From Clostridia bacterium (GTDB taxonomy: Bacteria > Bacillota > Clostridia > Christensenellales > Borkfalkiaceae): a DNA stretch of 64,000 nt. The position numbers and the translations under genes were made by a program. A model generated the notes under the pieces. That model ran no database searches. It was not told where the DNA came from and saw only the letters and a program-made list of their open reading frames with translations. This document shows, in pieces, positions 1-64,000 of the stretch (within the stretch, counting starts at the first letter, position 1; each line of letters begins with the position of its first letter). Location: the NCBI GenBank assembly GCA_017467275.1, contig JAFTSN010000003.1:1-64000 (forward strand), written 5' to 3'.

Positions 1-401
1 CGTATCAACGAATCGAACCGCAGTTATCGAACTATATGGGGGCGATTTTCGAGGATATTTGTAAGCAGTATTTGTGGAAACTACTGCTCAACGAAAAATG
101 CACGATAAACTTTACCGAGCTTGGTCGTTGGTGGGGTACAAATTCCAAAACGCGAAAACAGGAAGAAATCGATATTGTCGGTATTGCGGATAAAAATACC
201 GCCCTGTTTGCAGAGTGCAAATGGACGAATGAAAAAGTGGACGTGAACGTTTTGGAGAAACTAATCGAACGAAGCGAATTATTCCCCCATAAAAATAAAC
301 ACTACTACGTATTCGCCAAAACGGGCTTTACAAAAACGTGCGAAGAATTGGCGAAACAGTTGGGCAACGTAACTCTTGTAAAATATGCGGAAATGGTATA
401 A
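1..401 (+). CDS. C-terminal part of an ATPase/DUF234-type protein (5' end outside window)
   Basis: The reading frame is open from base 3 to the stop at 399-401, so the gene begins left of the window. The visible part (about 132 residues) starts with an IEPQLSNYMG-like segment, then FEDICKQYL, and later EIDIVGIAD and FAECKWTNEKVD. The pattern of an acidic residue, then E-x-D, then E-C-K resembles a PD-(D/E)xK-type nuclease-like core. This is how the DUF234 domain at the C-terminus of archaeal-type AAA ATPases (DEXX-box/ATPase_2 family) looks. The ATPase half is not visible, so that part is inferred from the family. It sits in an AT-rich segment with a membrane protein gene 9 bp downstream and an hsdM remnant after that, which suggests a mobile or defence region. 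It could instead be a stand-alone nuclease-like protein. Confidence 0.7.
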   Translation, partial: YQRIEPQLSNYMGAIFEDICKQYLWKLLLNEKCTINFTELGRWWGTNSKTRKQEEIDIVGIADKNTALFAECKWTNEKVDVNVLEKLIERSELFPHKNKHYYVFAKTGFTKTCEELAKQLGNVTLVKYAEMV

Positions 402-410
402 AGGAGAATT

Positions 411-1073
411 ATGTATTTACAAATTGAGGAAGATTTTAAAAGACGTTCAAAAAATAGAAAGTCACAAATACTATTTATTCTTGCTGTATTTGTTTTTGCG
501 ATTATCGCCTATTTCCCTTTAGAAAAACTTTTCACAGAAGACGATTATTTTTTGGAATATTATATTCTGGTTTGTTTTCTACTTGTTTTATTTTTAGTGT
601 TATGCTATGTTTATATTTTTTCGCAAACTCGAAAAATAAAAAAACTATCATTTTTAAATTTAAATGAAGTATTAAATTGCTATTATGAAAACATTCATAA
701 TAGCGATTTAAAGATATTAAGTGAAATTTTAAAAGAAAACGATATTAATACTCGTCCAAAAGTTCAAGAAGCAATAAGACATTATCAATGTTTATTACCG
801 AGAAAAGTTGCTTCGAGTGGACAACTATTAACAATCCTTGCTTTGGTTATTTCGATTATTGCTTTGCTTTTCAGTGAACCTTTTGCTAATTCAGAATCAA
901 ACATGGAAGCTTTCTTTGTTATACTTTTGACGGTAATAATCGGTTATATAGTTATTCAATTTATTGCGAAAAACATTTTTAAAATTTTTGGTAAAGATGC
1001 CTTATACAAAAGATTAGAGGCATCTCTTTCAGAAATTTTTATGACCTACTATTTGAAGAAAGAAGATGATTAA
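411..1073 (+). CDS. Four-helix integral membrane protein of unknown function
   Basis: I do not recognise the family. The 220-residue product has two N-terminal hydrophobic stretches (about residues 20-38 and 48-69), a central soluble part of about 65 residues, and two more hydrophobic stretches (about 138-155 and 165-185). The C-terminus is charged. AAGGAG lies 5-10 bases before the ATG, so the start is well supported. The gene is very AT-rich compared with the chromosome to its right and overlaps the hsdM remnant by 8 bp. Small multi-helix proteins of this kind are common in defence and mobile islands, but no function can be assigned from the sequence. Confidence 0.75.
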   Translation: MYLQIEEDFKRRSKNRKSQILFILAVFVFAIIAYFPLEKLFTEDDYFLEYYILVCFLLVLFLVLCYVYIFSQTRKIKKLSFLNLNEVLNCYYENIHNSDLKILSEILKENDINTRPKVQEAIRHYQCLLPRKVASSGQLLTILALVISIIALLFSEPFANSESNMEAFFVILLTVIIGYIVIQFIAKNIFKIFGKDALYKRLEASLSEIFMTYYLKKEDD

Positions 1074-1299
1074 CATAAGAAAATTAGAAAACGAATTGTG
1101 GGAAGCGGCGGATTTGTTCCGCGTGGATTCAAAAATAAAGTCGCAAAAATATTGTATGCCCGTTTGGGGTTTGATTTTTCTGCGTTATTCGTATAGTCGC
1201 TTTAAATTTGTAGAAGCGAAATCCTTAAAAAACATCCTGCAAATTCCCTATCATGAAAGCCTAAAATTATTGGCGTGTTTTTGGCGAGTAAGTGGCTAA
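1066..1299 (+). pseudogene. hsdM: Remnant of type I restriction-modification methylase HsdM (N-terminus only)
   Basis: The first 50 or so residues read KLENELWEAADLF, then CMPVWGLIFLRYSYSRF. This is the characteristic start of the HsdM N-terminal helical domain of one large group of type I DNA methyltransferases, whose full length is about 500 residues or more. After codon ~52 the similarity stops and about 25 unrelated residues lead to a TAA. No methylase catalytic motif (NPPF/Y) is present. The fragment therefore looks like the relic left by a deletion whose junction is near base 1,220. It overlaps the preceding membrane protein gene by 8 bp and ends just before the tRNA-like 3' fragment, so the deletion probably belongs to decay of the island's right end. 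Confidence 0.6.
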
Positions 1300-1339
1300 A
1301 TCCCTTATAAATAAAGGGTTTCAGCGAAGTGGAAACCGC

Positions 1340-1362
1340 TTCAATTCCTGTCGACCGCACCA
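1340..1362 (+). other. tRNA 3'-end-like fragment, candidate island attachment site
   Basis: The 23 bases have the form of a tRNA T-loop (TTCAATT), the 3' side of a T-stem, a seven-base acceptor strand and an encoded CCA. No matching 5' acceptor strand (TGCGGTC) lies upstream, and the bases just left of the T-loop (ACCGC) cannot pair properly with CCTGT, so this is not a complete tRNA gene. A palindromic AAATCCCTT/AAGGGTTT stem at 1298-1321 precedes it and a strong terminator follows. The simplest reading is an att site left when an island integrated into a tRNA gene; the intact tRNA would lie left of the window. Confidence 0.5.
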
Positions 1363-1368
1363 AACATG

Positions 1369-1407
1369 CGGATTTTTGAGTAAAATGCTCAAAAATCCGT
1401 TTTTTTT
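1369..1407 (+). terminator. Strong intrinsic terminator after the tRNA-like fragment
   Basis: A perfect 12-bp stem (CGGATTTTTGAG at 1369-1380 with CTCAAAAATCCG at 1388-1399) and a 7-base loop are followed directly by eight T residues. The position, 6 bases after the CCA of the tRNA-like fragment, fits the native terminator of the disrupted tRNA gene. Confidence 0.85.
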
Positions 1408-1627
1408 GTTTCGAGTTCCATTTTTTCTTGTTTTCTCAAATCGATCAAACGAGAAATACAACGCGTGCGCGTAAATATATTGTATAAAGGGTGCTTTTTT
1501 AATAAGATTTATTACGGAAAGGGGGTAAATTTGTTCCGCGCTTAAGAGCGTTTTACGAAAAACTTATTTTTTACCCTATATATATAATAAGGAAGGCAAA
1601 AAATCGGTAAAAAACAAATAATAATAC
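1408..1627. other. Gap between terminator and lipoprotein promoter; no gene seen
   Basis: Together with the flanking sites this belongs to a gene-free stretch from 1300 to 1708. Beyond the tRNA-like fragment, the terminator and the promoter at 1628 it holds only AT-rich sequence. I see no conserved RNA fold and no credible ORF. Confidence 0.5.
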
Positions 1628-1656
1628 TTGACAAAATGTCCTTTATCGATTAAAAT
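1628..1656 (+). promoter_or_regulatory. Sigma-A-type promoter of the giant lipoprotein gene
   Basis: TTGACA (1628-1633) and TAAAAT (1651-1656) are separated by exactly 17 bases. The predicted start is about 45 bases upstream of the GGAGG and ATG of the next gene. Confidence 0.75.
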
Positions 1657-1708
1657 AGTGCATACCATTATTATAATGGCAATTTTTCTTAATTTCTTGG
1701 AGGTTCTT

Positions 1709-4700
1709 ATGAAAGCAAAGAAATTGTTTCATGCTTTGCGCGTGGCAATCACGGCGATGATGCTTGTAGTCTTCGGCGTGCTTTTTGCGGCGTGCGGCGA
1801 CAAAGACAAAGCTAAGAACTGGCCCGAAACAGGCGTTTACTATTGTTATGACGCCGGTGACGAGGAAACGGCTCTTGCGTTATCCAACGGCAAGAAGTTC
1901 GTTCTGACCATGAACGGGGAGAGCCAGACGGGTACTTACACAATGACCGATCTGACGCTAACCCTCAAGTTCAGCGACAAATCCACGATCACTGCGGCAT
2001 ATAACAACACCGTGATCACCGTGACCATCGACAACGTTTCGATGGACTTCTACAAGGTGATTCCCTATACGGTTACATACGACGCAAAGGGCGGCTCTCA
2101 GGTTGACGCGGTCTCTACCGTGAACGGTAAGACCATTGACAAACCTGCGAACCCGACCCAAAGCGGTTACGAGTTTATCGGTTGGTACACGGACAGCGCC
2201 TATAAGACGCCGTTCCTTTTCGGCACGCAGAAAATCGTTGCCGACACCACCCTGTATGCTCGTTGGGCAATGTCTGATCCCAATGCGGCTGAGTTCGACA
2301 TCGACTTCAACGTCGGCTACAACGGCACCAATCCCGCTAAGATAACGACGATCGACGGCAAGATCTATAACGTTAATATGCCCACGCCTGTGCGCGACGG
2401 CTACACGTTTGCGGGCTGGGCAGTGAGTATGTATGACGACGCGTCGAAGATCTCTTATATGTTCAAGGATCCCATGACGGTGACCGAGAACACGACCTTC
2501 CACGCGGTTTGGACGGCGAACGACAGCTCCAAGCTCGAGACTCCTGTTGTGAGCGTGGAAGCGGGCGCGGTTGTTTGGAATGCGATTTCGGGCGTGAGCT
2601 CCTATAAGGTGGAGATCTACTCCGTGGACGCAAGCGGTTTGGAAACGTATGTGGACGGCACCACCACGGGCGCAACGACGTATAACTACAATTTCGGCGA
2701 TGCTCCTGCGGGCGATTACGTTGTGAAAGTCACGGCGGTTGCTTCCGACACGTCCAAAAATTCGGACGTCGCGGTGAGATACTATCTCAACAAGGCGCTT
2801 TCGCGCGTCTCTCATTTCGCGATCGACGGGACCGTGGTCAACTTCAACGCGGTTGAAAACGTGACCAACTACTTGCTCACGATCGATTGCGGCGACTCTA
2901 ACCACAACCACACGAACTACGATCTTGGCAACAAGACGAGTTATGATTTCAAGAACTGCATCCAGCAGGACGGCGGTATTGTGTTCACCGTGACCTCGAC
3001 GGCGGAGGGCTATTCTTCCGTGACCTCGAGAGCGTTCGTTTATGAGAAGGAGCTCGGCGCGGTCGAGAACCTTACCGTGGACGAAGCGACGGGCGTCGTC
3101 ACTTGGGACGCGGTTGAAAACGCAGAGAAGTACGTTGTTTCCGTCAAGTGCGGCAACGCGGCACACCGTCACGAGCGCGTTTACGTCGACGGCACAACCT
3201 TCAGCGTGAAAGAATGCGAAAACATCGATGGCGGCATCATTATTAACGTATACGCGATCGCGGAGGGCTATAATGCCTCCAACGTTGCGAGCGTTACCTA
3301 TAATAAGACGACTCTTGCAACGCCGAGCGTTGTTCTGATCGACGGCACGACCATGAGCTGGAGAGCAGTCAACGGCGCAACGGGCGGCTATAAAGTCAAG
3401 ATCGGCGACGAAGTGATCTCCGTTAACACGAATTCGATCGAGCTGAGCGCTCAACAGATCGAGTGGGTGGAGGCGGCGGACTACGTTGTCACGCTTCAGG
3501 CGATCGGCGCGAACGGCGCAGAGTCCCTTTGGAGCGACGATATCGACGTTCGTTACTATGCAATGTACACTTCGATTTCCTACGACAAGGGCGTGGTTTC
3601 TTGGAACCACGTGATCGGCGCGACCTCTTATAAGGTCAGAGTGAACGAAGACGACGCGACCGCGATCACTGTCGAGGACGGCGCGAACTTTGCGGAAATC
3701 GTTCTCACGAAAGCGGGCGAGAACAAGATCGAGGTCTGCTACTACGACGGCGAGACCGCTTCAGCATGGGTTTCCACGACGGTTACGGCATACGCGATCG
3801 AATTCGACACCATGGTGTCGACGACGACGTTCCCCACGCAGTATAAAGCGGTTGGCGATCCCACCGATTCCTTCGACGGCTACGGTCTTAAGAAAGGCGG
3901 CTACGTCTTCTACGGCTGGTATAAGAGCGAAGAGGTCGGCGCGGGCAACGCGGCGCTCTACGTAGACGGCTACTTCCGCGGCACGAGCAACATTAAGCTC
4001 TATGCGGACTACACGCCGAGAACGTATCCCATCACCTATGATTATCAAGGCGGTTTGGGCACGCCCACAGACGTGAACGTCACGTATAACAAAGACTTCA
4101 CCATGGCAGTTCCCACGATCATCGACGCCACCAAGGCGTTCGGCGGTTGGTACACCGCTCCCGGCGGTACGGGTACCCGCTTGACCGACGAATACGGTAA
4201 GAGTATCAACCCTTGGAGCGTTGCGGTGGAGGATCTTCCCGAAGGCGCAGAGGGCACGGTTGCCTATGCGTTCTGGAAGGACATGGTCCTTGAATATAAG
4301 CTCATTAGCGTTGCGGGCATTTCCTATCAGGTCTATGCGGTTTCCAAGGGCGCGAGAATCAACCTCGTGAACGAAGTCACCGTTCCCGTGACCTACATGG
4401 GTATTCCTGTTAAAACGCTTCTGCCCAGCGCATTCGTTGATTGCACGAAGCTTCACGTCATCAATATCCCCAACACGGTGGATGATATTGCGGCTCCTCC
4501 CAACAGCCCGTTCACGGGTTGCACCCAGCTCCGCTCCGTTAACATCTACGAGGTGGAGGATAACAATGCAATCCGTTACTGGTCGAAGGACGGCGTTCTG
4601 TTCGACAACGGTATCATTGACGAACAGCCTCAGCCCACCGAGCTTGCATACTTCCCGTTGGGCTACACCTATGATCCCACCAGAGATAAATCCTATCGCG

Positions 4701-7700
4701 TGCCCGAAGGCGTTCACGTCATTCCCCGCCGTGTGTTCGAGGACAGCTTAATCGAGTCGATCTCGATCTCCTCCGACGTCACGCTGGTCGAGACGGACGC
4801 GTTCTACGACGCGGACTCTCTTATCACGGTCACGTTTGAGGACGCTGCTGAGAATGATCCCGACGCAACCCTCACGATCGAGCCGAGAGCATTCCGCTCC
4901 TGCGGTTATCTTGAGACGGTCAATCTGCCCAAGCACGTTACTGAGGTTTCATGGACCAAGTATGGCGTAACGGGCACCTCCACGAGCGAGCCTTCCTACG
5001 ACAACGTTACGACGAGCGATGTCCTCTACGTTGAGGATTCGTTCATGGATTGCTCCAAGATCAAGGAGATCAATATCACGGACGGCGGCGAAATCTTCAG
5101 CTCTAAGGACGGTATCGTCTACAACAAGAACAAGACGGCGATCTACTACGTCCCGAGATACTTCCAGCCCACGGATTCCACGGGTAAATACGTGAATTCG
5201 TTCACCATTCCCGCGAGCGTCAGCAAGATCGAGAACGGTGCGTTCGTGTATGTGTATAATATCGAAAAGCTGACCATTCCTTCCACGGTCACGACGATTG
5301 GCGATTATGCGTTCTATAACTGCTATTATATGGACACGCTCACTTTCGGCGGCAACGGCATGGCGCCTGTCACGATCGGTGACTATGCATTCCGTAGCTG
5401 TTCCGATCTTAGAACCATCAACTTCGAGTCGGGCAGCCAGGTTACGACGATTGGCAGAAACGCCTTCATGTATAACTACTACATGACGTCGCTTACCATT
5501 CCTGCTTCCGTTAAGGTCATCGACGATCAGGCGTTCTACGGTTGGTACTATCTGAAAAACGTCACGTTCACCGAGAATCTGAATGCAAATGCGTCCCTTC
5601 AGTTCGGTAACGCGGTGTTCTACGGTTCCATTATCACGGACTTCACGATTCCCGCACAGTGTACGGATATGGGCGGCGTGCTCTCGGGCATGAACAAGCT
5701 GCAATCCGTCACCGTTGATTCGGATAACAATAATTATATGTCTGATAAACAGGGCGTTCTGTTTAACAAGGCGGAAACGAAGGTTATTTACTATCCTCAA
5801 GGAAGAACGGAAACGACGTATACTCTTCCCGATTCCGTTGTCGAGATCGGCGCGGGCGTGTTCAGCGGCAACCGCTATCTCACGACGTTTGAAATCGGCA
5901 AGAACATCACGATTGTCGGCGATAACGCGTTCTATAAGTGTACCGCGCTTAAAACGCTCACGTTTGAGGCGGGCGGCACGGCAGATCTCACGATCGGCAT
6001 GAATGCGTTCCGTGAATGTAAGGCGATTACGACGCTCACGCTTCCCGCTCGTACCGTATCCTACGGCGCGTATGCGTTCTCCTATATGAACAGACTCACC
6101 TCCCTCAACCTCAACGAGGGCTTGACGAAGCTCACGAGCTACGGTATCTATGAGAACCAGAAGCTTCCCAAGATTGTCGTTCCTTCCACGGTCACGAAAA
6201 TCGAGGAGTACGGTATTAGCAACAACGATGTCCTGACCGAAATCGAGTTCGCGAAGAATTCCGAGACGAACACGACCTCTATCACGGAAATCGGCTATAA
6301 CGCAATTTACTATAACATCGCGCTTGCTTCCATCGAGATTCCCAAGACGGTGACGCATATCAGATACTACGGCTTATATGCAGGTTCGTATGGTAAGCTT
6401 TCCTCCGTCACGTTCGAGGAGGGCAGCCAGCTCGAGTATATCGGACCCTATGCGTTCTATTATGCGAAGAAGCTTAGGACGATCGAAATTCCCAAGACCG
6501 TGAAGCGCATTGAGTACTATGCGTTCTATCAATCCGGTTTGACCTCGATCACCTTTGAAGAGGGCGGCACGGAGGATCTCTATATCGGTGCATATTCCGT
6601 TTATAAGACGAGCGAGACTTCGGCAGAGACGGGCAACTACGGTTACGTTTTCGTCGGCACCAAGCTTACCGACGTGGAGCTTCCCGCAAGAACGGTGGAG
6701 ATCGGCAGATACTGCTTCGCTGGCGTTAAAACGCTCGAGAGCATCACGTTTGCGGGCGAGGGCGAAACGAGCAGACTTAAGCAGATCGGCGAGTTCTGCT
6801 TCCAGAACTGCACGGCGCTCGAGGGAATCAAGATTCCCAAGTCGGTCACCAACCAACCCGTGATCGACCTGCATCCTAAGTATCAAGGCACGAACAACAC
6901 GAGCTATATGTATAACGCTAACGCAATCGCAAGATATGCGTTCGACGGCTGTACTTCCCTTTCGAGCGTTGTGTTCGAGATGGGCGGTGTCGGCGAGCTG
7001 ACAATGGCTTCCTATGCGTTCGGCGGCTGCACGGCGTTGACTTCGATCACCCTTCCCGGAAGATTGGTCAACTACGACGGCTTTGACAAAGAGGAAATGC
7101 CTCCCTTCGGCTTCTCCGACGCATTTATCGGCTGCACCAACCTTACAGCGATCAATATCGACACGACGAATGCCACGGATAAGAATCTCTACGTGTCCGA
7201 GGACGGCATCGTCTACACCAAGGATATGACCACGCTTATCTATTGCCCGAAGGGCAGAGTGGCTCCGGTCGAGATTCCCAAGGAAGTCACGAAGATCGGC
7301 GATAGCTTATATTGCTATGCGTTCAAGGACTGCGCGAAGCTGACGGCTGTGAGCTTCGAGGCAGGCGGCACGGCGGCGCTCGAGATCGGTAACGAGGCGT
7401 TCAGCGGCTGTGCGAGCCTCGCGGAGATTGAGCTTGACGACCGCGTGTCCAAGATCAACCTTTCCGCATTCAAGAACTGTACGAATCTTGAATCTATCGA
7501 TCTTTCGGCAGATCTTGCCACCTTCGACGCCACGGTGTTCGCAGGCTGCTCTAAGTTGGAAGCAGTGAACATCTTGGGCAACGAGAAATACGTTTCCGTG
7601 GACGGCGTTCTCTTCGATCCTACGAAAGAAATTCTCTACTACTATCCTTTGAGTAAGGACGCTACGAGCTACACCGTTCCTGCTTCGGTCAAGACGATCA

Positions 7701-10700
7701 ATCAGTATGCGTTCTACTATAACAGCACGCTGGAGGAGGTTGTTCTTCCCGTAGGCGTGCAGGAGATCTCCGAGCGCGCGTTCTACCATTGCTCCGCGCT
7801 GAAGAGAATCAATATTCCCAAGAACGTTGCCAAGATCGGCGACTATGCGTTCTGCTATTGTTCCGCGCTGGAGAGCGTGACCTTCGATCAGGACGGCGCG
7901 ACGCCTCTTTCGATCGGTAATGCAGACCAGGTCAACACCTCGTCCGTCACATCTGCTTCGACGAGCTACGGCTATGCGTTCGCTTACTGCTATGCGCTCG
8001 AGGAAATCGTGCTTCCCGCACGTACCCAGACGATTGCCGATTTGACCTTCTCTAACTGCCGCGGCTTGAGATCGATCACGATCCCTGCGAACGTGGAGAA
8101 TCTCGGTAACGGCGCGTTCTATCACTGCGAGAGACTTGCCTCGATCGACTTCGAGGAGGGCTCCAAGCTTACAAAGATTCCTTATTATGCATTCGGTTAT
8201 TGCTATTCGTTGCAATCGTTTGCCGTTCCCGCGAGCGTCACGGAGTTTGTCGAGAGATCGAATAGCTCCTATGCGTTCTATCACTGCGAGAACATGCAGA
8301 GCTTCGATTTCGGCGAAGTGGAGATCGAAACCATTCCTCAATACACCTTCGCATATTGCTATGCTTTGGAGGAAATGACGATCCCTGCAAGCGTGTCGAA
8401 GATCAAGGCAACCTACAGTAGCTATTCGCCCTTCTATTACTGCACGGGCATGACCTCGTTTGAGTTCGAGGAGGGGACGCAGATCGAAAAGCTTCCTAGC
8501 GGCTTGTTCTATCATTGCGAATCGTTGGAGACCTTCACCTTCCCGAAATCTGTTAAGGAAGTGGGGAATAACCTGTTCGGTTATTGTTTCTCGATCAATA
8601 ATATTGTTGTTCCCGACGGCATTTTGATGGACTACGGTATGTTCTATTACTGCTCGAGCCTCACGAACGTGACGCTGCCCGAGGATATGGAATATATGCC
8701 CGACAGTATGTTCTACGGTTGCACCTCGCTTTCGAGCATCGAGTTCCCTGAATCGCTTACGGAAATCGATTACAACGCGTTCGGTGAAACGGGATTTGTG
8801 ACCTTCACGATCCCCGAGGGCGTGACTGCGCTTGCGGGTAGCCTTCTTTATAACTGTCAGAATTTGGAGGAGGTTATCCTTCACAACGGCATCACCTCTT
8901 TGAGCTATAGTGTTTTCGGTTGCAATCCCAAGCTTGAAAGAGTTGAGCTTCCCGATTCCATTGAGTATATGGAAGGCGACATCTTCTGGGATTGCCCTTC
9001 GCTCAGCTACGTGAAGCTTCCTCGCAACGAAAATTGCGCGACGCTTGGCTACACTTTCTTCTACGGCTGCACCTCGCTTAAGAGCATTGAAATTCCCGAA
9101 ACGTTCACAATGATTGACTACGGCGTGTTCCAGAATAGCGGCATCACGAGCATTGAGCTTCCCGATTCGATCACGGAAATTTATGACAGTGCATTCCAAG
9201 GCTGTAAGGAGCTTGTGAGCGTTGTGCTTCCTGAAAAGCTTTCCTATCTCGGCTATAATTCATTCTTGGATTGTACGAAGCTTGAATCCGTCACGTTCAC
9301 GGGCAACCAGCTTTTGGAGATCCAGAACGAGGTATTCAAGAACTGTACGTCTCTCAAGGAAATCGAGCTTCCCAACGGAATTGCTTCGATTGGCGGCGGC
9401 GCGTTTGCGAACAGCGGCTTGACGAGCATCAGCATTCCTGCTTCGGTTTACGATTTGATGTATACCTACGACGAATGGACGCCTTCCTACAGCCCGTTTG
9501 CAGGCTGCAAGAACTTGACGACGATCGAATTGGATGCGCTGAACACCTCTTATGAGATTGTGGACGGCGTTCTGATGGACGAGGGCGAAACGGAAATCTA
9601 TCTCATTCTGCCGAGCAAGACGGGCACCTTCACCGTGTCTGAAGACGTGACGGTTAAACCCGGTGCGTTCGGACTTGCGAATCTCACCTCGGTTGAGCTT
9701 CCCGCCACGATGAAAGAGATTGCCCCCTACATGTTCTATCAGGCGGGCGAGATCGGTTCGGTTGTGATCCCCGAAGGCGTGGAGACGGTTGGAGAATATG
9801 CGTTTGCGAACAGCGGCGTTTCCTCCGTCACGATTCCCACGTCGGTCGTCCTTATCGACTACTATGCGTTCTATAAATGTGGAGTGGAAACAGTCAACTT
9901 CACGGCAGGCGGCACCGATAGACTTAAAATCGGCTCCAATGCCTTTACCAATGCTTCCAAGCTTAAATCGATCACGATCCCGAGCCGCGTGAGAACGACG
10001 CCCGACAGCAGTGACGTCACTTATGCGATCAGCTCTTCCACGTTCTTCTATTGCACCTCGCTGGAGACGGTCATCTTTGAGGATGATCCCGCGGTGGGTG
10101 CAATCGATGGCACGCTGAACATCGGCTCTCAAGCCTTCTACGGCTGCTCGAAGCTTCAGGAAATTCATTTCCCGAAAGCGTTCGGCAACGGGTCGTATGC
10201 CTCTGGCACCTCCACTTACACCACTAGCGCAATCGGCGGCAGTGCGTTCTCGAAGTGCACCGCGCTGACCACGGTCACCTTTGAGGAGAATCCAGATAAG
10301 CAGATTAAGATCGAGAGCGGCGTGTTTGCGAATTGCACCTCGCTTCAGAACATCGAGCTTCCGTCGACGACCAACTATCTCGGCGGCGCGGCGTTCCTGA
10401 ACACGGCGATCCGTTCCATCACGATTCCTGCGACTGTCACCGATTTATCGAGCGGTTATTGGTATGATTACAGCGAGGATTACTATGAGTCTTATGAAGG
10501 CTATGAGTACTATAGTATCAACGGCGGTGCGTTCAAGGATTGTAAGGAGCTTACGACGGTGATCATCGAGGCGAACCTCGACGATTCCACGCAGTACGTC
10601 GATCAGATGTTCGAGGGCTGCACGAAGCTGACCTCGGTGGATATTCGCTCTCAGGGCTTCAATAAGCTCGGCGCGAAGATGTTCAACGGCTGTACCGCAC

Positions 10701-10861
10701 TCACGAGCTTCACGATCCCGACCTGGATCACGACGACGGCGGACTACGTATTCTCGGGCTACACGGGAACGGTCAACGTCAACAGAACCAGACGGGGTAC
10801 GAACGAGTGGTCGGTGTATTGGAATGCAGATTCCACGGCGAACTTCGTTTACAACAACTAA
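1709..10861 (+). CDS. Giant BspA-type leucine-rich-repeat lipoprotein (3,050 aa)
   Basis: Predicted surface lipoprotein, probably for adhesion or binding of host or dietary polymers. The start is the ATG 4 bases after GGAGG at 1699-1703, giving a signal peptide with lipobox LFAAC and the lipidated Cys at residue 29. Domains in order: InlB/Listeria-Bacteroides-type beta-grasp repeats (about residues 105-265, with GYEFIGWYTD and GYTFAGWAV), fibronectin-III-like domains (about 270-670), further InlB-type repeats (about 690-850), then more than 2,000 residues of BspA/LRR_5 repeats. The repeat core is of the form IPxxVxxIxxxAFxxCxxLxxVxF. There is no LPxTG or C-terminal membrane helix, so the lipid anchor is the only visible attachment. 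It precedes a MoxR/VWA operon and is matched by a smaller relative at 19144. The ligand is unknown. Confidence 0.9.
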   Translation: MKAKKLFHALRVAITAMMLVVFGVLFAACGDKDKAKNWPETGVYYCYDAGDEETALALSNGKKFVLTMNGESQTGTYTMTDLTLTLKFSDKSTITAAYNNTVITVTIDNVSMDFYKVIPYTVTYDAKGGSQVDAVSTVNGKTIDKPANPTQSGYEFIGWYTDSAYKTPFLFGTQKIVADTTLYARWAMSDPNAAEFDIDFNVGYNGTNPAKITTIDGKIYNVNMPTPVRDGYTFAGWAVSMYDDASKISYMFKDPMTVTENTTFHAVWTANDSSKLETPVVSVEAGAVVWNAISGVSSYKVEIYSVDASGLETYVDGTTTGATTYNYNFGDAPAGDYVVKVTAVASDTSKNSDVAVRYYLNKALSRVSHFAIDGTVVNFNAVENVTNYLLTIDCGDSNHNHTNYDLGNKTSYDFKNCIQQDGGIVFTVTSTAEGYSSVTSRAFVYEKELGAVENLTVDEATGVVTWDAVENAEKYVVSVKCGNAAHRHERVYVDGTTFSVKECENIDGGIIINVYAIAEGYNASNVASVTYNKTTLATPSVVLIDGTTMSWRAVNGATGGYKVKIGDEVISVNTNSIELSAQQIEWVEAADYVVTLQAIGANGAESLWSDDIDVRYYAMYTSISYDKGVVSWNHVIGATSYKVRVNEDDATAITVEDGANFAEIVLTKAGENKIEVCYYDGETASAWVSTTVTAYAIEFDTMVSTTTFPTQYKAVGDPTDSFDGYGLKKGGYVFYGWYKSEEVGAGNAALYVDGYFRGTSNIKLYADYTPRTYPITYDYQGGLGTPTDVNVTYNKDFTMAVPTIIDATKAFGGWYTAPGGTGTRLTDEYGKSINPWSVAVEDLPEGAEGTVAYAFWKDMVLEYKLISVAGISYQVYAVSKGARINLVNEVTVPVTYMGIPVKTLLPSAFVDCTKLHVINIPNTVDDIAAPPNSPFTGCTQLRSVNIYEVEDNNAIRYWSKDGVLFDNGIIDEQPQPTELAYFPLGYTYDPTRDKSYRVPEGVHVIPRRVFEDSLIESISISSDVTLVETDAFYDADSLITVTFEDAAENDPDATLTIEPRAFRSCGYLETVNLPKHVTEVSWTKYGVTGTSTSEPSYDNVTTSDVLYVEDSFMDCSKIKEINITDGGEIFSSKDGIVYNKNKTAIYYVPRYFQPTDSTGKYVNSFTIPASVSKIENGAFVYVYNIEKLTIPSTVTTIGDYAFYNCYYMDTLTFGGNGMAPVTIGDYAFRSCSDLRTINFESGSQVTTIGRNAFMYNYYMTSLTIPASVKVIDDQAFYGWYYLKNVTFTENLNANASLQFGNAVFYGSIITDFTIPAQCTDMGGVLSGMNKLQSVTVDSDNNNYMSDKQGVLFNKAETKVIYYPQGRTETTYTLPDSVVEIGAGVFSGNRYLTTFEIGKNITIVGDNAFYKCTALKTLTFEAGGTADLTIGMNAFRECKAITTLTLPARTVSYGAYAFSYMNRLTSLNLNEGLTKLTSYGIYENQKLPKIVVPSTVTKIEEYGISNNDVLTEIEFAKNSETNTTSITEIGYNAIYYNIALASIEIPKTVTHIRYYGLYAGSYGKLSSVTFEEGSQLEYIGPYAFYYAKKLRTIEIPKTVKRIEYYAFYQSGLTSITFEEGGTEDLYIGAYSVYKTSETSAETGNYGYVFVGTKLTDVELPARTVEIGRYCFAGVKTLESITFAGEGETSRLKQIGEFCFQNCTALEGIKIPKSVTNQPVIDLHPKYQGTNNTSYMYNANAIARYAFDGCTSLSSVVFEMGGVGELTMASYAFGGCTALTSITLPGRLVNYDGFDKEEMPPFGFSDAFIGCTNLTAINIDTTNATDKNLYVSEDGIVYTKDMTTLIYCPKGRVAPVEIPKEVTKIGDSLYCYAFKDCAKLTAVSFEAGGTAALEIGNEAFSGCASLAEIELDDRVSKINLSAFKNCTNLESIDLSADLATFDATVFAGCSKLEAVNILGNEKYVSVDGVLFDPTKEILYYYPLSKDATSYTVPASVKTINQYAFYYNSTLEEVVLPVGVQEISERAFYHCSALKRINIPKNVAKIGDYAFCYCSALESVTFDQDGATPLSIGNADQVNTSSVTSASTSYGYAFAYCYALEEIVLPARTQTIADLTFSNCRGLRSITIPANVENLGNGAFYHCERLASIDFEEGSKLTKIPYYAFGYCYSLQSFAVPASVTEFVERSNSSYAFYHCENMQSFDFGEVEIETIPQYTFAYCYALEEMTIPASVSKIKATYSSYSPFYYCTGMTSFEFEEGTQIEKLPSGLFYHCESLETFTFPKSVKEVGNNLFGYCFSINNIVVPDGILMDYGMFYYCSSLTNVTLPEDMEYMPDSMFYGCTSLSSIEFPESLTEIDYNAFGETGFVTFTIPEGVTALAGSLLYNCQNLEEVILHNGITSLSYSVFGCNPKLERVELPDSIEYMEGDIFWDCPSLSYVKLPRNENCATLGYTFFYGCTSLKSIEIPETFTMIDYGVFQNSGITSIELPDSITEIYDSAFQGCKELVSVVLPEKLSYLGYNSFLDCTKLESVTFTGNQLLEIQNEVFKNCTSLKEIELPNGIASIGGGAFANSGLTSISIPASVYDLMYTYDEWTPSYSPFAGCKNLTTIELDALNTSYEIVDGVLMDEGETEIYLILPSKTGTFTVSEDVTVKPGAFGLANLTSVELPATMKEIAPYMFYQAGEIGSVVIPEGVETVGEYAFANSGVSSVTIPTSVVLIDYYAFYKCGVETVNFTAGGTDRLKIGSNAFTNASKLKSITIPSRVRTTPDSSDVTYAISSSTFFYCTSLETVIFEDDPAVGAIDGTLNIGSQAFYGCSKLQEIHFPKAFGNGSYASGTSTYTTSAIGGSAFSKCTALTTVTFEENPDKQIKIESGVFANCTSLQNIELPSTTNYLGGAAFLNTAIRSITIPATVTDLSSGYWYDYSEDYYESYEGYEYYSINGGAFKDCKELTTVIIEANLDDSTQYVDQMFEGCTKLTSVDIRSQGFNKLGAKMFNGCTALTSFTIPTWITTTADYVFSGYTGTVNVNRTRRGTNEWSVYWNADSTANFVYNN

Positions 10862-11112
10862 TTGACTCCTTTCAGGCGTTCGGTCGTGAAAACGGCCGAG
10901 CGCCGAGAAAAGAGAGGAACACTCTTTCGCCTTTTCGACATATAGTAAGTCAAAGGCGAAAAGCATTTAAAACAGAGATGAGGGGGCGTTTTTTTAACCG
11001 TTTTTCGCGTTTTTGCGGGGGGCGGTTGGGGAAACGCGCTTTCTATTATTCAAAAATCGAATAATTATTACAAAAATTATTTTAAAAATTTATTTTTTCG
11101 CTATCATTTTGC
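10862..11112 (+). other. Intergenic stem-loops after the giant lipoprotein gene
   Basis: Two hairpins follow the stop codon. One pairs 10875-10887 with 10892-10904 (13 bp, two G-U pairs, GAAA loop). The other pairs TTTCGCCTTT (10925-10934) with AAAGGCGAAA (10952-10961). Neither has a clean U-tract, so they may protect the mRNA 3' end or terminate weakly. The rest up to the promoter at 11113 is AT-rich with no gene. Confidence 0.5.
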
Positions 11113-11141
11113 GTGACAAAGCGAAAAAATTATGATATAAT
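11113..11141 (+). promoter_or_regulatory. Promoter of the MoxR/DUF58/VWA operon
   Basis: GTGACA (11113-11118) and a consensus TATAAT (11136-11141) with a 17-base spacer lie about 50 bases before the first gene, which has GGAG 10-13 bases before its ATG. Confidence 0.75.
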
Positions 11142-11193
11142 TATAGAATCACTAGCAAAGGCACGCTAAATATAAATAAAGGAGAGAAACATT

Positions 11194-12279
11194 ATGGAAA
11201 ACAAGCAACTTCTCAAAAAGTATCGTTCCCGTCTGGTTATGCACGGAATTTTGAAGTCCGTTCTCGGCGGGTTGGTTGTCGGCTTCGCGGTGAACTTTAT
11301 CGCGGCTTTCGTGTCCTGGTTTGTCGGTTATGACAACGGCACGTGGCTCTCCGTGGGCCTTGGTATCGGCGCGGCGGTTATCGGCGGCGTGATTTTCTAT
11401 TTCGCGAAATTCCGTCCCACGAATAGCGACTTGGCGCGCAGAGTGGATATGTTGGGTCTCGACGAGCGTATTATCACAATGATGGAGCTCGAGAACGACG
11501 ATTCGTATATCGCAAAGCGTCAGCGTGAGGACGCGCAGGAGAAATTGGCAACCGTCACCCACAAGAGCCTGAAATTTAGGATTGCAGGGAAGATCGTTGC
11601 ATGCGTCGTTGCGGCGGCAGTCATTGCACCCGCTATGACGGTGGTCTGCGAGCTCGCGGCGCGCAATATTATTCGCAGCGGTCTCGGTATCTTTAACCCC
11701 GAGCACGACGGAATCAAGGAGATCTTGATCACGTATGAAGCGGACGAGGGCGGCTCGATCGACGGCGATGAGGCGCAGATCGTTTACACGGGCGAGGATC
11801 CCACTCCCGTTAAGGCGCTTGCCGAGGACGGCTGGATGTTCGTCGAGTGGAGCGACGGTAACGGAAACCCCTATCGCGCCGACCAAAAGATCACGGAGGA
11901 CACCGTGTTCACCGCCATCTTCGAGGAGATCGATCCCGAGGGTGAGGGCGACGGCGACGGAAACGGTCAAGGCGACGGAAACGGTCAAGGTCAAGGTCAG
12001 GGCCAAGGCGAGGGCGACGGCACGAGCGATCAGCCCGGCGAAGGTCAGGGCCAAGGCAACGGCAAGGGCAACGGCGAGACCAGCGATAAGCCCGGCGATA
12101 AGCCCACGGACAGCGCGGCTGGTAAGTATGAGCCGAAGAACCAGATTCGCGACGGTCGGACTTTCTATCGTGATTATCTCGAATCCTATTTCGAGGACGC
12201 TATGAACGAGATCACTTCGGGCGACGATCTCCCCGAGGATTTGCGCGAGCTGGTCGAAGAGTACTTCCAAAGCGTTTAA
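11194..12279 (+). CDS. Membrane protein with InlB-like domain and Gly/Asn/Gln linker, first gene of the MoxR operon
   Basis: A 361-residue protein. Hydrophobic segments lie at about residues 18-40, 48-70 and 125-150, so the N-terminal half is in the membrane with a short soluble region between helices 2 and 3. Next comes a beta-rich domain of InlB/bacterial-repeat type (GWMFVEWSDGNGNPY, TVFTAIFEEI), then about 65 residues of GDGNGQG-like low-complexity linker. It ends in an acidic helical tail with a YRDYLESYFEDAM segment. The family is not recognised. The position before moxR, DUF58 and two VWA genes matches MoxR operons, in which accessory membrane proteins accompany the AAA chaperone. I infer that it is a scaffold or substrate of that complex at the membrane. 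Confidence 0.75.
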   Translation: MENKQLLKKYRSRLVMHGILKSVLGGLVVGFAVNFIAAFVSWFVGYDNGTWLSVGLGIGAAVIGGVIFYFAKFRPTNSDLARRVDMLGLDERIITMMELENDDSYIAKRQREDAQEKLATVTHKSLKFRIAGKIVACVVAAAVIAPAMTVVCELAARNIIRSGLGIFNPEHDGIKEILITYEADEGGSIDGDEAQIVYTGEDPTPVKALAEDGWMFVEWSDGNGNPYRADQKITEDTVFTAIFEEIDPEGEGDGDGNGQGDGNGQGQGQGQGEGDGTSDQPGEGQGQGNGKGNGETSDKPGDKPTDSAAGKYEPKNQIRDGRTFYRDYLESYFEDAMNEITSGDDLPEDLRELVEEYFQSV

Positions 12280-12312
12280 TCGATCGACGTTTGATCAATA
12301 GTTGAAATGCAG

Positions 12313-12350
12313 CCAAACGGAAACGGGCGGACACGTCTGTTTCCGTTTGG
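12313..12350 (+). promoter_or_regulatory. 12-bp perfect hairpin upstream of moxR
   Basis: CCAAACGGAAAC (12313-12324) pairs perfectly with GTTTCCGTTTGG (12339-12350) around a 14-base loop. No U-tract follows on the plus strand, so it is more likely a processing or stability element, or a leaky attenuator, between genes of one operon than a full terminator. Confidence 0.5.
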
Positions 12351-12396
12351 CAAAAAATATTAATGAAAGAAAAATAATTCTGAGAGGAAAACTAAA

Positions 12397-13494
12397 ATGA
12401 TAACAGAGCAAAACATTCAGAAGTTCAGTGAACAGTGCAAGAACATTTTCGCACAGATCGAGCGTGACGTCATTGGTCAGAAGGATATCGTGGAAGAGAC
12501 GATCATCGCAATGATTTCGGGCGGTAACGTTTTGTTGGAGGGTGTTCCTGGGGTTGGTAAGACCCGTCTTGTGAGAACGCTTGGCCGCGTATTCAACCTG
12601 CCGTTCTCGAGAATCCAGTTCACGCCCGACCTGATGCCTGCGGACGTCACGGGTACTAACATCATCGTTAAGGACGAGCACGGAAACTCATCTTTCAGCT
12701 TCCAGCCCGGTCCTATTTTCAGCAACATCATTCTTGCCGACGAAATCAACCGTGCGACGCCGAAGACGCAGTCTGCATTGCTTGAGGCGATGCAGGAGCA
12801 CACGGTCACGGTCATGGGTGTTTCGAGAAAGCTGAATGAGCCGTTCTTCGTTCTTGCAACGCAGAACCCCATCGAGCAAGACGGTACGTATCCGTTGCCC
12901 GAAGCGCAGATGGACCGTTTCATGTTCAAGCTGATCGTTAAGAATCCGAGCCTGAACGAGCTGATGGATATCGTCAACCTGACGCAGAAGACGATGGCAG
13001 AGGTTGCAGACGCGGCATGTAGCGGCGAGGAGCTTTTGGAAATGCGCGCGACGGCGAACCAGATTCCCGTGGCGCAGGATGTAATGAGATATGCAATGAC
13101 GCTTTGCTCTGCGACGCATCCGGACAGCGAATGTGCGACGGAAGCGGCGAAGAAATACGTTCGTCTCGGCGCGAGCCCCCGTGCAGGTCAGGCTCTTATT
13201 TCCGCGGCGAAAGTGCGTGCGCTTATGGACGGCAGATTCAACGTATCTTATGACGATTTGAACCAGCTTGCATACCCTGTATTGCGCCACAGAATGAAGC
13301 TGAACTTTGAAGCGGTGGCAGAGCGCGTGTCTGCGGACGAGATCATCAAGATGATTATCGGCGAAGTGAGCAAGAAGTACAAGCTGATCCCTGAGAAGGG
13401 CGAAGCGGCAGAGACGGAGGAGGTTGCGGCGACGGACGCGGCAACGGAGACGGAGGAGCCGAAGAAGGCGAAGCGTAAATTCGGGAGAAAATAA
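12397..13494 (+). CDS. MoxR-family AAA+ ATPase
   Basis: AAA+ chaperone-like ATPase thought to mature or assemble VWA-domain protein complexes. The 365-residue product has Walker A GVPGVGKT (residues 49-56), a Walker B-like ILADEINR (about 111-119) followed by ATPKTQSALLEAMQE, and the MoxR-typical LATQNPIEQDGTYPLPEAQ with DRF after it (about 153-175). These are the signatures of the MoxR/RavA clade. The C-terminus carries an extra acidic/Thr-rich tail ending in basic residues. GAGAGG lies 12-17 bases before the ATG. The stop codon overlaps the start of the DUF58 gene, so the two are probably translationally coupled. The identification is secure; the client proteins are inferred from the operon (DUF58 and VWA proteins). 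Confidence 0.95.
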   Translation: MITEQNIQKFSEQCKNIFAQIERDVIGQKDIVEETIIAMISGGNVLLEGVPGVGKTRLVRTLGRVFNLPFSRIQFTPDLMPADVTGTNIIVKDEHGNSSFSFQPGPIFSNIILADEINRATPKTQSALLEAMQEHTVTVMGVSRKLNEPFFVLATQNPIEQDGTYPLPEAQMDRFMFKLIVKNPSLNELMDIVNLTQKTMAEVADAACSGEELLEMRATANQIPVAQDVMRYAMTLCSATHPDSECATEAAKKYVRLGASPRAGQALISAAKVRALMDGRFNVSYDDLNQLAYPVLRHRMKLNFEAVAERVSADEIIKMIIGEVSKKYKLIPEKGEAAETEEVAATDAATETEEPKKAKRKFGRK

Positions 13495-14393
13495 TGAAAG
13501 GGTCTTATATAAACGATGAATTTTTCAGTCGTTTAGAGACGCTGGCATTGAATCTACGGGCAAATCTTGCGGGTTTTTTCGGCGGGAAGCATCTGGTGAA
13601 CACGTATGGCCAGACGGTGGAATTCGCGGATTACCGCGAGTATATGCTCGGAGACGATATAAGGCGAATCGACTGGAATTTGTACAGCCGATTTGAAAAA
13701 TACTTTCTGAAGCTGTTCACGGACGAAAGGCAGATGCACACGCAGATTTTCATAGACTGTTCGGCGTCTATGGGAAAGACGAATCCGCAGAAAGGGTCGT
13801 ATACGCTTGGCGTAGCGGCGGCATTAGGCTTTTTGTCAGTGCACAACATGGACAAAGTATCGTTCAAACTGATCAAAGGCGACCGAGTAGAGGATCCGTA
13901 TGGAACTTTAGTCGGGAAGAAATCATTTTTTAACGCAATAAGCGAACTCGAGAAGCTGGAATTCACGGGCGAATCGGATATCGGGGAAGCGGTGGGAAAA
14001 TGTCCCAACGTGGGCTCGAACGACGGGTTGACGGTGATTATATCGGACTTTTTCACGGACAGCGATTGGAAGAAGGCAGTGGACTATCTTGTATACAAGA
14101 AGAGACAGGTGCTGTTAATTCAAGTGCTTGCACCGGAGGAAGTGGACCCGGTATACAGCGGCAGAATCGATCTGATCGACGCAGAGTCGGCGGATCTGTC
14201 GGATACAAAGAACATGAAGCTGAGAATCACGCGCAGTATGCAGCTGGCATACGAAGAGGCGATGAAAGATTTCGTGGGCGGAATGAAGACGTTCTGTCAT
14301 TCGCGCGGCGCGGATTTTATCAGCGTACACTGTGACAAGGCAATCGAGAAAATGCTTTTCGGCGAATTGCTTAAGGTAGGTATAATGGCATGA
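13494..14393 (+). CDS. DUF58 family protein (MoxR partner)
   Basis: A 299-residue protein carrying the DUF58 hallmark: EFADYREYMLGDDIRRIDWN (about residues 43-62), then a VWA-like fold starting IFIDCSASMG with a MIDAS-type DxSxS arrangement (D-C-S-A-S). Proteins of this family lie next to MoxR ATPases across bacteria and are thought to be their clients or adaptors. No transmembrane segment is visible, so it is probably cytoplasmic or membrane-peripheral. Its ATG overlaps the moxR stop (ATAATG) and its own stop overlaps the next start (ATGAG), showing tight coupling. The molecular activity is unknown for the family. Confidence 0.92.
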   Translation: MKGSYINDEFFSRLETLALNLRANLAGFFGGKHLVNTYGQTVEFADYREYMLGDDIRRIDWNLYSRFEKYFLKLFTDERQMHTQIFIDCSASMGKTNPQKGSYTLGVAAALGFLSVHNMDKVSFKLIKGDRVEDPYGTLVGKKSFFNAISELEKLEFTGESDIGEAVGKCPNVGSNDGLTVIISDFFTDSDWKKAVDYLVYKKRQVLLIQVLAPEEVDPVYSGRIDLIDAESADLSDTKNMKLRITRSMQLAYEEAMKDFVGGMKTFCHSRGADFISVHCDKAIEKMLFGELLKVGIMA

Positions 14394-16318
14394 GTTTACT
14401 TGCACCTCTTGGGCTCTTGGGACTTTTGAGCATTGCCGCGCTTATCTTGATTTACGTTCTCAAGCCGAACTATCAGCAGAAGATCATTTCCAGTACTTAC
14501 GTTTGGAAATTGAGCTTGAGATACAAGAAAAAGCGTATTCCCATTAGCCGTTTTACGAACATTTTAATATTTATTTGCCAGTTCCTGATCCTCGTTGCCT
14601 TGGCGTTTGTCATGTCGAAGCCCGTTATTCCGGGAAAAATGGTCAAGAGTAACGAAAAGGTCTTTATTATCGACGCGTCCGCGAACATGTTGGTTTCCTA
14701 TGCGGATGAGACTCGCTTTGAAAGAGCGGTGCAAGAAGTGCAGGACGAGATTGCAGATACGTTTGAGGACGGCGGACTCGTGACCGTTATTGTGGCGAAC
14801 GAGGATCCGTATACTTTGGCGCAGCGCTCGAGAAGCGCGGACAGCTCCGTCATTAAGGACAGATTGGATGAGCTTATCGACCGCGAGATCAAGTGCACCT
14901 ACGGCTCGGCAGATTTGGAAAAGGCGGTTGCGCTCGCACAGGGCGTGGTCGATCAAAATCCCGACGCGGAGGTCTACCTCTACACGGCGACAACCTATGT
15001 TGATAAAGGCAATATCGAGGTTGTGGACGTTTCGGATATGGACGATTGGAACGCGGCGATCCTCGGGGTCGATGCGGTCATCGGCGACGATAACTATTAT
15101 ACGATCACGGTCAGAGTCGGTTGTTACGGCAGATCGGAGAGCATGCAGGTTATCGTTGAGGTTGAGGGCGCGAACGGCGAGCCTACACCGTATATCCTCG
15201 AGAGCGACGAGCTTTTCTTCAACGTAATGGAGGAGGAGCAGACCGTCACGTTTGACGCGCAGGTACAGATCGATCAGGAGGGGGACGGCAACGCGCTCCA
15301 TTCCTTTAAGTCGCTCTACGTACACGTGGACGAAGCGGACGGGTTTGAAAAGGATAACGCGTATTATTTCTACGGCGGCGAAAAGGATACGATCAAGATC
15401 CAATACGCCAGCTCGGCACCCAATAACTTCTTCAGAACGGCGGTTTACACCTTACGTGAGGTGTATAAAAACACTTGGAATATTCAATTCGACGAGGTTA
15501 CGATCGATCTTCGTAAGCCCGTTTCGGAGCAGGAGTATGCGCTCGAGGAGTATGATTTCTACATATTCGAGCATACCATGCCCGAGAAGCTTCCCACAGA
15601 CGGTATCGTTATGCTGGTCGACCCCGATTCCAAGCCGAAGGGTCTCGAAATGACGATGGGCGGAATGTACGGATTATATGAATCTCCGTTGACGGCGGGC
15701 GATCCCCATCCGTTGACGGCGTATATGAACCCCGAGGCAATCACGATCACGAAATTCACGGAGATCGTCACGCACAACGGTTTTGACGAGTTGATGTACT
15801 ACGGGAACAAACCCGTATTGCTTGCGAAGAACGATATGGATTCCAAGGTTATCGTTATGGCATTCGACTTGAACTATTCCAATTTCTCGATGCTGTTCGA
15901 TTTCCCGACCTTCTTCTTCAACATCTTCAATTATTATATGCCCCCCACGCTTACGGATTACGGTTATGAGATCGGCGACACCGTTTATATCAACGCGAGA
16001 GGCGACAGTCTCACTTTGACTGGCGGCGAATTTGAGAACGAAAGCTTCACAAGCTTCCCCGCACAGGTCATCGTGAACCAGCCGGGAACCTACACTGTGG
16101 CACAGGTTTCCATGACGGGCGAATATATTATTGATAATTTCTTTGTCGGCATTTCCAATTACGAGAGTAACATTACCAAAGAGATAGAAGCCTTGCCTTT
16201 CCTTTCCGTTATAGAGCGGGAGGACGAAGAGGATAAGGACCTGATTATTTGGTTCGCCGCGGTCATGGTCGCGCTGTTATTCCTCGAGTGGGGGCTGCAA
16301 GCACGCAAACATTTCTAA
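14390..16318 (+). CDS. BatA-like membrane protein with VWA domain
   Basis: The 642-residue protein begins with the BatA/aerotolerance-type N-terminus: hydrophobic helix at residues 3-24, a basic loop, second helix at about 58-80. A VWA-like domain follows with VFIIDASANM, in which the usual third MIDAS residue (Ser) is Asn, so metal-dependent adhesion may be altered. A large beta-rich extracellular region leads to a final helix (WFAAVMVALLFLEW) and a short basic tail. It overlaps the DUF58 gene by 4 bp, and the next VWA gene starts 15 bases after its stop. This is the usual MoxR-DUF58-VWA-VWA order, in which the membrane VWA proteins are assembled with the help of MoxR. Confidence 0.85.
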   Translation: MSLLAPLGLLGLLSIAALILIYVLKPNYQQKIISSTYVWKLSLRYKKKRIPISRFTNILIFICQFLILVALAFVMSKPVIPGKMVKSNEKVFIIDASANMLVSYADETRFERAVQEVQDEIADTFEDGGLVTVIVANEDPYTLAQRSRSADSSVIKDRLDELIDREIKCTYGSADLEKAVALAQGVVDQNPDAEVYLYTATTYVDKGNIEVVDVSDMDDWNAAILGVDAVIGDDNYYTITVRVGCYGRSESMQVIVEVEGANGEPTPYILESDELFFNVMEEEQTVTFDAQVQIDQEGDGNALHSFKSLYVHVDEADGFEKDNAYYFYGGEKDTIKIQYASSAPNNFFRTAVYTLREVYKNTWNIQFDEVTIDLRKPVSEQEYALEEYDFYIFEHTMPEKLPTDGIVMLVDPDSKPKGLEMTMGGMYGLYESPLTAGDPHPLTAYMNPEAITITKFTEIVTHNGFDELMYYGNKPVLLAKNDMDSKVIVMAFDLNYSNFSMLFDFPTFFFNIFNYYMPPTLTDYGYEIGDTVYINARGDSLTLTGGEFENESFTSFPAQVIVNQPGTYTVAQVSMTGEYIIDNFFVGISNYESNITKEIEALPFLSVIEREDEEDKDLIIWFAAVMVALLFLEWGLQARKHF

Positions 16319-16333
16319 AAGGAGCGAGAAAAT

Positions 16334-19051
16334 ATGACGAATTTCAGAATAGAATTTTCACATCCCTGGCTGCTCCTTTTGATCATTCCTGCGATCATTC
16401 TCACGCTGCTGCCTTATTTAAAGCTGGCTAAGAGATACAGACGCACGAGAAACCGCGTCGTTTCCGTTGTTTTGCACGCCATTGTTATGGTGCTTGCTAT
16501 CACAATTCTTTCGGGCATCACGTTTAAGTACGAGATCCCCAACAACGAAAACGAGCTTCTTCTGCTTGTGGACTCTTCTTACAGTAGCCATGAATCGGAA
16601 GCAAAGAAAGAAGATTTTGTGGGCTCTGTTATTAAAAAATGCGGCTCTGCCTATAAGGTCGGCGTCGTTAAGTTCGGCTATGATCAGGTGTATGCAGCTA
16701 AGCTCTCCACCGATTCCGAAAGCGTGTATGAGGAATACATGCAGTCCGACGATCCCGACACGACCGCAACGGACGTGGAATCCGCGTTGAGATATGCGAG
16801 CACGCTCTTCACCAACAAAAAGACCTCGAAGATCGTCGTGATTTCGGACGGTATCGAGACGGACGGCGACGCAATGGACGTCATTAGAGAGATCGCGGCA
16901 GAGGGAATCAAGGTGGACACCGTCTACTATCCCAACAGCAAGCACGCGGAAGTGCAGATCGTCGACGTCGTGACGCCCACGAAGAACATTAAGGTCGAAG
17001 AACAGTTCCGTATGCAGATCATGCTTGAGACCAACGTCACGGGCGGAGATCAAAAGGTTTCTATCGTTTTGCACGATAACGACACCGTTTCCTCTCCCGT
17101 CGAGATTGAGCTCGAGGAAGAGCAACAGACGATCGAGGTCACCTATTCGTTCGAGGAGGCGGGTCTGCATCAGCTCCGCTTTGAAATCGAGGGCGAAGAG
17201 GACACCTTGTCCGAGAATAACGCATATTATTCCTATATCTATTTGCAGGTATTCGAGAACGTCCTGATCATTGAAAAGGACGAGGGCGAAGGCTCGGATC
17301 TCGAAGATATTCTGACGGCAGAGAGTGATAAATTTAAGGGCTATAAGGTCACGAGGGTCAGTCTTGAACAGGATTTAGAGGCGATTCCGACCGATATTAA
17401 GGGGCTTTCCGCTTACGAGCAAGTTGTTCTTGTGAACGTTGCGAATAAAGACATGCCCGCGGGCTTTGACGAGCTGCTTCATAACTACGTCTATAACCTC
17501 GGCGGCGGTTTGTTTACCGTCGGCGGGAACAACGACTCCATGAACGGCAAAGTGGTTCCGCATATGTATAACCGTGACGATATGATCAACTCGCTGTATC
17601 AGGAGATGCTGCCCGTCAACGTCGTCAATTACACACCGCCTATCGCAGTCATGATTCTGATCGACGCTTCGGGCTCCATGGGTTCGGGAGAAGGCAGTAA
17701 TCTTCGTAAGGCAATCGACGGCGCTTACTATATTCTCGATCACTTGAAATCCAATGCCTATTGTGGCATTGCGGTCTTCCAGGACGAATACGACGAGGAG
17801 TTGACGGTTACCCCCGTCTCCAAGAGAAAGGAGATTGAGGCGGCGATCGATAAGATCAGCGACGTGAGCGGCGGCGGTACCGTATTTGCTTCGGCACTTG
17901 AGGGTGCGTGCGACGCGCTTACCACGGTCGACGTTGTCAACCGTCACATCATTATGATCACGGACGGTGTTCCGTCGGACGAAGAAGACTTCTTGAAAAT
18001 GGTTGAGATGAATGCGGGCGAGGGCGTTACGATGTCCATTCTCTGCATCAATACCGATGAGTCCATTCAAAATAAAATGGCAGCTGCGGCAACTATGGGC
18101 GGAGGTAAAGGCTATCCCGTTACCAACCTCGATCAGCTTGGCGATTATATGTATGAAGACTTGATGACCGAGGCGATTGCGGAAATTGCTTACGGCGAGG
18201 AGTTCCAGCTCCGTATTGAAGATCGCACCGCGGCAGTCAAAGGGATTGTGGAAAAGGACATTCCCAAACTGAAGGGCTACTACGGTACGCAGCTAAAATC
18301 GGGCGCCAAGGCTCCCTTGATGGGTAAATACGTTCCCATTTATGCAGAATGGGATTACGGTATCGGTACGGTCGGTAGTTTTATGTGCGATTTGAACGGC
18401 ACGTGGTCTTCAGACTTTATCCAAAAAGATACGGGTAAGCAGATCGTACAGCAGATTGTTGGCAGTCTATTCCCGTCCCAGCCGCTTTCCACGCAGGAAA
18501 TCATGCTGTCGTTTAACGACGACAACTACACCACGTATATGAACGTGTACACGGAGCTCACGATCACGGATATTGTCGAGGTTACCGTCAAGCCGTTGTC
18601 TGACGAGGCGATTGAGTTCTATGCGGAAAAGCCCATTGTCGTTCAGGCGACGAGCGGCTTCACCCGTTTTAACTTCGATATAACCTGTCCTGGGGTGTAT
18701 CAACTGACCGTTGTGAAAAAGGATGGCAACGGCGTTGTGTTGGCGGAGAAGAGCATGTATCGGACTTTCTCGTATTCCGAGGAGTACGATGCGTTCCCCG
18801 ACGAGGAAACGACGGGCGAGGCATATCTTACCGAGCTTGCCGAAGACGGACGAGGCACGGTTATCAGCGAGCCGTTCGAGGTGTTTGCATCGTTTGCCAA
18901 GACGCTTAAGAAGGAATACGATCCTAGATTGCTGTTTGCAATCATTGCGACCGTTCTCTTCCTCCTCGACATTGCGGTGAGAAAGTTCAAGTTCAAGTGG
19001 CCTCACGAGATTATTAGAGACTACCGTGCAAAACAGGAGTATATAAAATAA
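16334..19051 (+). CDS. Large VWA-domain membrane protein (MoxR operon)
   Basis: The 905-residue protein has two N-terminal helices (about residues 10-28 and 43-62). A first VWA-like segment is LLLVDSSYSS (near 75). A long extracellular part follows with a second, canonical VWA domain, VMILIDASGSMGSGEG (near 440), with an intact DxSxS MIDAS. A C-terminal helix (LLFAIIATVLFLLDIAV) and a basic cytoplasmic tail complete it. Related MoxR-operon proteins contain a glutamine-amidotransferase-like (GATase1-like) fold between the VWA parts, which the layout here would permit, though I cannot confirm it. GGAG lies 10 bases before the ATG. It is the last gene before a terminator, so the operon is 11194-19051. 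The role is inferred to be envelope stress or surface assembly. Confidence 0.85.
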   Translation: MTNFRIEFSHPWLLLLIIPAIILTLLPYLKLAKRYRRTRNRVVSVVLHAIVMVLAITILSGITFKYEIPNNENELLLLVDSSYSSHESEAKKEDFVGSVIKKCGSAYKVGVVKFGYDQVYAAKLSTDSESVYEEYMQSDDPDTTATDVESALRYASTLFTNKKTSKIVVISDGIETDGDAMDVIREIAAEGIKVDTVYYPNSKHAEVQIVDVVTPTKNIKVEEQFRMQIMLETNVTGGDQKVSIVLHDNDTVSSPVEIELEEEQQTIEVTYSFEEAGLHQLRFEIEGEEDTLSENNAYYSYIYLQVFENVLIIEKDEGEGSDLEDILTAESDKFKGYKVTRVSLEQDLEAIPTDIKGLSAYEQVVLVNVANKDMPAGFDELLHNYVYNLGGGLFTVGGNNDSMNGKVVPHMYNRDDMINSLYQEMLPVNVVNYTPPIAVMILIDASGSMGSGEGSNLRKAIDGAYYILDHLKSNAYCGIAVFQDEYDEELTVTPVSKRKEIEAAIDKISDVSGGGTVFASALEGACDALTTVDVVNRHIIMITDGVPSDEEDFLKMVEMNAGEGVTMSILCINTDESIQNKMAAAATMGGGKGYPVTNLDQLGDYMYEDLMTEAIAEIAYGEEFQLRIEDRTAAVKGIVEKDIPKLKGYYGTQLKSGAKAPLMGKYVPIYAEWDYGIGTVGSFMCDLNGTWSSDFIQKDTGKQIVQQIVGSLFPSQPLSTQEIMLSFNDDNYTTYMNVYTELTITDIVEVTVKPLSDEAIEFYAEKPIVVQATSGFTRFNFDITCPGVYQLTVVKKDGNGVVLAEKSMYRTFSYSEEYDAFPDEETTGEAYLTELAEDGRGTVISEPFEVFASFAKTLKKEYDPRLLFAIIATVLFLLDIAVRKFKFKWPHEIIRDYRAKQEYIK

Positions 19052-19113
19052 ACCGTTATTCCGTGAAAGCGTTGTGTCCCGTTTGACGGAGTGCAACGCT
19101 CGGAGCGGTTTTT
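19050..19113 (+). terminator. Terminator of the MoxR operon
   Basis: AAACCG (19050-19055) pairs with CGGTTT at the 3' side, enclosing GCGTTG/CAACGC (19069-19074 and 19094-19099); five T residues follow CGG. Confidence 0.65.
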
Positions 19114-19143
19114 ACCATTCAGAACGGAACGAAGGAGAATGAA

Positions 19144-21999
19144 ATGAAAAAATTTCGTTTATTCATTTTCTTCAGCTTAATTATATGCTGTTTTCTGGCG
19201 TTTGCGGGGTGCGCGCCTGCGCTTCCCCGTCCGACCGATTTAAAGATCGATCAGGATACGCTCACTCTTTCTTGGAAAGAGGTTGAAACTGCCGATTATT
19301 ATACGGTCAGCATCAACGGCGAAGAAAATGATTCCAGCAAAAACGCATATTCTCTTGCCAAATTGACGGCGGGGGAATATACCATAAAGGTGAAGGCGTG
19401 CGGCGAGGATTATAAGGACTCCAAGTGGTCGGAGGCGATCCCTTTTGATCGTGAAGCCGAGTCCGGTATGATCTTCAAGCTGATTAATAACGGAACGGAA
19501 TACGAGGTTTCCAATCTCGGTACGGCAAGCGGGGATATTGTTGTTCCCGACGAGTATCGCGGCCGTCCCGTTACCTCGATCGGCAAAAAAGCCTTTGCTA
19601 AAAAGCCGCTCTTGACTAGCGTCAAGCTCGGCGAAAACATCAAGACGATCGGTGAGCAGGCGTTTTTCCAATGCACCTATCTTAAAACGATCAATATCCC
19701 CGCAGGAGTGACCTCGATCGGGGCGAAAGCCTTCCAAAGCTGTGTGAGCTTGGAGAGCGACATTGTGATTCCCGAGGGCGTCACCTCGCTTGAGGAGAGT
19801 GTATTCGGTTACTGCGAAAACATTACGAATGTCACGATCGGCAGCAACGTTAAGACGATCAAGGGCAGTGCGTTCACCGACTGTACCAAGATTTCCAAGA
19901 TCGTGATTCCCGACAGCGTGGAATCCATCGGCGAATATGCCTTCTCGTCTTGTACCGAAGCCACCGAGCTCACGATCGGTAAGGGCGTGCTCGCGATTGG
20001 GAAGAACGCGTTCTATAACTGCACGAAGCTGACCGAGATCGTCATGGGCGAAAAGGTTCAAGTGTTAGACGTATATGCGTTTGCAAAGTGCGCGGAGCTT
20101 GTTTCCGTCACGTTCAGCGATTCCGTTAAGGAAATCGGTGCCGGCGCGTTTATGGATTGCGTCAAGCTTGCGACGATTAATCTTGGCTCGGGTATCGAGG
20201 GTATCGGCTACGTTGCTTTCTATAATACCGCGCTTTGGAATGCTGCGGAGAACATGGTTTACGTCGGCAAATGGCTTGTGGACTGTAAAGTGAAGGACGC
20301 GGGTATTTATCAAATTGCAGAGGGCACGATTGGTATCGGCGGATCGACATTTTACAAATGTAATACCTTTTCGCAGATGATTATTCCCGACAGTGTGAAG
20401 ATCATTGACGACGCGGCATTCGAGAGTTGTGCCCAGCTTACTAACGTGGTAATCGGTGCAGGTTGCGAACGGATCGACGATCATGCGTTTTTCGGTTGTG
20501 TCAACCTTCAATACGTTCAGCTCGGTGCTTACGACTTCGACTTGCAAGAGATCACGTCGAGCAGTTTAAAGTCCATCGGCTACCGTGCGTTCTACGGCTG
20601 TACGTTGCTTTCGAGCATCGTCATTCCCGAGACTGTGGAAATCATTAAGTCTTATGCGTTCAGAAAGACGGATATGTATAAAAAAGCGGAAAGCGGATCG
20701 GCTTTGGTTTACGCAGGAAATTGGCTCGTTGATTTCAATCAGGACGGCGTTATCAGCAGCATTATGGGAGGCGGCGACGGAAACTTTGCGGTTGCAGACG
20801 GCACAGTCGGCGTTGCGGAGTATGCATTCTTTAACGCTGCGTATATTTTCGGGGTCAGTTTCCCCGAAAGTGTGAAAACCATCAGCAGAGCGGCGTTCTA
20901 TCAGGCAGCGAATATAGAGAAGGTCACGCTTCCCTCAACGCTCAAGCGGATTGAGGAGTATACGTTCTACGGTTGCCCGTATCTTTTTGAGATCGAGCTC
21001 CCGCAAGAGCTTGAATACATCGGACGTTCGGCGTTCTATGAGTGCTCGTTTATGGGCTGCGGTGTGAGCGAGGACGGCACGATGGTTGTGGATAAGGAAG
21101 CCACGCTCGTTATTCCCGATAGCGTGAAAACGATTGAGGACTATGCGTTCTATCGTTGCGGCTACATGGCAACGGATCGCGAGACGGGCGAAGTGTTCTA
21201 CTACGGCATTGATAATCTCGTGCTCGGCAATGGGGTCAAGTCTATTGGCATTAATTCCTTCAATAAGTTCTTCTCCCTGAAAAACGTCACGATCGGTAGC
21301 GGTCTTGAATCGGTTGGCGAAAAGGCGTTCTATACCTGTCCCGCACTTGAAACGGTCACGATCGGATCGTCTGTTAAGAAGATTGAAAACAGAGCGTTCT
21401 ACGGCTGTGCGAGCCTTAAGAGCGTGACGATCCCCGCGAACGTGGAGACTATTGAAAAGTACGCGTTCTATAAGTGTTCTTCCCTGCAATCGATCACGCT
21501 TGAAGAAGGCGTGAAAGTGATTGGAGACTATGCGTTCTCCGGTTGCACGAAGCTCAAGACCTTGATTTTGCCTGACAGCTTGACTTCGATTGGCAAGCAG
21601 GCGTTCAGAAACAGCAAGGCGCTTAAGAGCGTCACGCTGAGCAAGAATCTCGTCACAATGGCAAATCACGCGTTCTACGGTTGCACGAACATGACGGTTT
21701 ACACAGAATACGAATCCATTCCCGAGGGATGGAGCGTGCGTTGGAACTCTTCCTATCAGCCCGTTATTTGGGGCGTGACGCTTTCGGAAGAGGGCTACGT
21801 TGCATCCTTTACCAAGACGGCGGAGTCGGTAACCTACGTCGATACCTTGACCGCTGTGAACGGACCTGAATTCAGCGGGAAAACCTTTGTTGGTTGGGCG
21901 ACGGTTGCGGGTAGTGCGATTGCAGAGATCACGCCTGATGCGCTGATGAATGTGGCGGACGGAACGGTGCTGTATGCCGTCTGGACGAGCGCAAACTAA
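19144..21999 (+). CDS. BspA-type leucine-rich-repeat lipoprotein (951 aa)
   Basis: Second surface LRR protein, predicted to be lipid-anchored. The signal peptide ends in lipobox AFAGC with Cys 23. Residues about 30-100 form a fibronectin-III-like domain (LTLSWKEVETADYYTVSING). From about residue 110 to 870 it consists of LRR_5/BspA repeats of the form IPDSVKxIxxYAFxxC. The C-terminus is an InlB-like beta-grasp unit (KTFVGWAT then GTVLYAVW). The domain set is the same as in the giant lipoprotein at 1709 but in another order, so the two are probably paralogous or functionally paired. The start follows AAGGAG by 6 bases. The gene lies between two terminators and is probably transcribed alone, although no clear promoter is visible in the short gap. 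Confidence 0.88.
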   Translation: MKKFRLFIFFSLIICCFLAFAGCAPALPRPTDLKIDQDTLTLSWKEVETADYYTVSINGEENDSSKNAYSLAKLTAGEYTIKVKACGEDYKDSKWSEAIPFDREAESGMIFKLINNGTEYEVSNLGTASGDIVVPDEYRGRPVTSIGKKAFAKKPLLTSVKLGENIKTIGEQAFFQCTYLKTINIPAGVTSIGAKAFQSCVSLESDIVIPEGVTSLEESVFGYCENITNVTIGSNVKTIKGSAFTDCTKISKIVIPDSVESIGEYAFSSCTEATELTIGKGVLAIGKNAFYNCTKLTEIVMGEKVQVLDVYAFAKCAELVSVTFSDSVKEIGAGAFMDCVKLATINLGSGIEGIGYVAFYNTALWNAAENMVYVGKWLVDCKVKDAGIYQIAEGTIGIGGSTFYKCNTFSQMIIPDSVKIIDDAAFESCAQLTNVVIGAGCERIDDHAFFGCVNLQYVQLGAYDFDLQEITSSSLKSIGYRAFYGCTLLSSIVIPETVEIIKSYAFRKTDMYKKAESGSALVYAGNWLVDFNQDGVISSIMGGGDGNFAVADGTVGVAEYAFFNAAYIFGVSFPESVKTISRAAFYQAANIEKVTLPSTLKRIEEYTFYGCPYLFEIELPQELEYIGRSAFYECSFMGCGVSEDGTMVVDKEATLVIPDSVKTIEDYAFYRCGYMATDRETGEVFYYGIDNLVLGNGVKSIGINSFNKFFSLKNVTIGSGLESVGEKAFYTCPALETVTIGSSVKKIENRAFYGCASLKSVTIPANVETIEKYAFYKCSSLQSITLEEGVKVIGDYAFSGCTKLKTLILPDSLTSIGKQAFRNSKALKSVTLSKNLVTMANHAFYGCTNMTVYTEYESIPEGWSVRWNSSYQPVIWGVTLSEEGYVASFTKTAESVTYVDTLTAVNGPEFSGKTFVGWATVAGSAIAEITPDALMNVADGTVLYAVWTSAN

Positions 22000-22016
22000 A
22001 AAGCATCATAAAGTAC

Positions 22017-22056
22017 ACGGCACGGCAGATTATTCTGCCGCGCCGTTTCTTTTTAC
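22017..22056 (+). terminator. Terminator after the second LRR lipoprotein gene
   Basis: ACGGC and CGGCAGA pair with TCTGCCG and GCCGT across a short TTAT loop, with one A and one C left unpaired; TTCTTTTT follows. Confidence 0.8.
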
Positions 22057-22101
22057 AATGTCTTCACGAATTTTGCTCTTTAAAGACGATGCACGTGGGG
22101 A

Positions 22102-22257
22102 TTAAAGATCGTCCGCATCCTGCACGGGCACCTCGTAAGGATTCTCCGATTTGCCTGTGTAGCTACCGAAGTAATCCGTTTCCGAGCTCATCTCCGTCAG
22201 TTCCTTTGCCCGTTTGGTGGGAGCAAAGTTTTTGGCTGATTTTTTGCGTTTAGTCAT
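22102..22257 (-). CDS. Small hydrophilic protein ending in VQDADDL (51 aa)
   Basis: Hypothetical protein of 51 residues, starting MTKRKKSAKN with a basic N-terminus and ending in an acidic tail EVPVQDADDL. The centre contains ELTEMSSETDYFGSYTG. Short proteins with a GSYTG segment and an acidic PVQDADDL-like end occur in Clostridia, but I know no function. Its start codon lies inside the end of the upstream small gene (ATGACTAA; 8-bp overlap), so translation is probably coupled. Longer in-frame starts would add only alanine/threonine-rich sequence that is the out-of-frame shadow of the neighbour's Asn codons, so the ATG at 22255-22257 is preferred. Confidence 0.65.
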   Translation of the reverse strand: MTKRKKSAKNFAPTKRAKELTEMSSETDYFGSYTGKSENPYEVPVQDADDL

Positions 22258-22405
22258 TGTTGTTTTCGTAGCCGTTATAGCTGTTGCCGTTGCTGTTGCG
22301 GCTCTTGTTGCCGCTGTTCTTGCTGCCACAATTTTTACTGCCGCAATTTTGCATGTTGTTCTGATTGTTCTTGTTTTCCGAACGGTTGTTGTTTCTGTTT
22401 TTCAT
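22250..22405 (-). CDS. Small Asn-rich protein (51 aa)
   Basis: A 51-residue product with nearly half asparagine and two NCGSKN repeats (two Cys in all), starting MKNRNNNRSE and ending NGYENNND. Two tandem ATGs occur; the second is chosen because AGGAG lies 7 bases before it. Asn/Gly-rich small proteins of spore formers are sometimes coat- or core-associated, but nothing here proves that. It overlaps the downstream 51-aa gene by 8 bp and lies 44 bp downstream of the rubrerythrin stop on the same strand, so all three may share a transcript. Confidence 0.55.
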   Translation of the reverse strand: MKNRNNNRSENKNNQNNMQNCGSKNCGSKNSGNKSRNSNGNSYNGYENNND

Positions 22406-22449
22406 CATTTTTCTCCTTTTTTTCTTTTAGCCGCGCCCTCAAAATCGAT

Positions 22450-23046
22450 TTATTTACGGACGCCCTCGAAGGGCAGGTGCAATTCCACGTGACCTTGATC
22501 TGCCTTACACAGAGGACAGATCTTCCAAGCCTCCGTGCCAACGTGCATATAGCCGCACTCACTGCAAATCCATACCATTGGCGTTTCGCACTTATAGAGT
22601 GTGCCGTTTTTCACGGCATCATAGAGGTAGTTAAAGATAATATTGTGTTGCTTTTCCACCTCCGACACCATGCGGTACAGCGCGGCGACGTCCTTAAAGC
22701 CTTCTTTTTCCGCCGTTTCGGCAAATTTCGGATAGATCTCCGTGGATTCGCTTTTCTCGTCGAGCGCCGCAAACCGCAGTCCGTCGATCAGACTGCCGCC
22801 ATGGAAAGGATAGCCTGCGTCAAGCACGATGTTTTCCTTGCTTCCCGCTTTTTCAAGTAAGGTCTCGAAAAAACGTTTTGCGTGGTAGGTCTCATTTTTT
22901 GCAATCGTCTTAATGGCGTCGGAAAGGGTCTTATACCCTTCCTTCAAGGCGATTTTAGCCGTCAGCTGGTAACGCATACCCGCCTGACTTTCGCCCGCAA
23001 AGCTGCGAGCAAGGTTTTTAAAGGTTTCCGTATTTTCAAACTGCAT
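22450..23046 (-). CDS. rbr: Rubrerythrin
   Basis: Peroxide-reducing non-haem iron protein of anaerobes. The 198-residue product has the N-terminal four-helix diiron domain (FAGESQAGMRY, NETYHAKRFFETL, EVEKQHNIIFNYL, giving the Glu/His ligand pattern) and a C-terminal rubredoxin-like domain with WICSECGY and KICPLCKA, i.e. two CxxC pairs for one Fe(Cys)4 centre. The length is typical. The ATG at 23044-23046 follows AGGAG by 9 bases. A longer in-frame extension on this strand would read the trmL leader in reverse and is rejected. Electron donors are unknown. A Fur/PerR-like regulator lies 8 kb away and could control it, which is inference. Confidence 0.95.
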   Translation of the reverse strand: MQFENTETFKNLARSFAGESQAGMRYQLTAKIALKEGYKTLSDAIKTIAKNETYHAKRFFETLLEKAGSKENIVLDAGYPFHGGSLIDGLRFAALDEKSESTEIYPKFAETAEKEGFKDVAALYRMVSEVEKQHNIIFNYLYDAVKNGTLYKCETPMVWICSECGYMHVGTEAWKICPLCKADQGHVELHLPFEGVRK

Positions 23047-23173
23047 ATCTTTTTCTCCTGAAAGCGCTGCTTTCATGATACAGTATAACCGCGTTTTTGT
23101 GCTTTCATTCCAAGTCGGCTTTGACAATCTTTGCCGAGTTTTCCGTTTTCTTGCTTTTCCCGCGTGAAAACGC

Positions 23174-23202
23174 TTGCAAAATCGGCGTGTGCGGAGTAGA
23201 AT
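23174..23202 (+). promoter_or_regulatory. Promoter upstream of trmL
   Basis: TTGCAA (23174-23179) and TAGAAT (23197-23202) are spaced by 17 bases, about 42 bases before the trmL start codon. Confidence 0.55.
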
Positions 23203-23244
23203 AAATATATAGTAACGCGCGCGAGCGCAAGGACGGAGAAAAAT

Positions 23245-23751
23245 ATGTTTCACGTGGTTTTGGTTGAGCCGGAAATTCCGCAGAATGCGGGCAATATTGC
23301 AAGGACCTGCGCGGCGACGGGCTGTGTTTTGCACATGGTGCGCCCTTTGGGCTTTGAGGTGACGGATAAATATTTGAAGCGGGCAGGGCTGGATTATTGG
23401 CACCTGGTCGACGTCCGCTATCACGATTCTTTCGACGAGCTTTTTGAAGCGCACAAAAACGCGCGTTTCTTCTTTTTCACGACCAAAGGACGGCACCGCC
23501 ATAGCGACGTCTCCTTTCAGGACGGCGATTTTCTTGTGTTCGGTAAGGAGACCAAAGGACTTCCCGAGGAGCTATTAATGAAGCACGAGGGGGAATGTCT
23601 GCGGATTCCCATGTTCTCGGAGGCGCGCTCCCTGAATTTGAGCAACTCCGTGGCGGTGGCAGTCTTTGAGGCGCTCCGACAGACGGATTATTTAGGTTTA
23701 AAGGAATGCGGCGAACTGCACGAGCATAAATGGTCGGATCTTACCGAATGA
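23245..23751 (+). CDS. trmL: tRNA (cytidine/uridine(34)-2'-O)-methyltransferase TrmL
   Basis: SPOUT-class enzyme that methylates the 2'-O of the wobble nucleotide of certain tRNA-Leu species using SAM. The 168-residue length is typical. Family marks are VLVEPEIPQNAGNIARTCAA at the N-terminus, RPLGF, and the trefoil-knot segment FGKETKGLP followed by RIPM and SLNLSNSVAVAVFEALRQ. GGAG lies 11 bases before the ATG. It faces away from rubrerythrin and has its own promoter. spoIIR follows 74 bp downstream. Confidence 0.95.
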   Translation: MFHVVLVEPEIPQNAGNIARTCAATGCVLHMVRPLGFEVTDKYLKRAGLDYWHLVDVRYHDSFDELFEAHKNARFFFFTTKGRHRHSDVSFQDGDFLVFGKETKGLPEELLMKHEGECLRIPMFSEARSLNLSNSVAVAVFEALRQTDYLGLKECGELHEHKWSDLTE

Positions 23752-23825
23752 AGGTATAAATTTCATCAATTTTGTCAATAACTTCCGTGTCGCTTGAAAA
23801 AGCGGAGAAACGGAGGTTATTTTTT

Positions 23826-24389
23826 ATGAAAAAATTTTGCATAACTTTTTTATTGTCAGGCATAATAATTTTGTCGGCGGTGGCTTTGAGTGTGGGTGGG
23901 GTTGGCGGTGTAAGCAGACAAAGTGCGCCGACGCGTTGCGAATATTTTCGCATTCATATCCGCGCCGATTCCAATGAAAAAGAGGCGCAGGCGGTCAAAT
24001 TAAAGGTTCGTGACGCGGTTGTGGAATATCTGACTCCGTTGGTTGCGGTTGCCGATTCCAAAGAGCAGGCAATGTCCTTGACGAAAGGGAAACTGAAAGA
24101 GATCGAGGAGGTCGCCGCGTCGGTCTTGGAAAGAAACGGATATTTTTACGGTGCGACGGCAAGTCTGAAAAGCGAAAGCTTTCCCACCCGCGTCTACGGT
24201 GATTACACCCTTTCCGCGGGGGAATACGAGGCGCTTATCATTGAGCTCGGCTTAGGGAGAGGGGATAATTGGTGGTGCGTGGTTTATCCGCCCCTTTGCT
24301 TTTCCTCGGCGGGAGGAGAAAACGTGAAGTATAAGAGCCTTATTCGAGAAAAAATCGAACGTTGGAAAAGCCGCATGAAAGATCGTTGA
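23826..24389 (+). CDS. spoIIR: Stage II sporulation protein R (SpoIIR)
   Basis: Secreted forespore signal that triggers SpoIIGA-dependent processing of pro-sigma-E in the mother cell during endospore formation. The 187-residue product has a signal or anchor segment (about residues 4-27) and the SpoIIR core: RIHIRADSN, then QAVKLKVRDAV, and near the end GRGDNWWCVVYPPLCF. The ATG is chosen because GGAGG lies 8 bases upstream; longer in-frame starts lack an SD. In B. subtilis the gene is under sigma-F, but I could not place a convincing sigma-F promoter here. Its presence identifies the organism as a spore former or a recent descendant of one. Confidence 0.93.
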   Translation: MKKFCITFLLSGIIILSAVALSVGGVGGVSRQSAPTRCEYFRIHIRADSNEKEAQAVKLKVRDAVVEYLTPLVAVADSKEQAMSLTKGKLKEIEEVAASVLERNGYFYGATASLKSESFPTRVYGDYTLSAGEYEALIIELGLGRGDNWWCVVYPPLCFSSAGGENVKYKSLIREKIERWKSRMKDR

Positions 24390-24456
24390 TTAGGGGCAGG
24401 TATGCGTTCATTGTCTTTAATAAGGAAACCGACTTACATAAACAGGAGGGAACAAC

Positions 24457-25215
24457 ATGAAAAAGTTTATTAAGGCGGGCACGCTCACGGCACTTTCTGT
24501 CATCACGGGCGTATTTGCAACGGTTGCCGCCGTTTTCACGCCGATTGCCTTGAAAAATCGGGAAGAAAGCCGCATAACTGCGACGATGGAGGAGACGGCG
24601 ACCCTCGCCGCGGCGGTGCTTCGTCAGGGCTCCAAGGGTGGCGAAGTGAAAGAGGTGCAACGCCGATTAAAGCAATGGGGCTATTATAAAGGTAGCGTGG
24701 ACGGCGTATTCGGTACAGGGACCAAATCGGCTGTGATCGCATTTCAGAAAAGGAACGGATTGACCGCGGACGGCGTTGTCGGTGCGTCGACATATAAGGC
24801 GTTAGGAATGACCAGCTCCTATAACGTGCTCCAAAATCAAACCTCGGGCGGCTCGGGCTACACAAGCTCTGATCTGTATCTGCTCGCCAAGACGATCTAT
24901 GCGGAGGGGAGAGGCGAGCCATACACGGGTCAGGTCGCGATTGGCGCGGTGATTTTAAATCGGGTCAGAAGCTCCTCTTTCCCCAACACGATTGCGGGCG
25001 TGGTGTATCAGAAGAACGCGTTCACGGCTGTTGCCGACGGACAAATCAATCTGACGCCCGACAACACGGCGATGCGCGCCGCGCAGGACGCCGTGAACGG
25101 ATGGGATCCCACGGGGGGCGCGATCTATTATTACAACCCCGCTATTGCAACGAGCTCATGGATCTTTTCGCGTAAGACAATCGCCGTGATCGGAAAGCAC
25201 GTATTCGCGGTGTAA
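24457..25215 (+). CDS. sleB: Spore cortex-lytic enzyme SleB
   Basis: Lytic transglycosylase that degrades spore cortex during germination. The 252-residue product has a signal peptide or anchor (about residues 8-30), a peptidoglycan-binding domain (LRQGSKGGEVKEVQRRL to about residue 112, with DGVFGTGTKSAV) and a C-terminal hydrolase_2/SleB domain (AKTIYAEGRGEPYTGQVAIG, VILNRVRSSSFPN). The catalytic Glu is probably the one in YAEGRGE. It precedes ypeB by 27 bp, the conserved sleB-ypeB order, and YpeB is known to stabilise SleB in the dormant spore. Confidence 0.94.
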   Translation: MKKFIKAGTLTALSVITGVFATVAAVFTPIALKNREESRITATMEETATLAAAVLRQGSKGGEVKEVQRRLKQWGYYKGSVDGVFGTGTKSAVIAFQKRNGLTADGVVGASTYKALGMTSSYNVLQNQTSGGSGYTSSDLYLLAKTIYAEGRGEPYTGQVAIGAVILNRVRSSSFPNTIAGVVYQKNAFTAVADGQINLTPDNTAMRAAQDAVNGWDPTGGAIYYYNPAIATSSWIFSRKTIAVIGKHVFAV

Positions 25216-25242
25216 GAGAGGGTTAAAAAAGGAGTGAAAAGC

Positions 25243-27258
25243 ATGGAAAAGAAAAATAACGGTATTGCAAAGAACAGCTCTTCGGGTAAGGAAAAGGTGG
25301 AAAATATCGCCGCTCGTGCGCAGGAAAAGGCGGATGAAGTCGGCGTAGAAGAAAAAGCACCGACCGAAAAAAAGACGGTTAAGAAAGCGGCGCCTCAAAA
25401 GGCGGCGAATGCCAAAAAGCCGAGCGCAAAATCCAAGAATACCGCCAAGCTCAAAAAGGAAAAGGCGGCGGCAAAAAAACGGGTGGACGCCGCTTTAAAG
25501 AAAGAGGAGAAAAAGGCGCAAAAGGAAGCGTTAAAAGCGGAGAGGAAAGCCAAGAAAGCAGAGAAAGCCGCGGAAATGAAAGCAAGGCGCGCAGAGCTCC
25601 TTGCCGAGCGTAAAGAAAAACAGGCGGCGAGAAAAGCTAAGGCAGAAGCCCGCCGTGAGAAGCTGAAAGAGGAAAGAAAGGCGCGTGAGGCGCAGTTAAA
25701 AGAAAAGCGTGCAATTCGCAAGGCAGAGCTTGCGGCAAGAAAGGAGCTTTTGAAAAAGGAGACCAAACAAGAGCGTGACGCCCGTCTTAAAAAGGAGCGC
25801 GCAAAAAAAGCAAAAGCGCGAAAGGAGAGAAAGGCTCGCGCGGAGGAGCTGCGTCTCGCGCAAAAGGAGGCGCGTCTCAAAAAGAAAGAAAAACGGCTTG
25901 AGGAGAAGCAGCATGAAAGGGGAAAACAGCGCACGCCCGGGTTTGGCGGTTGGCTTGCAGCGGTCATTTCTCTCGGTGCGGTGACGCTCGCTTTAGCCAC
26001 GGTGGTGACCGTCGGCGCGATCGATATGACGGAGATGAACGCGACCATGGGTGCGGGAAATCGTGCAAATCTCTATGAGCTCGTCGGGGTCGTAGACGCG
26101 GTGGACAACGATTTAAACAAGCTTCGCGTATCCTCTGACCCGAACAATCAAAGCGTGATTTTAACCGATCTTTTGGTGCAGTCCCGTCTTGCGGAAAGCA
26201 ATCTTGAAAAATTCCCCATTGATATGGAGGCGGACGTCAATCTGACTTCGTTTATCAACCGCACTTCGGGCGCGGCGCAAGCGATGCTTGCAAAGCTTCG
26301 AGCGGGCGAGAGGCTGTCTGAACGGGATATCAGTCTTTTAGAGAAGCTTTACGAGACCAACCACAAGGTGCGTGCCGAGCTCAACGAACTCTCCGCGTCG
26401 ATGACGGAAAAAGACATGATGAAATTCATGAAAGAGAAGAAAGGGAACACCGTGTTCGAGCACTTCCACAATATGGAAAATCTGACGGTGGAAAGCGATT
26501 TTGGCGCAGAGGGGCCCAACCATACGCCCCCCGAACCCCGTGGCGGCGAGGAGAGCGAGAAAAAGGAAATGATCACGTCCGATCAAGCGGAGGAGATCTG
26601 TCTCGGGTATTTCAAGGACTATCAAATCCGCAAGATTGAGTATGCGGGAGAAACGACCTCGGGCGCGATCGATTCCTACAACTTTTTCCTGACCGACGAT
26701 AAAGACAGAACGCTCTTTGCGGAAATTTCCCGTAAGGACGGTGCCCTGATCGAGTTCGATTTCTATGAATACTGTACGGATAAAAATTTCGATGTTGAGC
26801 GCTGTAAGGCGATAGCGGAGGATTATCTCGCCTCTCTCGGCTACGAAAATATGACGGCGGTTTGGGTGAACGAGAGCGGTGCGGAGGTCATGTTCAATTT
26901 CCTCTATGAACAGGACGGCGCGGTGTTCTATGCAGATTCCGTGAAGGTCAAGGTCTGTGAGACGAAGGGTAAAGTGGTCGGCTTTGACGCTGTTTCCTAT
27001 CTGAAGCATCACCGTGAGCGTCAGGGCTTACGTGCCGATTTGACCATCGGCGAAGCTATGGAAAAGCTCAATGGGAAACTGACGGTGGAAACCGTGCGCC
27101 TTGCGGTCATTCCCGATCATAGCGGGGAGAGAGTGACCTACGAATTCCTGTGCACCTATGGCGAAGATATGTACTTTATCTATATTGATGCGAACACGGG
27201 CGCAGAGGCGCGAATCCTCGGTATGGTCGATTCCGCACAGGGAAGAATGCTCTTTTAA
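25243..27258 (+). CDS. ypeB: Germination protein YpeB with long basic N-terminal extension
   Basis: YpeB protects and localises SleB in the spore. The 671-residue protein is about 220 residues longer than usual. The extra N-terminus (residues 1-230) is nearly all Lys/Arg/Ala/Glu in KKxxKAExxARK-type strings, predicted to be a long charged helix. A transmembrane helix (about 235-258, GWLAAVISLGAVTLALATV) follows, then a normal YpeB ectodomain with two PepSY-like units near the C-terminus. The ATG at 25243 has GGAG 8-11 bases upstream; a GTG 9 bases earlier lies inside that SD. The tail would face the cytoplasm of the forespore. A terminator follows the gene. Confidence 0.88.
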   Translation: MEKKNNGIAKNSSSGKEKVENIAARAQEKADEVGVEEKAPTEKKTVKKAAPQKAANAKKPSAKSKNTAKLKKEKAAAKKRVDAALKKEEKKAQKEALKAERKAKKAEKAAEMKARRAELLAERKEKQAARKAKAEARREKLKEERKAREAQLKEKRAIRKAELAARKELLKKETKQERDARLKKERAKKAKARKERKARAEELRLAQKEARLKKKEKRLEEKQHERGKQRTPGFGGWLAAVISLGAVTLALATVVTVGAIDMTEMNATMGAGNRANLYELVGVVDAVDNDLNKLRVSSDPNNQSVILTDLLVQSRLAESNLEKFPIDMEADVNLTSFINRTSGAAQAMLAKLRAGERLSERDISLLEKLYETNHKVRAELNELSASMTEKDMMKFMKEKKGNTVFEHFHNMENLTVESDFGAEGPNHTPPEPRGGEESEKKEMITSDQAEEICLGYFKDYQIRKIEYAGETTSGAIDSYNFFLTDDKDRTLFAEISRKDGALIEFDFYEYCTDKNFDVERCKAIAEDYLASLGYENMTAVWVNESGAEVMFNFLYEQDGAVFYADSVKVKVCETKGKVVGFDAVSYLKHHRERQGLRADLTIGEAMEKLNGKLTVETVRLAVIPDHSGERVTYEFLCTYGEDMYFIYIDANTGAEARILGMVDSAQGRMLF

Positions 27259-27278
27259 ATACTGTGCTTCTTTAAGTA

Positions 27279-27315
27279 AAAAATCGCAGCTTCTTTTTAA
27301 GGGGCTGCGATTTTT
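27279..27315 (+). terminator. Terminator of the sleB-ypeB operon
   Basis: A perfect 12-bp stem, AAAAATCGCAGC (27279-27290) with GCTGCGATTTTT (27304-27315), whose 3' arm ends in the U-tract. Confidence 0.9.
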
Positions 27316-27376
27316 AGCGTTTTTTTGCCAAAGAGAAAGAATTTTTGTAAAGAATTAAAAAATTTTCATATTTTTT

Positions 27377-27404
27377 CCAACCCTTTTGATTTTTGCGCTG
27401 TCTA
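27377..27404 (+). promoter_or_regulatory. Candidate ECF-sigma promoter of the SEAL-like lipoprotein gene
   Basis: CCAACC at 27377-27382 and GTCTA at 27400-27404 have the AAC...GTC form and spacing (18 bases between the AAC and GTC cores) common to ECF sigma promoters. No TATAAT is present in this gap. An ECF-type sigma gene lies 1.4 kb downstream, which makes it a natural candidate for this site; that link is inference. Confidence 0.4.
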
Positions 27405-27467
27405 TATGGGTGTAAGGGCTCCCAAAAAACCCGATATCAAAAATAAAATAAGGAAAAGGTGAAAATT

Positions 27468-28784
27468 ATGAAAAAGTTTATCTCCAAATTGGTGGCAGGC
27501 GCGGCGGCTTTATGCTTTGCGCTTTCGGCAGCGGCTTGTAATACGTCTGCGAACGGTGCGAATAGCGGCGGGAACGGCGGCGGAAATAGCAGCACGGGCT
27601 ATGCCTACGTCGCGATTGATATTAACCCTTCGATCGAGCTGGTGGTGAAAGACGGCGTCGTGACGGGCGTGAAAGCGTGCAACGAGGATGCGAGCGTTTT
27701 ATTGAACGGCGAGACGGTTGTCGGGCTTACGGTGGAGGCGGCGAGCAATCTCATCGTTGCCCTTGCGGAAGAGCTCGGCTATCTCACAGACGCGAACAAC
27801 GACGTCAAGATCACAGTGGTTTCCGACGATACGGCGCTTGCCGAGACGGTTGAGAAAAAAGCACAGGACGGTGCGAAAAAGGGTAGTCTTAAGGCGGCGA
27901 TCAATCATAATCCGAGAGCGGAGGACGAGCGCAAGGTGAAAGAGCTTCAGGAGGAAAATCCCGAGCTCTATAAGGATTTGACCCCGCAGAAGCTCCGCAT
28001 GATCGAAGCGATCATGGTTTACGACACAACGATGACCTATGAAAAGGGCGCGGCAATGAAGGTCAGCGAGCTTGCCGATCTTTTGGACGATCTTTTCGAC
28101 GATTTTAAAGACGTTGTTGGAGACGAACTCGAGGGCAGATTTGAGGATCGTATGAAAGAGCTCCGCGCAGAGGCGGATAGAAAGCTCGCAGAGCTCTACG
28201 GCGAGGACTACCTTGCGAAGTGGGAAAAATATAACGCGCTTCTCGCTTCTTATCGTGCGATTGAATTTACGGCAGAAACCGTGGCAATTTCGGAAGAGGA
28301 CGTTGCGTCGATCCTGACTCTTCTCGGCATGGGCGACGCGTCGCAGTTTATAGCGGACGGGAAGATCACGGTGGAGGAGATCGAAAATTATATCGATAGA
28401 AAGTTCGATAAGGACAGATTTGATAAATTTTTCAACGGCGAGCTTTTTGACGAATTGGAAGAAGCGATTGAAATGATCCTCGATAAATACGACGAGGAAA
28501 ACTACGTCCTCACAACGGAGGATTTGGCGGCTCTTTCCGCGGCTTACGGCGAAACGCTCTCCTTTGCCGATCTTGAAGAGGTGGAGGAATTCTTGGAGAC
28601 GCTCGAAGAGGAGCTTGAGGAGCTCAAAAAGAGTATCACGCTGACCGAAGAACAGAAAGCGGAGCTTAAAAAGTATGCCGATGAGCTTTCCGGAATGGCG
28701 CACAAGGTGCACGACGAAATGAAAAACGAGCTCGAAAAAGCCCGCGATGAATTCCGTCAGATCAAGGAAAATCGCCGTAAATAA
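27468..28784 (+). CDS. Lipoprotein with RsgI/SEAL-like domain and long helical tail
   Basis: The 438-residue product has a lipoprotein signal (lipobox SAAAC, Cys 24), a Gly/Asn/Ser linker, then about 80 residues that match the extracellular domain of RsgI-type anti-sigma factors: YVAIDINPSIELVV, with the Asn53-Pro54 pair, then KACNEDASVLL. In RsgI-family SEAL domains an Asn-Pro bond at this place is cut by autoproteolysis. The remaining 300 residues are acidic, helical and probably coiled-coil. There is no sigma-binding N-terminus, so it is an extracellular stand-alone relative of the anti-sigma factor encoded at 29390. It lies between a terminator and the sigma gene, with an ECF-like promoter in front. 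The ATG at 27468 follows AGGAAAAGG. Confidence 0.7.
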   Translation: MKKFISKLVAGAAALCFALSAAACNTSANGANSGGNGGGNSSTGYAYVAIDINPSIELVVKDGVVTGVKACNEDASVLLNGETVVGLTVEAASNLIVALAEELGYLTDANNDVKITVVSDDTALAETVEKKAQDGAKKGSLKAAINHNPRAEDERKVKELQEENPELYKDLTPQKLRMIEAIMVYDTTMTYEKGAAMKVSELADLLDDLFDDFKDVVGDELEGRFEDRMKELRAEADRKLAELYGEDYLAKWEKYNALLASYRAIEFTAETVAISEEDVASILTLLGMGDASQFIADGKITVEEIENYIDRKFDKDRFDKFFNGELFDELEEAIEMILDKYDEENYVLTTEDLAALSAAYGETLSFADLEEVEEFLETLEEELEELKKSITLTEEQKAELKKYADELSGMAHKVHDEMKNELEKARDEFRQIKENRRK

Positions 28785-28815
28785 TCGATAAAGGAAGGCA
28801 AAAGCGGTTTAACGA

Positions 28816-28845
28816 TTGACTTATCGGTTACGGATATGTTACAAT
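28816..28845 (+). promoter_or_regulatory. Promoter of the sigma/anti-sigma operon
   Basis: TTGACT (28816-28821) and TACAAT (28840-28845) are spaced by 18 bases, about 30 bases before the start codon. This is a housekeeping-type promoter, not an ECF-type one. Confidence 0.65.
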
Positions 28846-28874
28846 AAAAACAGAAAAAACAGAGGACGTAACCG

Positions 28875-29393
28875 ATGAGTTTAGACAGTTTAGCTCCCAA
28901 AATTGCGCGGCATGACGAAAAGGCGTTTGCCGAGCTATACGAAAAGACGAGACGGCTCGTCTTTTCCGTATGCCTAGGCGTGGTGAAAAATTCGGCGCTG
29001 GCAGAGGAGCTGACGCAGGACGTTTTCGTGATTGTTTGGTCGAGGGCGGGCGAATTTCGGGGAAAGGGCTTTAAGACGTGGCTTTTAACGATTGCGCGGA
29101 ACAGTTCTATCAACGCTCTCAAAAAGGCGCGTCGGGAAACGGCGACGGATTTCTTTGAAAACGAGCATCTTGGCGGGAGATACACCGTGGACGAGCAAAT
29201 CGAGACGGGAGCCGTGCTCAAGGCGGCGCTCGATAAGCTGGGAGAGCCCGATCGGCAGATCGTTCTCATGAAAAATGCAGGCTTGAAAATGAAAGAGATT
29301 GCGCAGGTCTTGGGGTTACCGCGCGGCACGGCTTCGTGGCGGTATTCCGTGGCAATCGACGTCTTAAAAAAGGAATTGGAGGGAGTAGAATGA
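28875..29393 (+). CDS. ECF-type RNA polymerase sigma factor
   Basis: Sigma-70 family factor of 172 residues with region 2 (FAELYEKTRRLVFSVCLGVV, then LTQDVFVIVWSRA and the FKTWLLTIARN segment) and region 4 (LDKLGEPDRQIVLMKNAGLKMKEIAQ with a helix-turn-helix). There is no region 3 and no extended N-terminus, which fits an ECF factor and not a SigI-type factor. The stop codon overlaps the start of the downstream anti-sigma gene (AATGA), the usual arrangement of a sigma factor with its inhibitor. AGAGGA lies about 9 bases before the ATG. Targets probably include the lipoprotein at 27468, judging from the candidate ECF promoter there. Confidence 0.9.
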   Translation: MSLDSLAPKIARHDEKAFAELYEKTRRLVFSVCLGVVKNSALAEELTQDVFVIVWSRAGEFRGKGFKTWLLTIARNSSINALKKARRETATDFFENEHLGGRYTVDEQIETGAVLKAALDKLGEPDRQIVLMKNAGLKMKEIAQVLGLPRGTASWRYSVAIDVLKKELEGVE

Positions 29394-30763
29394 AAAGGTC
29401 CGAAATCGAAAGACAACTGAAAAACGATCTCGCTGCGTCCGCGCCCTCTGATTTTGCCTCGGTCTTGGCAAGGTGCGAGCGGGAGAAGCCTGTTTCCGTC
29501 TTGGTGACAGAGCCTGTTTTGGCGGGCGGAAATGTCGGCGAAACGGCGCATGACCACAGACACGGTGGCAAGCTTCGCGCTTTGGCGGTCTCATTTGCCG
29601 CGATTCTGTTCATTGTTTTATCCCTTGTTTGGATATTTCGTAGCGGGTCGGTCGGCGGCGTAAAAGGTAAGCCTGCGCCCTTCTCAAACGGGTATTTTGT
29701 GCTCGATATCAATCCGTCTGTGGAGCTGTCCTACGATAAAAACGGTAAGATAACCGAGGCTGCGGCGCTTAACGACGACGGCGAGGTGCTCCTTTACGGC
29801 ACGGAGCTTGTCGGTAAGGCGTATACGCAGGCAACGGGGATCTTGTTTGAGCGTTGTTTGGAGCTGGGGTACTTTTCAGCGGCGCGGGAGGATAATGCAA
29901 TTCTTGCCTCTGCGACCTCGAACGATGGGGGCAGGGACGAGAAGATGACCGAACAAATCAAGACTCTATTTTCCGAAAAATTCTCCGCGTATAAGCTTCG
30001 CGGCGTGGTCATCACGGGGGTTTCCAACCCCGAATTGGAGACGGAAGCGCAAAAGCATGGCGTCGACGCGCAGAAATACGCGCTCATACAGTCTTATCTC
30101 GCGCTCGGCGGCGCGCTTGCCGAATCGGAGTATGCAAGTATAACGATTCGCGAGCTCTACGCAAAAATATCGGAAAAAGAGGCGGCAATCAAAGAGGCAG
30201 AGAAGCTGGCGCTTGAGGCTCAAAAGCTGGTGCTCCAAGGAGAGCTTTTGGAGGGGCTTTCGGAGGCGGTTGAGGACGTTTTAGACGGCTTGACTGAATA
30301 TATCGATCGTGATTTCGGCGGCGGGGCTTTCCGACCTGCCGACGAACACAAGAAGCATTATTATGAATCCAAGATAGAGGAGATCGCAGAGTATGCGGAG
30401 GAAATCGGGGACGCCCGCACGGCAGAGGATTGCGGTAGGATCGTCGAAAAAATCTTCCGTTCGCTAGACGGCTTGCAAAAGGGTGAGCCCGATCAGACTT
30501 TCCGCATCTTGATTGAGTCGGCAAAGATTAGCATTCAAACGCTGTTTGTCTCCTTTGAGGAAGTGAATAAGGCGCTTAACAATAAAAAGGCAACGGCGGA
30601 GGAAATCGAGGCAGCCAGAAAGGATAAGTTTGATCGCGACGTCTTTGAAGAAGACGAGGATTGGGAAGATTGGCAGGAAAAGCACGAGGAGGATTTTTCT
30701 TCCTCTTGGTACGATTATAAGAACCGTTGGCAACAGGCTCGAGAGCGCGATCTGGACGATTGA
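29390..30763 (+). CDS. Membrane anti-sigma factor with RsgI/SEAL-like extracellular domain
   Basis: A 457-residue single-pass protein. The cytoplasmic N-terminus (1-61) would bind the sigma factor encoded by the overlapping upstream gene. A transmembrane helix (about 62-84, LRALAVSFAAILFIVLSLV) is followed by GYFVLDINPSVELSY with the Asn108-Pro109 pair characteristic of the autoproteolytic SEAL domain of RsgI-type factors. After this come about 300 residues of acidic helical sequence. SEAL-domain cleavage followed by regulated intramembrane proteolysis is known for RsgI; its use here is inference. Classical RsgI pairs with SigI, whereas this one pairs with an ECF-type factor. The ATG overlaps the sigma stop and follows GGAGGGAG. 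Confidence 0.82.
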   Translation: MKRSEIERQLKNDLAASAPSDFASVLARCEREKPVSVLVTEPVLAGGNVGETAHDHRHGGKLRALAVSFAAILFIVLSLVWIFRSGSVGGVKGKPAPFSNGYFVLDINPSVELSYDKNGKITEAAALNDDGEVLLYGTELVGKAYTQATGILFERCLELGYFSAAREDNAILASATSNDGGRDEKMTEQIKTLFSEKFSAYKLRGVVITGVSNPELETEAQKHGVDAQKYALIQSYLALGGALAESEYASITIRELYAKISEKEAAIKEAEKLALEAQKLVLQGELLEGLSEAVEDVLDGLTEYIDRDFGGGAFRPADEHKKHYYESKIEEIAEYAEEIGDARTAEDCGRIVEKIFRSLDGLQKGEPDQTFRILIESAKISIQTLFVSFEEVNKALNNKKATAEEIEAARKDKFDRDVFEEDEDWEDWQEKHEEDFSSSWYDYKNRWQQARERDLDD

Positions 30764-30818
30764 GAGAAGCCGTCGGCCGAAAGGAAAAAATCGCCTGAAA
30801 AATTTTGCATGATTTTTC

Positions 30819-30847
30819 TTGACGAATTGCAAGTGATATGGTATAAT
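30819..30847 (+). promoter_or_regulatory. Promoter of the Fur/PerR-type regulator gene
   Basis: TTGACG (30819-30824) and a consensus TATAAT (30842-30847) with a 17-base spacer. I saw no clear Fur or PerR box overlapping it. Confidence 0.8.
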
Positions 30848-30907
30848 AAATTAAGACTATATCTCAACAAGAAGTCAAATTATTGTAAAAAGGAAAGGAG
30901 GTTGCGC

Positions 30908-31303
30908 GTGGCGGCGGAAAGACAAACAAAGCAAAAAGCGATTATTTATGAAGCGTTGAAAACGCTCGATCACCCGACGGCGACAGAGGTTTACGGCTAC
31001 GTTCACGAGCGGTATCCAAGCGTCAGCCGTGCGACCGTTTTCCGCGTTTTGAGCGGCTTTTCTTCAAGCGGACGGGCGCTCGAGGTTAGATTGGCGGGCA
31101 GTGATATGCGCTATGATTATAACGTGAACGAGCATTATCACGTGCATTGCCGCTGTTGCGGAAAGATCGCGGACGTGGAGGTCACGATCAAAACGCCCGC
31201 AACCAAGACGGTTTCCGAAAGCTGTGGGTATCTCATAGACGGCTTTGCCGCTGAATTTTTCGGGATATGCCCTGCCTGTGCGGAAAATAAAAGCTGCTGT
31301 TAA
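30908..31303 (+). CDS. Fur-family metalloregulator, probably PerR-like
   Basis: The 131-residue DNA-binding repressor has an N-terminal winged helix (HPTATEVYGYVHERYPSVSR, ATVFRVLSGF) and a C-terminal dimerisation domain with the regulatory HYHVHCRCCGK motif. Structural zinc would be held by two CxxC pairs (Cys81/84 and Cys121/124). The short length and sequence fit the PerR branch of Clostridia better than a true Fur, but I cannot fix the metal. The start is taken as the GTG at 30908, 6 bases after AAGGAGG; the next in-frame ATG lies too far inside the helix-turn-helix. Rubrerythrin (22450) is a likely target in an anaerobe; no operator was seen there. Confidence 0.85.
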   Translation: MAAERQTKQKAIIYEALKTLDHPTATEVYGYVHERYPSVSRATVFRVLSGFSSSGRALEVRLAGSDMRYDYNVNEHYHVHCRCCGKIADVEVTIKTPATKTVSESCGYLIDGFAAEFFGICPACAENKSCC

Positions 31304-31398
31304 GAGCGGTAAAGATAGGGCGAGGAGCGCGAATACGCGCTTGCGCTTTATTTTTATAGTGTGGGAAAATGAAGTAAAAACGGGATCGGAAAAGATCG

Positions 31399-33087
31399 AT
31401 GAAAAACAGTGTAAAGTATCAAAAACGCTATTTCTTGCCCGACGGGGAAAACACCGATTGGCTCAAGGCGGACGCACCCTCCCACGCGCCCGTCTGGTGT
31501 AGCGTTGACCTTCGCGATGGAAACCAGGCGCTCGTTGAGCCGATGGGGGTGGAGGCGAAAAAGGAGTTTTTCAGAATGTTGACCGAGCTCGGCTTTAAAG
31601 AGATCGAGATCGGCTTCCCCGCGGCGAATGAAACGGAGTTTGAGTTCGTTCGCGCGCTGATTAGAGAAAATCTTATTCCCGACGACGTGAATATTCAGGT
31701 TCTGACGCCCGCGCGCGAGCCGCTTATTTGCCGCACGTTTGAGGCGATTAAAGGGGCGAAAAACGTCACTGTGCATCTCTATTCCTGCGTGTCTCACGAG
31801 CAGTGTAAACAGGTCTACGGTGGGGGCATGTCTCAAGCGAAGGAACTTGCTGTGCGCGGTGCAACGTGCATAAAAGAGCTCGCGGAGAAAGCTGATTGCG
31901 GGAATATTCGTTTCGAGTATTCCATGGAAAGCTTCACGACAGCCGACCCGAAATTTTCCCTCGAAGTCTGCAATGCCGTTTTAGAGGTTTGGCAGCCCAC
32001 AAAAGAGAAAAAAGCAATCATTGACCTTGCCGCAACGGTGGAAACCTGCCTGCCGCACGTGTTTGCAAGCCTCGTGGAATACATACGCAAAAATCTTGCC
32101 TATCGCGAGGGCGTGATTTTGTCCGTGCACCCGCATAACGATCGCGGCTCGGCGGTCGCAGCGAGCGAAATGGCACTGCTTGCGGGCGCGGAGCGGATCG
32201 AAGGCACGCTGTTTGGAAACGGCGAACGGACGGGGAACGTCGATCTCGTTACGCTTGCGCTCAATATGTATTCGCACGGCGTGGACCCCAAGCTCAATCT
32301 CGAAAATTTGCCCTATGCGGCGTCTGTCTATTCCTGTTTGACGGGCATGAAAATTCCGCCCCGTCAGCCCTATGCGGGCGAGCTGGTGTTTGCGGCGTTT
32401 TCGGGCACCCATCAGGACGCGATTGCCAAGGGGATGCGGCATCGTGAGGAACAGCTTGCCGCGGGCGAGGAGCCTGTTTGGAGTGTGCCTTATTTGCCCG
32501 TCGATCCCCGCGATTTGGGCAGGGAATACGAGCGCGACGTGATCCGCATTAACAGCCAATCAGGCAAGAGCGGCGTGGGCTACGTGCTCGAACGCGCGTA
32601 TGCGCTCACGCTCCCCTCTATGCTCAAGCGGGATTTTTCCGTCGCGGTCAAACGCGCGTCCGAAAAGAAGAGCCGCGAGCTCAAGCCCGAGGAGCTCTAC
32701 GCGCTGTTTGTAAAGACCTACGTGGAAAACGACGCGTTTGTTTCGATCAAGGATACGGAATATCGTCGGCTGGACGGAATTGAAGCGACGGTCACGCTTG
32801 AAGATAAGCAGACGGGCGGGGTTTGCGCGGTTAAGGGACGCGGAAACGGTAGAATCGACGCAGTTTGTAACGCGCTTGGGACGTATCTTAAGCGAGATTA
32901 CACGGTGAACGGCTACGAGCAGCATATGTTGACGGAAGGGTCCTCGTCGAAAGCAATTTCGTATTTGAGTATCCGCGCGGATGGGAGATCGTATTGGGGC
33001 GTCGGGATTCACGACGACGCCACGACGGCGTCTGTGCGTGCGCTTTGCGCCGCGGTCAACAACATGCTTTGCTTTAGCGAGGAATAA
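31399..33087 (+). CDS. leuA: 2-isopropylmalate synthase
   Basis: First committed enzyme of leucine synthesis: condenses acetyl-CoA with 2-ketoisovalerate. The 562-residue length and start (MKNSVKYQKRYFLP) match the longer LeuA type found in actinobacteria, yeast and some Clostridia. Visible marks are SVDLRDGNQALVEPM (catalytic/metal region near residue 35), HPHNDRGSAVAASEMALLAG and GTLFGNGERTGNVDLVT, and a C-terminal regulatory domain of about 130 residues that binds leucine in the family. The gene stands alone, 95 bp after the Fur-type gene, with no leuB/C/D nearby and no T-box or leader peptide in that gap. Only a weak SD (GGAAAAGATCG) precedes the ATG. The tRNA-Gly gene is about 100 bp downstream. 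Confidence 0.93.
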   Translation: MKNSVKYQKRYFLPDGENTDWLKADAPSHAPVWCSVDLRDGNQALVEPMGVEAKKEFFRMLTELGFKEIEIGFPAANETEFEFVRALIRENLIPDDVNIQVLTPAREPLICRTFEAIKGAKNVTVHLYSCVSHEQCKQVYGGGMSQAKELAVRGATCIKELAEKADCGNIRFEYSMESFTTADPKFSLEVCNAVLEVWQPTKEKKAIIDLAATVETCLPHVFASLVEYIRKNLAYREGVILSVHPHNDRGSAVAASEMALLAGAERIEGTLFGNGERTGNVDLVTLALNMYSHGVDPKLNLENLPYAASVYSCLTGMKIPPRQPYAGELVFAAFSGTHQDAIAKGMRHREEQLAAGEEPVWSVPYLPVDPRDLGREYERDVIRINSQSGKSGVGYVLERAYALTLPSMLKRDFSVAVKRASEKKSRELKPEELYALFVKTYVENDAFVSIKDTEYRRLDGIEATVTLEDKQTGGVCAVKGRGNGRIDAVCNALGTYLKRDYTVNGYEQHMLTEGSSSKAISYLSIRADGRSYWGVGIHDDATTASVRALCAAVNNMLCFSEE

Positions 33088-33124
33088 TTCTTGTAAAAAT
33101 TTTTCTTTGACTAGAGAAAAGGTG

Positions 33125-33153
33125 TTGACATTTGCAAAAAAATAGACTATAAT
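33125..33153 (+). promoter_or_regulatory. Consensus promoter of tRNA-Gly
   Basis: Perfect TTGACA (33125-33130) and TATAAT (33148-33153) with 17-base spacing, 31 bases before the mature tRNA 5' end. Confidence 0.92.
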
Positions 33154-33184
33154 AAGGACACAACAAGAGGGTAAAAGCCCGAAT

Positions 33185-33259
33185 GCAGGTGTCGCCTAGC
33201 GGTATGGCGTCAGCTTCCCAAGCTGATTCCGGCGAGTTCGACTCTCGTCACCTGCTCCA
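33185..33259 (+). tRNA. tRNA-Gly (anticodon CCC)
   Basis: Full cloverleaf: acceptor GCAGGTG/CACCTGC perfectly paired, D-arm GCC/GGC, anticodon stem TCAGC/GCTGA with loop TTCCCAA (anticodon CCC at 33217-33219), T-arm GCGAG/CTCGT with loop TTCGACT, discriminator T and an encoded CCA. The last 14 bases are repeated 6.6 kb downstream and mark it as an integration site. Confidence 0.97.
33246..33259 (+). repeat. Left copy of the 14-bp island direct repeat (tRNA-Gly 3' end)
   Basis: CGTCACCTGCTCCA, the end of tRNA-Gly, recurs exactly at 39828-39841. The flanking bases differ on both sides, so the repeat is 14 bp. Confidence 0.85.
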
Positions 33260-33266
33260 TAAGAGA

Positions 33267-33325
33267 ACAGGCGTTCACTTTGGAACAATGCATTTGGAAT
33301 TGTTCGAAGATGGCGCCTGTTTTTA
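33267..33325 (+). terminator. Terminator after tRNA-Gly, just inside the island
   Basis: ACAGGCG pairs with CGCCTGT and an inner GGAACAAT pairs with ATTGTTC; five T residues follow. Because it lies inside the left att copy it probably arrived with the island; the hairpin at 39849 may be the original tRNA terminator. Confidence 0.8.
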
Positions 33326-33409
33326 TTAGAGAAATAAAGGATATTTTAAATTATTTTAATTAGACAAACATTTTGCAAAATTGAAAAAATTGTTTTGCAA
33401 AGTGAAAAT

Positions 33410-34666
33410 GGTACCTAAAACTGTGTATGTTTATTTTTGGACTTGATAACGCCTTTCCTTTTCATTTGGTGATATGTAACCGAGTGTGGAGTGTGGCCGT
33501 TCTTCGTTATAAAAGTCTATATATTCAGCAACCCTTTGGTTGAAAACTTTTAAGGAAGGATAAATAATTCTATAAAGTTCTTCCTTTTTTAAAGAAGCAA
33601 AAAACGATTCGATTACGCTATTATCGCTAGGTGTTTTTGCGCGAGAAAAGGAGTGTGTTATATGTAAAGAATGTAGTAGTTTTTCATAAGCATAGGAGGT
33701 ATATTGACCTCCTCGGTCGCTATGAAAAATCAAAGATTTGGGGTGGCGTGAGCTATATGCCATTTTTAAAGTGGAAGTAACCAATTGGGTGGTTGCTTGA
33801 GGTGCAATTTTATAGGCAACAACTTTTCTTGAATATAAGTCAAGGATGGCACAAATGAATACAGTGTGATTAGAAAAACGAAATTGTGTAATATCTCCAA
33901 CCCAACGCTGATTGGGGGCGGTTGCCGAAAAATCATTTTGTAAAAGATTTTTCTTTTTATTTGTGCGTTGCTCTTTCATAAATTCCTTTTTAACGCCTGA
34001 ACGAATACTTTTTAATTGCATTTCATGCATTAATTTTTTAACTTTTTTTAAACTGGTGCGGTAATTTTTTGATTTAATAATTGAAAAGATTTTTTCGGCA
34101 CCATAAATCCCGTGATTCTCGTCATAAATAGTACGAATCATATTACACAACTCTAATTTACGTTGAAGATACAAGGTATCTTCTTTTTTATTACGGAACA
34201 TATGGTTGTAAAAAGTGCCACGACTTACATTTAAAGCTGAACATAATTCGTGTACGGAATATTCCTCATAGAGCTTTTCTAATTCATACAGTCTTGTTTT
34301 TAAAGGGGCAGATGCTGTGCAGTTGACTTTTTGCAAAATTTCACAGATATGCTTTAATTTAATTTGATTATTTTTTATGTTACGATAGTTTCGTTTGAAA
34401 TAAATGAAATCGTTAGGATTATTTTTAGGTAAGTCCTTATATTTCTTGAACCAATAATAAAGAGTGCTGCGGGGGATTTGATACTTTTCCATTAGTTCCT
34501 GAACGGATAGTCCACGCTTGTGTTCTAAACAGCACTGTGCGATTTGAGATGTTGAATAGTGTTTTTTCATGAGTATAACTCCTTAAAATAATTTATTCCG
34601 ATAAAATATCGGTAATTTAATTATAAAGTATATTCAAAAAGGTTGCAAGATATTGCAATAGGTAAC
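33410..34666 (-). mobile_element. IS3-like insertion sequence (ends approximate)
   Basis: The transposase gene is flanked by short imperfect inverted repeats: GGTACCTA at 33410-33417 and, in inverse, GTTACCTAT from 34658-34666. I could not find a convincing target-site duplication, so the exact ends are uncertain. It occupies the left third of the tRNA-Gly island. Confidence 0.4.
33431..34570 (-). CDS. IS3-family transposase, single-frame OrfAB type
   Basis: DDE transposase of 379 residues. The N-terminal 100 residues hold helix-turn-helix sequence like IS3 OrfA (RGLSVQELMEKYQIPRSTLY). Residues about 105-200 match the HTH_21 region of OrfB (HGIYGAEKIFSIIK). The integrase-type core carries Asp226 (RWVGDITQF), Asp285 (FHSDRGGQY) and Glu321 (VIESFFASLKKEEL), with 35 residues between the last two, as in IS3/IS150. 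Most IS3 elements make this protein by programmed frameshifting between two ORFs; here it is one uninterrupted frame. All catalytic residues are present, so it could be active. It lies antisense to the defence genes. Confidence 0.93.
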   Translation of the reverse strand: MKKHYSTSQIAQCCLEHKRGLSVQELMEKYQIPRSTLYYWFKKYKDLPKNNPNDFIYFKRNYRNIKNNQIKLKHICEILQKVNCTASAPLKTRLYELEKLYEEYSVHELCSALNVSRGTFYNHMFRNKKEDTLYLQRKLELCNMIRTIYDENHGIYGAEKIFSIIKSKNYRTSLKKVKKLMHEMQLKSIRSGVKKEFMKEQRTNKKKNLLQNDFSATAPNQRWVGDITQFRFSNHTVFICAILDLYSRKVVAYKIAPQATTQLVTSTLKMAYSSRHPKSLIFHSDRGGQYTSYAYEKLLHSLHITHSFSRAKTPSDNSVIESFFASLKKEELYRIIYPSLKVFNQRVAEYIDFYNEERPHSTLGYISPNEKERRYQVQK

Positions 34667-34760
34667 TCTTCTAAAAGACAAAAAACTTCAATTCAATGCA
34701 AGTATTTTATTAAAAATCAATAAAAAATACAAAAATTTGAGAAAAATGCTCATTTACTTG

Positions 34761-34789
34761 TTTACTTTTTAGAAAAAATGGTATATAAT
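34761..34789 (+). promoter_or_regulatory. Promoter of the rloA/rloB-like operon
   Basis: TTTACT (34761-34766) and TATAAT (34784-34789), 17-base spacer, about 20 bases before the ATG. The start of transcription would fall almost at the SD, so the 5' UTR is very short. Confidence 0.55.
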
Positions 34790-34808
34790 ATTAATGGAGG
34801 AGATTATT

Positions 34809-36077
34809 ATGTTAATACAATTTAGATTTAAAAATTATAAGTCATTTAAAAATGAAGCAGTATTAGACTTATCGTCTACAAAAATAACAGAGAATGCTGA
34901 TAATGTTGTGCAAATTGGGCATGAAAAAATTTTAAAGTTGGCAGCGATTTATGGCGCTAATGCGAGCGGTAAATCTGGAATCTTTGATGCTTTTGAATAT
35001 ATGTCTTATTACGTTATACAATCATTTAAGTTTGATGATGAAATTTCTGAACGTCAAAAAGAAAATCGAATTACTCCTACGCCATTTAGATTTTCTAAAG
35101 AAACTAAAGATGCCCCCTCCGAATTTGAGGTTTATTTTTCTAGAGTTGATAAAAAAGGAAAAATAAAATTTTACAATTATGGTTTTAGCGTTGATGCAAA
35201 TCAAGTCCATGAAGAATGGCTTAATATTAAATCTGCATCTGGAAGAGAATACAAGAATGTTTTTTATAGAGATTTAAAAGAAATAGAATTTCCTGGATTA
35301 ACCTCTAAACAGGTTGAACTTATTTCAGAAGGATTAAGCGACGAAACATTAGTGCTTTCGCTTGGTGCGAAATTGAACGTAGCTATATTTAAAGATGTTC
35401 GTAGGTGGTTTTTAGATAATGAAACCTTAAACTACGCATCATTATCTCAAAATGTATATTTATATAGAAATATGCCTGATGGTTTTGATTCGGATGTTCA
35501 AGTTCAAGAAAATGTCGTAAGATATTTTTCTTCTTTTGATGATGGGATTGTAGGTTTTGAAGTTGAAGAAAACCAACAAACAGATGACAAAGAGGAAACA
35601 ACATATACTATTGACACACTGCATAAAATGATGGATTCAGCGGAACGAGGGACAATACCTTTAGCGGATGAATCGGCTGGAACATTAAAAATGTTTTCCT
35701 TATATCCATTTTTAGTATCTGTTATTGAAAAGGGTAATGTTTTATTTATTGACGAATTAAACGCTAGACTGCATCCATTATTGGTAAGAAATATTATTTT
35801 GCTGTTTGCCAATAAAGACACTAACCCTAACAACGCCCAACTGATTTTTACGACTCACGATACATGGCAGTTGTCTACAGATGTGTTACGAAGAGATGAG
35901 GTTTGGTTTACGGAAAAAGATAAAACAGGTTGTTCTTCTTTGTATGCTTTATCTGATTTTAAAGATTCTAATGGCGTAAAAATTAGAAAAGATGAAAATT
36001 ATGAAAAAAATTACCTTCTCGGTAATTATGGTGCAATTCCTCGATTGACAACATTAAAGTTGAAAGGGGATAAATAA
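34809..36077 (+). CDS. RloA/AAA_15-type ATPase, probable phage-defence protein
   Basis: The 422-residue ATPase belongs to the OLD/ABC-like group (COG1106). Walker A is GANASGKS at residues 49-56; a Walker B VLFIDELNARLHP lies near residue 310 and is followed by TTHDTWQLS, the H-loop. The insert between them is helical. Such proteins (RloA, AbiLi-like, the ATPase of PARIS) are encoded next to a small nuclease-like partner, and an RloB-like gene follows here with one base between stop and start. The ATPase is thought to sense infection and release or activate the partner. The ATG at 34809 is chosen because GGAGGAG lies 6 bases upstream; an ATG 15 bases earlier overlaps the SD. Confidence 0.85.
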   Translation: MLIQFRFKNYKSFKNEAVLDLSSTKITENADNVVQIGHEKILKLAAIYGANASGKSGIFDAFEYMSYYVIQSFKFDDEISERQKENRITPTPFRFSKETKDAPSEFEVYFSRVDKKGKIKFYNYGFSVDANQVHEEWLNIKSASGREYKNVFYRDLKEIEFPGLTSKQVELISEGLSDETLVLSLGAKLNVAIFKDVRRWFLDNETLNYASLSQNVYLYRNMPDGFDSDVQVQENVVRYFSSFDDGIVGFEVEENQQTDDKEETTYTIDTLHKMMDSAERGTIPLADESAGTLKMFSLYPFLVSVIEKGNVLFIDELNARLHPLLVRNIILLFANKDTNPNNAQLIFTTHDTWQLSTDVLRRDEVWFTEKDKTGCSSLYALSDFKDSNGVKIRKDENYEKNYLLGNYGAIPRLTTLKLKGDK

Positions 36078-36078
36078 T

Positions 36079-36711
36079 ATGAGCAAAGAACAACGTATAG
36101 GAAAAAGAAGACCGAGGTCTTTTGAGTGTAGGACTCCCAAATTGGGATATTATATAATTTATACGGATACCAAAGAGACAGAAGAAAATTATATAGATGG
36201 TTTCAGGAAATCTTTGCCTGTTGAATTTCAAGAAAAAATAGAAATTCAAATTTTAAAAGATAAAACAGCCAATTTAGTCAAGCGTTGTTGCGAATATATG
36301 CGTAACAATCCACAGTATCGTTCTGCGTGGCTCATCTTTGATAAAGATCAAGTATCTCACTTCGATGAAATTATCGAAGAAGCGAACAGTAAAAACATAC
36401 AAGTTGCATGGTCAAATCCCTGTATTGAAATTTGGTTTTCTGGGTATTTAGGAAAAATCAGTTGTATTGACTCGACAACTTGTTGTCGCAATTTTTCTGT
36501 ATTATACAAGCAAAAGACAGGAAAGGAATACGATAAAGGCGAGAAAGAAATTTATCAAATTTTAAATAAAACAGGCAACGAGCAAAAAGCTATTAAATAT
36601 TTCAAACAAAAATATGAAAATGCGAATAAAGATAAACTTTCGCCAGGTGAACAGCTGCGTGGAAGTTATATGTTTGCTTTAATTGAAGAAATTAGAAATA
36701 TGCTTAAATAG
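36079..36711 (+). CDS. RloB-family protein (Toprim-like effector)
   Basis: The 210-residue product has the RloB layout: an early TKETEENYIDGF segment with a candidate catalytic Glu (about residues 31-42), a conserved FDKDQ (87-91) of D-x-D form, and SNPCIEIWF (112-120), which is highly characteristic of the family. The Glu plus DxD arrangement is like a Toprim metal centre, so nuclease activity is plausible but unproven. The gene is directly coupled to the RloA-like ATPase. RloA/RloB pairs occur in restriction-modification and defence islands and give abortive infection in related systems. The C-terminal third is basic and helical. Confidence 0.85.
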   Translation: MSKEQRIGKRRPRSFECRTPKLGYYIIYTDTKETEENYIDGFRKSLPVEFQEKIEIQILKDKTANLVKRCCEYMRNNPQYRSAWLIFDKDQVSHFDEIIEEANSKNIQVAWSNPCIEIWFSGYLGKISCIDSTTCCRNFSVLYKQKTGKEYDKGEKEIYQILNKTGNEQKAIKYFKQKYENANKDKLSPGEQLRGSYMFALIEEIRNMLK

Positions 36712-36746
36712 AAGGATTATTAAATATTCACAAAAGGAAATAAGAT

Positions 36747-36953
36747 ATGGAAAAAGAGATTATTGTAGCTATTATAACAGCTTCGGGAGGAATTTTAGCG
36801 GCTATAATTGCTGGCATTTTTTCCTTGTTAAAAAAAAGTAAAGAAAAAGATAGTCAAAAAATTCAAGGGAATAATAATATTCAGGCACGCGGCAATATTC
36901 ACGTAACTGGGGGTATAGATATTTATGAACAGACAGACGATAAACGGCGATAA
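36747..36953 (+). CDS. Small single-helix membrane protein, candidate ABC-3C effector N-terminus
   Basis: The 68-residue product has one strong N-terminal membrane helix (IIVAIITASGGILAAIIAGI), a Lys-rich stretch, then GNNNIQARGNIHVTGGIDI and a stop. The NNIQA-G-(N/D)I motif also occurs just downstream (36961-36995) in a shifted frame, and the following gene is in the same frame as this one. It may therefore be the membrane-spanning front half of a broken effector, or a genuine short protein. AAGGAAA lies 10 bases upstream of the ATG. Transmembrane effectors joined to a C-terminal recognition domain are a known theme in ABC-three-component systems. Confidence 0.55.
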   Translation: MEKEIIVAIITASGGILAAIIAGIFSLLKKSKEKDSQKIQGNNNIQARGNIHVTGGIDIYEQTDDKRR

Positions 36954-36998
36954 TAATATTCAAGCGGGTGCGATATTGATATCGGAAGTGTAAATATT

Positions 36999-37472
36999 AT
37001 GGTAAAAAACGGGCTTTCGGTTGCAACAAAACCTATTCGTGCCAATTTAGCGGATGAGCCTCCTTTAACGGAAGATCAAGATATAGAAAATACCGTATTA
37101 ATCAGCAAACTTAAAACTGGTGGATTTAATGTTGTTTTTCGTAACCATGCAACAAAGAAAAAGTTGGATGCTTTAAATATAGTAATAAATTATTCTAAAA
37201 AAGAAAATGGAAAAGCCATTTTAAATGATATTTATCAGAATTTAATTACAATTATTAATGTTAAATATATATCAAAATTAGCCGATGGGGAAAGTTTACA
37301 ATCAAGTGTAATAGAATTTGTGGAAGACTTTTCGGAGATTGCGGAAAAATACAAACAATATATAGAAATAGACGAGGCTTTTTTAGAAGGACTTTTATAT
37401 ATAGCAACATCTCGATGTGCAATAAATTGGAAAATGGAGAATGATGATGAAAACATCAATGATAGTAAATAG
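36999..37472 (+). CDS. ABC-3C C-terminal-domain-like protein (effector C-terminus)
   Basis: The 157-residue helical protein contains a segment typical of the C-terminal domain of ABC-3C effectors: a NDIYQNLITIINVKYISKL core and an acidic tail. The frame is open upstream of the ATG back through IDIGSVNI, which continues the NNIQAG motif only if one base is added near 36975. No good SD precedes this ATG. An alternative start is the ATG at 36925, overlapping the previous ORF, which would need that one-base correction. It overlaps the next gene by 26-32 bp. The family assignment is by architecture and moderate. Confidence 0.5.
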   Translation: MVKNGLSVATKPIRANLADEPPLTEDQDIENTVLISKLKTGGFNVVFRNHATKKKLDALNIVINYSKKENGKAILNDIYQNLITIINVKYISKLADGESLQSSVIEFVEDFSEIAEKYKQYIEIDEAFLEGLLYIATSRCAINWKMENDDENINDSK

Positions 37473-37776
37473 AATAGATAATTGGTTTGATTCTATTGAT
37501 GTAGAACTAGACGAATGTTATGTGGCTATACAAATTCTAGAACGTTTATATACAAGAAAGAAAATCGGACTTGATTATGACCGTTTTAAGTTGGCGTCTT
37601 TAATTTATCATCGCTCTAGTGCCGAATCAATTGCGGTTCTTGATAAAGCTATCGTATTGCTTATTTCTAGAAATTTAATAAGATTAGAAACAAAGAAGTT
37701 AGGGATGCGTAAATTGCTAATTACCGGGTTTGGGGAATCGACATATAGAATTTATAAAGAAGAGGTGGAAAAATGA
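37447..37776 (+). CDS. ABC-3C middle-component-like protein
   Basis: A 109-residue, all-helical protein with a probable winged-helix fold: a VAIQILERLYTRKKIGLDY segment, then ASLIYHRSSAESIAVLDKAI, then a short beta end. The size and position between the effector-like gene and the ABC ATPase fit the 'middle component' of ABC-three-component systems. Three tandem ATGs occur (37441, 37444, 37447); the third is best spaced from GGAG at 37436. It overlaps the preceding gene by 26 bp and the ATPase gene by 4 bp, so the three genes are translationally coupled. Confidence 0.6.
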   Translation: MKTSMIVNRIDNWFDSIDVELDECYVAIQILERLYTRKKIGLDYDRFKLASLIYHRSSAESIAVLDKAIVLLISRNLIRLETKKLGMRKLLITGFGESTYRIYKEEVEK

Positions 37777-39635
37777 GAATTTTCAATATGACTGTGAGCG
37801 GTGATTTAACTCTGAATATGAAATTTGAAGAGAAAAATGTATTGCTTGGAGAAAATAATACAGGAAAATCAACTTTTGTAAAATTAATTTTATATGTATT
37901 GGGCGTTGAGATTAATAACTTTATAGAAGAAATTACTGTTCACAATAAGTGTAATTCCGTATCTCTAGCTATTCAAACAAAAAGTAATAATAAGTATTTG
38001 ATTACAAGAAAATTGCCTTATTCTGATATGGTAAACGTTTTTCCTGTTAACTCAAATAACGAAGTGTTAGTTCAAGAGGTTTTAGTATATAATTTAGAGG
38101 AATATTCAGACTTTTTATTAGCGGAAGAGCTTTATCCACAAGAAACAATTTCGTATGGGCAAGGTAAAAAAGCATCTCTTCGTTATTATTTCTTGTTGAG
38201 AGGAGCTGTCATAGATCAAACAACCCCGCATGCACGTATTCTTTCAAATTTAAGTGGTGAAAAGAATGATTATATTGCAAGCCAACCATTAATTAATACG
38301 GCGATAATCGAAAATATTTTGAGCCGAAATACTACAGAGATTCAGCGATTAAGGCTCTCGTTAAAAGAAAAAGAAAAAGAACGCAATCAAATTAATGAAA
38401 AGATTGCATTCTTTTCTGAAATGATTTCGGAAAAACTTGAAAAACATAAAAACATGCCTAATACTGTAGATAAAATAAATTTAGAGATACAAAAGTTAAA
38501 TCAAGAAGAAAAAAATTTATCGTCTGAAAGATACGATGTGCTTATTCAATTAGAAAAAGCAGCTGATAAACAAATTGAGACGGAAATTTTCCACTTAAAA
38601 ACTGCTTTAAATAAGGAGAAAGAACTTAAAAATGTTATTTTGTTAAATATATCTGATGCAAAAGCAGCACAAAAAAAATTGAAAGAAGAACTAGAAATTA
38701 TTAAAAAGAGATTAGCAGCTAAAAAAATTATTTCAAACATACCAGTTACAATTTGTCCTATATGCTTTTCGGAAGTAGGTCAAGATGCTTTTTGTGAACA
38801 CTGTAAGGAAATAGATAATGAAAAAAATATAGAAGCTCTTGCTGTATATAAAAAACTGATCGAAGACTCTTTAAAAGAATCTATCGTTTTGTTAAGGCAA
38901 TATCAAGAAAATTTATGCCAGTGTGAAACAAAAATCATAAATTATAACAAAGAGTTGAATGATTTAGAAGAAAAATACGTTATTCGTTTGAACAATCTTC
39001 GTACACCGTTGCAAGGGATTATAGATGAATTAAAAGAAAGAATTAAATTTTTATCTTCCAGACAAATTATATTGCATGATTTATTGTCGTATATGAATGA
39101 AAATGAAAAAAATAAAAATCATCGAAAAAGGATAAACGAAGAACTTCAGGAATTACGTGGTGAATTGGATAAAGCCAACCAAAAGAGTATGGAGGATATG
39201 CGAATCGCTGAAACATGGATTGAATATTATAATGATATTTATAATGAAATCTTTGGCACTATTGATAATAAGATTGAACTTGATGATAGTTATATGCCTT
39301 TAATTAATGGAACGGAAATACAAAAAATATCATCCGAAAGCGTAAAACTTGTAGCACAATTGGCTTACATATTTACGCTTGCTACGCTCAACAATAAACT
39401 TGATAAAAGTTCTATTAATCATTTAGGATTTATTATATTTGATTCGCCTAAAGATAAAGATTTGGATTTGGATAAATATAAAAGATTTTTAAGCCTTTTA
39501 AATCAAGTAAATAATGTTCAGATTTTTTTGACAGGCAGTATATTGGATAAAGAGTCTTATCTTGGAGCTTTCCCCACGGCATATTATTTGCCTGAATTAT
39601 CGGAACGCAATAGGCTTTTAAAAGAAACTAGATGA
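37773..39635 (+). CDS. ABC-3C-type SMC/Rad50-like ATPase (DUF3732-like)
   Basis: The 620-residue ATPase has Walker A GENNTGKST at 26-34, long coiled coil from about residue 190 to 500, and a hinge-like CPIC...CEHC motif (about 328-345) that recalls the Rad50 zinc hook. The C-terminal lobe has an ISSESVKLVAQLAYIF signature-like segment and Walker B GFIIFDSPKDKD near residue 555. At the place where most ABC ATPases have the catalytic Glu there is Ser (FDSP), a departure also expected in DUF3732 proteins, so hydrolysis may be slow or need a partner residue. In ABC-3C systems this protein is the sensor and the small upstream genes are the effector and middle component. Confidence 0.8.
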   Translation: MRIFNMTVSGDLTLNMKFEEKNVLLGENNTGKSTFVKLILYVLGVEINNFIEEITVHNKCNSVSLAIQTKSNNKYLITRKLPYSDMVNVFPVNSNNEVLVQEVLVYNLEEYSDFLLAEELYPQETISYGQGKKASLRYYFLLRGAVIDQTTPHARILSNLSGEKNDYIASQPLINTAIIENILSRNTTEIQRLRLSLKEKEKERNQINEKIAFFSEMISEKLEKHKNMPNTVDKINLEIQKLNQEEKNLSSERYDVLIQLEKAADKQIETEIFHLKTALNKEKELKNVILLNISDAKAAQKKLKEELEIIKKRLAAKKIISNIPVTICPICFSEVGQDAFCEHCKEIDNEKNIEALAVYKKLIEDSLKESIVLLRQYQENLCQCETKIINYNKELNDLEEKYVIRLNNLRTPLQGIIDELKERIKFLSSRQIILHDLLSYMNENEKNKNHRKRINEELQELRGELDKANQKSMEDMRIAETWIEYYNDIYNEIFGTIDNKIELDDSYMPLINGTEIQKISSESVKLVAQLAYIFTLATLNNKLDKSSINHLGFIIFDSPKDKDLDLDKYKRFLSLLNQVNNVQIFLTGSILDKESYLGAFPTAYYLPELSERNRLLKETR

Positions 39636-39732
39636 TTTATAATATAGACTTATTGATTATTTTTTAAGTGGGTAGTTCGGGTACAGTGAATTAAATCGTA
39701 AAAAAGCAGATGTGGTCATGAAACACAAAAAG

Positions 39733-39763
39733 AGAAACACTCGTGAGGGTGTTTCTTTTTTTT
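39733..39763 (+). terminator. Terminator after the ABC-3C-like operon
   Basis: AGAAACAC (39733-39740) pairs with GTGTTTCT (39749-39756); the arm runs into a T-tract to 39763. Two further small hairpins (TTGGCGC/GCGCCAA and GAAAATG/CATTTTC, the latter at 39810-39827) lie between it and the right att copy. Confidence 0.75.
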
Positions 39764-39827
39764 GATGAGGTGCGCTCGTCGGGACTCTTGGCGCAAAAGA
39801 CGCGCCAAAGAAAATGCAAGCATTTTC

Positions 39828-39841
39828 CGTCACCTGCTCCA
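39828..39841 (+). repeat. Right copy of the 14-bp island direct repeat
   Basis: Identical to the last 14 bases of tRNA-Gly at 33246-33259, including the encoded CCA, but without the rest of a tRNA. An inverted repeat GAAAATG-CAA-CATTTTC (with G/C inner pair) abuts it on the island side. Confidence 0.85.
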
Positions 39842-39848
39842 AGTCAGT

Positions 39849-39899
39849 ATAATCCGAACTATTTGTTTACAACAAGCGAATGGTTCGGATTATCTTTTT
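39849..39899 (+). terminator. Terminator beyond the right att copy (probably the original tRNA-Gly terminator)
   Basis: A perfect 11-bp stem ATAATCCGAAC (39849-39859) with GTTCGGATTAT (39883-39893), then CTTTTT. It lies 7 bases after the displaced tRNA 3' end, as expected for the terminator of the tRNA before island insertion. Confidence 0.8.
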
Positions 39900-39943
39900 A
39901 TATTGAAAAAGATGGGAATTGATTTGCTGTGGCGTAAAAAGTA

Positions 39944-39972
39944 TTGACTTAATTATCTATTTATGGTATATT
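39944..39972 (+). promoter_or_regulatory. Promoter of the structured leader RNA
   Basis: TTGACT (39944-39949) and TATATT (39967-39972), 17-base spacer. The predicted transcription start (about 39979) is exactly the first base of the long helix described in the next entry. Confidence 0.75.
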
Positions 39973-39978
39973 ATTTAC

Positions 39979-40127
39979 GCGACATATCTTAATATTTTAT
40001 CCTAAATCAAGGGAATACTATCGTTAAAAGTGTATTCTCTCCCCTTTGATTTAGGAAAAAGATGTGTCGCAACATTGAGAGGTACATTTTTGGGTGTGTC
40101 TCTCTATGGGACACACTTTTTGTTTTT
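39979..40127 (+). ncRNA. Highly structured leader or small RNA ending in an intrinsic terminator
   Basis: An outer helix pairs GCGACATATCTT (39979-39990) with AAGATGTGTCGC (40059-40070), 12 bp with one G-U. An inner helix pairs CCTAAATCAA (40001-40010) with TTGATTTAGG (40046-40055), extended by GGG/CCC past one bulge. An apical helix pairs GAATAC (40013-40018) with GTATTC (40032-40037). After a linker, GTGTGTC (40094-40100) and GACACAC (40110-40116) form a terminator followed by TTTTTGTTTTT. The P1 3' strand TGTGTC (40063-40068) could instead pair with GACACA (40110-40115), which would break the terminator. The coding start of the zinc-ribbon gene is 15 bases beyond. I do not recognise it as a known riboswitch or 6S RNA. 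It may be an attenuator or a stand-alone sRNA. Confidence 0.7.
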
Positions 40128-40141
40128 CGGAGGTTTTATTG

Positions 40142-40660
40142 ATGGCTTTAATTAAATGTCCCGATTGCGGGAAAGAAATTTCAAACAAATCAAGGGCTTG
40201 TATTTATTGTGGGTGTCCTATTGAAAGCGCGCCTATGCAAACGGATAATGTATCATATAAAATTAAAATAATTTCTATTTCAGACGAAAAGGTGTTTGTG
40301 CAAACTATGTTTAATTTAAGTTTGTGTAGCACATTAGGGGCAAAGCATATTTGTTCGCATTTGCCCTATGAATTTCCGCAGCCTTTACCTTATAGGGATT
40401 GTCAATTTTTAATGGATACATTAAATAAAATCGGGTGTACGGTTGAAACGAACAAAAATACGGAAACCAACACTCCCGCTTTAAAAATTATTGAAGAGCC
40501 GATACAAGCAAACGATAATGTCGTAAAATGCCCTAAATGCGGTTCAACTCAAATAGCAACAGTAAATAGAGGTTGGTCAATGATTTGGGGATTAATAGGT
40601 AGTGGAAATGCGTGTAATGTATGCCAAAACTGCGGTCATAAATGGAATCCGAAAAAATAA
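40142..40660 (+). CDS. Double zinc-ribbon protein
   Basis: The 172-residue product has an N-terminal zinc ribbon (KCPDCGKEISNKSRACIYCG, four Cys in CxxC pairs) and a C-terminal one (KCPKCGSTQ and, after WSMIWGLIGSGNACN, CQNCGHKWNPKK). The middle part (about residues 35-125) contains a segment similar to ribosomal-protein-L7/L12-like or ligand-binding beta-alpha folds, but I cannot name it. The ATG is 6 bases after CGGAGG, which directly follows the leader terminator. Zinc-ribbon proteins of this kind are common and mostly uncharacterised. The gene is AT-rich like the island on its left, yet it lies outside the att repeats, so it could belong to an older or second element. Confidence 0.75.
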   Translation: MALIKCPDCGKEISNKSRACIYCGCPIESAPMQTDNVSYKIKIISISDEKVFVQTMFNLSLCSTLGAKHICSHLPYEFPQPLPYRDCQFLMDTLNKIGCTVETNKNTETNTPALKIIEEPIQANDNVVKCPKCGSTQIATVNRGWSMIWGLIGSGNACNVCQNCGHKWNPKK

Positions 40661-40683
40661 TGTTTGTACTTTTGGAGGGAACC

Positions 40684-41223
40684 ATGAAGAAATTGTTGGT
40701 AGTTTTATTGAACGTAATATGTTCAATTGTTTTAGCCTCTTGTAATAATGAGGTATGCAAACACGATTTTCAAGGAAAATGTGAAGAATACGCTATTTGT
40801 GTAAAGTGCGGGGCGCAAAGGGGGCATAAAAAGGACCATTCTTACGAAGGTGATTGTGAGGATTTTAGGAAATGCACAGATTGTGGGGAAATTGCGACCG
40901 AAAAAATAGAACACAATTACAAAGGGAATATTAAAATTGGTGCGTTGGCTTGTGAGAATTGTAAGAAAGCCATTACCAAAGAAGATATATCCCAAAAAAG
41001 CATTGAGCAATTAACAGATGAAGAAAGGGCATATATTTATTGGTGGTTAAATCATATTCTTACATTAAGAAAAGACGGAAAATATCTTTATACGACTGAC
41101 GTAGCATTTAACATTGTTTCTAAAGACTTTAATCTTTCCGTGGAATACTTAAAAGAAGATTTTTGGGGAGTAAACTCTATGTATAATCATAATTGTTATA
41201 GTAAGTATTACTACGAAAAATAG
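40684..41223 (+). CDS. Lipoprotein with repeated Cys-pair units
   Basis: The 179-residue product has a lipoprotein signal (lipobox VLASC, Cys 20) and then three tandem units of about 30 residues with C-H-D/E...CxxCG spacing: VCKHDFQGKC...CVKCGAQ, then DHSYEGDC...CTDCGEI, then HNYKGNI...CENCKK. The C-terminal half is soluble and helical (YIYWWLNHIL). The start is the ATG 6 bases after TTGGAGGG. It is 23 bp downstream of the double zinc-ribbon gene and probably cotranscribed, so the leader RNA would control both. Possible roles are metal binding or redox at the cell surface; none is proven. Confidence 0.7.
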   Translation: MKKLLVVLLNVICSIVLASCNNEVCKHDFQGKCEEYAICVKCGAQRGHKKDHSYEGDCEDFRKCTDCGEIATEKIEHNYKGNIKIGALACENCKKAITKEDISQKSIEQLTDEERAYIYWWLNHILTLRKDGKYLYTTDVAFNIVSKDFNLSVEYLKEDFWGVNSMYNHNCYSKYYYEK

Positions 41224-41351
41224 GGAATCGTTGCGTTTTTGGTTGTATTTTCTATTTACAAGTAAAGATTTTTCGATAAGATTAGCTTCTGCTCTTGATT
41301 AACAATAGGCAAATGATTCCCCCTCATTTCTATAAATATGACTTAATTTAA

Positions 41352-41380
41352 TTGAAAAAGGGAAAGAATTGTGCTATAAT
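41352..41380 (+). promoter_or_regulatory. Promoter of the 117-aa protein gene
   Basis: TTGAAA (41352-41357) and consensus TATAAT (41375-41380), 17-base spacer, about 36 bases before the ATG. Confidence 0.75.
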
Positions 41381-41415
41381 AAGGATGCAATTCAATATAA
41401 AAGGGGGAAAGAAGA

Positions 41416-41769
41416 ATGCAATGCTTTTTAGAAGACGGCTCGAGGGTGGAGGTAAGCAAAAAGCTCGAGGCGAAGATCCAAGCGACGATAAAAGCCTTTC
41501 ACTTATACGTTCACTCGGCTTACGGGTTGGAGGCGAATAACGACGGCGGGATTGACGACGTCTCCTATTCGCGTGAATATTTCGAGCTTGAAGCGGAAAA
41601 CTTTATCGTGAGCGGGGATTCGATCGTCGGTTACCGCTACAAGGAGTACACGGCAAGTTTCGACGGCAAAAAAGAAACCGTCATTTTTGAATGGGATAAC
41701 ACCGATCACAGCGGCTGGAACGATCAGGTTGATCGTGGCGCTTACGAAATCGTAAGAAAAACAAAATAA
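41416..41769 (+). CDS. Hypothetical protein, 117 aa
   Basis: A small soluble acidic protein, not recognised. It starts MQCFLEDGSRVEVSKKLE, has a helical first third (KLEAKIQATIKAFHLYVHSAYG) and then beta-rich sequence with DNTDHSGWNDQV near the end. There is no signal peptide or membrane segment. The base composition returns to the chromosomal level here, so it marks the right limit of the AT-rich region. It has its own promoter, an AAGGGGG...AAGAAG-type SD, and a small hairpin (TTCTC...GAGAA, 41771-41803) after the stop. Confidence 0.7.
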   Translation: MQCFLEDGSRVEVSKKLEAKIQATIKAFHLYVHSAYGLEANNDGGIDDVSYSREYFELEAENFIVSGDSIVGYRYKEYTASFDGKKETVIFEWDNTDHSGWNDQVDRGAYEIVRKTK

Positions 41770-41820
41770 TTTCTCGGCGGCTAGGTGTTGTCGAGCCAGA
41801 GAATACTTTAAAAGCGAAAA

Positions 41821-41862
41821 AAGAGCAGGCGTGCGGGAAAACGGTCCCGCGTGTCTGCTCTT
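41821..41862. terminator. Bidirectional terminator between the 117-aa gene and the GH2 gene
   Basis: AAGAGCAG (41821-41828) pairs with CTGCTCTT (41855-41862) around an inner GCGGGA/TCCCGC stem. A-runs on the left and T-runs on the right serve both strands. Confidence 0.85.
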
Positions 41863-41894
41863 ACTATTTTTATTGAATTGCTATAACCTTACGC

Positions 41895-43661
41895 TTACTC
41901 GATTTTATCCGCTGCGGTCTTTAAGGCGACGGAGATAGAGCTCATAAGCTCAATAGGCACCTTTAAAATCTTCCTATCGTAGGTAACCAAGCCGTTAATT
42001 TCCTCCTCAACGTCCGACACCTGCGTGTAAATCGCGGCGCACAGCCCGCGCCCGATCAAGGGCAACAGCTTTTCGATATACAGCTTTTGCAGTGCCTGCG
42101 CGAGCTCGTTTGCGGTGTCGAAGGTCTTATAGCCGAATTCCTTGCTTTCGTTAAAGACATGCCCCACGCATTTCAAGGAATACCCCCCGAATTCGCTCAA
42201 CACGACGGGGCGGGGATCGCGGGGGACTTTCAGCCGCGTATAGTAGGTATGCATGCTTTTAAAGGTGGTTTTTTTCTTGCCCTGATCGTGCCAGCCGCTC
42301 ACGGAATCGATGAGTCTTGTCGGGTCCTTTTTGGAAACGTGCTCGGCGACCGCCTCCGAATCAAATTGTCCCCAACCCTCGTTAAACGGGGTCCACAGTG
42401 CGATACAAACGCAGTTGAACAGCGCGTTCACGGTCTCGTCCGCCGTCACGTAAAATTCCGCTCGCTCGACCGCGCTTTCGCGGGAGAAAAATTTATAGTC
42501 GTCATCGCGGTGCTTGAATCCCAAGAAAGGCAGCAGGGCAATATGCGAGAATTTATATTTCCCGCCGCCGTTGACAAAATCCTGCCAAACGATCAGCCCT
42601 AGCCTGTCGCAGTGGTAATACCAACGCATCGGCTCCAGCTTGATATGCTTTCTAACGGTGTTAAAGCCCATACGCTTTAAAAGCGTCAGCTCGTCGAGAG
42701 CCGCCTGATCGCTCGGATAGGTCAACATGCCGTCCGACCAATAGCCCTGATCGAGTATACCGTGGAAAAAATAGGGTTTTCCGTTTAAGGTCAGGCGCGC
42801 TCTGCCTTTTTTATCCCGCATTTTTCCGAACGTGCGCACGCCGAAATAGGAGCGAACTTCGTCGCCTGCGGCGTTGGTGATTATAAAATCGTAGAGCTTG
42901 GGGTGCTCGGGCGACCAAAGCTCGAAATCGTAGGAAAAGACAATTTCGTCTCGGTATTTCGCGCGCAAAATCTCCACGCCGTTGTCGAACACGGTGATTT
43001 CGTTTTCGGGGGAATCCGTTTCAAGCTCAAATTCTTCGGAGGGAGGGGGCAGGTGCGTGATCTTGACCGTTTTTGCTGCTGCGTCCGTGAAAATTTTAAA
43101 GGGCTCGATATGCCGTTTGGGCATACTTTCCAGCCAAACGGTCTGCCAGATTCCGCTCTGCGGCGTATACCAAATCCCGCCGTGCTTATCGCTCTGCTTG
43201 CCGCGGGCGCCGCCGTTGCGCGTGCCCTCGTCCGTGCAGACGATTTTTATTTCGTTCTCGCCCATTCTTGCAAACGGGGAAATATCGACGGCAAATGGGG
43301 TGTAGCCGCCGCGGTGTCCCCCCGCCTTTTCGCCGTTTATATACACCTCGCATTCATAGTCGACTGCGCCGAAATGCAAAAGCGTGACCCCCAATAAAAA
43401 TGCTCTGTCAAATAGCACGGTGCGTTCATAAAGGAGGGTTTCGCCGCTTTTTAAGCGGAATTTTTCCCCGACGCCGCTCAAAAGCGATTCGGGAGAAAAG
43501 GGCACGAGAATCTCGCCCTCGAACGCGGGCTCTCCGTTCGCGTCAATCTTGCAAAACGACCACTTTCCGTTCAGGCACAGCCAATTTTTACGCATCGCCT
43601 GCGGACAGGGGTGCTCGGCATGGGGAATTTCGCCCACCTCATAATTGGTTTTCAGTCTCAT
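41895..43661 (-). CDS. Glycoside hydrolase family 2 protein
   Basis: Retaining beta-glycosidase (beta-galactosidase, -glucuronidase or -mannosidase type). The 588-residue product has a sugar-binding jelly-roll domain (residues about 1-185), an immunoglobulin-like domain (about 190-275) and a TIM barrel. The acid/base Glu is in TPFNEGWGQ (near 427) and the nucleophile Glu in VLSEFGGYS (near 488). HKHIKLEP-like loops are replaced by NTVRKHIKLEPMRWY, typical of bacterial GH2. No signal peptide is present, so it is cytoplasmic and needs an imported glycoside. Its start lies 23 bp inside the end of the MFS gene with GGAGG ahead, so it is cotranscribed with a transporter that may bring in its substrate. 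Confidence 0.9.
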   Translation of the reverse strand: MRLKTNYEVGEIPHAEHPCPQAMRKNWLCLNGKWSFCKIDANGEPAFEGEILVPFSPESLLSGVGEKFRLKSGETLLYERTVLFDRAFLLGVTLLHFGAVDYECEVYINGEKAGGHRGGYTPFAVDISPFARMGENEIKIVCTDEGTRNGGARGKQSDKHGGIWYTPQSGIWQTVWLESMPKRHIEPFKIFTDAAAKTVKITHLPPPSEEFELETDSPENEITVFDNGVEILRAKYRDEIVFSYDFELWSPEHPKLYDFIITNAAGDEVRSYFGVRTFGKMRDKKGRARLTLNGKPYFFHGILDQGYWSDGMLTYPSDQAALDELTLLKRMGFNTVRKHIKLEPMRWYYHCDRLGLIVWQDFVNGGGKYKFSHIALLPFLGFKHRDDDYKFFSRESAVERAEFYVTADETVNALFNCVCIALWTPFNEGWGQFDSEAVAEHVSKKDPTRLIDSVSGWHDQGKKKTTFKSMHTYYTRLKVPRDPRPVVLSEFGGYSLKCVGHVFNESKEFGYKTFDTANELAQALQKLYIEKLLPLIGRGLCAAIYTQVSDVEEEINGLVTYDRKILKVPIELMSSISVALKTAADKIE

Positions 43662-45021
43662 TGTTTTCCTCCAGGGCTTGTTTTGCCTCCGTTTGTGTTT
43701 TTTCTCTTTTCGCCGTTTTAATCAAAAGGGGAATGACGGCGAACAGGACCGCCGCTGCGATGGCGCCCGCTAAAAAGACGGACGGCGCAGGGATATATTG
43801 CGTCGTCATGACGTCCGCGCTTCCCAAATCGGGCAGGGGGATTGCCGCCGCCTTATTTAAGGCGTTGCCGATCATAGGCCCCACCAGCATGGGAATGAGG
43901 ACGCTGAAGATCATTCTCACGCCCTGCAATTTTCCGGCGTCGTTCTCGGGCGTGTAGTCGCGCACGAGCGCGCCCGAAAGCGCAGAGATGAGTATGTAGC
44001 CCGTGATCATGACAAACCCGAATATACCGAACACGGCGAGGGTCGCCGATTTACTGTTAAAATGGGCGAAATACATGCCCAAAAGCCCGAGTGCAAAAAT
44101 GCCCGCTGCGGGGTATAAAAGCTTGGTCTTATCGAGCTTGTCCGTCTTGGCGGCGAACGCGAGATTTGCCGCCGCGCCGAGGACGATTGCCAGCCCGAAC
44201 ACGACGCTATATTCAAGCGTGGTAAAGCCAAGGTAGGTTTTCATATAAATGATAAGATAGGGCATAAAAATCTGGCATGCCACGCCGTAAACCCCTATGA
44301 TCAAAAGGGTCAGATAGAGGGTTGGATGCGCCTTGATCACGCTCGGCTTAAAACCGAAAACGACGTCCTTAAGCGTGCCCTTTTTTTCGAGAGCGGGGCT
44401 GTCTTTGATCACGAAAATCCCTATAACGCCGCAGACGGTAATCACGGCGCCGAGCGCGGTAAACAGTCCTTTATATCCGATACCCTCGACAAGAATACCG
44501 AACCCACCCGCCACAATGAGCATCGCAATGAGCGGAAGCACGGCGATCACGCCCTCGACCTTGCCACGAAATTCCTCTTTCGTGTTATCCGTGACCCACG
44601 CGTTAAACGCGGCGTCGTTTGCCGTCGAGCCGAACACGGTCATCACGCAATCCCCCACGACGACCAAAACGAGCGTGACGGAAACCGCTTTAGCGGAGGG
44701 TAGAGAGAAAAGCTTTTCCACGCTTCCCGCACTCAAAAACCCAAACAGCGCGACGGTCACGCCCCAAATAATATAGCCGAAAGAGATAAACCGCCGACGG
44801 TTCCCGAGCTTGTCCGAGAGCGTTCCCGCAAAGAGGGTGGTCACGGTTGCCGCAATGCCCGAGAGCTGTACCATGAGCGTGACGGTGTCGAGATCGGGGG
44901 AGACAGTCTCGAACACAAACAGATTGAAATACATGTTTTCCACCGACCATGCGATCTGTCCGACCAGACCGAACAAAATCAACACAAGCCAGCTTTTTCT
45001 ACCAAACCCCATTTTATCCAT
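43639..45021 (-). CDS. MFS transporter, probably for a glycoside
   Basis: Major-facilitator protein with about 12 helices (460 residues). The loop after helix 2 has the MFS-type GTLSDKLGNRRRF motif. It resembles the SLC45/sugar-H+ or glycoside-pentoside-hexuronide kind of permease more than drug pumps, but the substrate is not readable. The ATG at 45021 (MDKMGFGRKSW) is preferred because GGTG lies 7 bases upstream; ATGs at 45033 and 45012 have no better SD. The gene overlaps the GH2 gene by 23 bp, and together they form a two-gene operon for uptake and hydrolysis of one glycoside. Confidence 0.82.
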   Translation of the reverse strand: MDKMGFGRKSWLVLILFGLVGQIAWSVENMYFNLFVFETVSPDLDTVTLMVQLSGIAATVTTLFAGTLSDKLGNRRRFISFGYIIWGVTVALFGFLSAGSVEKLFSLPSAKAVSVTLVLVVVGDCVMTVFGSTANDAAFNAWVTDNTKEEFRGKVEGVIAVLPLIAMLIVAGGFGILVEGIGYKGLFTALGAVITVCGVIGIFVIKDSPALEKKGTLKDVVFGFKPSVIKAHPTLYLTLLIIGVYGVACQIFMPYLIIYMKTYLGFTTLEYSVVFGLAIVLGAAANLAFAAKTDKLDKTKLLYPAAGIFALGLLGMYFAHFNSKSATLAVFGIFGFVMITGYILISALSGALVRDYTPENDAGKLQGVRMIFSVLIPMLVGPMIGNALNKAAAIPLPDLGSADVMTTQYIPAPSVFLAGAIAAAVLFAVIPLLIKTAKREKTQTEAKQALEENNETENQL

Positions 45022-45062
45022 ATAGCACCGCATTTTTTAAAATTTTTGTCAATTTATACTTT

Positions 45063-45091
45063 ATTATAACACATTTCGGGGTATTTGTATA
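45063..45091 (-). promoter_or_regulatory. Promoter of the MFS-GH2 operon
   Basis: On the minus strand TATACA (45086-45091) and a consensus TATAAT (45063-45068) are spaced by 17 bases, about 40 bases before the MFS start. Confidence 0.6.
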
Positions 45092-45136
45092 GCTTTTAAC
45101 GCAAAAAAACCCGCGGATTGCGGAAAATAAAGGTGT

Positions 45137-46627
45137 ATGGAAGCGGAAATGAAAAGGGCAAAGAGGCTTATCAGGGTGGAAACGAAGGGGCAGGGATTTT
45201 TAAAAGGGGCGGCAACGATCGCCGTCGGCGGCTTTCTCGCCAAGCTAATCGGCGCGCTCTATCGTATCCCGCTCACAAATTTGATCGGCGGTTACGGCAT
45301 GGGCTTATATCAAATGGTGTATCCATTTTACTGCCTTCTTTTGACCGTCTCTGCGACGGGGATTCCCTCGTCAATCGCCAAGCTGACGGCGGAAAAGCGT
45401 GCGTTGGGCGAATCGGACGAGCCGATTTTTAAAAGCGCGCTGAAGCTGTTTTTGCTGATTGGCGGCGCGGGGACCTTTTTGATGCTTCTGCTCGCGCCCG
45501 TCCTTTCTGCCATGCAAGGAAGCCTAGAGGTTAGAAACGGCTATTTCGCGCTCGCACCAAGCGTTTTTTTGGTGTCCGCAATCTCCGTTTTGCGCGGTTG
45601 GTTTCAGGGCAGAAAGGACATGCGTCCGACTGCGCTTTCCGAGGTGTTCGAGCAGCTTGTCAAGGTGGGCTTTGGGCTAATGTTCGCATACCTGTATAGG
45701 GGGTATCCCGTTAAGGCGGTCTCCTTTCTCCTCCTGTCCGTGACCTTTTCCGAGCTCGCCGCGCTCCTTTTGCTGTTTTTTCTCTATAAACGCACGCCCC
45801 AGCCTTATGCGGGTTTAAAAAACGCGGGCGCGTTTCCTGCGAAAAAAGTCTTGGCGTTGAGCATTCCCGTCACGCTCTCCTCTGCAATACTCCCTCTTTC
45901 GGGGCTCATAGAAAGCGTGTTGATCGTGCGCCTTTTAAAGGGGTATTCCGAGAACGCCGTCGCACTCTACGGGCTCTTTTCGGGAGGAGCGGTAACGATT
46001 ATAAATTTGCCTGTCTCCATTGCCTACGGTATTGCGGCGGCGAGCGTGCCCGCCGTTTCGGCGGCGTTTGCAAAGGAAAGGGAGGGGCAGCAGACGGGCG
46101 CAAGGCGGCGGGTGCTCCTTTCCCTCGGACTCACAGCGGCGCTCGGGGCTGTTTCCGCGCTCGGGCTTTTCCTGTTTGCTGCACCTGCGGTAAAAATGAT
46201 ATTCCGCTCCTTGTCCGCGGGGGAGACGGACACGCTCGTGAGGCTTGTAAAGCTCCTTTCCGTGAGCGCGTTGTTGCTTTCTTGCACGCAGACGCTCTCG
46301 GCGTGCCTGACGGGGCTCGGTAAGCCGAAATTTGCGGCGATTTCCATGAGCGTTGCAGTTGCCTTTCGTCTTGCACTTGATTTTTTGCTCGTTTCCCGCC
46401 CAAAAATTTCCGTCTACGGCGCGGCAATCGCCGCCGACGTTTGTTATTTGGTTGCATTTGCGCTCGATTTGGTGTATAATTTAATTATCACGAAAAGGAG
46501 CGAAAGAGCAGATGATAACGGTAGTGGGCTTGGGCACGCAGGCAGGAGAATTGACGGAGCAGGGCAAGGCGGCGATATTGAGCGCGGACAAAGTGATTGT
46601 GAGGACGGCGAACACCCGCTCGTATGA
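45137..46627 (+). CDS. spoVB: Polysaccharide/lipid flippase of SpoVB (MATE/MOP) type
   Basis: Stage V sporulation protein B-like MOP-superfamily exporter, thought to flip lipid-linked precursors for spore cortex or envelope. It has about 14 hydrophobic helices within the first 455 residues. The family start is FLKGAATIAVGGFLAKLIGA with RIPLTNLIGGYGMGLYQM. The last 40 residues are charged, low-complexity sequence that overlaps the mazG start by 116 bp. AAAGGTG precedes the ATG. SpoVB/YtgP-like proteins occur in multiple copies in Clostridia, so the assignment to spoVB rather than ytgP is moderate. Confidence 0.8.
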   Translation: MEAEMKRAKRLIRVETKGQGFLKGAATIAVGGFLAKLIGALYRIPLTNLIGGYGMGLYQMVYPFYCLLLTVSATGIPSSIAKLTAEKRALGESDEPIFKSALKLFLLIGGAGTFLMLLLAPVLSAMQGSLEVRNGYFALAPSVFLVSAISVLRGWFQGRKDMRPTALSEVFEQLVKVGFGLMFAYLYRGYPVKAVSFLLLSVTFSELAALLLLFFLYKRTPQPYAGLKNAGAFPAKKVLALSIPVTLSSAILPLSGLIESVLIVRLLKGYSENAVALYGLFSGGAVTIINLPVSIAYGIAAASVPAVSAAFAKEREGQQTGARRRVLLSLGLTAALGAVSALGLFLFAAPAVKMIFRSLSAGETDTLVRLVKLLSVSALLLSCTQTLSACLTGLGKPKFAAISMSVAVAFRLALDFLLVSRPKISVYGAAIAADVCYLVAFALDLVYNLIITKRSERADDNGSGLGHAGRRIDGAGQGGDIERGQSDCEDGEHPLV

Positions 46628-47972
46628 AAACGTCCTCTCGCTCGGCGTGGAGCATGAATGTCTCGACGGCGTTTACGGGCGCAGCCGCAGTTTTTCCACC
46701 CTCCATAAAAACCTCGCCAAGGCGGTTGCGGAGCGCGCAAAGGACGGCTCGTCGGTCATTTACTGTGTGGACGGTGCGGCGAGCGAGGATAATTCCGTTA
46801 AGTCGCTTTCCAAAATGCGCGTCGGGAAACTGCGGCTCATAAACGGCGTTTCCAAAATCGGTGCGCTGGCGGCAGAGGCGGACTTTTTCGGCTGCTCGTA
46901 TACGGCAGTCTCCGCCTATGAGCTTGCGGAAAAAGCGGGAAAGGACGGGCTTGGTACCCCGCTTATCGTCTACGATCTGGACGATCGCTCGCTGGCAGGC
47001 GACGCAAAGCTGCTTTTATCCGATTTGTTCGGCGACGAGACGGAGGCGAAATATATCCGTCAAGGCAAGGCGAAAAAAATACGCCTCTACGAGCTCGATC
47101 GGCAGAATACCTACGACTATACCTCGGCGGTTGCGATCGAGGAAAAGAGCTTTCTTAAGAAGACCCGCTTTAAGATAGAGGACCTCAAGACGGTTATTGA
47201 GCTATTGCGCCGTCCCGACGGCTGTCCTTGGGATCGGGTGCAGACCCCCGAAAGCATAAAAATGAACGCCGTTGAGGAGGCGTACGAGCTTGTGGACGCA
47301 ATCGACTCGGGCGACGATAGTAAAGTGCTCGAGGAGACGGGAGATCTTTTGATGCAGGTGGTGTTCCATGCGGTCATGAAAGAGGAGACGGGCGCGTTCA
47401 ATCTAACGGACGTTGTGACGGGCGTTTGCGAAAAACTGATCACACGGCACACCCATGTATTCGGTGAGGACAAAGCGTCGGGCGCGGACGGCGCGTTGAA
47501 CGTCTGGGATAAAAATAAAATGAAAGAGAAGCATCAAGAGACCTTCTCGGCGGCGGTCAACGACGTGCCCAAGTGCTTCCCCGCGCTCATGCAGGCGCAA
47601 AAAATCGCCAAGCGGCTGGAAAAGGGCGGCTGGGGCTATAAGGGAGAAGCGATAGATAAATATGCCGCGGTGAAAAAGGATCTTCTCTCCGAGCTTGCGG
47701 AGCTGGACGAGGCACTTGAAAAGGGGGATAGCGCGGCGGTTAAAGAGGAGCTCGGCGACGCGCTGATGTGCATGGCGTGGCTTGCCCGCGAGGCGGGAAC
47801 GGACGCCGAGGAAGCCCTGCTTGAAAATCTCAAAAAGGTCAAGAGCCGCTATCAGGCGTTTGAGGAAGCCGTTTTAAAGGATCATAAGGACGTCAACGCC
47901 CTCTCCGATTTTGAGCGGGACGAGTATTACCGCCGCGCGAAAAAAGCGGCAAAGGGCGGCGCGGAACAATGA
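46512..47972 (+). CDS. mazG: MazG family protein with N-terminal tetrapyrrole-methylase-like domain (YabN type)
   Basis: Predicted house-cleaning nucleoside triphosphate pyrophosphohydrolase. The 486-residue protein has an N-terminal SAM-type tetrapyrrole-methylase-like domain (ITVVGLGTQAGELTEQG, about residues 1-215), as in B. subtilis YabN. Two MazG domains follow: RRPDGCPWDRVQTPESIKM with EEAYELVDAI and EETGDLLMQVVFHA (about 235-345), and a second with ELAELDEALE and EELGDALMCMAWLA (about 375-440). The EExxE...ExxD metal-binding pattern is intact in both. AAGGAG lies 11-16 bases before the ATG, supporting this start despite the 116-bp overlap with spoVB. The stop overlaps the dus start (ATGA). 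Confidence 0.92.
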   Translation: MITVVGLGTQAGELTEQGKAAILSADKVIVRTANTRSYENVLSLGVEHECLDGVYGRSRSFSTLHKNLAKAVAERAKDGSSVIYCVDGAASEDNSVKSLSKMRVGKLRLINGVSKIGALAAEADFFGCSYTAVSAYELAEKAGKDGLGTPLIVYDLDDRSLAGDAKLLLSDLFGDETEAKYIRQGKAKKIRLYELDRQNTYDYTSAVAIEEKSFLKKTRFKIEDLKTVIELLRRPDGCPWDRVQTPESIKMNAVEEAYELVDAIDSGDDSKVLEETGDLLMQVVFHAVMKEETGAFNLTDVVTGVCEKLITRHTHVFGEDKASGADGALNVWDKNKMKEKHQETFSAAVNDVPKCFPALMQAQKIAKRLEKGGWGYKGEAIDKYAAVKKDLLSELAELDEALEKGDSAAVKEELGDALMCMAWLAREAGTDAEEALLENLKKVKSRYQAFEEAVLKDHKDVNALSDFERDEYYRRAKKAAKGGAEQ

Positions 47973-48916
47973 AGCTGCACCCCGTTAAAATCGGCAATCT
48001 CGAGACGAAAAACAACGTCTTCTCCGCGCCTCTTGCGGGGTACACCAATTACCCGTTTCGCCGCCTTTGCGAGAATGCGGGTGCAGGGCTTTGCGTGACG
48101 GAAATGGTCAGCGCAAAGGGGCTTCACTATGGCAGTGAGAACACGAAAGAGCTGTTATTCACGACGGCGGAGGAGCCGCCCGTTGCCGCACAGATCTTTG
48201 GGAGCGACCCCGAATTTATGCGCCGTGCTTGCGAGAACGAGGCGCTGGCTCCTTTTCCGATTATCGATATCAACATGGGCTGTCCCGTGCCGAAGATCTA
48301 TAAAAACGGCGAGGGGAGCGCGCTTTTGGAAAATCCTGTTCTTGCGGAAAAAATCGTTTCCGAATGCGTGAAAAGCGGCAAGATTATAACGGTCAAATTT
48401 CGCATCGGCGTGACGGGCGAAAAGCTTATCACAGAGGAGTTTGCCAAGCGAATGGCGGGGGCAGGGGCGAGTTTACTCACGATCCACGGCAGAACGCGGG
48501 ACAAATACTATTCGGGCGAGGTCAACTTTAAAGAGATTGCGGCGGCAAAAAAAGCCGTCTCGGTTCCCGTGATTGCCAACGGCGGCGTGTTCACGATTCA
48601 AGACGGTGAAAAGCTGATAAACGAAACGGGCGCGGACGGGCTCGCCATCGGCCGCGCGGTCATGAACGACCCGCAGATCTTTTGCGAATTTACGGGCGCG
48701 CCGCGAATGAGCACTTATCGTCTCGTCGAGTGGCAGTTGAAAGAGACGGAACGGGTCTTAGGCGAGCGGTTCACAACGGTGTTTATGCGGAAAATGGTGG
48801 CGTTTTATATTAAAGGCAGGCGCAATGCGGCGTCGTTTAAAGCCCGCCTGTTTTACTGCTCCACGCCCGCAGAGGTGCTCGAGACCGCCCGCGAAATATT
48901 CGCGGACGAAACGTGA
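47969..48916 (+). CDS. dusB: tRNA-dihydrouridine synthase (DusB type)
   Basis: FMN-dependent enzyme reducing uridine to dihydrouridine in the tRNA D-loop. The 315-residue product has the TIM-barrel marks APLAGYTNYPFRRLC, PVAAQIFG, and DINMGCPVPKI with the catalytic Cys, then FRIGV and IHGRTRDKYYSG and NGGVFT. Lys in the GCPVPKI motif and the H-G-R-T sequence are the usual substrate-binding residues. It is coupled to mazG by a 4-bp overlap. Assignment to DusB among the Dus groups rests on resemblance to Firmicute Dus1/DusB proteins. Confidence 0.92.
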   Translation: MKLHPVKIGNLETKNNVFSAPLAGYTNYPFRRLCENAGAGLCVTEMVSAKGLHYGSENTKELLFTTAEEPPVAAQIFGSDPEFMRRACENEALAPFPIIDINMGCPVPKIYKNGEGSALLENPVLAEKIVSECVKSGKIITVKFRIGVTGEKLITEEFAKRMAGAGASLLTIHGRTRDKYYSGEVNFKEIAAAKKAVSVPVIANGGVFTIQDGEKLINETGADGLAIGRAVMNDPQIFCEFTGAPRMSTYRLVEWQLKETERVLGERFTTVFMRKMVAFYIKGRRNAASFKARLFYCSTPAEVLETAREIFADET

Positions 48917-48920
48917 AAAA

Positions 48921-49190
48921 TCACTTCCAATCCTCGGTAAGCTCTAAAGCGAGAAATAGTCCGAACCTTGCCCCGTTTCGGAAGTTTTTATCGTTCTCGA
49001 AGATAACCCAATCCATCAGAGCATTATATTCTTCCTCGTAAATTTTTTCGGGGAAATATTTTTTTATATTCTCTAGAAAACGGTTGAATTTTTCGTCGAT
49101 AACAAAGCCATTTTCTTCGAGATGCAATTTACCTAATTCGTCACTGATCCTTCCCCAAAGAACCTCTTGGATAATGGAGATTTTTTTCAT
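48921..49190 (-). CDS. Small DUF6809-like protein, 89 aa
   Basis: Soluble, helical hypothetical protein starting MKKISIIQEVLWGRISDEL and ending ARFGLFLALELTEDWK. The layout (short N-terminal helix with G-x-I, central EKF...FLENI...FP, and a C-terminal FxxGxRFGxxLxxE segment) is common in small proteins of Clostridia, often near mobile elements; the DUF name is a guess from memory of the pattern. GAGG lies 7-10 bases before the ATG. It converges with dus, leaving only 4 bases between the stops, and no terminator is visible. Confidence 0.7.
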   Translation of the reverse strand: MKKISIIQEVLWGRISDELGKLHLEENGFVIDEKFNRFLENIKKYFPEKIYEEEYNALMDWVIFENDKNFRNGARFGLFLALELTEDWK

Positions 49191-49551
49191 TATGTTTCCT
49201 CATTATTTAATTAATTTACAAATAAGTTTGTGTATATGTAAAAAATAAAAAGAGTTTGTATTTGACAACATTGTTTTTGTTGATTTATTTCGTTGATGGA
49301 ATATTCCTATACTAAAAGTGATGTTTGCCCATTAGGGTTGCTTTTTTGCGGTGCAAACGCTCGGCACTGTCTGTTTAGCGGAGTGCTTTGCGATTGGGAA
49401 AGCGAATGATAGAGAGCGTGTTTTTATTCAGTCAACCAACACATAGAATTAATCAAGCCAATCAAACAAACATGTTTGTAAGTCAACTATTTCGACAAAC
49501 TTTTTTGTAAAATAAAAGTGAGGTTTATAAATATAAGCTGGAGGCGTAAAA
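49191..49551. other. AT-rich gap upstream of the XRE regulator gene with palindromic candidate operators
   Basis: No gene was seen in these 361 bases. A perfect 14-bp palindrome ACAAACATGTTTGT lies at 49466-49479, and a related imperfect one ACAAACTTTTTTGT at 49495-49508. They are 16 bases apart and 44-86 bases before the start of the XRE gene, a typical place for an autoregulated operator. The middle part (about 49330-49420) has GC-richer sequence with no recognisable ORF. Confidence 0.45.
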
Positions 49552-49764
49552 ATGCAAGATATCGGACAAGAATTAAAAGCCCATAGGGAAGCTTGGGATT
49601 TAACGCAAACCAAGCTTGCTGACGCGACGGGGATATCCCAACAAAAAATCAGTTATTATGAGAGCGGAAAGCATTCTCCTCCGATTGAAGATTGTATTCT
49701 TCTTGCGGACTTTTATGGGATTACACTCGATGAACTTGTGGGAAGAAAAATGCGAAAATACTAA
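49552..49764 (+). CDS. XRE-family helix-turn-helix regulator, 70 aa
   Basis: Minimal phage-repressor-like DNA-binding protein: a single HTH_3 domain (LKAHREAWDLTQTKLADATGISQ, then QKISYYESGKHSP) and a short C-terminal dimerisation segment (LADFYGITLDELVGR). No ligand domain is present. GGAGG lies 8 bases before the ATG. The palindromes upstream make autoregulation likely. The neighbouring small genes on the minus strand suggest a small accessory patch, but no toxin partner is visible. Confidence 0.88.
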   Translation: MQDIGQELKAHREAWDLTQTKLADATGISQQKISYYESGKHSPPIEDCILLADFYGITLDELVGRKMRKY

Positions 49765-49799
49765 AAAAGGCTTCGGGTGGCAGGGCATACCCCCGTTTT

Positions 49800-49964
49800 T
49801 TAAGAAAGCCGTTCCATCGGCGTGAAACAGCGGCGGCAGAGTCCGCCGCTTTCTTTTGTGCAAGCGGCGCATTCGTAGCTCCCGCAGTTGGGGCAGTATC
49901 TCGCGTTTTTAATTTCCGTGAGGGCTTGGCAACGCCCGCAGGCGGTCATAGGTTTGTTTTTCAT
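49800..49964 (-). CDS. Small zinc-ribbon protein, 54 aa
   Basis: A 54-residue product with three Cys pairs: ACGRCQAL, RYCPNCGSYEC...C and GLCRRC, enough for one or two zinc sites. It starts MKNKPMTACG; this ATG is chosen because GGAG lies 9 bases upstream, while a longer start 33 bases earlier has none. The function is unknown. It converges with the XRE gene, with 35 bp between the stops, and faces away from gyrB. Confidence 0.65.
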   Translation of the reverse strand: MKNKPMTACGRCQALTEIKNARYCPNCGSYECAACTKESGGLCRRCFTPMERLS

Positions 49965-50146
49965 GGTGGTTTCTCCTTTTTTGTTCAGTATTCGCAACCG
50001 AACAAAAATAATACCCCGCGTTCAAAATGGGCGCGTATTAACGCGTATTTTTTCGCCGTCTTACAACACGGCGAGCCGCGTTTTTCGCCTTACAGCGCAT
50101 AAAACGGGGCAAAAACGGGCTTTATGGCAATAGAGTTAAAAATTAC

Positions 50147-50241
50147 TTGAAAAAAGTACGGCAATTCGCTGTACTTTTTTTTCAAAATATGTTATAATGG
50201 TTGCATAATAATATGTCGCGCACGCGTAGCGCGCGTGTGCG
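50147..50241 (+). promoter_or_regulatory. gyrB promoter region with two inverted repeats
   Basis: TTGAAAAAAGTAC (50147-50159) pairs with GTAC-T8-CAA (50171-50185), a hairpin placed where the -35 would be; a consensus TATAAT follows at 50193-50198. Just downstream a GC-rich imperfect hairpin (CGCGCACGCG/CGCGTGTGCG, about 50217-50241) sits in the 5' UTR before AGGAGG. The A/T hairpin could be a terminator of upstream RNA or a topology-sensitive element. Confidence 0.5.
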
Positions 50242-50278
50242 AGAAAAAGCAACCAATCATAGGAGGCAAGGCAACAAC

Positions 50279-52192
50279 ATGGCTGAAAGAGTAGAGGGCG
50301 AATACGGCGCGGAACAAATACAGGTTCTCGACGGTCTCGAACACATCAGAAAACGTCCGGGTATGTATATCTCGTCCACGGACGCGAAAGGGCTTCACCA
50401 CCTCGTGCATGAGGTCGTGGATAACTCGATCGACGAGGCGCTCGCGGGATATTGTACCCATATTGAGGTGTTTATCAATCCCGACGGAAGCTGTACCGTA
50501 CAGGATAACGGCCGCGGAATCCCCACGGACGTACATCCCAAGGAGGGGATTTCCACGCTTGAGGTGGTGTTTACCAAGGTCAACGCAGGCGGTAAGTTTG
50601 GCGGCGATTCGGGCTATAAGGTTTCGAGCGGCTTGCACGGCGTCGGCGTTAAGGCGGTGAACGCGCTTTCCGAATGGTTGGAAGCGGAGGTTTACCAAAA
50701 CGGTCATATTTATAAGCAGGTCTATAACCGCGGCGTGCCCCAGCGCTCTGTGGCAATTATCGGCGACACCGATAAGACGGGCACCAAGGTCACGTTCTTG
50801 CCCGACAAGGAAATTTTTGAGACCACGCTTTTTAGCTACGACACCTTAAAGGGCAGACTTCGCGAGCTTGCCTACCTCAATAAGGGCTTGCGTATTTCCC
50901 TCGAGGACACGCGCGCGGGACAGGAGCAGAAAGACTCTTTCTGCTACGAGGGCGGTATCTGCTCGTTTGTCGAGGAGCTAAATAAGAATCGCGACGAGCT
51001 CTTATTCCCCGCACCCGTCTATTTCGAGGAGATGGAGGGCGACACCATCTGCGAGGTTGCGATCCAATATAACGAGAGCTATAACGAGGTTATTTACAGC
51101 TACGCAAACAACGTCAACACGATCGACGGCGGTACGCACGTCGAGGGTTTGAAGCTCGCGCTTACGAAAGTTATTAACGAGGCGGGCAGAAAGCTCAACG
51201 TCTTAAAGGAAAACGATAAGCTCACGGGCGAGGACGTCCGCGAGGGCATCACGGCGGTTGTATCCGTCAAGCTTGTCGACGCGCAGTTTGAATCGCAGAC
51301 CAAGGACAAGCTGAATAACTCCACAATCCGCTCCTTTGTCAACCGTTGCGTGACCGAGCACATGAGCACCTTCCTTGAGGAGAATCCCGCGGTGGCGCGT
51401 GAGCTTGTGCTTCGCTGTATCACGGCGCAAAAAGCTCGCGACGCGGCGAGAAACGCCCGCGATCTCACGAGAAGAAAGGGCATTTTAGAGAGCACGACGC
51501 TGCCCGGTAAGCTCGCCGATTGTTCGGATAAGCGCAGTGAGCTTTGCGAAATTTATATCGTCGAGGGTGACTCGGCAGGCGGCACGGCAAAGCAGGGCCG
51601 CGACAGACGTTTCCAAGCCATTCTGCCCTTGAGAGGTAAGATCTTGAACGTGGAAAAGGTCAGACTTAACCGTGTGCTTGAAAACGAGGAGATTAAGTCC
51701 ATGATCACGGCGTTCGGCTGTGGCATTTTGGACGATTTCGACGAGAGTAAGCTCCGTTACGACCGTATTATCTCCATGACGGATGCGGACGTCGACGGTG
51801 CGCATATCCGAATCCTGCTGTTCACTTTCCTGTTCCGCTATATGCGGCCCCTCATTGAGCACGGGCACGTGTATTCCGCGCTTCCGCCCCTCTATAAGGC
51901 GACGAGCAAAGGGAAAGAGGACTACCTCTATTCGGAGGAGGAGAAGCTCGAATACGACAAGAATGCGACGGGTAAGGTCGAATACCAGCGTTATAAGGGT
52001 CTTGGCGAAATGAGCAAAGAACAGCTTTGGGAAACAACCATGAACCCCGCGACGCGCACGCTGATCCGCGTGACCATGAAGGACGCGGCGGAAGCGGACC
52101 AGATGTTCTCTATGCTCATGGGCGAAAATCCCGAATTGAGAAGAAAGTTTATCGAAGAGAACGCGTCTTTGGTCACTGACCTCGATATATAA
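50279..52192 (+). CDS. gyrB: DNA gyrase subunit B
   Basis: ATPase subunit of gyrase. The 637-residue product has the GHKL ATPase domain (VDNSIDEALAG, DNGRGIPTD, GLHGVGVKAVNALS), the transducer domain, and the Toprim domain with EGDSAGG, PLRGKILNVEK and TDADVDGAHI, whose Glu and Asp residues bind the catalytic Mg. It ends with the gyrase-type IEENA...LDI tail (no 170-aa insert, so it is the short Gram-positive type). The ATG at 50279 follows ATAGGAGG; an upstream in-frame start lacks an SD. gyrA lies 18 bp downstream. The gyrB-gyrA pair is here away from recF/dnaN, which is a lineage detail worth noting. Confidence 0.97.
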   Translation: MAERVEGEYGAEQIQVLDGLEHIRKRPGMYISSTDAKGLHHLVHEVVDNSIDEALAGYCTHIEVFINPDGSCTVQDNGRGIPTDVHPKEGISTLEVVFTKVNAGGKFGGDSGYKVSSGLHGVGVKAVNALSEWLEAEVYQNGHIYKQVYNRGVPQRSVAIIGDTDKTGTKVTFLPDKEIFETTLFSYDTLKGRLRELAYLNKGLRISLEDTRAGQEQKDSFCYEGGICSFVEELNKNRDELLFPAPVYFEEMEGDTICEVAIQYNESYNEVIYSYANNVNTIDGGTHVEGLKLALTKVINEAGRKLNVLKENDKLTGEDVREGITAVVSVKLVDAQFESQTKDKLNNSTIRSFVNRCVTEHMSTFLEENPAVARELVLRCITAQKARDAARNARDLTRRKGILESTTLPGKLADCSDKRSELCEIYIVEGDSAGGTAKQGRDRRFQAILPLRGKILNVEKVRLNRVLENEEIKSMITAFGCGILDDFDESKLRYDRIISMTDADVDGAHIRILLFTFLFRYMRPLIEHGHVYSALPPLYKATSKGKEDYLYSEEEKLEYDKNATGKVEYQRYKGLGEMSKEQLWETTMNPATRTLIRVTMKDAAEADQMFSMLMGENPELRRKFIEENASLVTDLDI

Positions 52193-52210
52193 GGTAAGGA
52201 GTAAAAGAAA

Positions 52211-54829
52211 ATGGCTAAAAAAGATACGAGTCCGGAATTAACCGAAGAATTTAGAAAAACCCTTGCCATGACGAAAATGCTCGACATGGAGGTGGACGAG
52301 GAGCTGAAGCGTTCCTTTATCGCCTACGCCATGGCGGTCAACAAATCGCGCGCCATTCCCGACGTTCGCGACGGCTTGAAGCCCGTGCACAGACGTATTC
52401 TCTTCTCAATGCACGAAATGGGTCTTTATAACGATAAGGCATACAGAAAGTGCGCCCGTATCGTCGGCGACTGTATGGGTAAGTACCACCCCCACGGCGA
52501 CAGCTCCGTTTACGACGCTTTGGTTCGTCTCGCGCAGGATTTCACAATCAATTTCCCGCTTGTCGACGGTCACGGAAACTTCGGCTCCGTCGACGGTGAC
52601 CCCCCCGCGGCTATGCGTTACACCGAGGCAAGACTCACCAAGCTCGCGGCGGAAATGCTGAAGGACCTCGATAAGGAGACGGTGGACTTTATCCCCAACT
52701 TTGACGGCAGCGAGGAAGAACCCACCGTTCTTCCCGCGAGATATCCCAACCTGCTTGTCAACGGTTCGGACGGTATCGCCGTCGGTATGGCGACGAATAT
52801 CCCGCCCCACAATCTTGCGGAAGTGATCGACGGCACCGTTGCCATGATCGATAATCCCGAGATCACGATCGACGAGCTCATGGAGTATATTCCCGCACCC
52901 GATTTCCCTACGGGAGGCATCATTATGGGCAGAAGCGGAATCCGCAACGCCTACCGCACCGGTCAAGGCAAGATTGTGATTCGCTCCAAGTGCGAGATCG
53001 AGGACTACGGCACGGGCGGTAACACCCGTCAGCGTATCGTGATCACAGAGCTTCCCTATCAGGTTAACAAGGCGATGCTCATTAAGACGATCGCAGACAT
53101 GGTCAAGGATAAACGCCTCGAGGGCATCTCCGATATCCGCGAGGAGTCGGATAGACACGGTATGCGTATCGTGATCGAGTGCAAGAAGGACGCAAATGCG
53201 CAGGTCGTTTTGAACACCCTTTATAAGCGCACCAACTTGCAGATTTCCGACGGTATTATCATGCTCGCGCTCGTCGAGAACGGCACCGAGCCCAAGACGC
53301 TCAATCTCCACGACTTTATCTATCAGTATCTGGAGCACCAGAAAGAGGTCATCACGCGCAGAACGCGCTTTGAACTCAATAAGACGGAGGAGCGCGCGCA
53401 CATCGTCGCGGGTCTCGTCCTCGCGCTTGCGAATATCGACGAGGTCATTAAAATCATTAAGGAATCGTCGGATAAGAACGTCGCGATTGAACGCCTGACG
53501 GCGACCTTTGCGCTCGACGAAAAGCAGGCGAACGCGATTCTCGAAATGAGACTGCAAAGGCTTACCTCGCTCGAGGTGGAGAAGCTTAAAGAGGAGCTCG
53601 CTGCGCTCGAAGCGACGATCGCTGACCTTAAGGACATTCTCGCCAACGAGAGCCGCGTGCTTGCGATCATTCGCGCCGATCTTCTCGACGTTAAGAACCG
53701 CTATCCCTCGCCGAGAAAGACGGAGATCTCCGTCGACTACGGCTCGATCGAGGAAGCGGACCTCATCGACAGAGAGGACGTCGTGATCTCGATCACGCAC
53801 ACGGGCTATATTAAGCGTCTCCCCGTTGCCGAATATAAAGCGCAGCACCGCGGCGGTATGGGGATCACGGGCCACAAGCCCAAGGACGAGGACTACGTGG
53901 AGAAAATGTTCATTGCCTCCACGCACGACGATATCCTGCTCTTCTCCAACTTCGGTAAGGTCTATTCGATCAAGGGCTACGAAATCCCCGAAGCCAACCG
54001 CACGGCGCGCGGCAGGGCGGTGGTCAATATCGTCCAGCTCGATCCGGGCGAAAAGATTGCGACCGTTCTTCCCAAGAAAGAGGACGGACAGGGCTATATC
54101 GTACTCGCCACCAAGCGCGGTCTGATCAAAAAGACCACCACGGACGAATACTCCCGCATCATGCGTAACGGTAAGATCGCAATCAAGCTCAACGAGGGCG
54201 ACGAGATCATTTCCGTGCACTTCACGACGGGTGAAAACGAGATTATCGTCGCGTCCCGTTCGGGCAAGTGTATCCGTTTCCACGAAAGCAATATCCGTCC
54301 CATGGGCAGAACGGCGGCGGGCGTCAAGGCGATGCGCCTTTCCAAAGAGGACGTGCTCGTCGATATGCTCGTGATCGATCCCGCTTGCGATATCTTCACG
54401 CTGACCTCCAAGGGCTACGGCAAGCGCTCCTCCATCGAGGATTACCGCTTACAGCGCAGAGCAGGTAAGGGTATCAAGGCAGGTATCTTTAACGATAAGA
54501 CGGGTGAGCTTGTAAACTTGAAGCTTGTCAACGACGAAAACGACATCATGATTATCACGACCTCGGGCGTTATTATCCGTATGCACGCCGACGCGATCAC
54601 GCGGATCGGGCGCAATACCCGCGGCGTAAAGGTTATGAACGTCAAGGGCAGCGAGGTTGCAACGGTCGACGTCACCGAGCGTGACGACGAAGCGGAGGTG
54701 GAAGCCCCCGAGGAAACCGAGCTTTCGGCAGAGGCTTTGGCAGAAGCGCAGGCGGCGGCACAAGCCGAGGCGCAGGAGCCTGATGACGACGAACCCGCAA
54801 CGGATGACGAAGCTTCGGAAGAAGAATAA
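52211..54829 (+). CDS. gyrA: DNA gyrase subunit A
   Basis: Breakage-reunion subunit of gyrase, 872 residues. The quinolone-resistance region reads [20 protein letters not shown], with Ser and Asp at the positions equal to E. coli Ser83 and Asp87, i.e. the wild-type susceptible pattern. The catalytic Tyr is in AMRYTEARL. The C-terminal beta-pinwheel starts near residue 515 and contains [13 protein letters not shown], a GyrA-box-like sequence that supports gyrase rather than ParC. After it comes an acidic Glu/Ala-rich tail of about 50 residues. The start follows AAGGAG. Confidence 0.96.
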
Positions 54830-54850
54830 GAATTCGGCAAAACAAAACAG

Positions 54851-54880
54851 CACCCCGACGGATTCCGTCGGGGTGTCGTT
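54851..54880. terminator. Bidirectional terminator between gyrA and the P-type ATPase gene
   Basis: A perfect 11-bp stem CACCCCGACGG (54851-54861) with CCGTCGGGGTG (54865-54875), followed on the plus strand by TCGTTTATT and on the minus strand by a T-rich stretch. Confidence 0.85.
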
Positions 54881-54901
54881 TATTATTCGTAAGAAAAAGG
54901 G

Positions 54902-57796
54902 TTATTCGTCGGCGGGATTGAACATGTCGAAGAAGCGAATGAGGATGCTCGACATAGGGATTGCCGCCTGTACCACAACGATCAAAAGCAGGATTTGACT
55001 CACGCTGAATTTCAGCGTATCCCAACCCTCGTAGACGATATTCCCGAGCACGGGCACGCAAACGACGGTCACGCAGAGCGCCGCCACCAGCCCGAATAGA
55101 GTCGCTCTTAAAACGTTCATGGGCTGACAGATGCGATATAGCATCACAAGCCCCGTAAACGTCAAGGTCAGCATCAGCATGGCGTTATAGACGTCCACCG
55201 TTTCGCCCGTCGCCGTCGTGTAAGTGAAGATCTCCGAGAGAGAGGAGAGGCGAACAACGTAGAGCGCGAGAATTCCGAACGCCATAGTGAGCGCACCGGG
55301 TAGAGCCCTGCTGATAACGAACGGGATAAACTTGCCTTGCACGCGGTTGGTGTTGGGCTGCAGGGAAAGAACGAAGGACGGAATCGCACTGATAAACATT
55401 TCATACATCATCATGTTGTTCGTCGTGAAGAAGTAAACGCTTCCCGTGAGGATGCAAACCGCCGCAAGAATAACCGTCAAAAAGGTTTTCATGATATAGA
55501 GCGAAGCGGAGTTTTTGATGTTGTTGATGACTCGTCTGCCCTCGTTCACAATCTTGGGCATGGACGCAAAGTTATTGTCCTGTAAAACGAGGTTGGAGAC
55601 GTTTCTCGCCGCGTCGCTGCCCGAAGCCACGGAAACGGCACAATCCGCTTCCTTCATGGCAAGAATATCGTTCACGCCGTCGCCCGTCATGGCAACGGTG
55701 TTCCCCGCGTTTTTGATCGAGCGCACGAGTATGGCTTTCTGCTCGGGCGTCACGCGCCCAAAGACGGTGTATTCGTTCGCCGCCGCCTCGACCTCGAGAT
55801 CGGAAAGCCCTTCAAGCGAGATATATTGCGCCGCGTTTTCAATGCCTGCTCGCCGCGCAACCTCGGAAACGGTCACGGGATTATCGCCCGAAATGACTTT
55901 GACGGCAACGTCGTTCTCCTTAAACCAACGAATGGTCTCGATTGCGTCCGGACGAATATTGTCCGAAAGGGTAATCACGGCAATCGGACGGAAAGACGCG
56001 GGCAGCTTATCGCCCTGAATAGGGGAGGGCGAATGGGCAAGCACGATCACGCGAAGCCCCATTTGCGCATATTGCTTCACGAGCTTTTCCACGCGTTGAG
56101 GCATAGGCTTTAACACAAATTCAGGCGCGCCCATGGCGAACGTACCGACGTCGCCAAACGTCACGGCAGAAAGCTTTCTAGCGGACGAGAAAGGCATGAG
56201 CGCGGTCGCGTTCAACGCTGCGGAATGTCCGAAGCGATCGTAGAGCGCGATCGCCGTCTGGTTATTGTCGCCGAGCGCGGAGAGCATGGAGCCTAAAATA
56301 TCGTCCACGGTATATTCGGTCGGGTTGTTCAAAAGCACACAGTCGCTCACTCTCATTCTGCCGTCCGTGATAGTGCCCGTCTTGTCAAGACATAAGACGT
56401 TCACGCGCGCGAGCATTTCAAGAGAGTACATATCCTGTACAAGCGTGTTATATTTTGCGAGACGGATCATGCCGACGGAGAGAGCAACGGTCGTTAACAG
56501 CAGAAGACCAGAGGGGATCATACCGATTACAACCGAGCAGGTGCGTTGAATGGCGTCGTTCATTAAAGGATCTCCCGAAATGAGCACGCGGATAAACCCG
56601 CCCGCCGCCTTGATCGCGCCCCAGTCCCCGCCGAGATTTTTGAAATTGGTCAGGAACATGAAAATGCCCACAGGCACGATCATAAGACCGATAAACTTGA
56701 TAAACAGGCTAATCGAATTGATAATCTCGGAATTGGGACGGACGTACTTTTTCGCCCGCGCCGTCAGCTTACTGATATACGTGTCCTCGGCAACCTTATC
56801 CACGCGCACGGCGAGATGTCCGCTTGCGACGAACGAGCCCGCGAAGAGCTGATCGCCATACTCTTTTTTAATAGGCACCGATTCGCCCGTCAAAAGGGAT
56901 TCGTTGAGCTCGCCCGAGCCCTCGAGCATAATGCAGTCCGCGGGCACCTGTTGCCCCGTCGAAAGGAAGAGAATATCGTCCACGACGATGTCCTCAACGG
57001 CGATCTCCGTTTTCTTTCCGTTCCGCATGACGAGCGCAACGGGCGAGGAGAGGATCGCCAGCTTATCGATCTTGCGTTTCGCGCGAATCTCCTGCACGAT
57101 ACCCATAACGATGTTCGCGAGGAAGATAAAGACGAACGTGAACTGCGAGAAAGGGGCGCGCGCCGCCGCGAGCGCCAGTGCCGCAAGCAAGCACAAAAGG
57201 TTGAAGAACGTGCACACGTTGCTCACGAAAATGCTTCTATACGTTTTGGAATACTTCTTTCCCGTGTAGTTGGTCAAGCCCGCTTCCACGCGTTCGTTGA
57301 CCTGTGCTTCCGAGAGCCCGCGGTCGACGTCGGCATTAAACCGAACAACCTCCGCTTCCGTTTTTTTATTCTTCTTTCTGCGTTTTTCGCGTTCGATTCG
57401 CTCTTTTTTGTCCGCTTTCGCCTGTGCTGTATCCACGGCGGGTTTTTCCGTCGTCTCGGACATGGGTGCTTTCTTTTGCGAAGAAAGCGCCTTAGCCGCT
57501 CTCTTTTCGGCGGCTTCTTTCTCCTTTTGGGCTTTTTTGGCTGCTTTTTTTGCCGCCTTTTCCGCTTTCGGGTCTTTAGGCGGCGCTATTTTGGTTGGAT
57601 TTACTGCCGTTCCCTTTTTGGGTACCACGGGTTTTGCCGGCGCGGGTGCGGACGTGGGCACGTTTGAGGGACGCTTCACGCCTACTGTGTTCGGCTTTGC
57701 GGCGGGCATGGGTTTAAGGTGTTTTTTCTCGCCCGTCGCGTTTGAATTTTTTTTCGGATCGACGTTTTTCGTCGGATCCTTTTTGTCTGAAATCAT
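54902..57796 (-). CDS. P-type cation ATPase with long basic N-terminal extension
   Basis: Ion pump of the HAD/P-type ATPase superfamily, 964 residues. Core motifs are LLTGESVPI (actuator), CLDKTGTITDGRM with the phosphorylated Asp, and MTGDGVNDILAMKEADCA (hinge). The C-terminal helices and the sequence around helix 4 resemble the CtpE-like calcium or unspecific cation pumps of Gram-positives. No CPx motif is present, so it is not a heavy-metal pump. The first 150 or so residues are a Lys/Pro/Ala-rich stretch (KPMPAAKPN..., KAEKAAKKAAKKAQKEKEAA) absent from typical relatives. The ATG at 57796 is chosen because GGAG lies 9 bases upstream. It converges with gyrA and diverges from serS. Confidence 0.9.
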   Translation of the reverse strand: MISDKKDPTKNVDPKKNSNATGEKKHLKPMPAAKPNTVGVKRPSNVPTSAPAPAKPVVPKKGTAVNPTKIAPPKDPKAEKAAKKAAKKAQKEKEAAEKRAAKALSSQKKAPMSETTEKPAVDTAQAKADKKERIEREKRRKKNKKTEAEVVRFNADVDRGLSEAQVNERVEAGLTNYTGKKYSKTYRSIFVSNVCTFFNLLCLLAALALAAARAPFSQFTFVFIFLANIVMGIVQEIRAKRKIDKLAILSSPVALVMRNGKKTEIAVEDIVVDDILFLSTGQQVPADCIMLEGSGELNESLLTGESVPIKKEYGDQLFAGSFVASGHLAVRVDKVAEDTYISKLTARAKKYVRPNSEIINSISLFIKFIGLMIVPVGIFMFLTNFKNLGGDWGAIKAAGGFIRVLISGDPLMNDAIQRTCSVVIGMIPSGLLLLTTVALSVGMIRLAKYNTLVQDMYSLEMLARVNVLCLDKTGTITDGRMRVSDCVLLNNPTEYTVDDILGSMLSALGDNNQTAIALYDRFGHSAALNATALMPFSSARKLSAVTFGDVGTFAMGAPEFVLKPMPQRVEKLVKQYAQMGLRVIVLAHSPSPIQGDKLPASFRPIAVITLSDNIRPDAIETIRWFKENDVAVKVISGDNPVTVSEVARRAGIENAAQYISLEGLSDLEVEAAANEYTVFGRVTPEQKAILVRSIKNAGNTVAMTGDGVNDILAMKEADCAVSVASGSDAARNVSNLVLQDNNFASMPKIVNEGRRVINNIKNSASLYIMKTFLTVILAAVCILTGSVYFFTTNNMMMYEMFISAIPSFVLSLQPNTNRVQGKFIPFVISRALPGALTMAFGILALYVVRLSSLSEIFTYTTATGETVDVYNAMLMLTLTFTGLVMLYRICQPMNVLRATLFGLVAALCVTVVCVPVLGNIVYEGWDTLKFSVSQILLLIVVVQAAIPMSSILIRFFDMFNPADE

Positions 57797-57899
57797 GTTT
57801 TCATCACTCCGATAGATCAAAGTACGTAATCATTATAGCATAAGCGGGAGAAAATTACAAGTTTTTTAAGGAAATTCCTTTGGTTTGATTTGGATTTAA

Positions 57900-57928
57900 T
57901 TGCTTTTGGTAAGCGAAAGTAGTATAAT
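57900..57928 (+). promoter_or_regulatory. Promoter of serS
   Basis: TTGCTT (57900-57905) and consensus TATAAT (57923-57928), 17-base spacer, about 67 bases before the serS ATG. The leader between them is too short for a T-box and shows no T-box motif. Confidence 0.7.
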
Positions 57929-57995
57929 ATTGTAAAAAGGCGGCGTTTTGAGGTAGTTTATACCCAAAGGTAAAAACGCGCGGAGGAATTTAACC

Positions 57996-59285
57996 ATGAT
58001 CGATATCAACCTTATCAGAAACAATCCCGACCTTGTTCGCGAGAATATCAAGCGGAAATTTCAGGACAGAAAGCTTCCCCTTGTGGACGAAGTGCTTGCG
58101 CTCGATTTAAAGCGCCGTGCCTTGATTGCAGAGGGCGACGCGCTCCGTTCTTCCCGCAACACCCTCTCCAAGCAGGTGGGTATGCACATGAAAGCGGGCA
58201 ATAAAGAGGAGGCGGAAAAGGTCAAAGCGCAGGTGGTTGCAAACGCCGAGCGCCTTGCCGCCATCGAAAAGGAGAGCGAGGAGGTCGAAGCCGCACTGAA
58301 AAAAGCGATGATGGCAATTCCCAATATCGTCGCACCCGACGTTCCCGTGGGTAAGGACGATTCAGAAAACGTCGAATTACAGCGTTTCGGCGAGCCCGTC
58401 GTGCCCGACTTTGAAATTCCTTACCATCTCGACATTTTGGAAAACCTCGACGGCGTGGACGTCGATTCTGCCCGCCGTACCTCGGGACAGGGCTTCTACT
58501 ATTTGACGGGCGATATTGCCCGCCTGCATTCCGCGGTGTTGACCTATGCCCGCGACTTCATGATCGACAAGGGCTTCACCTATGTGATCCCGCCCTATAT
58601 GATCCACGGCGACGTTGTTTCGGGTGTCATGAGCTTCGACGAAATGGAGAACATGATGTATAAGATCGAGGGGGAGGATCTCTATTTGATCGGCACCTCC
58701 GAGCATTCCATGATCGGCCGTTTCATGGGTCAGATCATCGACGGAAATAAGCTCCCTTTAACGCTCACGAGCTATTCCCCTTGCTTCCGTAAGGAGAAAG
58801 GCGCGCACGGTATTGAGGAGCGCGGTATCTACCGTATCCACCAATTTGAAAAACAGGAAATGATCGTCGTCTGCCGTCCCGAGGAGAGCAACGAATGGTA
58901 TGAAAAGCTTTGGTCTTACACGGTGGAGCTTTTCCGCTCGCTGGATATTCCCGTTCGTCAGCTCGGCTGCTGCACGGGCGACCTTGCGGATCTTAAATAT
59001 AAGAGCTGTGACGTCGAGGCATGGAGCCCTAGACAGAAAAAATATTTCGAGGTCGGTTCCTGTTCCAACCTGACCGACGCACAGGCGCGCCGCCTGTCTA
59101 TTCGCTATAAGGATTCGGACGGCAAGACAAAGCTCGCGCACACTTTGAACAACACGGTCGTTGCGCCCCCGCGTATGCTGATCGCATTTGTGGAAAACCA
59201 TCTGCAAGCGGACGGAAGCGTTAGGATTCCCGAGGCTCTGCAGCCGTACATGGGCGGCAAGAAATCGATCAATCCCTCCAAGTAA
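57996..59285 (+). CDS. serS: Seryl-tRNA synthetase
   Basis: Class II synthetase charging tRNA-Ser. The 429-residue length is standard. An N-terminal coiled-coil arm for tRNA binding (about residues 30-105) is followed by the catalytic core with motif 2 FRKEKGAHGIEERGIYRIHQ (R and E for ATP) and motif 3 near the end (NTVVAPPRMLIAFVENHLQ). CGGAGG lies 11 bases before the ATG. The exonuclease gene begins 9 bases after its stop, so the two are cotranscribed. Confidence 0.97.
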   Translation: MIDINLIRNNPDLVRENIKRKFQDRKLPLVDEVLALDLKRRALIAEGDALRSSRNTLSKQVGMHMKAGNKEEAEKVKAQVVANAERLAAIEKESEEVEAALKKAMMAIPNIVAPDVPVGKDDSENVELQRFGEPVVPDFEIPYHLDILENLDGVDVDSARRTSGQGFYYLTGDIARLHSAVLTYARDFMIDKGFTYVIPPYMIHGDVVSGVMSFDEMENMMYKIEGEDLYLIGTSEHSMIGRFMGQIIDGNKLPLTLTSYSPCFRKEKGAHGIEERGIYRIHQFEKQEMIVVCRPEESNEWYEKLWSYTVELFRSLDIPVRQLGCCTGDLADLKYKSCDVEAWSPRQKKYFEVGSCSNLTDAQARRLSIRYKDSDGKTKLAHTLNNTVVAPPRMLIAFVENHLQADGSVRIPEALQPYMGGKKSINPSK

Positions 59286-59294
59286 GGACCGATT

Positions 59295-60266
59295 ATGAAC
59301 TATCTCTTTTTCGATATTGAATGTGCCAGCGTGTTCAAAACGACGGCAAAGATTTGCGCGTTCGGCTACTGTCTGACGGACGAGCACTTTAACATACTCG
59401 AAAAGGAGGATATTCTTATCAATCCGCAGGGCGGGTTTCATTTGACGGACAGGAAGGGCACGCAGGGGCTTGTGCTTCCCTACGAATATGCGAAATTCAA
59501 AAGCTATCCGACCTTCCCCAAGCTCGCGGACAGAATCTACGGGCTTTTGCAGGACGAAAACACCCTCGTTGCAGGTCATGCGACCATGAACGACGTGAAG
59601 TATCTTAACCTCGAGAGCAAGCGGTTTTCTTTGCCCCCTTTTCGCTTCGATTTTGCGGACACGCAGTTTATCTATATGAACCGCGTAGGGATATTTAACC
59701 GTCAGTTTGCCCTCGGCACGATTGCGGAGGCGCTCGGCGTTGAATTTACGCCGCACCGCGCCGCGGACGATGCGTATGCGACCATGCGCGTTGCGGAAGC
59801 GATGTGCAAAGAGGAGGGGCTTTCCTTTTCCGAGCTTTTGAAAAAATACGGTATCACGCTCGGCCGCATTGAAAACTACGAGGTTCGTCAAAGTACCTCC
59901 GTGGGCTATCAAAACCACGTCAAGGAGGCGCAGGCGCGAAAGGAACGCCGCGAAAAGGCGCGCTCAAAATTTCATGAATTCGCGGAGAAAAACCGTCGCC
60001 GCCGCAATAAAAACGGCGGATATCGGACGAAAACAGTATGCTTTTCCCGTTCGGTCGAGGAGGGGGAGGACGCCAAAGCGCTTGTGCTTGCGGCATATGC
60101 AGCGGGCTTTTCCTATATCTACCGCCCCGAGGAAAGCCATTATTATATCAGCGCAGAGGGAGAGAGCGGGCAACGCTTAAACGCTGCCGCTTCCCGCGGG
60201 GCGTGTATTCTTACCCCCGAAGAATTTAAATTGCTATTGGCACAAGAACAGCCTAGCGGAGTATAA
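59295..60266 (+). CDS. DnaQ-like 3'-5' exonuclease with BRCT-like C-terminus
   Basis: DEDDh-type exonuclease, 323 residues. Exo I is FFDIECASV (Asp-x-Glu near residue 7), Exo II is around HATMNDVKYL, and Exo III is PHRAADDAYATMRV with the His and final Asp. A basic linker (about 210-245, KERREKARSKFHEFAEKNRRRR) leads to a C-terminal region of about 75 residues (TVCFSRSVE...GACILTPEEFKLLL) that resembles a BRCT domain in order of elements. A role in RNA or DNA end-trimming is likely; the exact substrate is unknown. It is translated from a GGACC-type weak SD, 9 bp after serS, and precedes the rsmF-like gene by 4 bp. Confidence 0.82.
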   Translation: MNYLFFDIECASVFKTTAKICAFGYCLTDEHFNILEKEDILINPQGGFHLTDRKGTQGLVLPYEYAKFKSYPTFPKLADRIYGLLQDENTLVAGHATMNDVKYLNLESKRFSLPPFRFDFADTQFIYMNRVGIFNRQFALGTIAEALGVEFTPHRAADDAYATMRVAEAMCKEEGLSFSELLKKYGITLGRIENYEVRQSTSVGYQNHVKEAQARKERREKARSKFHEFAEKNRRRRNKNGGYRTKTVCFSRSVEEGEDAKALVLAAYAAGFSYIYRPEESHYYISAEGESGQRLNAAASRGACILTPEEFKLLLAQEQPSGV

Positions 60267-60270
60267 CGTT

Positions 60271-61587
60271 ATGCAACGGTTACCCGAAAAATTTATCGAA
60301 AACATGAAAAAACAGCTTCCCCAAACGGAATGGGAAGCTTTTTTCGCCGTTTATTCAAAAAAGCCGCACAAGGGAATTCGCGTGAATGCCTTGAAATGCC
60401 CGTCGGAGGTTTTTGAAAAAATCACCCCGTTCCCGCTCACACCTGTGCCTTGGGCGGAAAACGGATATAAGGTGGAAGCGGAAAAGACGGGCGCACATCC
60501 TTATCATTTCGCGGGCTTATATTATTCGCAGGAGCCCTCCGCGATGTGTGCCGCGCCCCTTTTGGAGGCGAAGAGCGGCGAGCGTGTTCTCGATCTTTGC
60601 GCCGCACCTGGCGGGAAAAGCACCCAGCTTGCCGCGAGTATGGACGGGGAGGGGATCTTGATTGTCAACGAGCCTGTACTCTCCCGTGCGCAGATTTTAT
60701 CCTCGAATATCGAGCGAATGGGCGTGCGGAACGCTCTTGTGCTCTCCGAATACCCCGAAAAGCTGAACGGGTATTTTGCGGGTTATTTTGATAAAATCCT
60801 CGTGGACGCGCCTTGCTCGGGTGAGGGGATGTTCCGAAAAAACGCGGAGGAAGCGCTCGGGGAATGGAGCGAAGAAAACGTTGCGCTCTGCGCCGAACGT
60901 CAGCGTTTGATTTTGGAGGAAGCCACGAAAATGCTCCGCGCAGGCGGTAGGCTCGTATATTCCACCTGCACCTTTTCCGAGGCGGAAGACGAGGGGCAGG
61001 TATGCGATTATCTCAAAAATCACCCTGAAATGAAGCTTAAAAAAACGGAGAAGCTCTATCCGCACAAGGTCGCGGGCGAAGGGCATTTTGCGGCGGTATT
61101 TGAAAAGCAGACTTGGGCAGAAACGCAGGCATGCAGAGTGAAACCGCTCCGTCCCCGCATATCGAATGAAAGCGAAAAGCTGTATCGGGGTTTTGAAAAG
61201 AGCTTTTTCAACGCTCCCTTAAAAGGCGAGTTGCACGAAGCGGGCGGGATTCTCTATCTGCTTCCGCAGGGCGCACCCGATTGGAAGGGGTTGCGGATCT
61301 TGCGCGCGGGCGTAAGGCTGGGCGAGGTCAAAAACGGCAGATTTGAGCCCTCTCATTCCTTAGCCATGTGCGTGAAAGGGGAGGCGTGCAACAATCTTCT
61401 ATCGCTTCCCTTAAGCGATTTGCGCACGGATAAATTCTTGCGCGGCGAGACGATCGAAGTTTCGGAAAACGAGCTTCAAAACGGCTGGTGTCTCGTCGCG
61501 GTGGACGGCTATCCCATCGGTTTGGGCAAAGCCGTGAACGGTACCGTTAAAAACCATATTCCCAAGGCACTTCGCCGTAGTCTATAA
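60271..61587 (+). CDS. rsmF: 16S rRNA m5C methyltransferase, RsmF type
   Basis: NOL1/NOP2/Sun family SAM-dependent RNA methylase of 438 residues. Motif I is DLCAAPGGKSTQLA, motif IV is VDAPCSGEGMF with one catalytic Cys, and motif VI is YSTCTFSEAEDE with the second. The C-terminal 150 residues form the RsmF-type PUA-like extension (EGKSLAMC-like LAMCVKGEACNN...GWCLVAVDGYPIG). This shape matches Firmicute RsmF/YebU-like proteins more than RsmB (no NusB-like N-domain). It is the last gene of the serS operon; a terminator follows. Confidence 0.9.
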   Translation: MQRLPEKFIENMKKQLPQTEWEAFFAVYSKKPHKGIRVNALKCPSEVFEKITPFPLTPVPWAENGYKVEAEKTGAHPYHFAGLYYSQEPSAMCAAPLLEAKSGERVLDLCAAPGGKSTQLAASMDGEGILIVNEPVLSRAQILSSNIERMGVRNALVLSEYPEKLNGYFAGYFDKILVDAPCSGEGMFRKNAEEALGEWSEENVALCAERQRLILEEATKMLRAGGRLVYSTCTFSEAEDEGQVCDYLKNHPEMKLKKTEKLYPHKVAGEGHFAAVFEKQTWAETQACRVKPLRPRISNESEKLYRGFEKSFFNAPLKGELHEAGGILYLLPQGAPDWKGLRILRAGVRLGEVKNGRFEPSHSLAMCVKGEACNNLLSLPLSDLRTDKFLRGETIEVSENELQNGWCLVAVDGYPIGLGKAVNGTVKNHIPKALRRSL

Positions 61588-61620
61588 AAAAACGCCTTTT
61601 CGATCGACGCGGAAAACAAA

Positions 61621-61655
61621 AAACAGGTTGGGTTTTCACTCAACCTGTTTTTTTC
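61621..61655. terminator. Bidirectional terminator between rsmF and the surface protein gene
   Basis: AAACAGGTTG (61621-61630) pairs perfectly with CAACCTGTTT (61641-61650), with seven T residues on the plus-strand side and an A/T run for the minus strand. Confidence 0.88.
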
Positions 61656-61669
61656 ACGTCTTATCGGGA

Positions 61670-64000
61670 TCAGTCGTTATAGGGATCGCTCTCGTCCTTG
61701 ACTTCTTCCTTTTCAGCCTTTTTATCAGCTTTTTCAGCTTTCTTTGCGGCTTTCTTTGCTTTCTTTTCCGCTTTGGTTTTCTTAGGTGCTTTCGCTTTCT
61801 TGCCGCGCCCGTATTTCTTCACGAGCTTACGCACAATGATGCTGACGATCGCGAACAGGAGCGCCGCCGCAAGAACGAGAGAGCTGATCAACAGCCAAAT
61901 ATTCATGCCGTCCACAGGCGTTTCCTTGGCGTCGTCCTTGTCCTCAGTATCCTCTGCGGGCTCTTCGTCGAGGGGAACGGAAAGCTCGGTCAAGCTGTAA
62001 TCGAAGAACATCACGTTCTCGCCCTTAAGATAAGCGATACCTTCGGTGTAGTCTGCCGAAGAGATATAATCGTCGTAGGAATTACCGACCTTCTCTTTGT
62101 CGAGCGTGGAATCGTATCTCAAGAACTTCGCGGTGTCAAGGAAAGAGAATGCCGTGTAAGCAACCGCGTCGCTTGCGCGGAACGCCTCGTCCGTCTGCGT
62201 ACCTTTCACGGTCTCGACCGCTTCATCCAAAAGCTGGGTGTACTTATCCGCGTCCACCGTGAGCGAGTTCATATCGAACAGGACGTAGCTGTCTGCCGCG
62301 CTCTTAACTCCGCCGTCGCGCGAGCCGCTCCAAACCTCGAGACGGTAGCTCTTATCTTCACCGCCGCCACGGATATAGAAAGTGCAGTTAACCCATGCGC
62401 CGTTCGTGTCCTCGACGGTCATGACCGCCGCAGCCGTCTTTGCGTTGTTGCTGTAACGGGCAAGGTAGACGTCCTTATTGTCTTCCGTCCACTTCACGCT
62501 CGCAAGGTCGAATACCTCGTCCGCCGCCTTACAGGATTCGTAAGCATAGTACTTGCCGTCCTTCTGATAGAACGCAATACCGTTGTTGCCTGCGTGGCTC
62601 CAAACGGAAGAATCGTAGTTATAGGAAACGCCGTCCGTCGCAACGATCAGGTTGCCGTCCGTATCCTTCTCATAGTTCTGAAGGTTCGCAAAGCTCTTGC
62701 CTGCGTACTCCTCAGAGTAGTGGGACCAGGACTTGTTGACCTCGTAAAGCCCCTTGTCGTTGAGCTTGAACGCAACGTCCTTTTTCTTGTCAAAGGAAGC
62801 CTTCGAGGGATCCTTCGAGCAGACGTTACCCTCGGAATCATACCAATAACCGTAGCTCAAGGTGGAGATGGAGAGGGGATCAACGGACGCATTGTCCGAC
62901 TTGTCAACGAGATAGATATTCGCAATCGCACCCGCAGAGACTTTCACTTTCACGGAAACCGCGACGTAAGCGTCGATAGCGACGGTCTGCGTCGCGCCGA
63001 AGTAGCCGTAAGCCGCTTCTTCTTTGTTGTAGATCAAGAGGGGCTGATTGGAATCGCCGAAAAGCGCTTCGTCAAAGGTGATGCCCGTCAGATCGCTCGC
63101 ATATTTGCTCGCGTACGCGCTCGCGTAGTCCTTATTAATAAGACCGGCATAAGCGTTGGAATTCGTCGTCTTATCTGCCGCGCCGGGAACGATATACGCA
63201 CTGCCGCCGTTCACACCCGTGTAATTCTTGGGCTGTGCAATCTCCGTTTCGATCGCTTTGTGGGGAACGGAAGCAGGGGAGTCGAAGCCACTGTCGGAGG
63301 AATCCGCCGCGGGATCGCTGATCGTCATGGTCTTGACGTAATCTCCTGCCGTGATGCGCTTATATTCTTCCGCGTCGATTTCACGCGCCGCAAAATTTGC
63401 AAACGCCGCATAGCCCGAGCGGTAGTCCTCTTCCTTGGAAGCAACGATGCCCGTGGGGCCGTAGTTAAAGGTCAAATTGAAGCTCTGCTCGGATTCGGTG
63501 GAATTCTCAATGACGAGCAAATACTGCTGCCAGCCGTCGTAGATATCCTCGTTTTCGTCGCCGTCCAGCTCAACTTTCGTCACCGCGTTGGTATTCACGC
63601 CCGAAAGGAGGACGGTTTCTTTATAGCTCGCGGTGGTAGGATTGCCCGCTACGCCCGTCTCCGTTGCGGTCACGCTTGCTCCCGTGAAGCCGCCCGTCAT
63701 ATCCGACGTCTTTAAGAAGAAGGAGATAACGAGATAGGAGTTTTCCTTCACCGTCTTTGCCGCAACCTTGAAGTCGGCGTCGAGAACGGATTCGTAAGCC
63801 GCGCCGCTCTCGGAGTAGAGCATGATAATGTTGTTTTTATCCTTGTTGGAGAACGGATACTTTTCAAAGCCCTCGTCCATGACCTTCTGGAGCATGGCGT
63901 TGGCAGCAGCCTCCGTCGTTAAGGAATCAAAGCTATAAAGACCCACTTTATCGCTTGCGCTCCCCGCGACCTTGGAAGAGGTGACCGTTCCGAACTTTTC
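61670..64000 (-). CDS. Large cell-surface protein with C-terminal anchor and Lys-rich tail (5' end outside window)
   Basis: The frame is open through the right edge, so at least 776 residues are visible and the N-terminus is missing. The visible part is extracellular-type, beta-rich and Tyr/Asp-rich, with repeated units such as SYLVISFFLKTSDM and WVNCTFYIRGGG that look like carbohydrate-binding or jelly-roll modules; the family is not recognised. The C-terminus has one membrane helix (MNIWLLISSLVLAAALLFAIVSIIV) followed by a cytoplasmic tail of about 55 residues that is almost only Lys, Ala and Glu (KKAAKKAEKADKKAEKEE). A type I membrane orientation follows from this. An internal GTG at 63944-63946 is probably not the true start because the frame continues upstream of it. 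Confidence 0.75.
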   Translation of the reverse strand, partial: EKFGTVTSSKVAGSASDKVGLYSFDSLTTEAAANAMLQKVMDEGFEKYPFSNKDKNNIIMLYSESGAAYESVLDADFKVAAKTVKENSYLVISFFLKTSDMTGGFTGASVTATETGVAGNPTTASYKETVLLSGVNTNAVTKVELDGDENEDIYDGWQQYLLVIENSTESEQSFNLTFNYGPTGIVASKEEDYRSGYAAFANFAAREIDAEEYKRITAGDYVKTMTISDPAADSSDSGFDSPASVPHKAIETEIAQPKNYTGVNGGSAYIVPGAADKTTNSNAYAGLINKDYASAYASKYASDLTGITFDEALFGDSNQPLLIYNKEEAAYGYFGATQTVAIDAYVAVSVKVKVSAGAIANIYLVDKSDNASVDPLSISTLSYGYWYDSEGNVCSKDPSKASFDKKKDVAFKLNDKGLYEVNKSWSHYSEEYAGKSFANLQNYEKDTDGNLIVATDGVSYNYDSSVWSHAGNNGIAFYQKDGKYYAYESCKAADEVFDLASVKWTEDNKDVYLARYSNNAKTAAAVMTVEDTNGAWVNCTFYIRGGGEDKSYRLEVWSGSRDGGVKSAADSYVLFDMNSLTVDADKYTQLLDEAVETVKGTQTDEAFRASDAVAYTAFSFLDTAKFLRYDSTLDKEKVGNSYDDYISSADYTEGIAYLKGENVMFFDYSLTELSVPLDEEPAEDTEDKDDAKETPVDGMNIWLLISSLVLAAALLFAIVSIIVRKLVKKYGRGKKAKAPKKTKAEKKAKKAAKKAEKADKKAEKEEVKDESDPYND

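Follow-up and report, generated by a model that had tools for sequence, protein, structure and literature searches.

The window, a stretch of 64,000 nucleotides, carries a structured leader directly ahead of a gene for a 172-residue zinc-ribbon protein and a second, CxxC-rich gene. The elements of this copy are as follows, in window coordinates.

39944..39972, + strand: sigma-70 promoter with TTGACT (39944-39949), a 17-nt spacer, TATATT (39967-39972) and TG upstream of the -10 box (sequence reading, promoter scan)
39979..39990, + strand: P1 5' strand, its first base the predicted +1, pairing over 12 bp with 40059-40070 (fold)
39991..39999, + strand: J1/2 internal loop with conserved AAUA (column counts)
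40000..40012, + strand: P2 5' strand (fold, covariation)
40013..40018, + strand: P3 5' strand (fold, covariation)
40026..40041, + strand: segment A, consisting of the 3' side of the apical loop, the P3 3' strand and most of the 5-nt bulge, capable of pairing with B
40032..40037, + strand: P3 3' strand (fold, covariation)
40038..40042, + strand: 5-nt bulge UCUCC separating P3 and P2 (consensus structure); a putative toehold for B, judging from the A:B pairing
40043..40056, + strand: P2 3' strand (fold, covariation)
40059..40070, + strand: P1 3' strand (fold, covariation)
40071..40076, + strand: conserved spacer AACA(UU) (column counts)
40077..40091, + strand: segment B, the linker GAGAGGUACAUUUUU, partner of A or of C (pairing tests)
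40093..40104, + strand: segment C, the terminator 5' arm and part of its loop, antiterminator partner of B
40092..40121, + strand: intrinsic terminator, stem 40092-40118 and U-run to 40121 (terminator scan)
40129..40133, + strand: Shine-Dalgarno sequence GGAGG (sequence reading)
40142..40660, + strand: zinc-ribbon protein gene, 172 residues, ATG at 40142
40684..41223, + strand: second gene, encoding a signal peptide with a cysteine at the lipobox position (by eye) followed by a CxxC-rich region

The promoter with its 17-bp spacing, the 12-bp closing helix, the nested and apical helices, the terminator and the Shine-Dalgarno sequence, all named in the original prediction, are present in the window copy, and the structured leader at 39979-40121 is confirmed as real. 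The terminator is bounded here by a stem at 40092-40118 and a U-run to 40121, where 40094-40127 had been given before. The region 39979-40127 folds with -52.1 kcal/mol, compared with -27.3 ± 3.6 kcal/mol in 200 dinucleotide shuffles (z -6.99), none of which folds as well as the native sequence. The leader holds no short open reading frame with a Shine-Dalgarno sequence. The zinc-ribbon frame itself stays open in the 5' direction to a GTG within the terminator (a 188-residue ORF; 40094-40141), but the ATG at 40142 with its Shine-Dalgarno sequence is the better start. A Pfam scan of the product of the second gene gave no match.

The window leader adjoins defence-type genes. An AAA ATPase and RloB-like gene pair at 34794-36711 scores as AbiLi/AbiLii, and the stretch 36999-39635 holds an ABC-3C CTD9-like gene (below the Pfam cutoff), a middle gene of 111 residues and an LmuB-like ATPase, a trio that is possibly an ABC-three-component defence system. 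Just 5' of the promoter, at 39849-39893, lies a 20-bp inverted repeat, ATAATCCGAAC...GTTCGGATTAT, with a T-run after it; the element resembles a terminator or a recombination site.

Distribution and conserved features of the leader family

A DNA search (blastn) of 151 genomes found 18 places with E below 1e-8, including both copies in the window's own genome, the second of which lies at C15:100533-100695. These homologues have P1, P2, P3, the linker and the terminator in common and differ in the genes behind them. Two covariance models were used, R1 from 17 sequences and R2 from 102 diverse members. In the multi-genome scans, where stricter filters and the scoring of 8-13 candidates per genome make all presence and copy counts lower bounds (the phylum control included), R1 at E 0.001 detected the leader in at least 166 of the 398 genomes scanned in its own family; for samples of the order and the class the counts were 55 of 297 and 52 of 245. 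The window's own genome is counted in each set. At E 1e-4, R2 detected it in 92 of 391 genomes drawn from the class; in a sample of 299 genomes from the phylum, which included members of the same class, it matched the window's own genome only, the 298 others serving as a negative control. Full-depth copy counts, limited to eight genomes, gave 26 copies in one genome (G900), 17, 13, 11, 9, 8 and 6 in six others, and two good copies and one weak copy in the window's own genome. After removal by hand of antisense matches, which arise from the near-palindromic fold, 179 matches were reduced to 175 distinct leaders, of which 174 were parsed, some divergent parses being doubtful; the remaining one (L027) failed the P1 parse.

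The exact linker pattern occurs in 45 stretches of genome contigs, 42 of which are titled Clostridia, Clostridiales or Oscillospiraceae, the others being titled `Bacillota', `uncultured bacterium' and Profundicola (L121). All of the 20 stretches scanned with R1 match except L121, which also fails R2. Many of the 45 bear animal-gut isolate names, and the description of the RNA family as a gut family rests on such record titles. Tandem promoter-plus-leader units occur at nine loci, and some are clearly recent duplications. No phage or plasmid record was matched by blastn. Among viral contigs a narrow pattern found nothing and three looser patterns found 14 loci, five of which match R2; these five IMG/VR contigs carry the promoter-plus-leader unit. 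In one phage contig (L233, 10501-11107) the leader and a lipoprotein gene are flanked by an endolysin-like gene on one side and small DNA-binding genes on the other, so placed that the unit looks like a lysogenic cargo (moron) gene. One 3-kb locus with a leader also carries a Gut-1 RNA (RF01706) and a tRNA (L080, 2421-2490).

A search against Rfam 15 at the gathering threshold, as called for with the original prediction, returned no family over the window leader or over the leaders at 20 loci; across the whole window it returned one tRNA, at 33185-33256, and nothing else. Lax scans of window positions 39800-40250 and of 15 loci gave only sub-threshold matches, such as Phe_leader over the L094 leader at 32.9 bits against a threshold of 55, and neither the gathering nor the lax scans of the window and its relatives matched a T-box. 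A literature search recognized no description of this RNA in the accessible parts of the sources, whose supplementary candidate lists, for example the thousands of candidates of PMC8040213, could include one.

Counted without gaps from the first base of P1, a -35 box with at least three of the six TTGACA letters and a -12 box with at least four of the six TATAAT letters are found in 156 of the 174 relatives, and in 132 under a stricter cutoff of at least four of six at both boxes. A column profile of the upstream region, from which 15 relatives with other P1 letters are dropped (159 of 174 remaining), shows TTGA at -35 to -32, TG at -15/-14 and TATAAT at -12 to -7, with only weak conservation at -31 and -30. 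Since a sigma-70 promoter stands in a fixed register ahead of P1, the RNA is predicted to begin on P1, and a start at its first base, proposed earlier for the window copy, appears to be a property of the whole family.

Covariation in homologous leaders bears out the proposed helices. In the 102-member alignment, which is fitted to the P1/P2/P3/terminator structure, all 34 pairs are doubly changed (P1 accounting for 12 of 12) and 94% of cells are paired; in an unfitted alignment of 17 sequences 21 of the 34 pairs are doubly changed. Conserved islands comprise ACACA/UGUGU in P1, AAUA after the P1 5' strand, the A-rich apical loop and AACA after P1. The P1 letters are conserved beyond what pairing requires, at 83-101 of 102 per column, and the U-run that ends segment B is present at 98-99 of 102 in columns 286, 289 and 290. 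The leader is thus a conserved, structured and covarying domain with conserved unpaired bases, as in riboswitches. The terminator stem is followed by at least five T in the next eight bases in 173 of 174 relatives, a count that is partly by construction because the parser seeks a T-run after the stem. Short leader ORFs with a Shine-Dalgarno sequence occur in 18 of 174 leaders, compared with 33 after shuffling and 13 in the reverse complement; none is conserved, and a leader-peptide attenuator is therefore unlikely.

Genes adjoining the leaders

In 119 of 168 leaders the 260 nt that follow the terminator contain an ATG that has a Shine-Dalgarno sequence and opens an ORF of 45 codons or more; the other 49 have none. 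The start codon falls 10-39 nt past the terminator in 95 of the 168 and 20-29 nt past it in 75. In two sets of 154 control stretches such an ORF was found 13 and 14 times, with 0 and 1 starts at 10-39 nt and none at 20-29 nt. By a crude open-frame rule the upstream frames are diverse, 94 being on the same strand and 74 on the opposite strand, and no upstream gene is conserved among the 168 leaders. At two loci (L077 and L079), whose genes resemble by eye the YpsA/SLOG protein of L215, a TTG start seemingly lies in the terminator U-run and a GGAG within the terminator 3' arm, and there the hairpin may block translation too.

By a loose rule an ORF follows 167 of the 174 leaders; nine are shorter than 50 residues and were left out of the 115 groups into which the first genes fall. 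Pfam assigns 62 families to these groups, led by BspA-type leucine-rich repeats (10), LRR_8 (6) and Listeria-Bacteroides repeats (5), with the copper amine oxidase N1 domain, SHOCT and zinc ribbons in three each and SLH in two. By a simple hydropathy and lipobox rule, 51% of the 126 first genes of at least 80 residues look exported and 28% look like lipoproteins; among 467 background ORFs taken at these loci, which include unverified frames, the shares are 14% and 3%. Counted by groups, 48 of 94 are exported and 27 of 94 are lipoproteins. The excess of lipoproteins is due to loci at the family and order levels (26 of 74 groups); class-level loci contribute hardly any (1 of 20), and seven of their 20 groups are exported. 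The downstream genes are unrelated and share no common pathway, with an excess of exported proteins.

The same diversity is seen within the genome with 26 copies. Among the 24 copies examined, 12 have a signal-peptide protein (by eye) behind them; six of these proteins were scanned and gave LRR_5 in three, PKD in one and no match in two. Behind another four is a small AbrB/MazE-like protein that carries a CxxC ribbon, where the AbrB label was given by eye and Pfam returns weak MraZ/MazE matches; the remaining eight show no clear gene, two of them being at contig ends. Elsewhere, eight leaders precede one group of small cysteine-rich proteins of the pattern MIID.TGIEL.PGN.GKDC...CCCDECNY (for example L097, 1671-1868), of which the one member scanned has no Pfam match.

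Control by metal or redox state, guessed at earlier from the CxxC proteins of the window, is unsupported, since the downstream genes are unrelated across the family and the window zinc-ribbon gene has only two weak partial matches among 60 other relatives. A defence regulon was also considered. PADLOC run on the 115 first genes gave 40 families, of which the 25 shown match one or two members each, and taken together the regulated genes do not resemble a defence regulon.

Alternative partners of the linker

Linker B is complementary both to segment A, formed by the apical loop, the P3 3' strand and the bulge, and to segment C in the terminator 5' arm; D denotes the terminator 3' arm. Because P3 and A:B both use the P3 3' strand, the four helices P3, A:B, B:C and C:D are mutually exclusive in sequence. 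The A:B pairing has the geometry of a pseudoknot across P1, with a spacer of 6 nt.

Conservation of these pairings was assessed with 37 linker-cluster representatives with dissimilar linkers, each linker being paired with its own partner and with swapped partners. The own A:B pairing is better than the swapped mean in all 37 representatives (-16.6 versus -11.5 kcal/mol) and the own B:C pairing in 33 (-13.4 versus -8.2 kcal/mol). With the U-run removed the own partner still leads the swapped mean in 35 of 37 (A:B) and 33 of 37 (B:C), whereas when the P2 5' strand and the terminator 3' arm serve as control partners it leads in 14 and 19 of 37. The own partner is ahead of every single swapped partner in only eight of 37 (A:B) and 14 of 37 (B:C). 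The same comparison bears on the exclusion first proposed, in which the P1 strands pair with the terminator arms: the complementarity exists in the window copy (-10.0 and -11.0 kcal/mol), but there is no preference for the own partner, which surpasses the swapped mean in 17 and 15 of the 37.

The alignment A3 was fitted neither to A:B nor to B:C and was built from 100 of 109 representative loci, omitting L035, L047, L152, L183, L185, L186, L188, L190 and L191. For A:B, 13 of 15 pairs are doubly changed, compared with 8.5 in shuffles, with 56 double-changed cells compared with 25, and the central pairs form in 64-69% of cells. For B:C there are 127 double-changed cells compared with 46, and the covariation is 0.386 compared with 0.255 when shuffled and at most 0.108 when slid; the number of B:C pairs with double changes is not above that in shuffles (9 versus 8.4, with 228 of 500 shuffles as high). 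Relatedness by descent and the predominance of MAG-type contigs inflate significance as judged by shuffles. Taken together, the comparisons argue that B has two conserved alternative partners, the P3/bulge/loop segment A and the terminator 5' arm C.

In predicted nascent RNAs that end before D, B:C contributes at least six expected pairs in 171 of the 174 leaders; with a shuffled linker this holds for 37 of 87 (every second leader being taken). With D added, C:D is ahead of B:C in 103 of 174. In the window copy with D made, the equilibrium fold favours the terminator, with 9.2 expected pairs versus 1.6 for B:C, so that read-through of this copy would have to be kinetic or triggered. The leader has two marks of an attenuator, an intrinsic terminator on the same strand between promoter and start codon and a conserved antiterminator that excludes it. 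With covarying homologues as well, these features support the transcription-attenuating leader with a mutually exclusive terminator that was originally predicted.

Proposed mechanism, rival readings and known systems

A portable unit of promoter and leader is evident from the sequences, with an RNA predicted to start at P1, a P1-P2-P3 domain and a linker B complementary to A and to C. This unit very probably represents a widespread, unnamed cis-acting RNA of gut Clostridia that is built like a riboswitch and controls the gene behind it by transcription attenuation. In the proposed mechanism P3 would block A:B, A:B would block B:C and B:C would block the terminator C:D. If the P3 domain were held closed, B would be free, B:C could form as C emerges from the polymerase and the gene would be transcribed. 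If instead B invaded A through the 5-nt bulge by P3, forming the pseudoknot, C would be left for the terminator and the gene would be off. The outcome would be set by a signal that stabilizes one of these two states. The likeliest sensing site would be the conserved ACACA/UGUGU, AAUA and AACA in and around P1; P1 and P2 being of similar length, bending at J1/2 could bring AACA and B up to the bulge.

A small diffusible signal is the most likely trigger, given the large number of regulated genes, their lack of relationship and their bias towards exported proteins. On a tentative reading, the leaders may constitute a new class of riboswitch, abundant among uncultured gut Clostridia and carried by their phages too. 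It would respond to a diffusible second messenger or to a signal from the envelope and would use the four-helix exclusion chain, with its bulge toehold, to switch many surface, lipoprotein and accessory genes that are unrelated to one another. Somewhat less probable is a protein-dependent attenuator, in which an RNA-binding protein on P1/AAUA/AACA or on the apical loop would choose between A:B and B:C. The conservation of P1 letters beyond pairing is as expected of a protein site, and the many unrelated genes behind the 26 copies of one genome fit a global regulator; however, by the crude open-frame rule the upstream frames are diverse (94 versus 74 by strand) and no regulator gene accompanies the unit, and copies in phage-like contigs would need a protein of the host. 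A sensor without a ligand, either an RNA thermometer or a kinetic sensor of polymerase speed responding to nucleotide supply through the U-run in B, appears improbable: a thermometer or timer has no need of the conserved AAUA, AACA and P1 sequence, although the U-run that ends B is conserved and terminator and antiterminator are nearly balanced across the family.

The main alternative put forward originally, a stand-alone sRNA that ends at the terminator while the gene behind it uses a promoter of its own, would account for the promoter, the strong terminator and a discrete RNA of about 140 nt. It is weakened by the downstream gene, whose start codon is phased after the terminator (starts with a Shine-Dalgarno sequence clustering at 20-29 nt in 75 of 168 leaders and at none of the control stretches), by the coding starts that at L077 and L079 apparently lie within the terminator tail (by eye) and by the conserved antiterminator, and is now quite improbable. 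It is highly improbable that the leader is a mobile repeat, MITE-like or a shuffled promoter cassette, with its structure as a by-product. Tandem duplication of units together with their promoters, the unrelated genes behind them and the inverted repeats formed by the P1 strands would suit such an element, but covariation ties the linker and the terminator, both beyond the inverted repeat, to each other and to the part within it, and the phasing of the downstream start codon also speaks against it.

A cis-acting RNA of this kind points to an unrecognized regulatory layer in mostly uncultured Clostridia, with adhesin-like leucine-rich-repeat proteins, lipoproteins and AbrB/MazE-like regulators among the genes behind the leaders. 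If a ligand were found, many genes of unknown function would be tied to one common signal, and the leader would illustrate how a natural switch can work by strand displacement from a toehold. Promoter and leader, being a compact unit, would also serve as a ready reporter for these organisms.

Several known systems offer comparisons. T-box and leader-peptide attenuators likewise make a choice between terminator and antiterminator in a 5' leader; the present leaders differ from them in having neither a T-box match nor a conserved short ORF. Fluoride, ZTP and preQ1 riboswitches use pseudoknot or strand-displacement terminators. As in those classes, a pseudoknot or stem of the leader domain here would compete with an antiterminator for control of the terminator, but the present leaders have no Rfam match, their P1-P2-P3 domain contains a 5-nt bulge, and their 15-nt linker is used twice. 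The c-di-GMP-I (GEMM) riboswitches, according to the accessible part of PMC7266159, also lie ahead of many different genes, a breadth that pointed to a signalling molecule; the leaders described here have no Rfam match to that class. The nearest printed candidate is the SLH motif, which the accessible part of PMC6429828 describes as a riboswitch candidate with 80 examples in Clostridia and also in Synergistaceae and Negativicutes, about 60% of them before genes for S-layer homology proteins. Both are candidate Clostridia leaders before cell-surface genes. Unlike the SLH motif as described there, the present family has SLH in two of 115 downstream groups and no match in 298 other genomes of the phylum, and it is by this described range and these gene partners, rather than by sequence, that the two are set apart.
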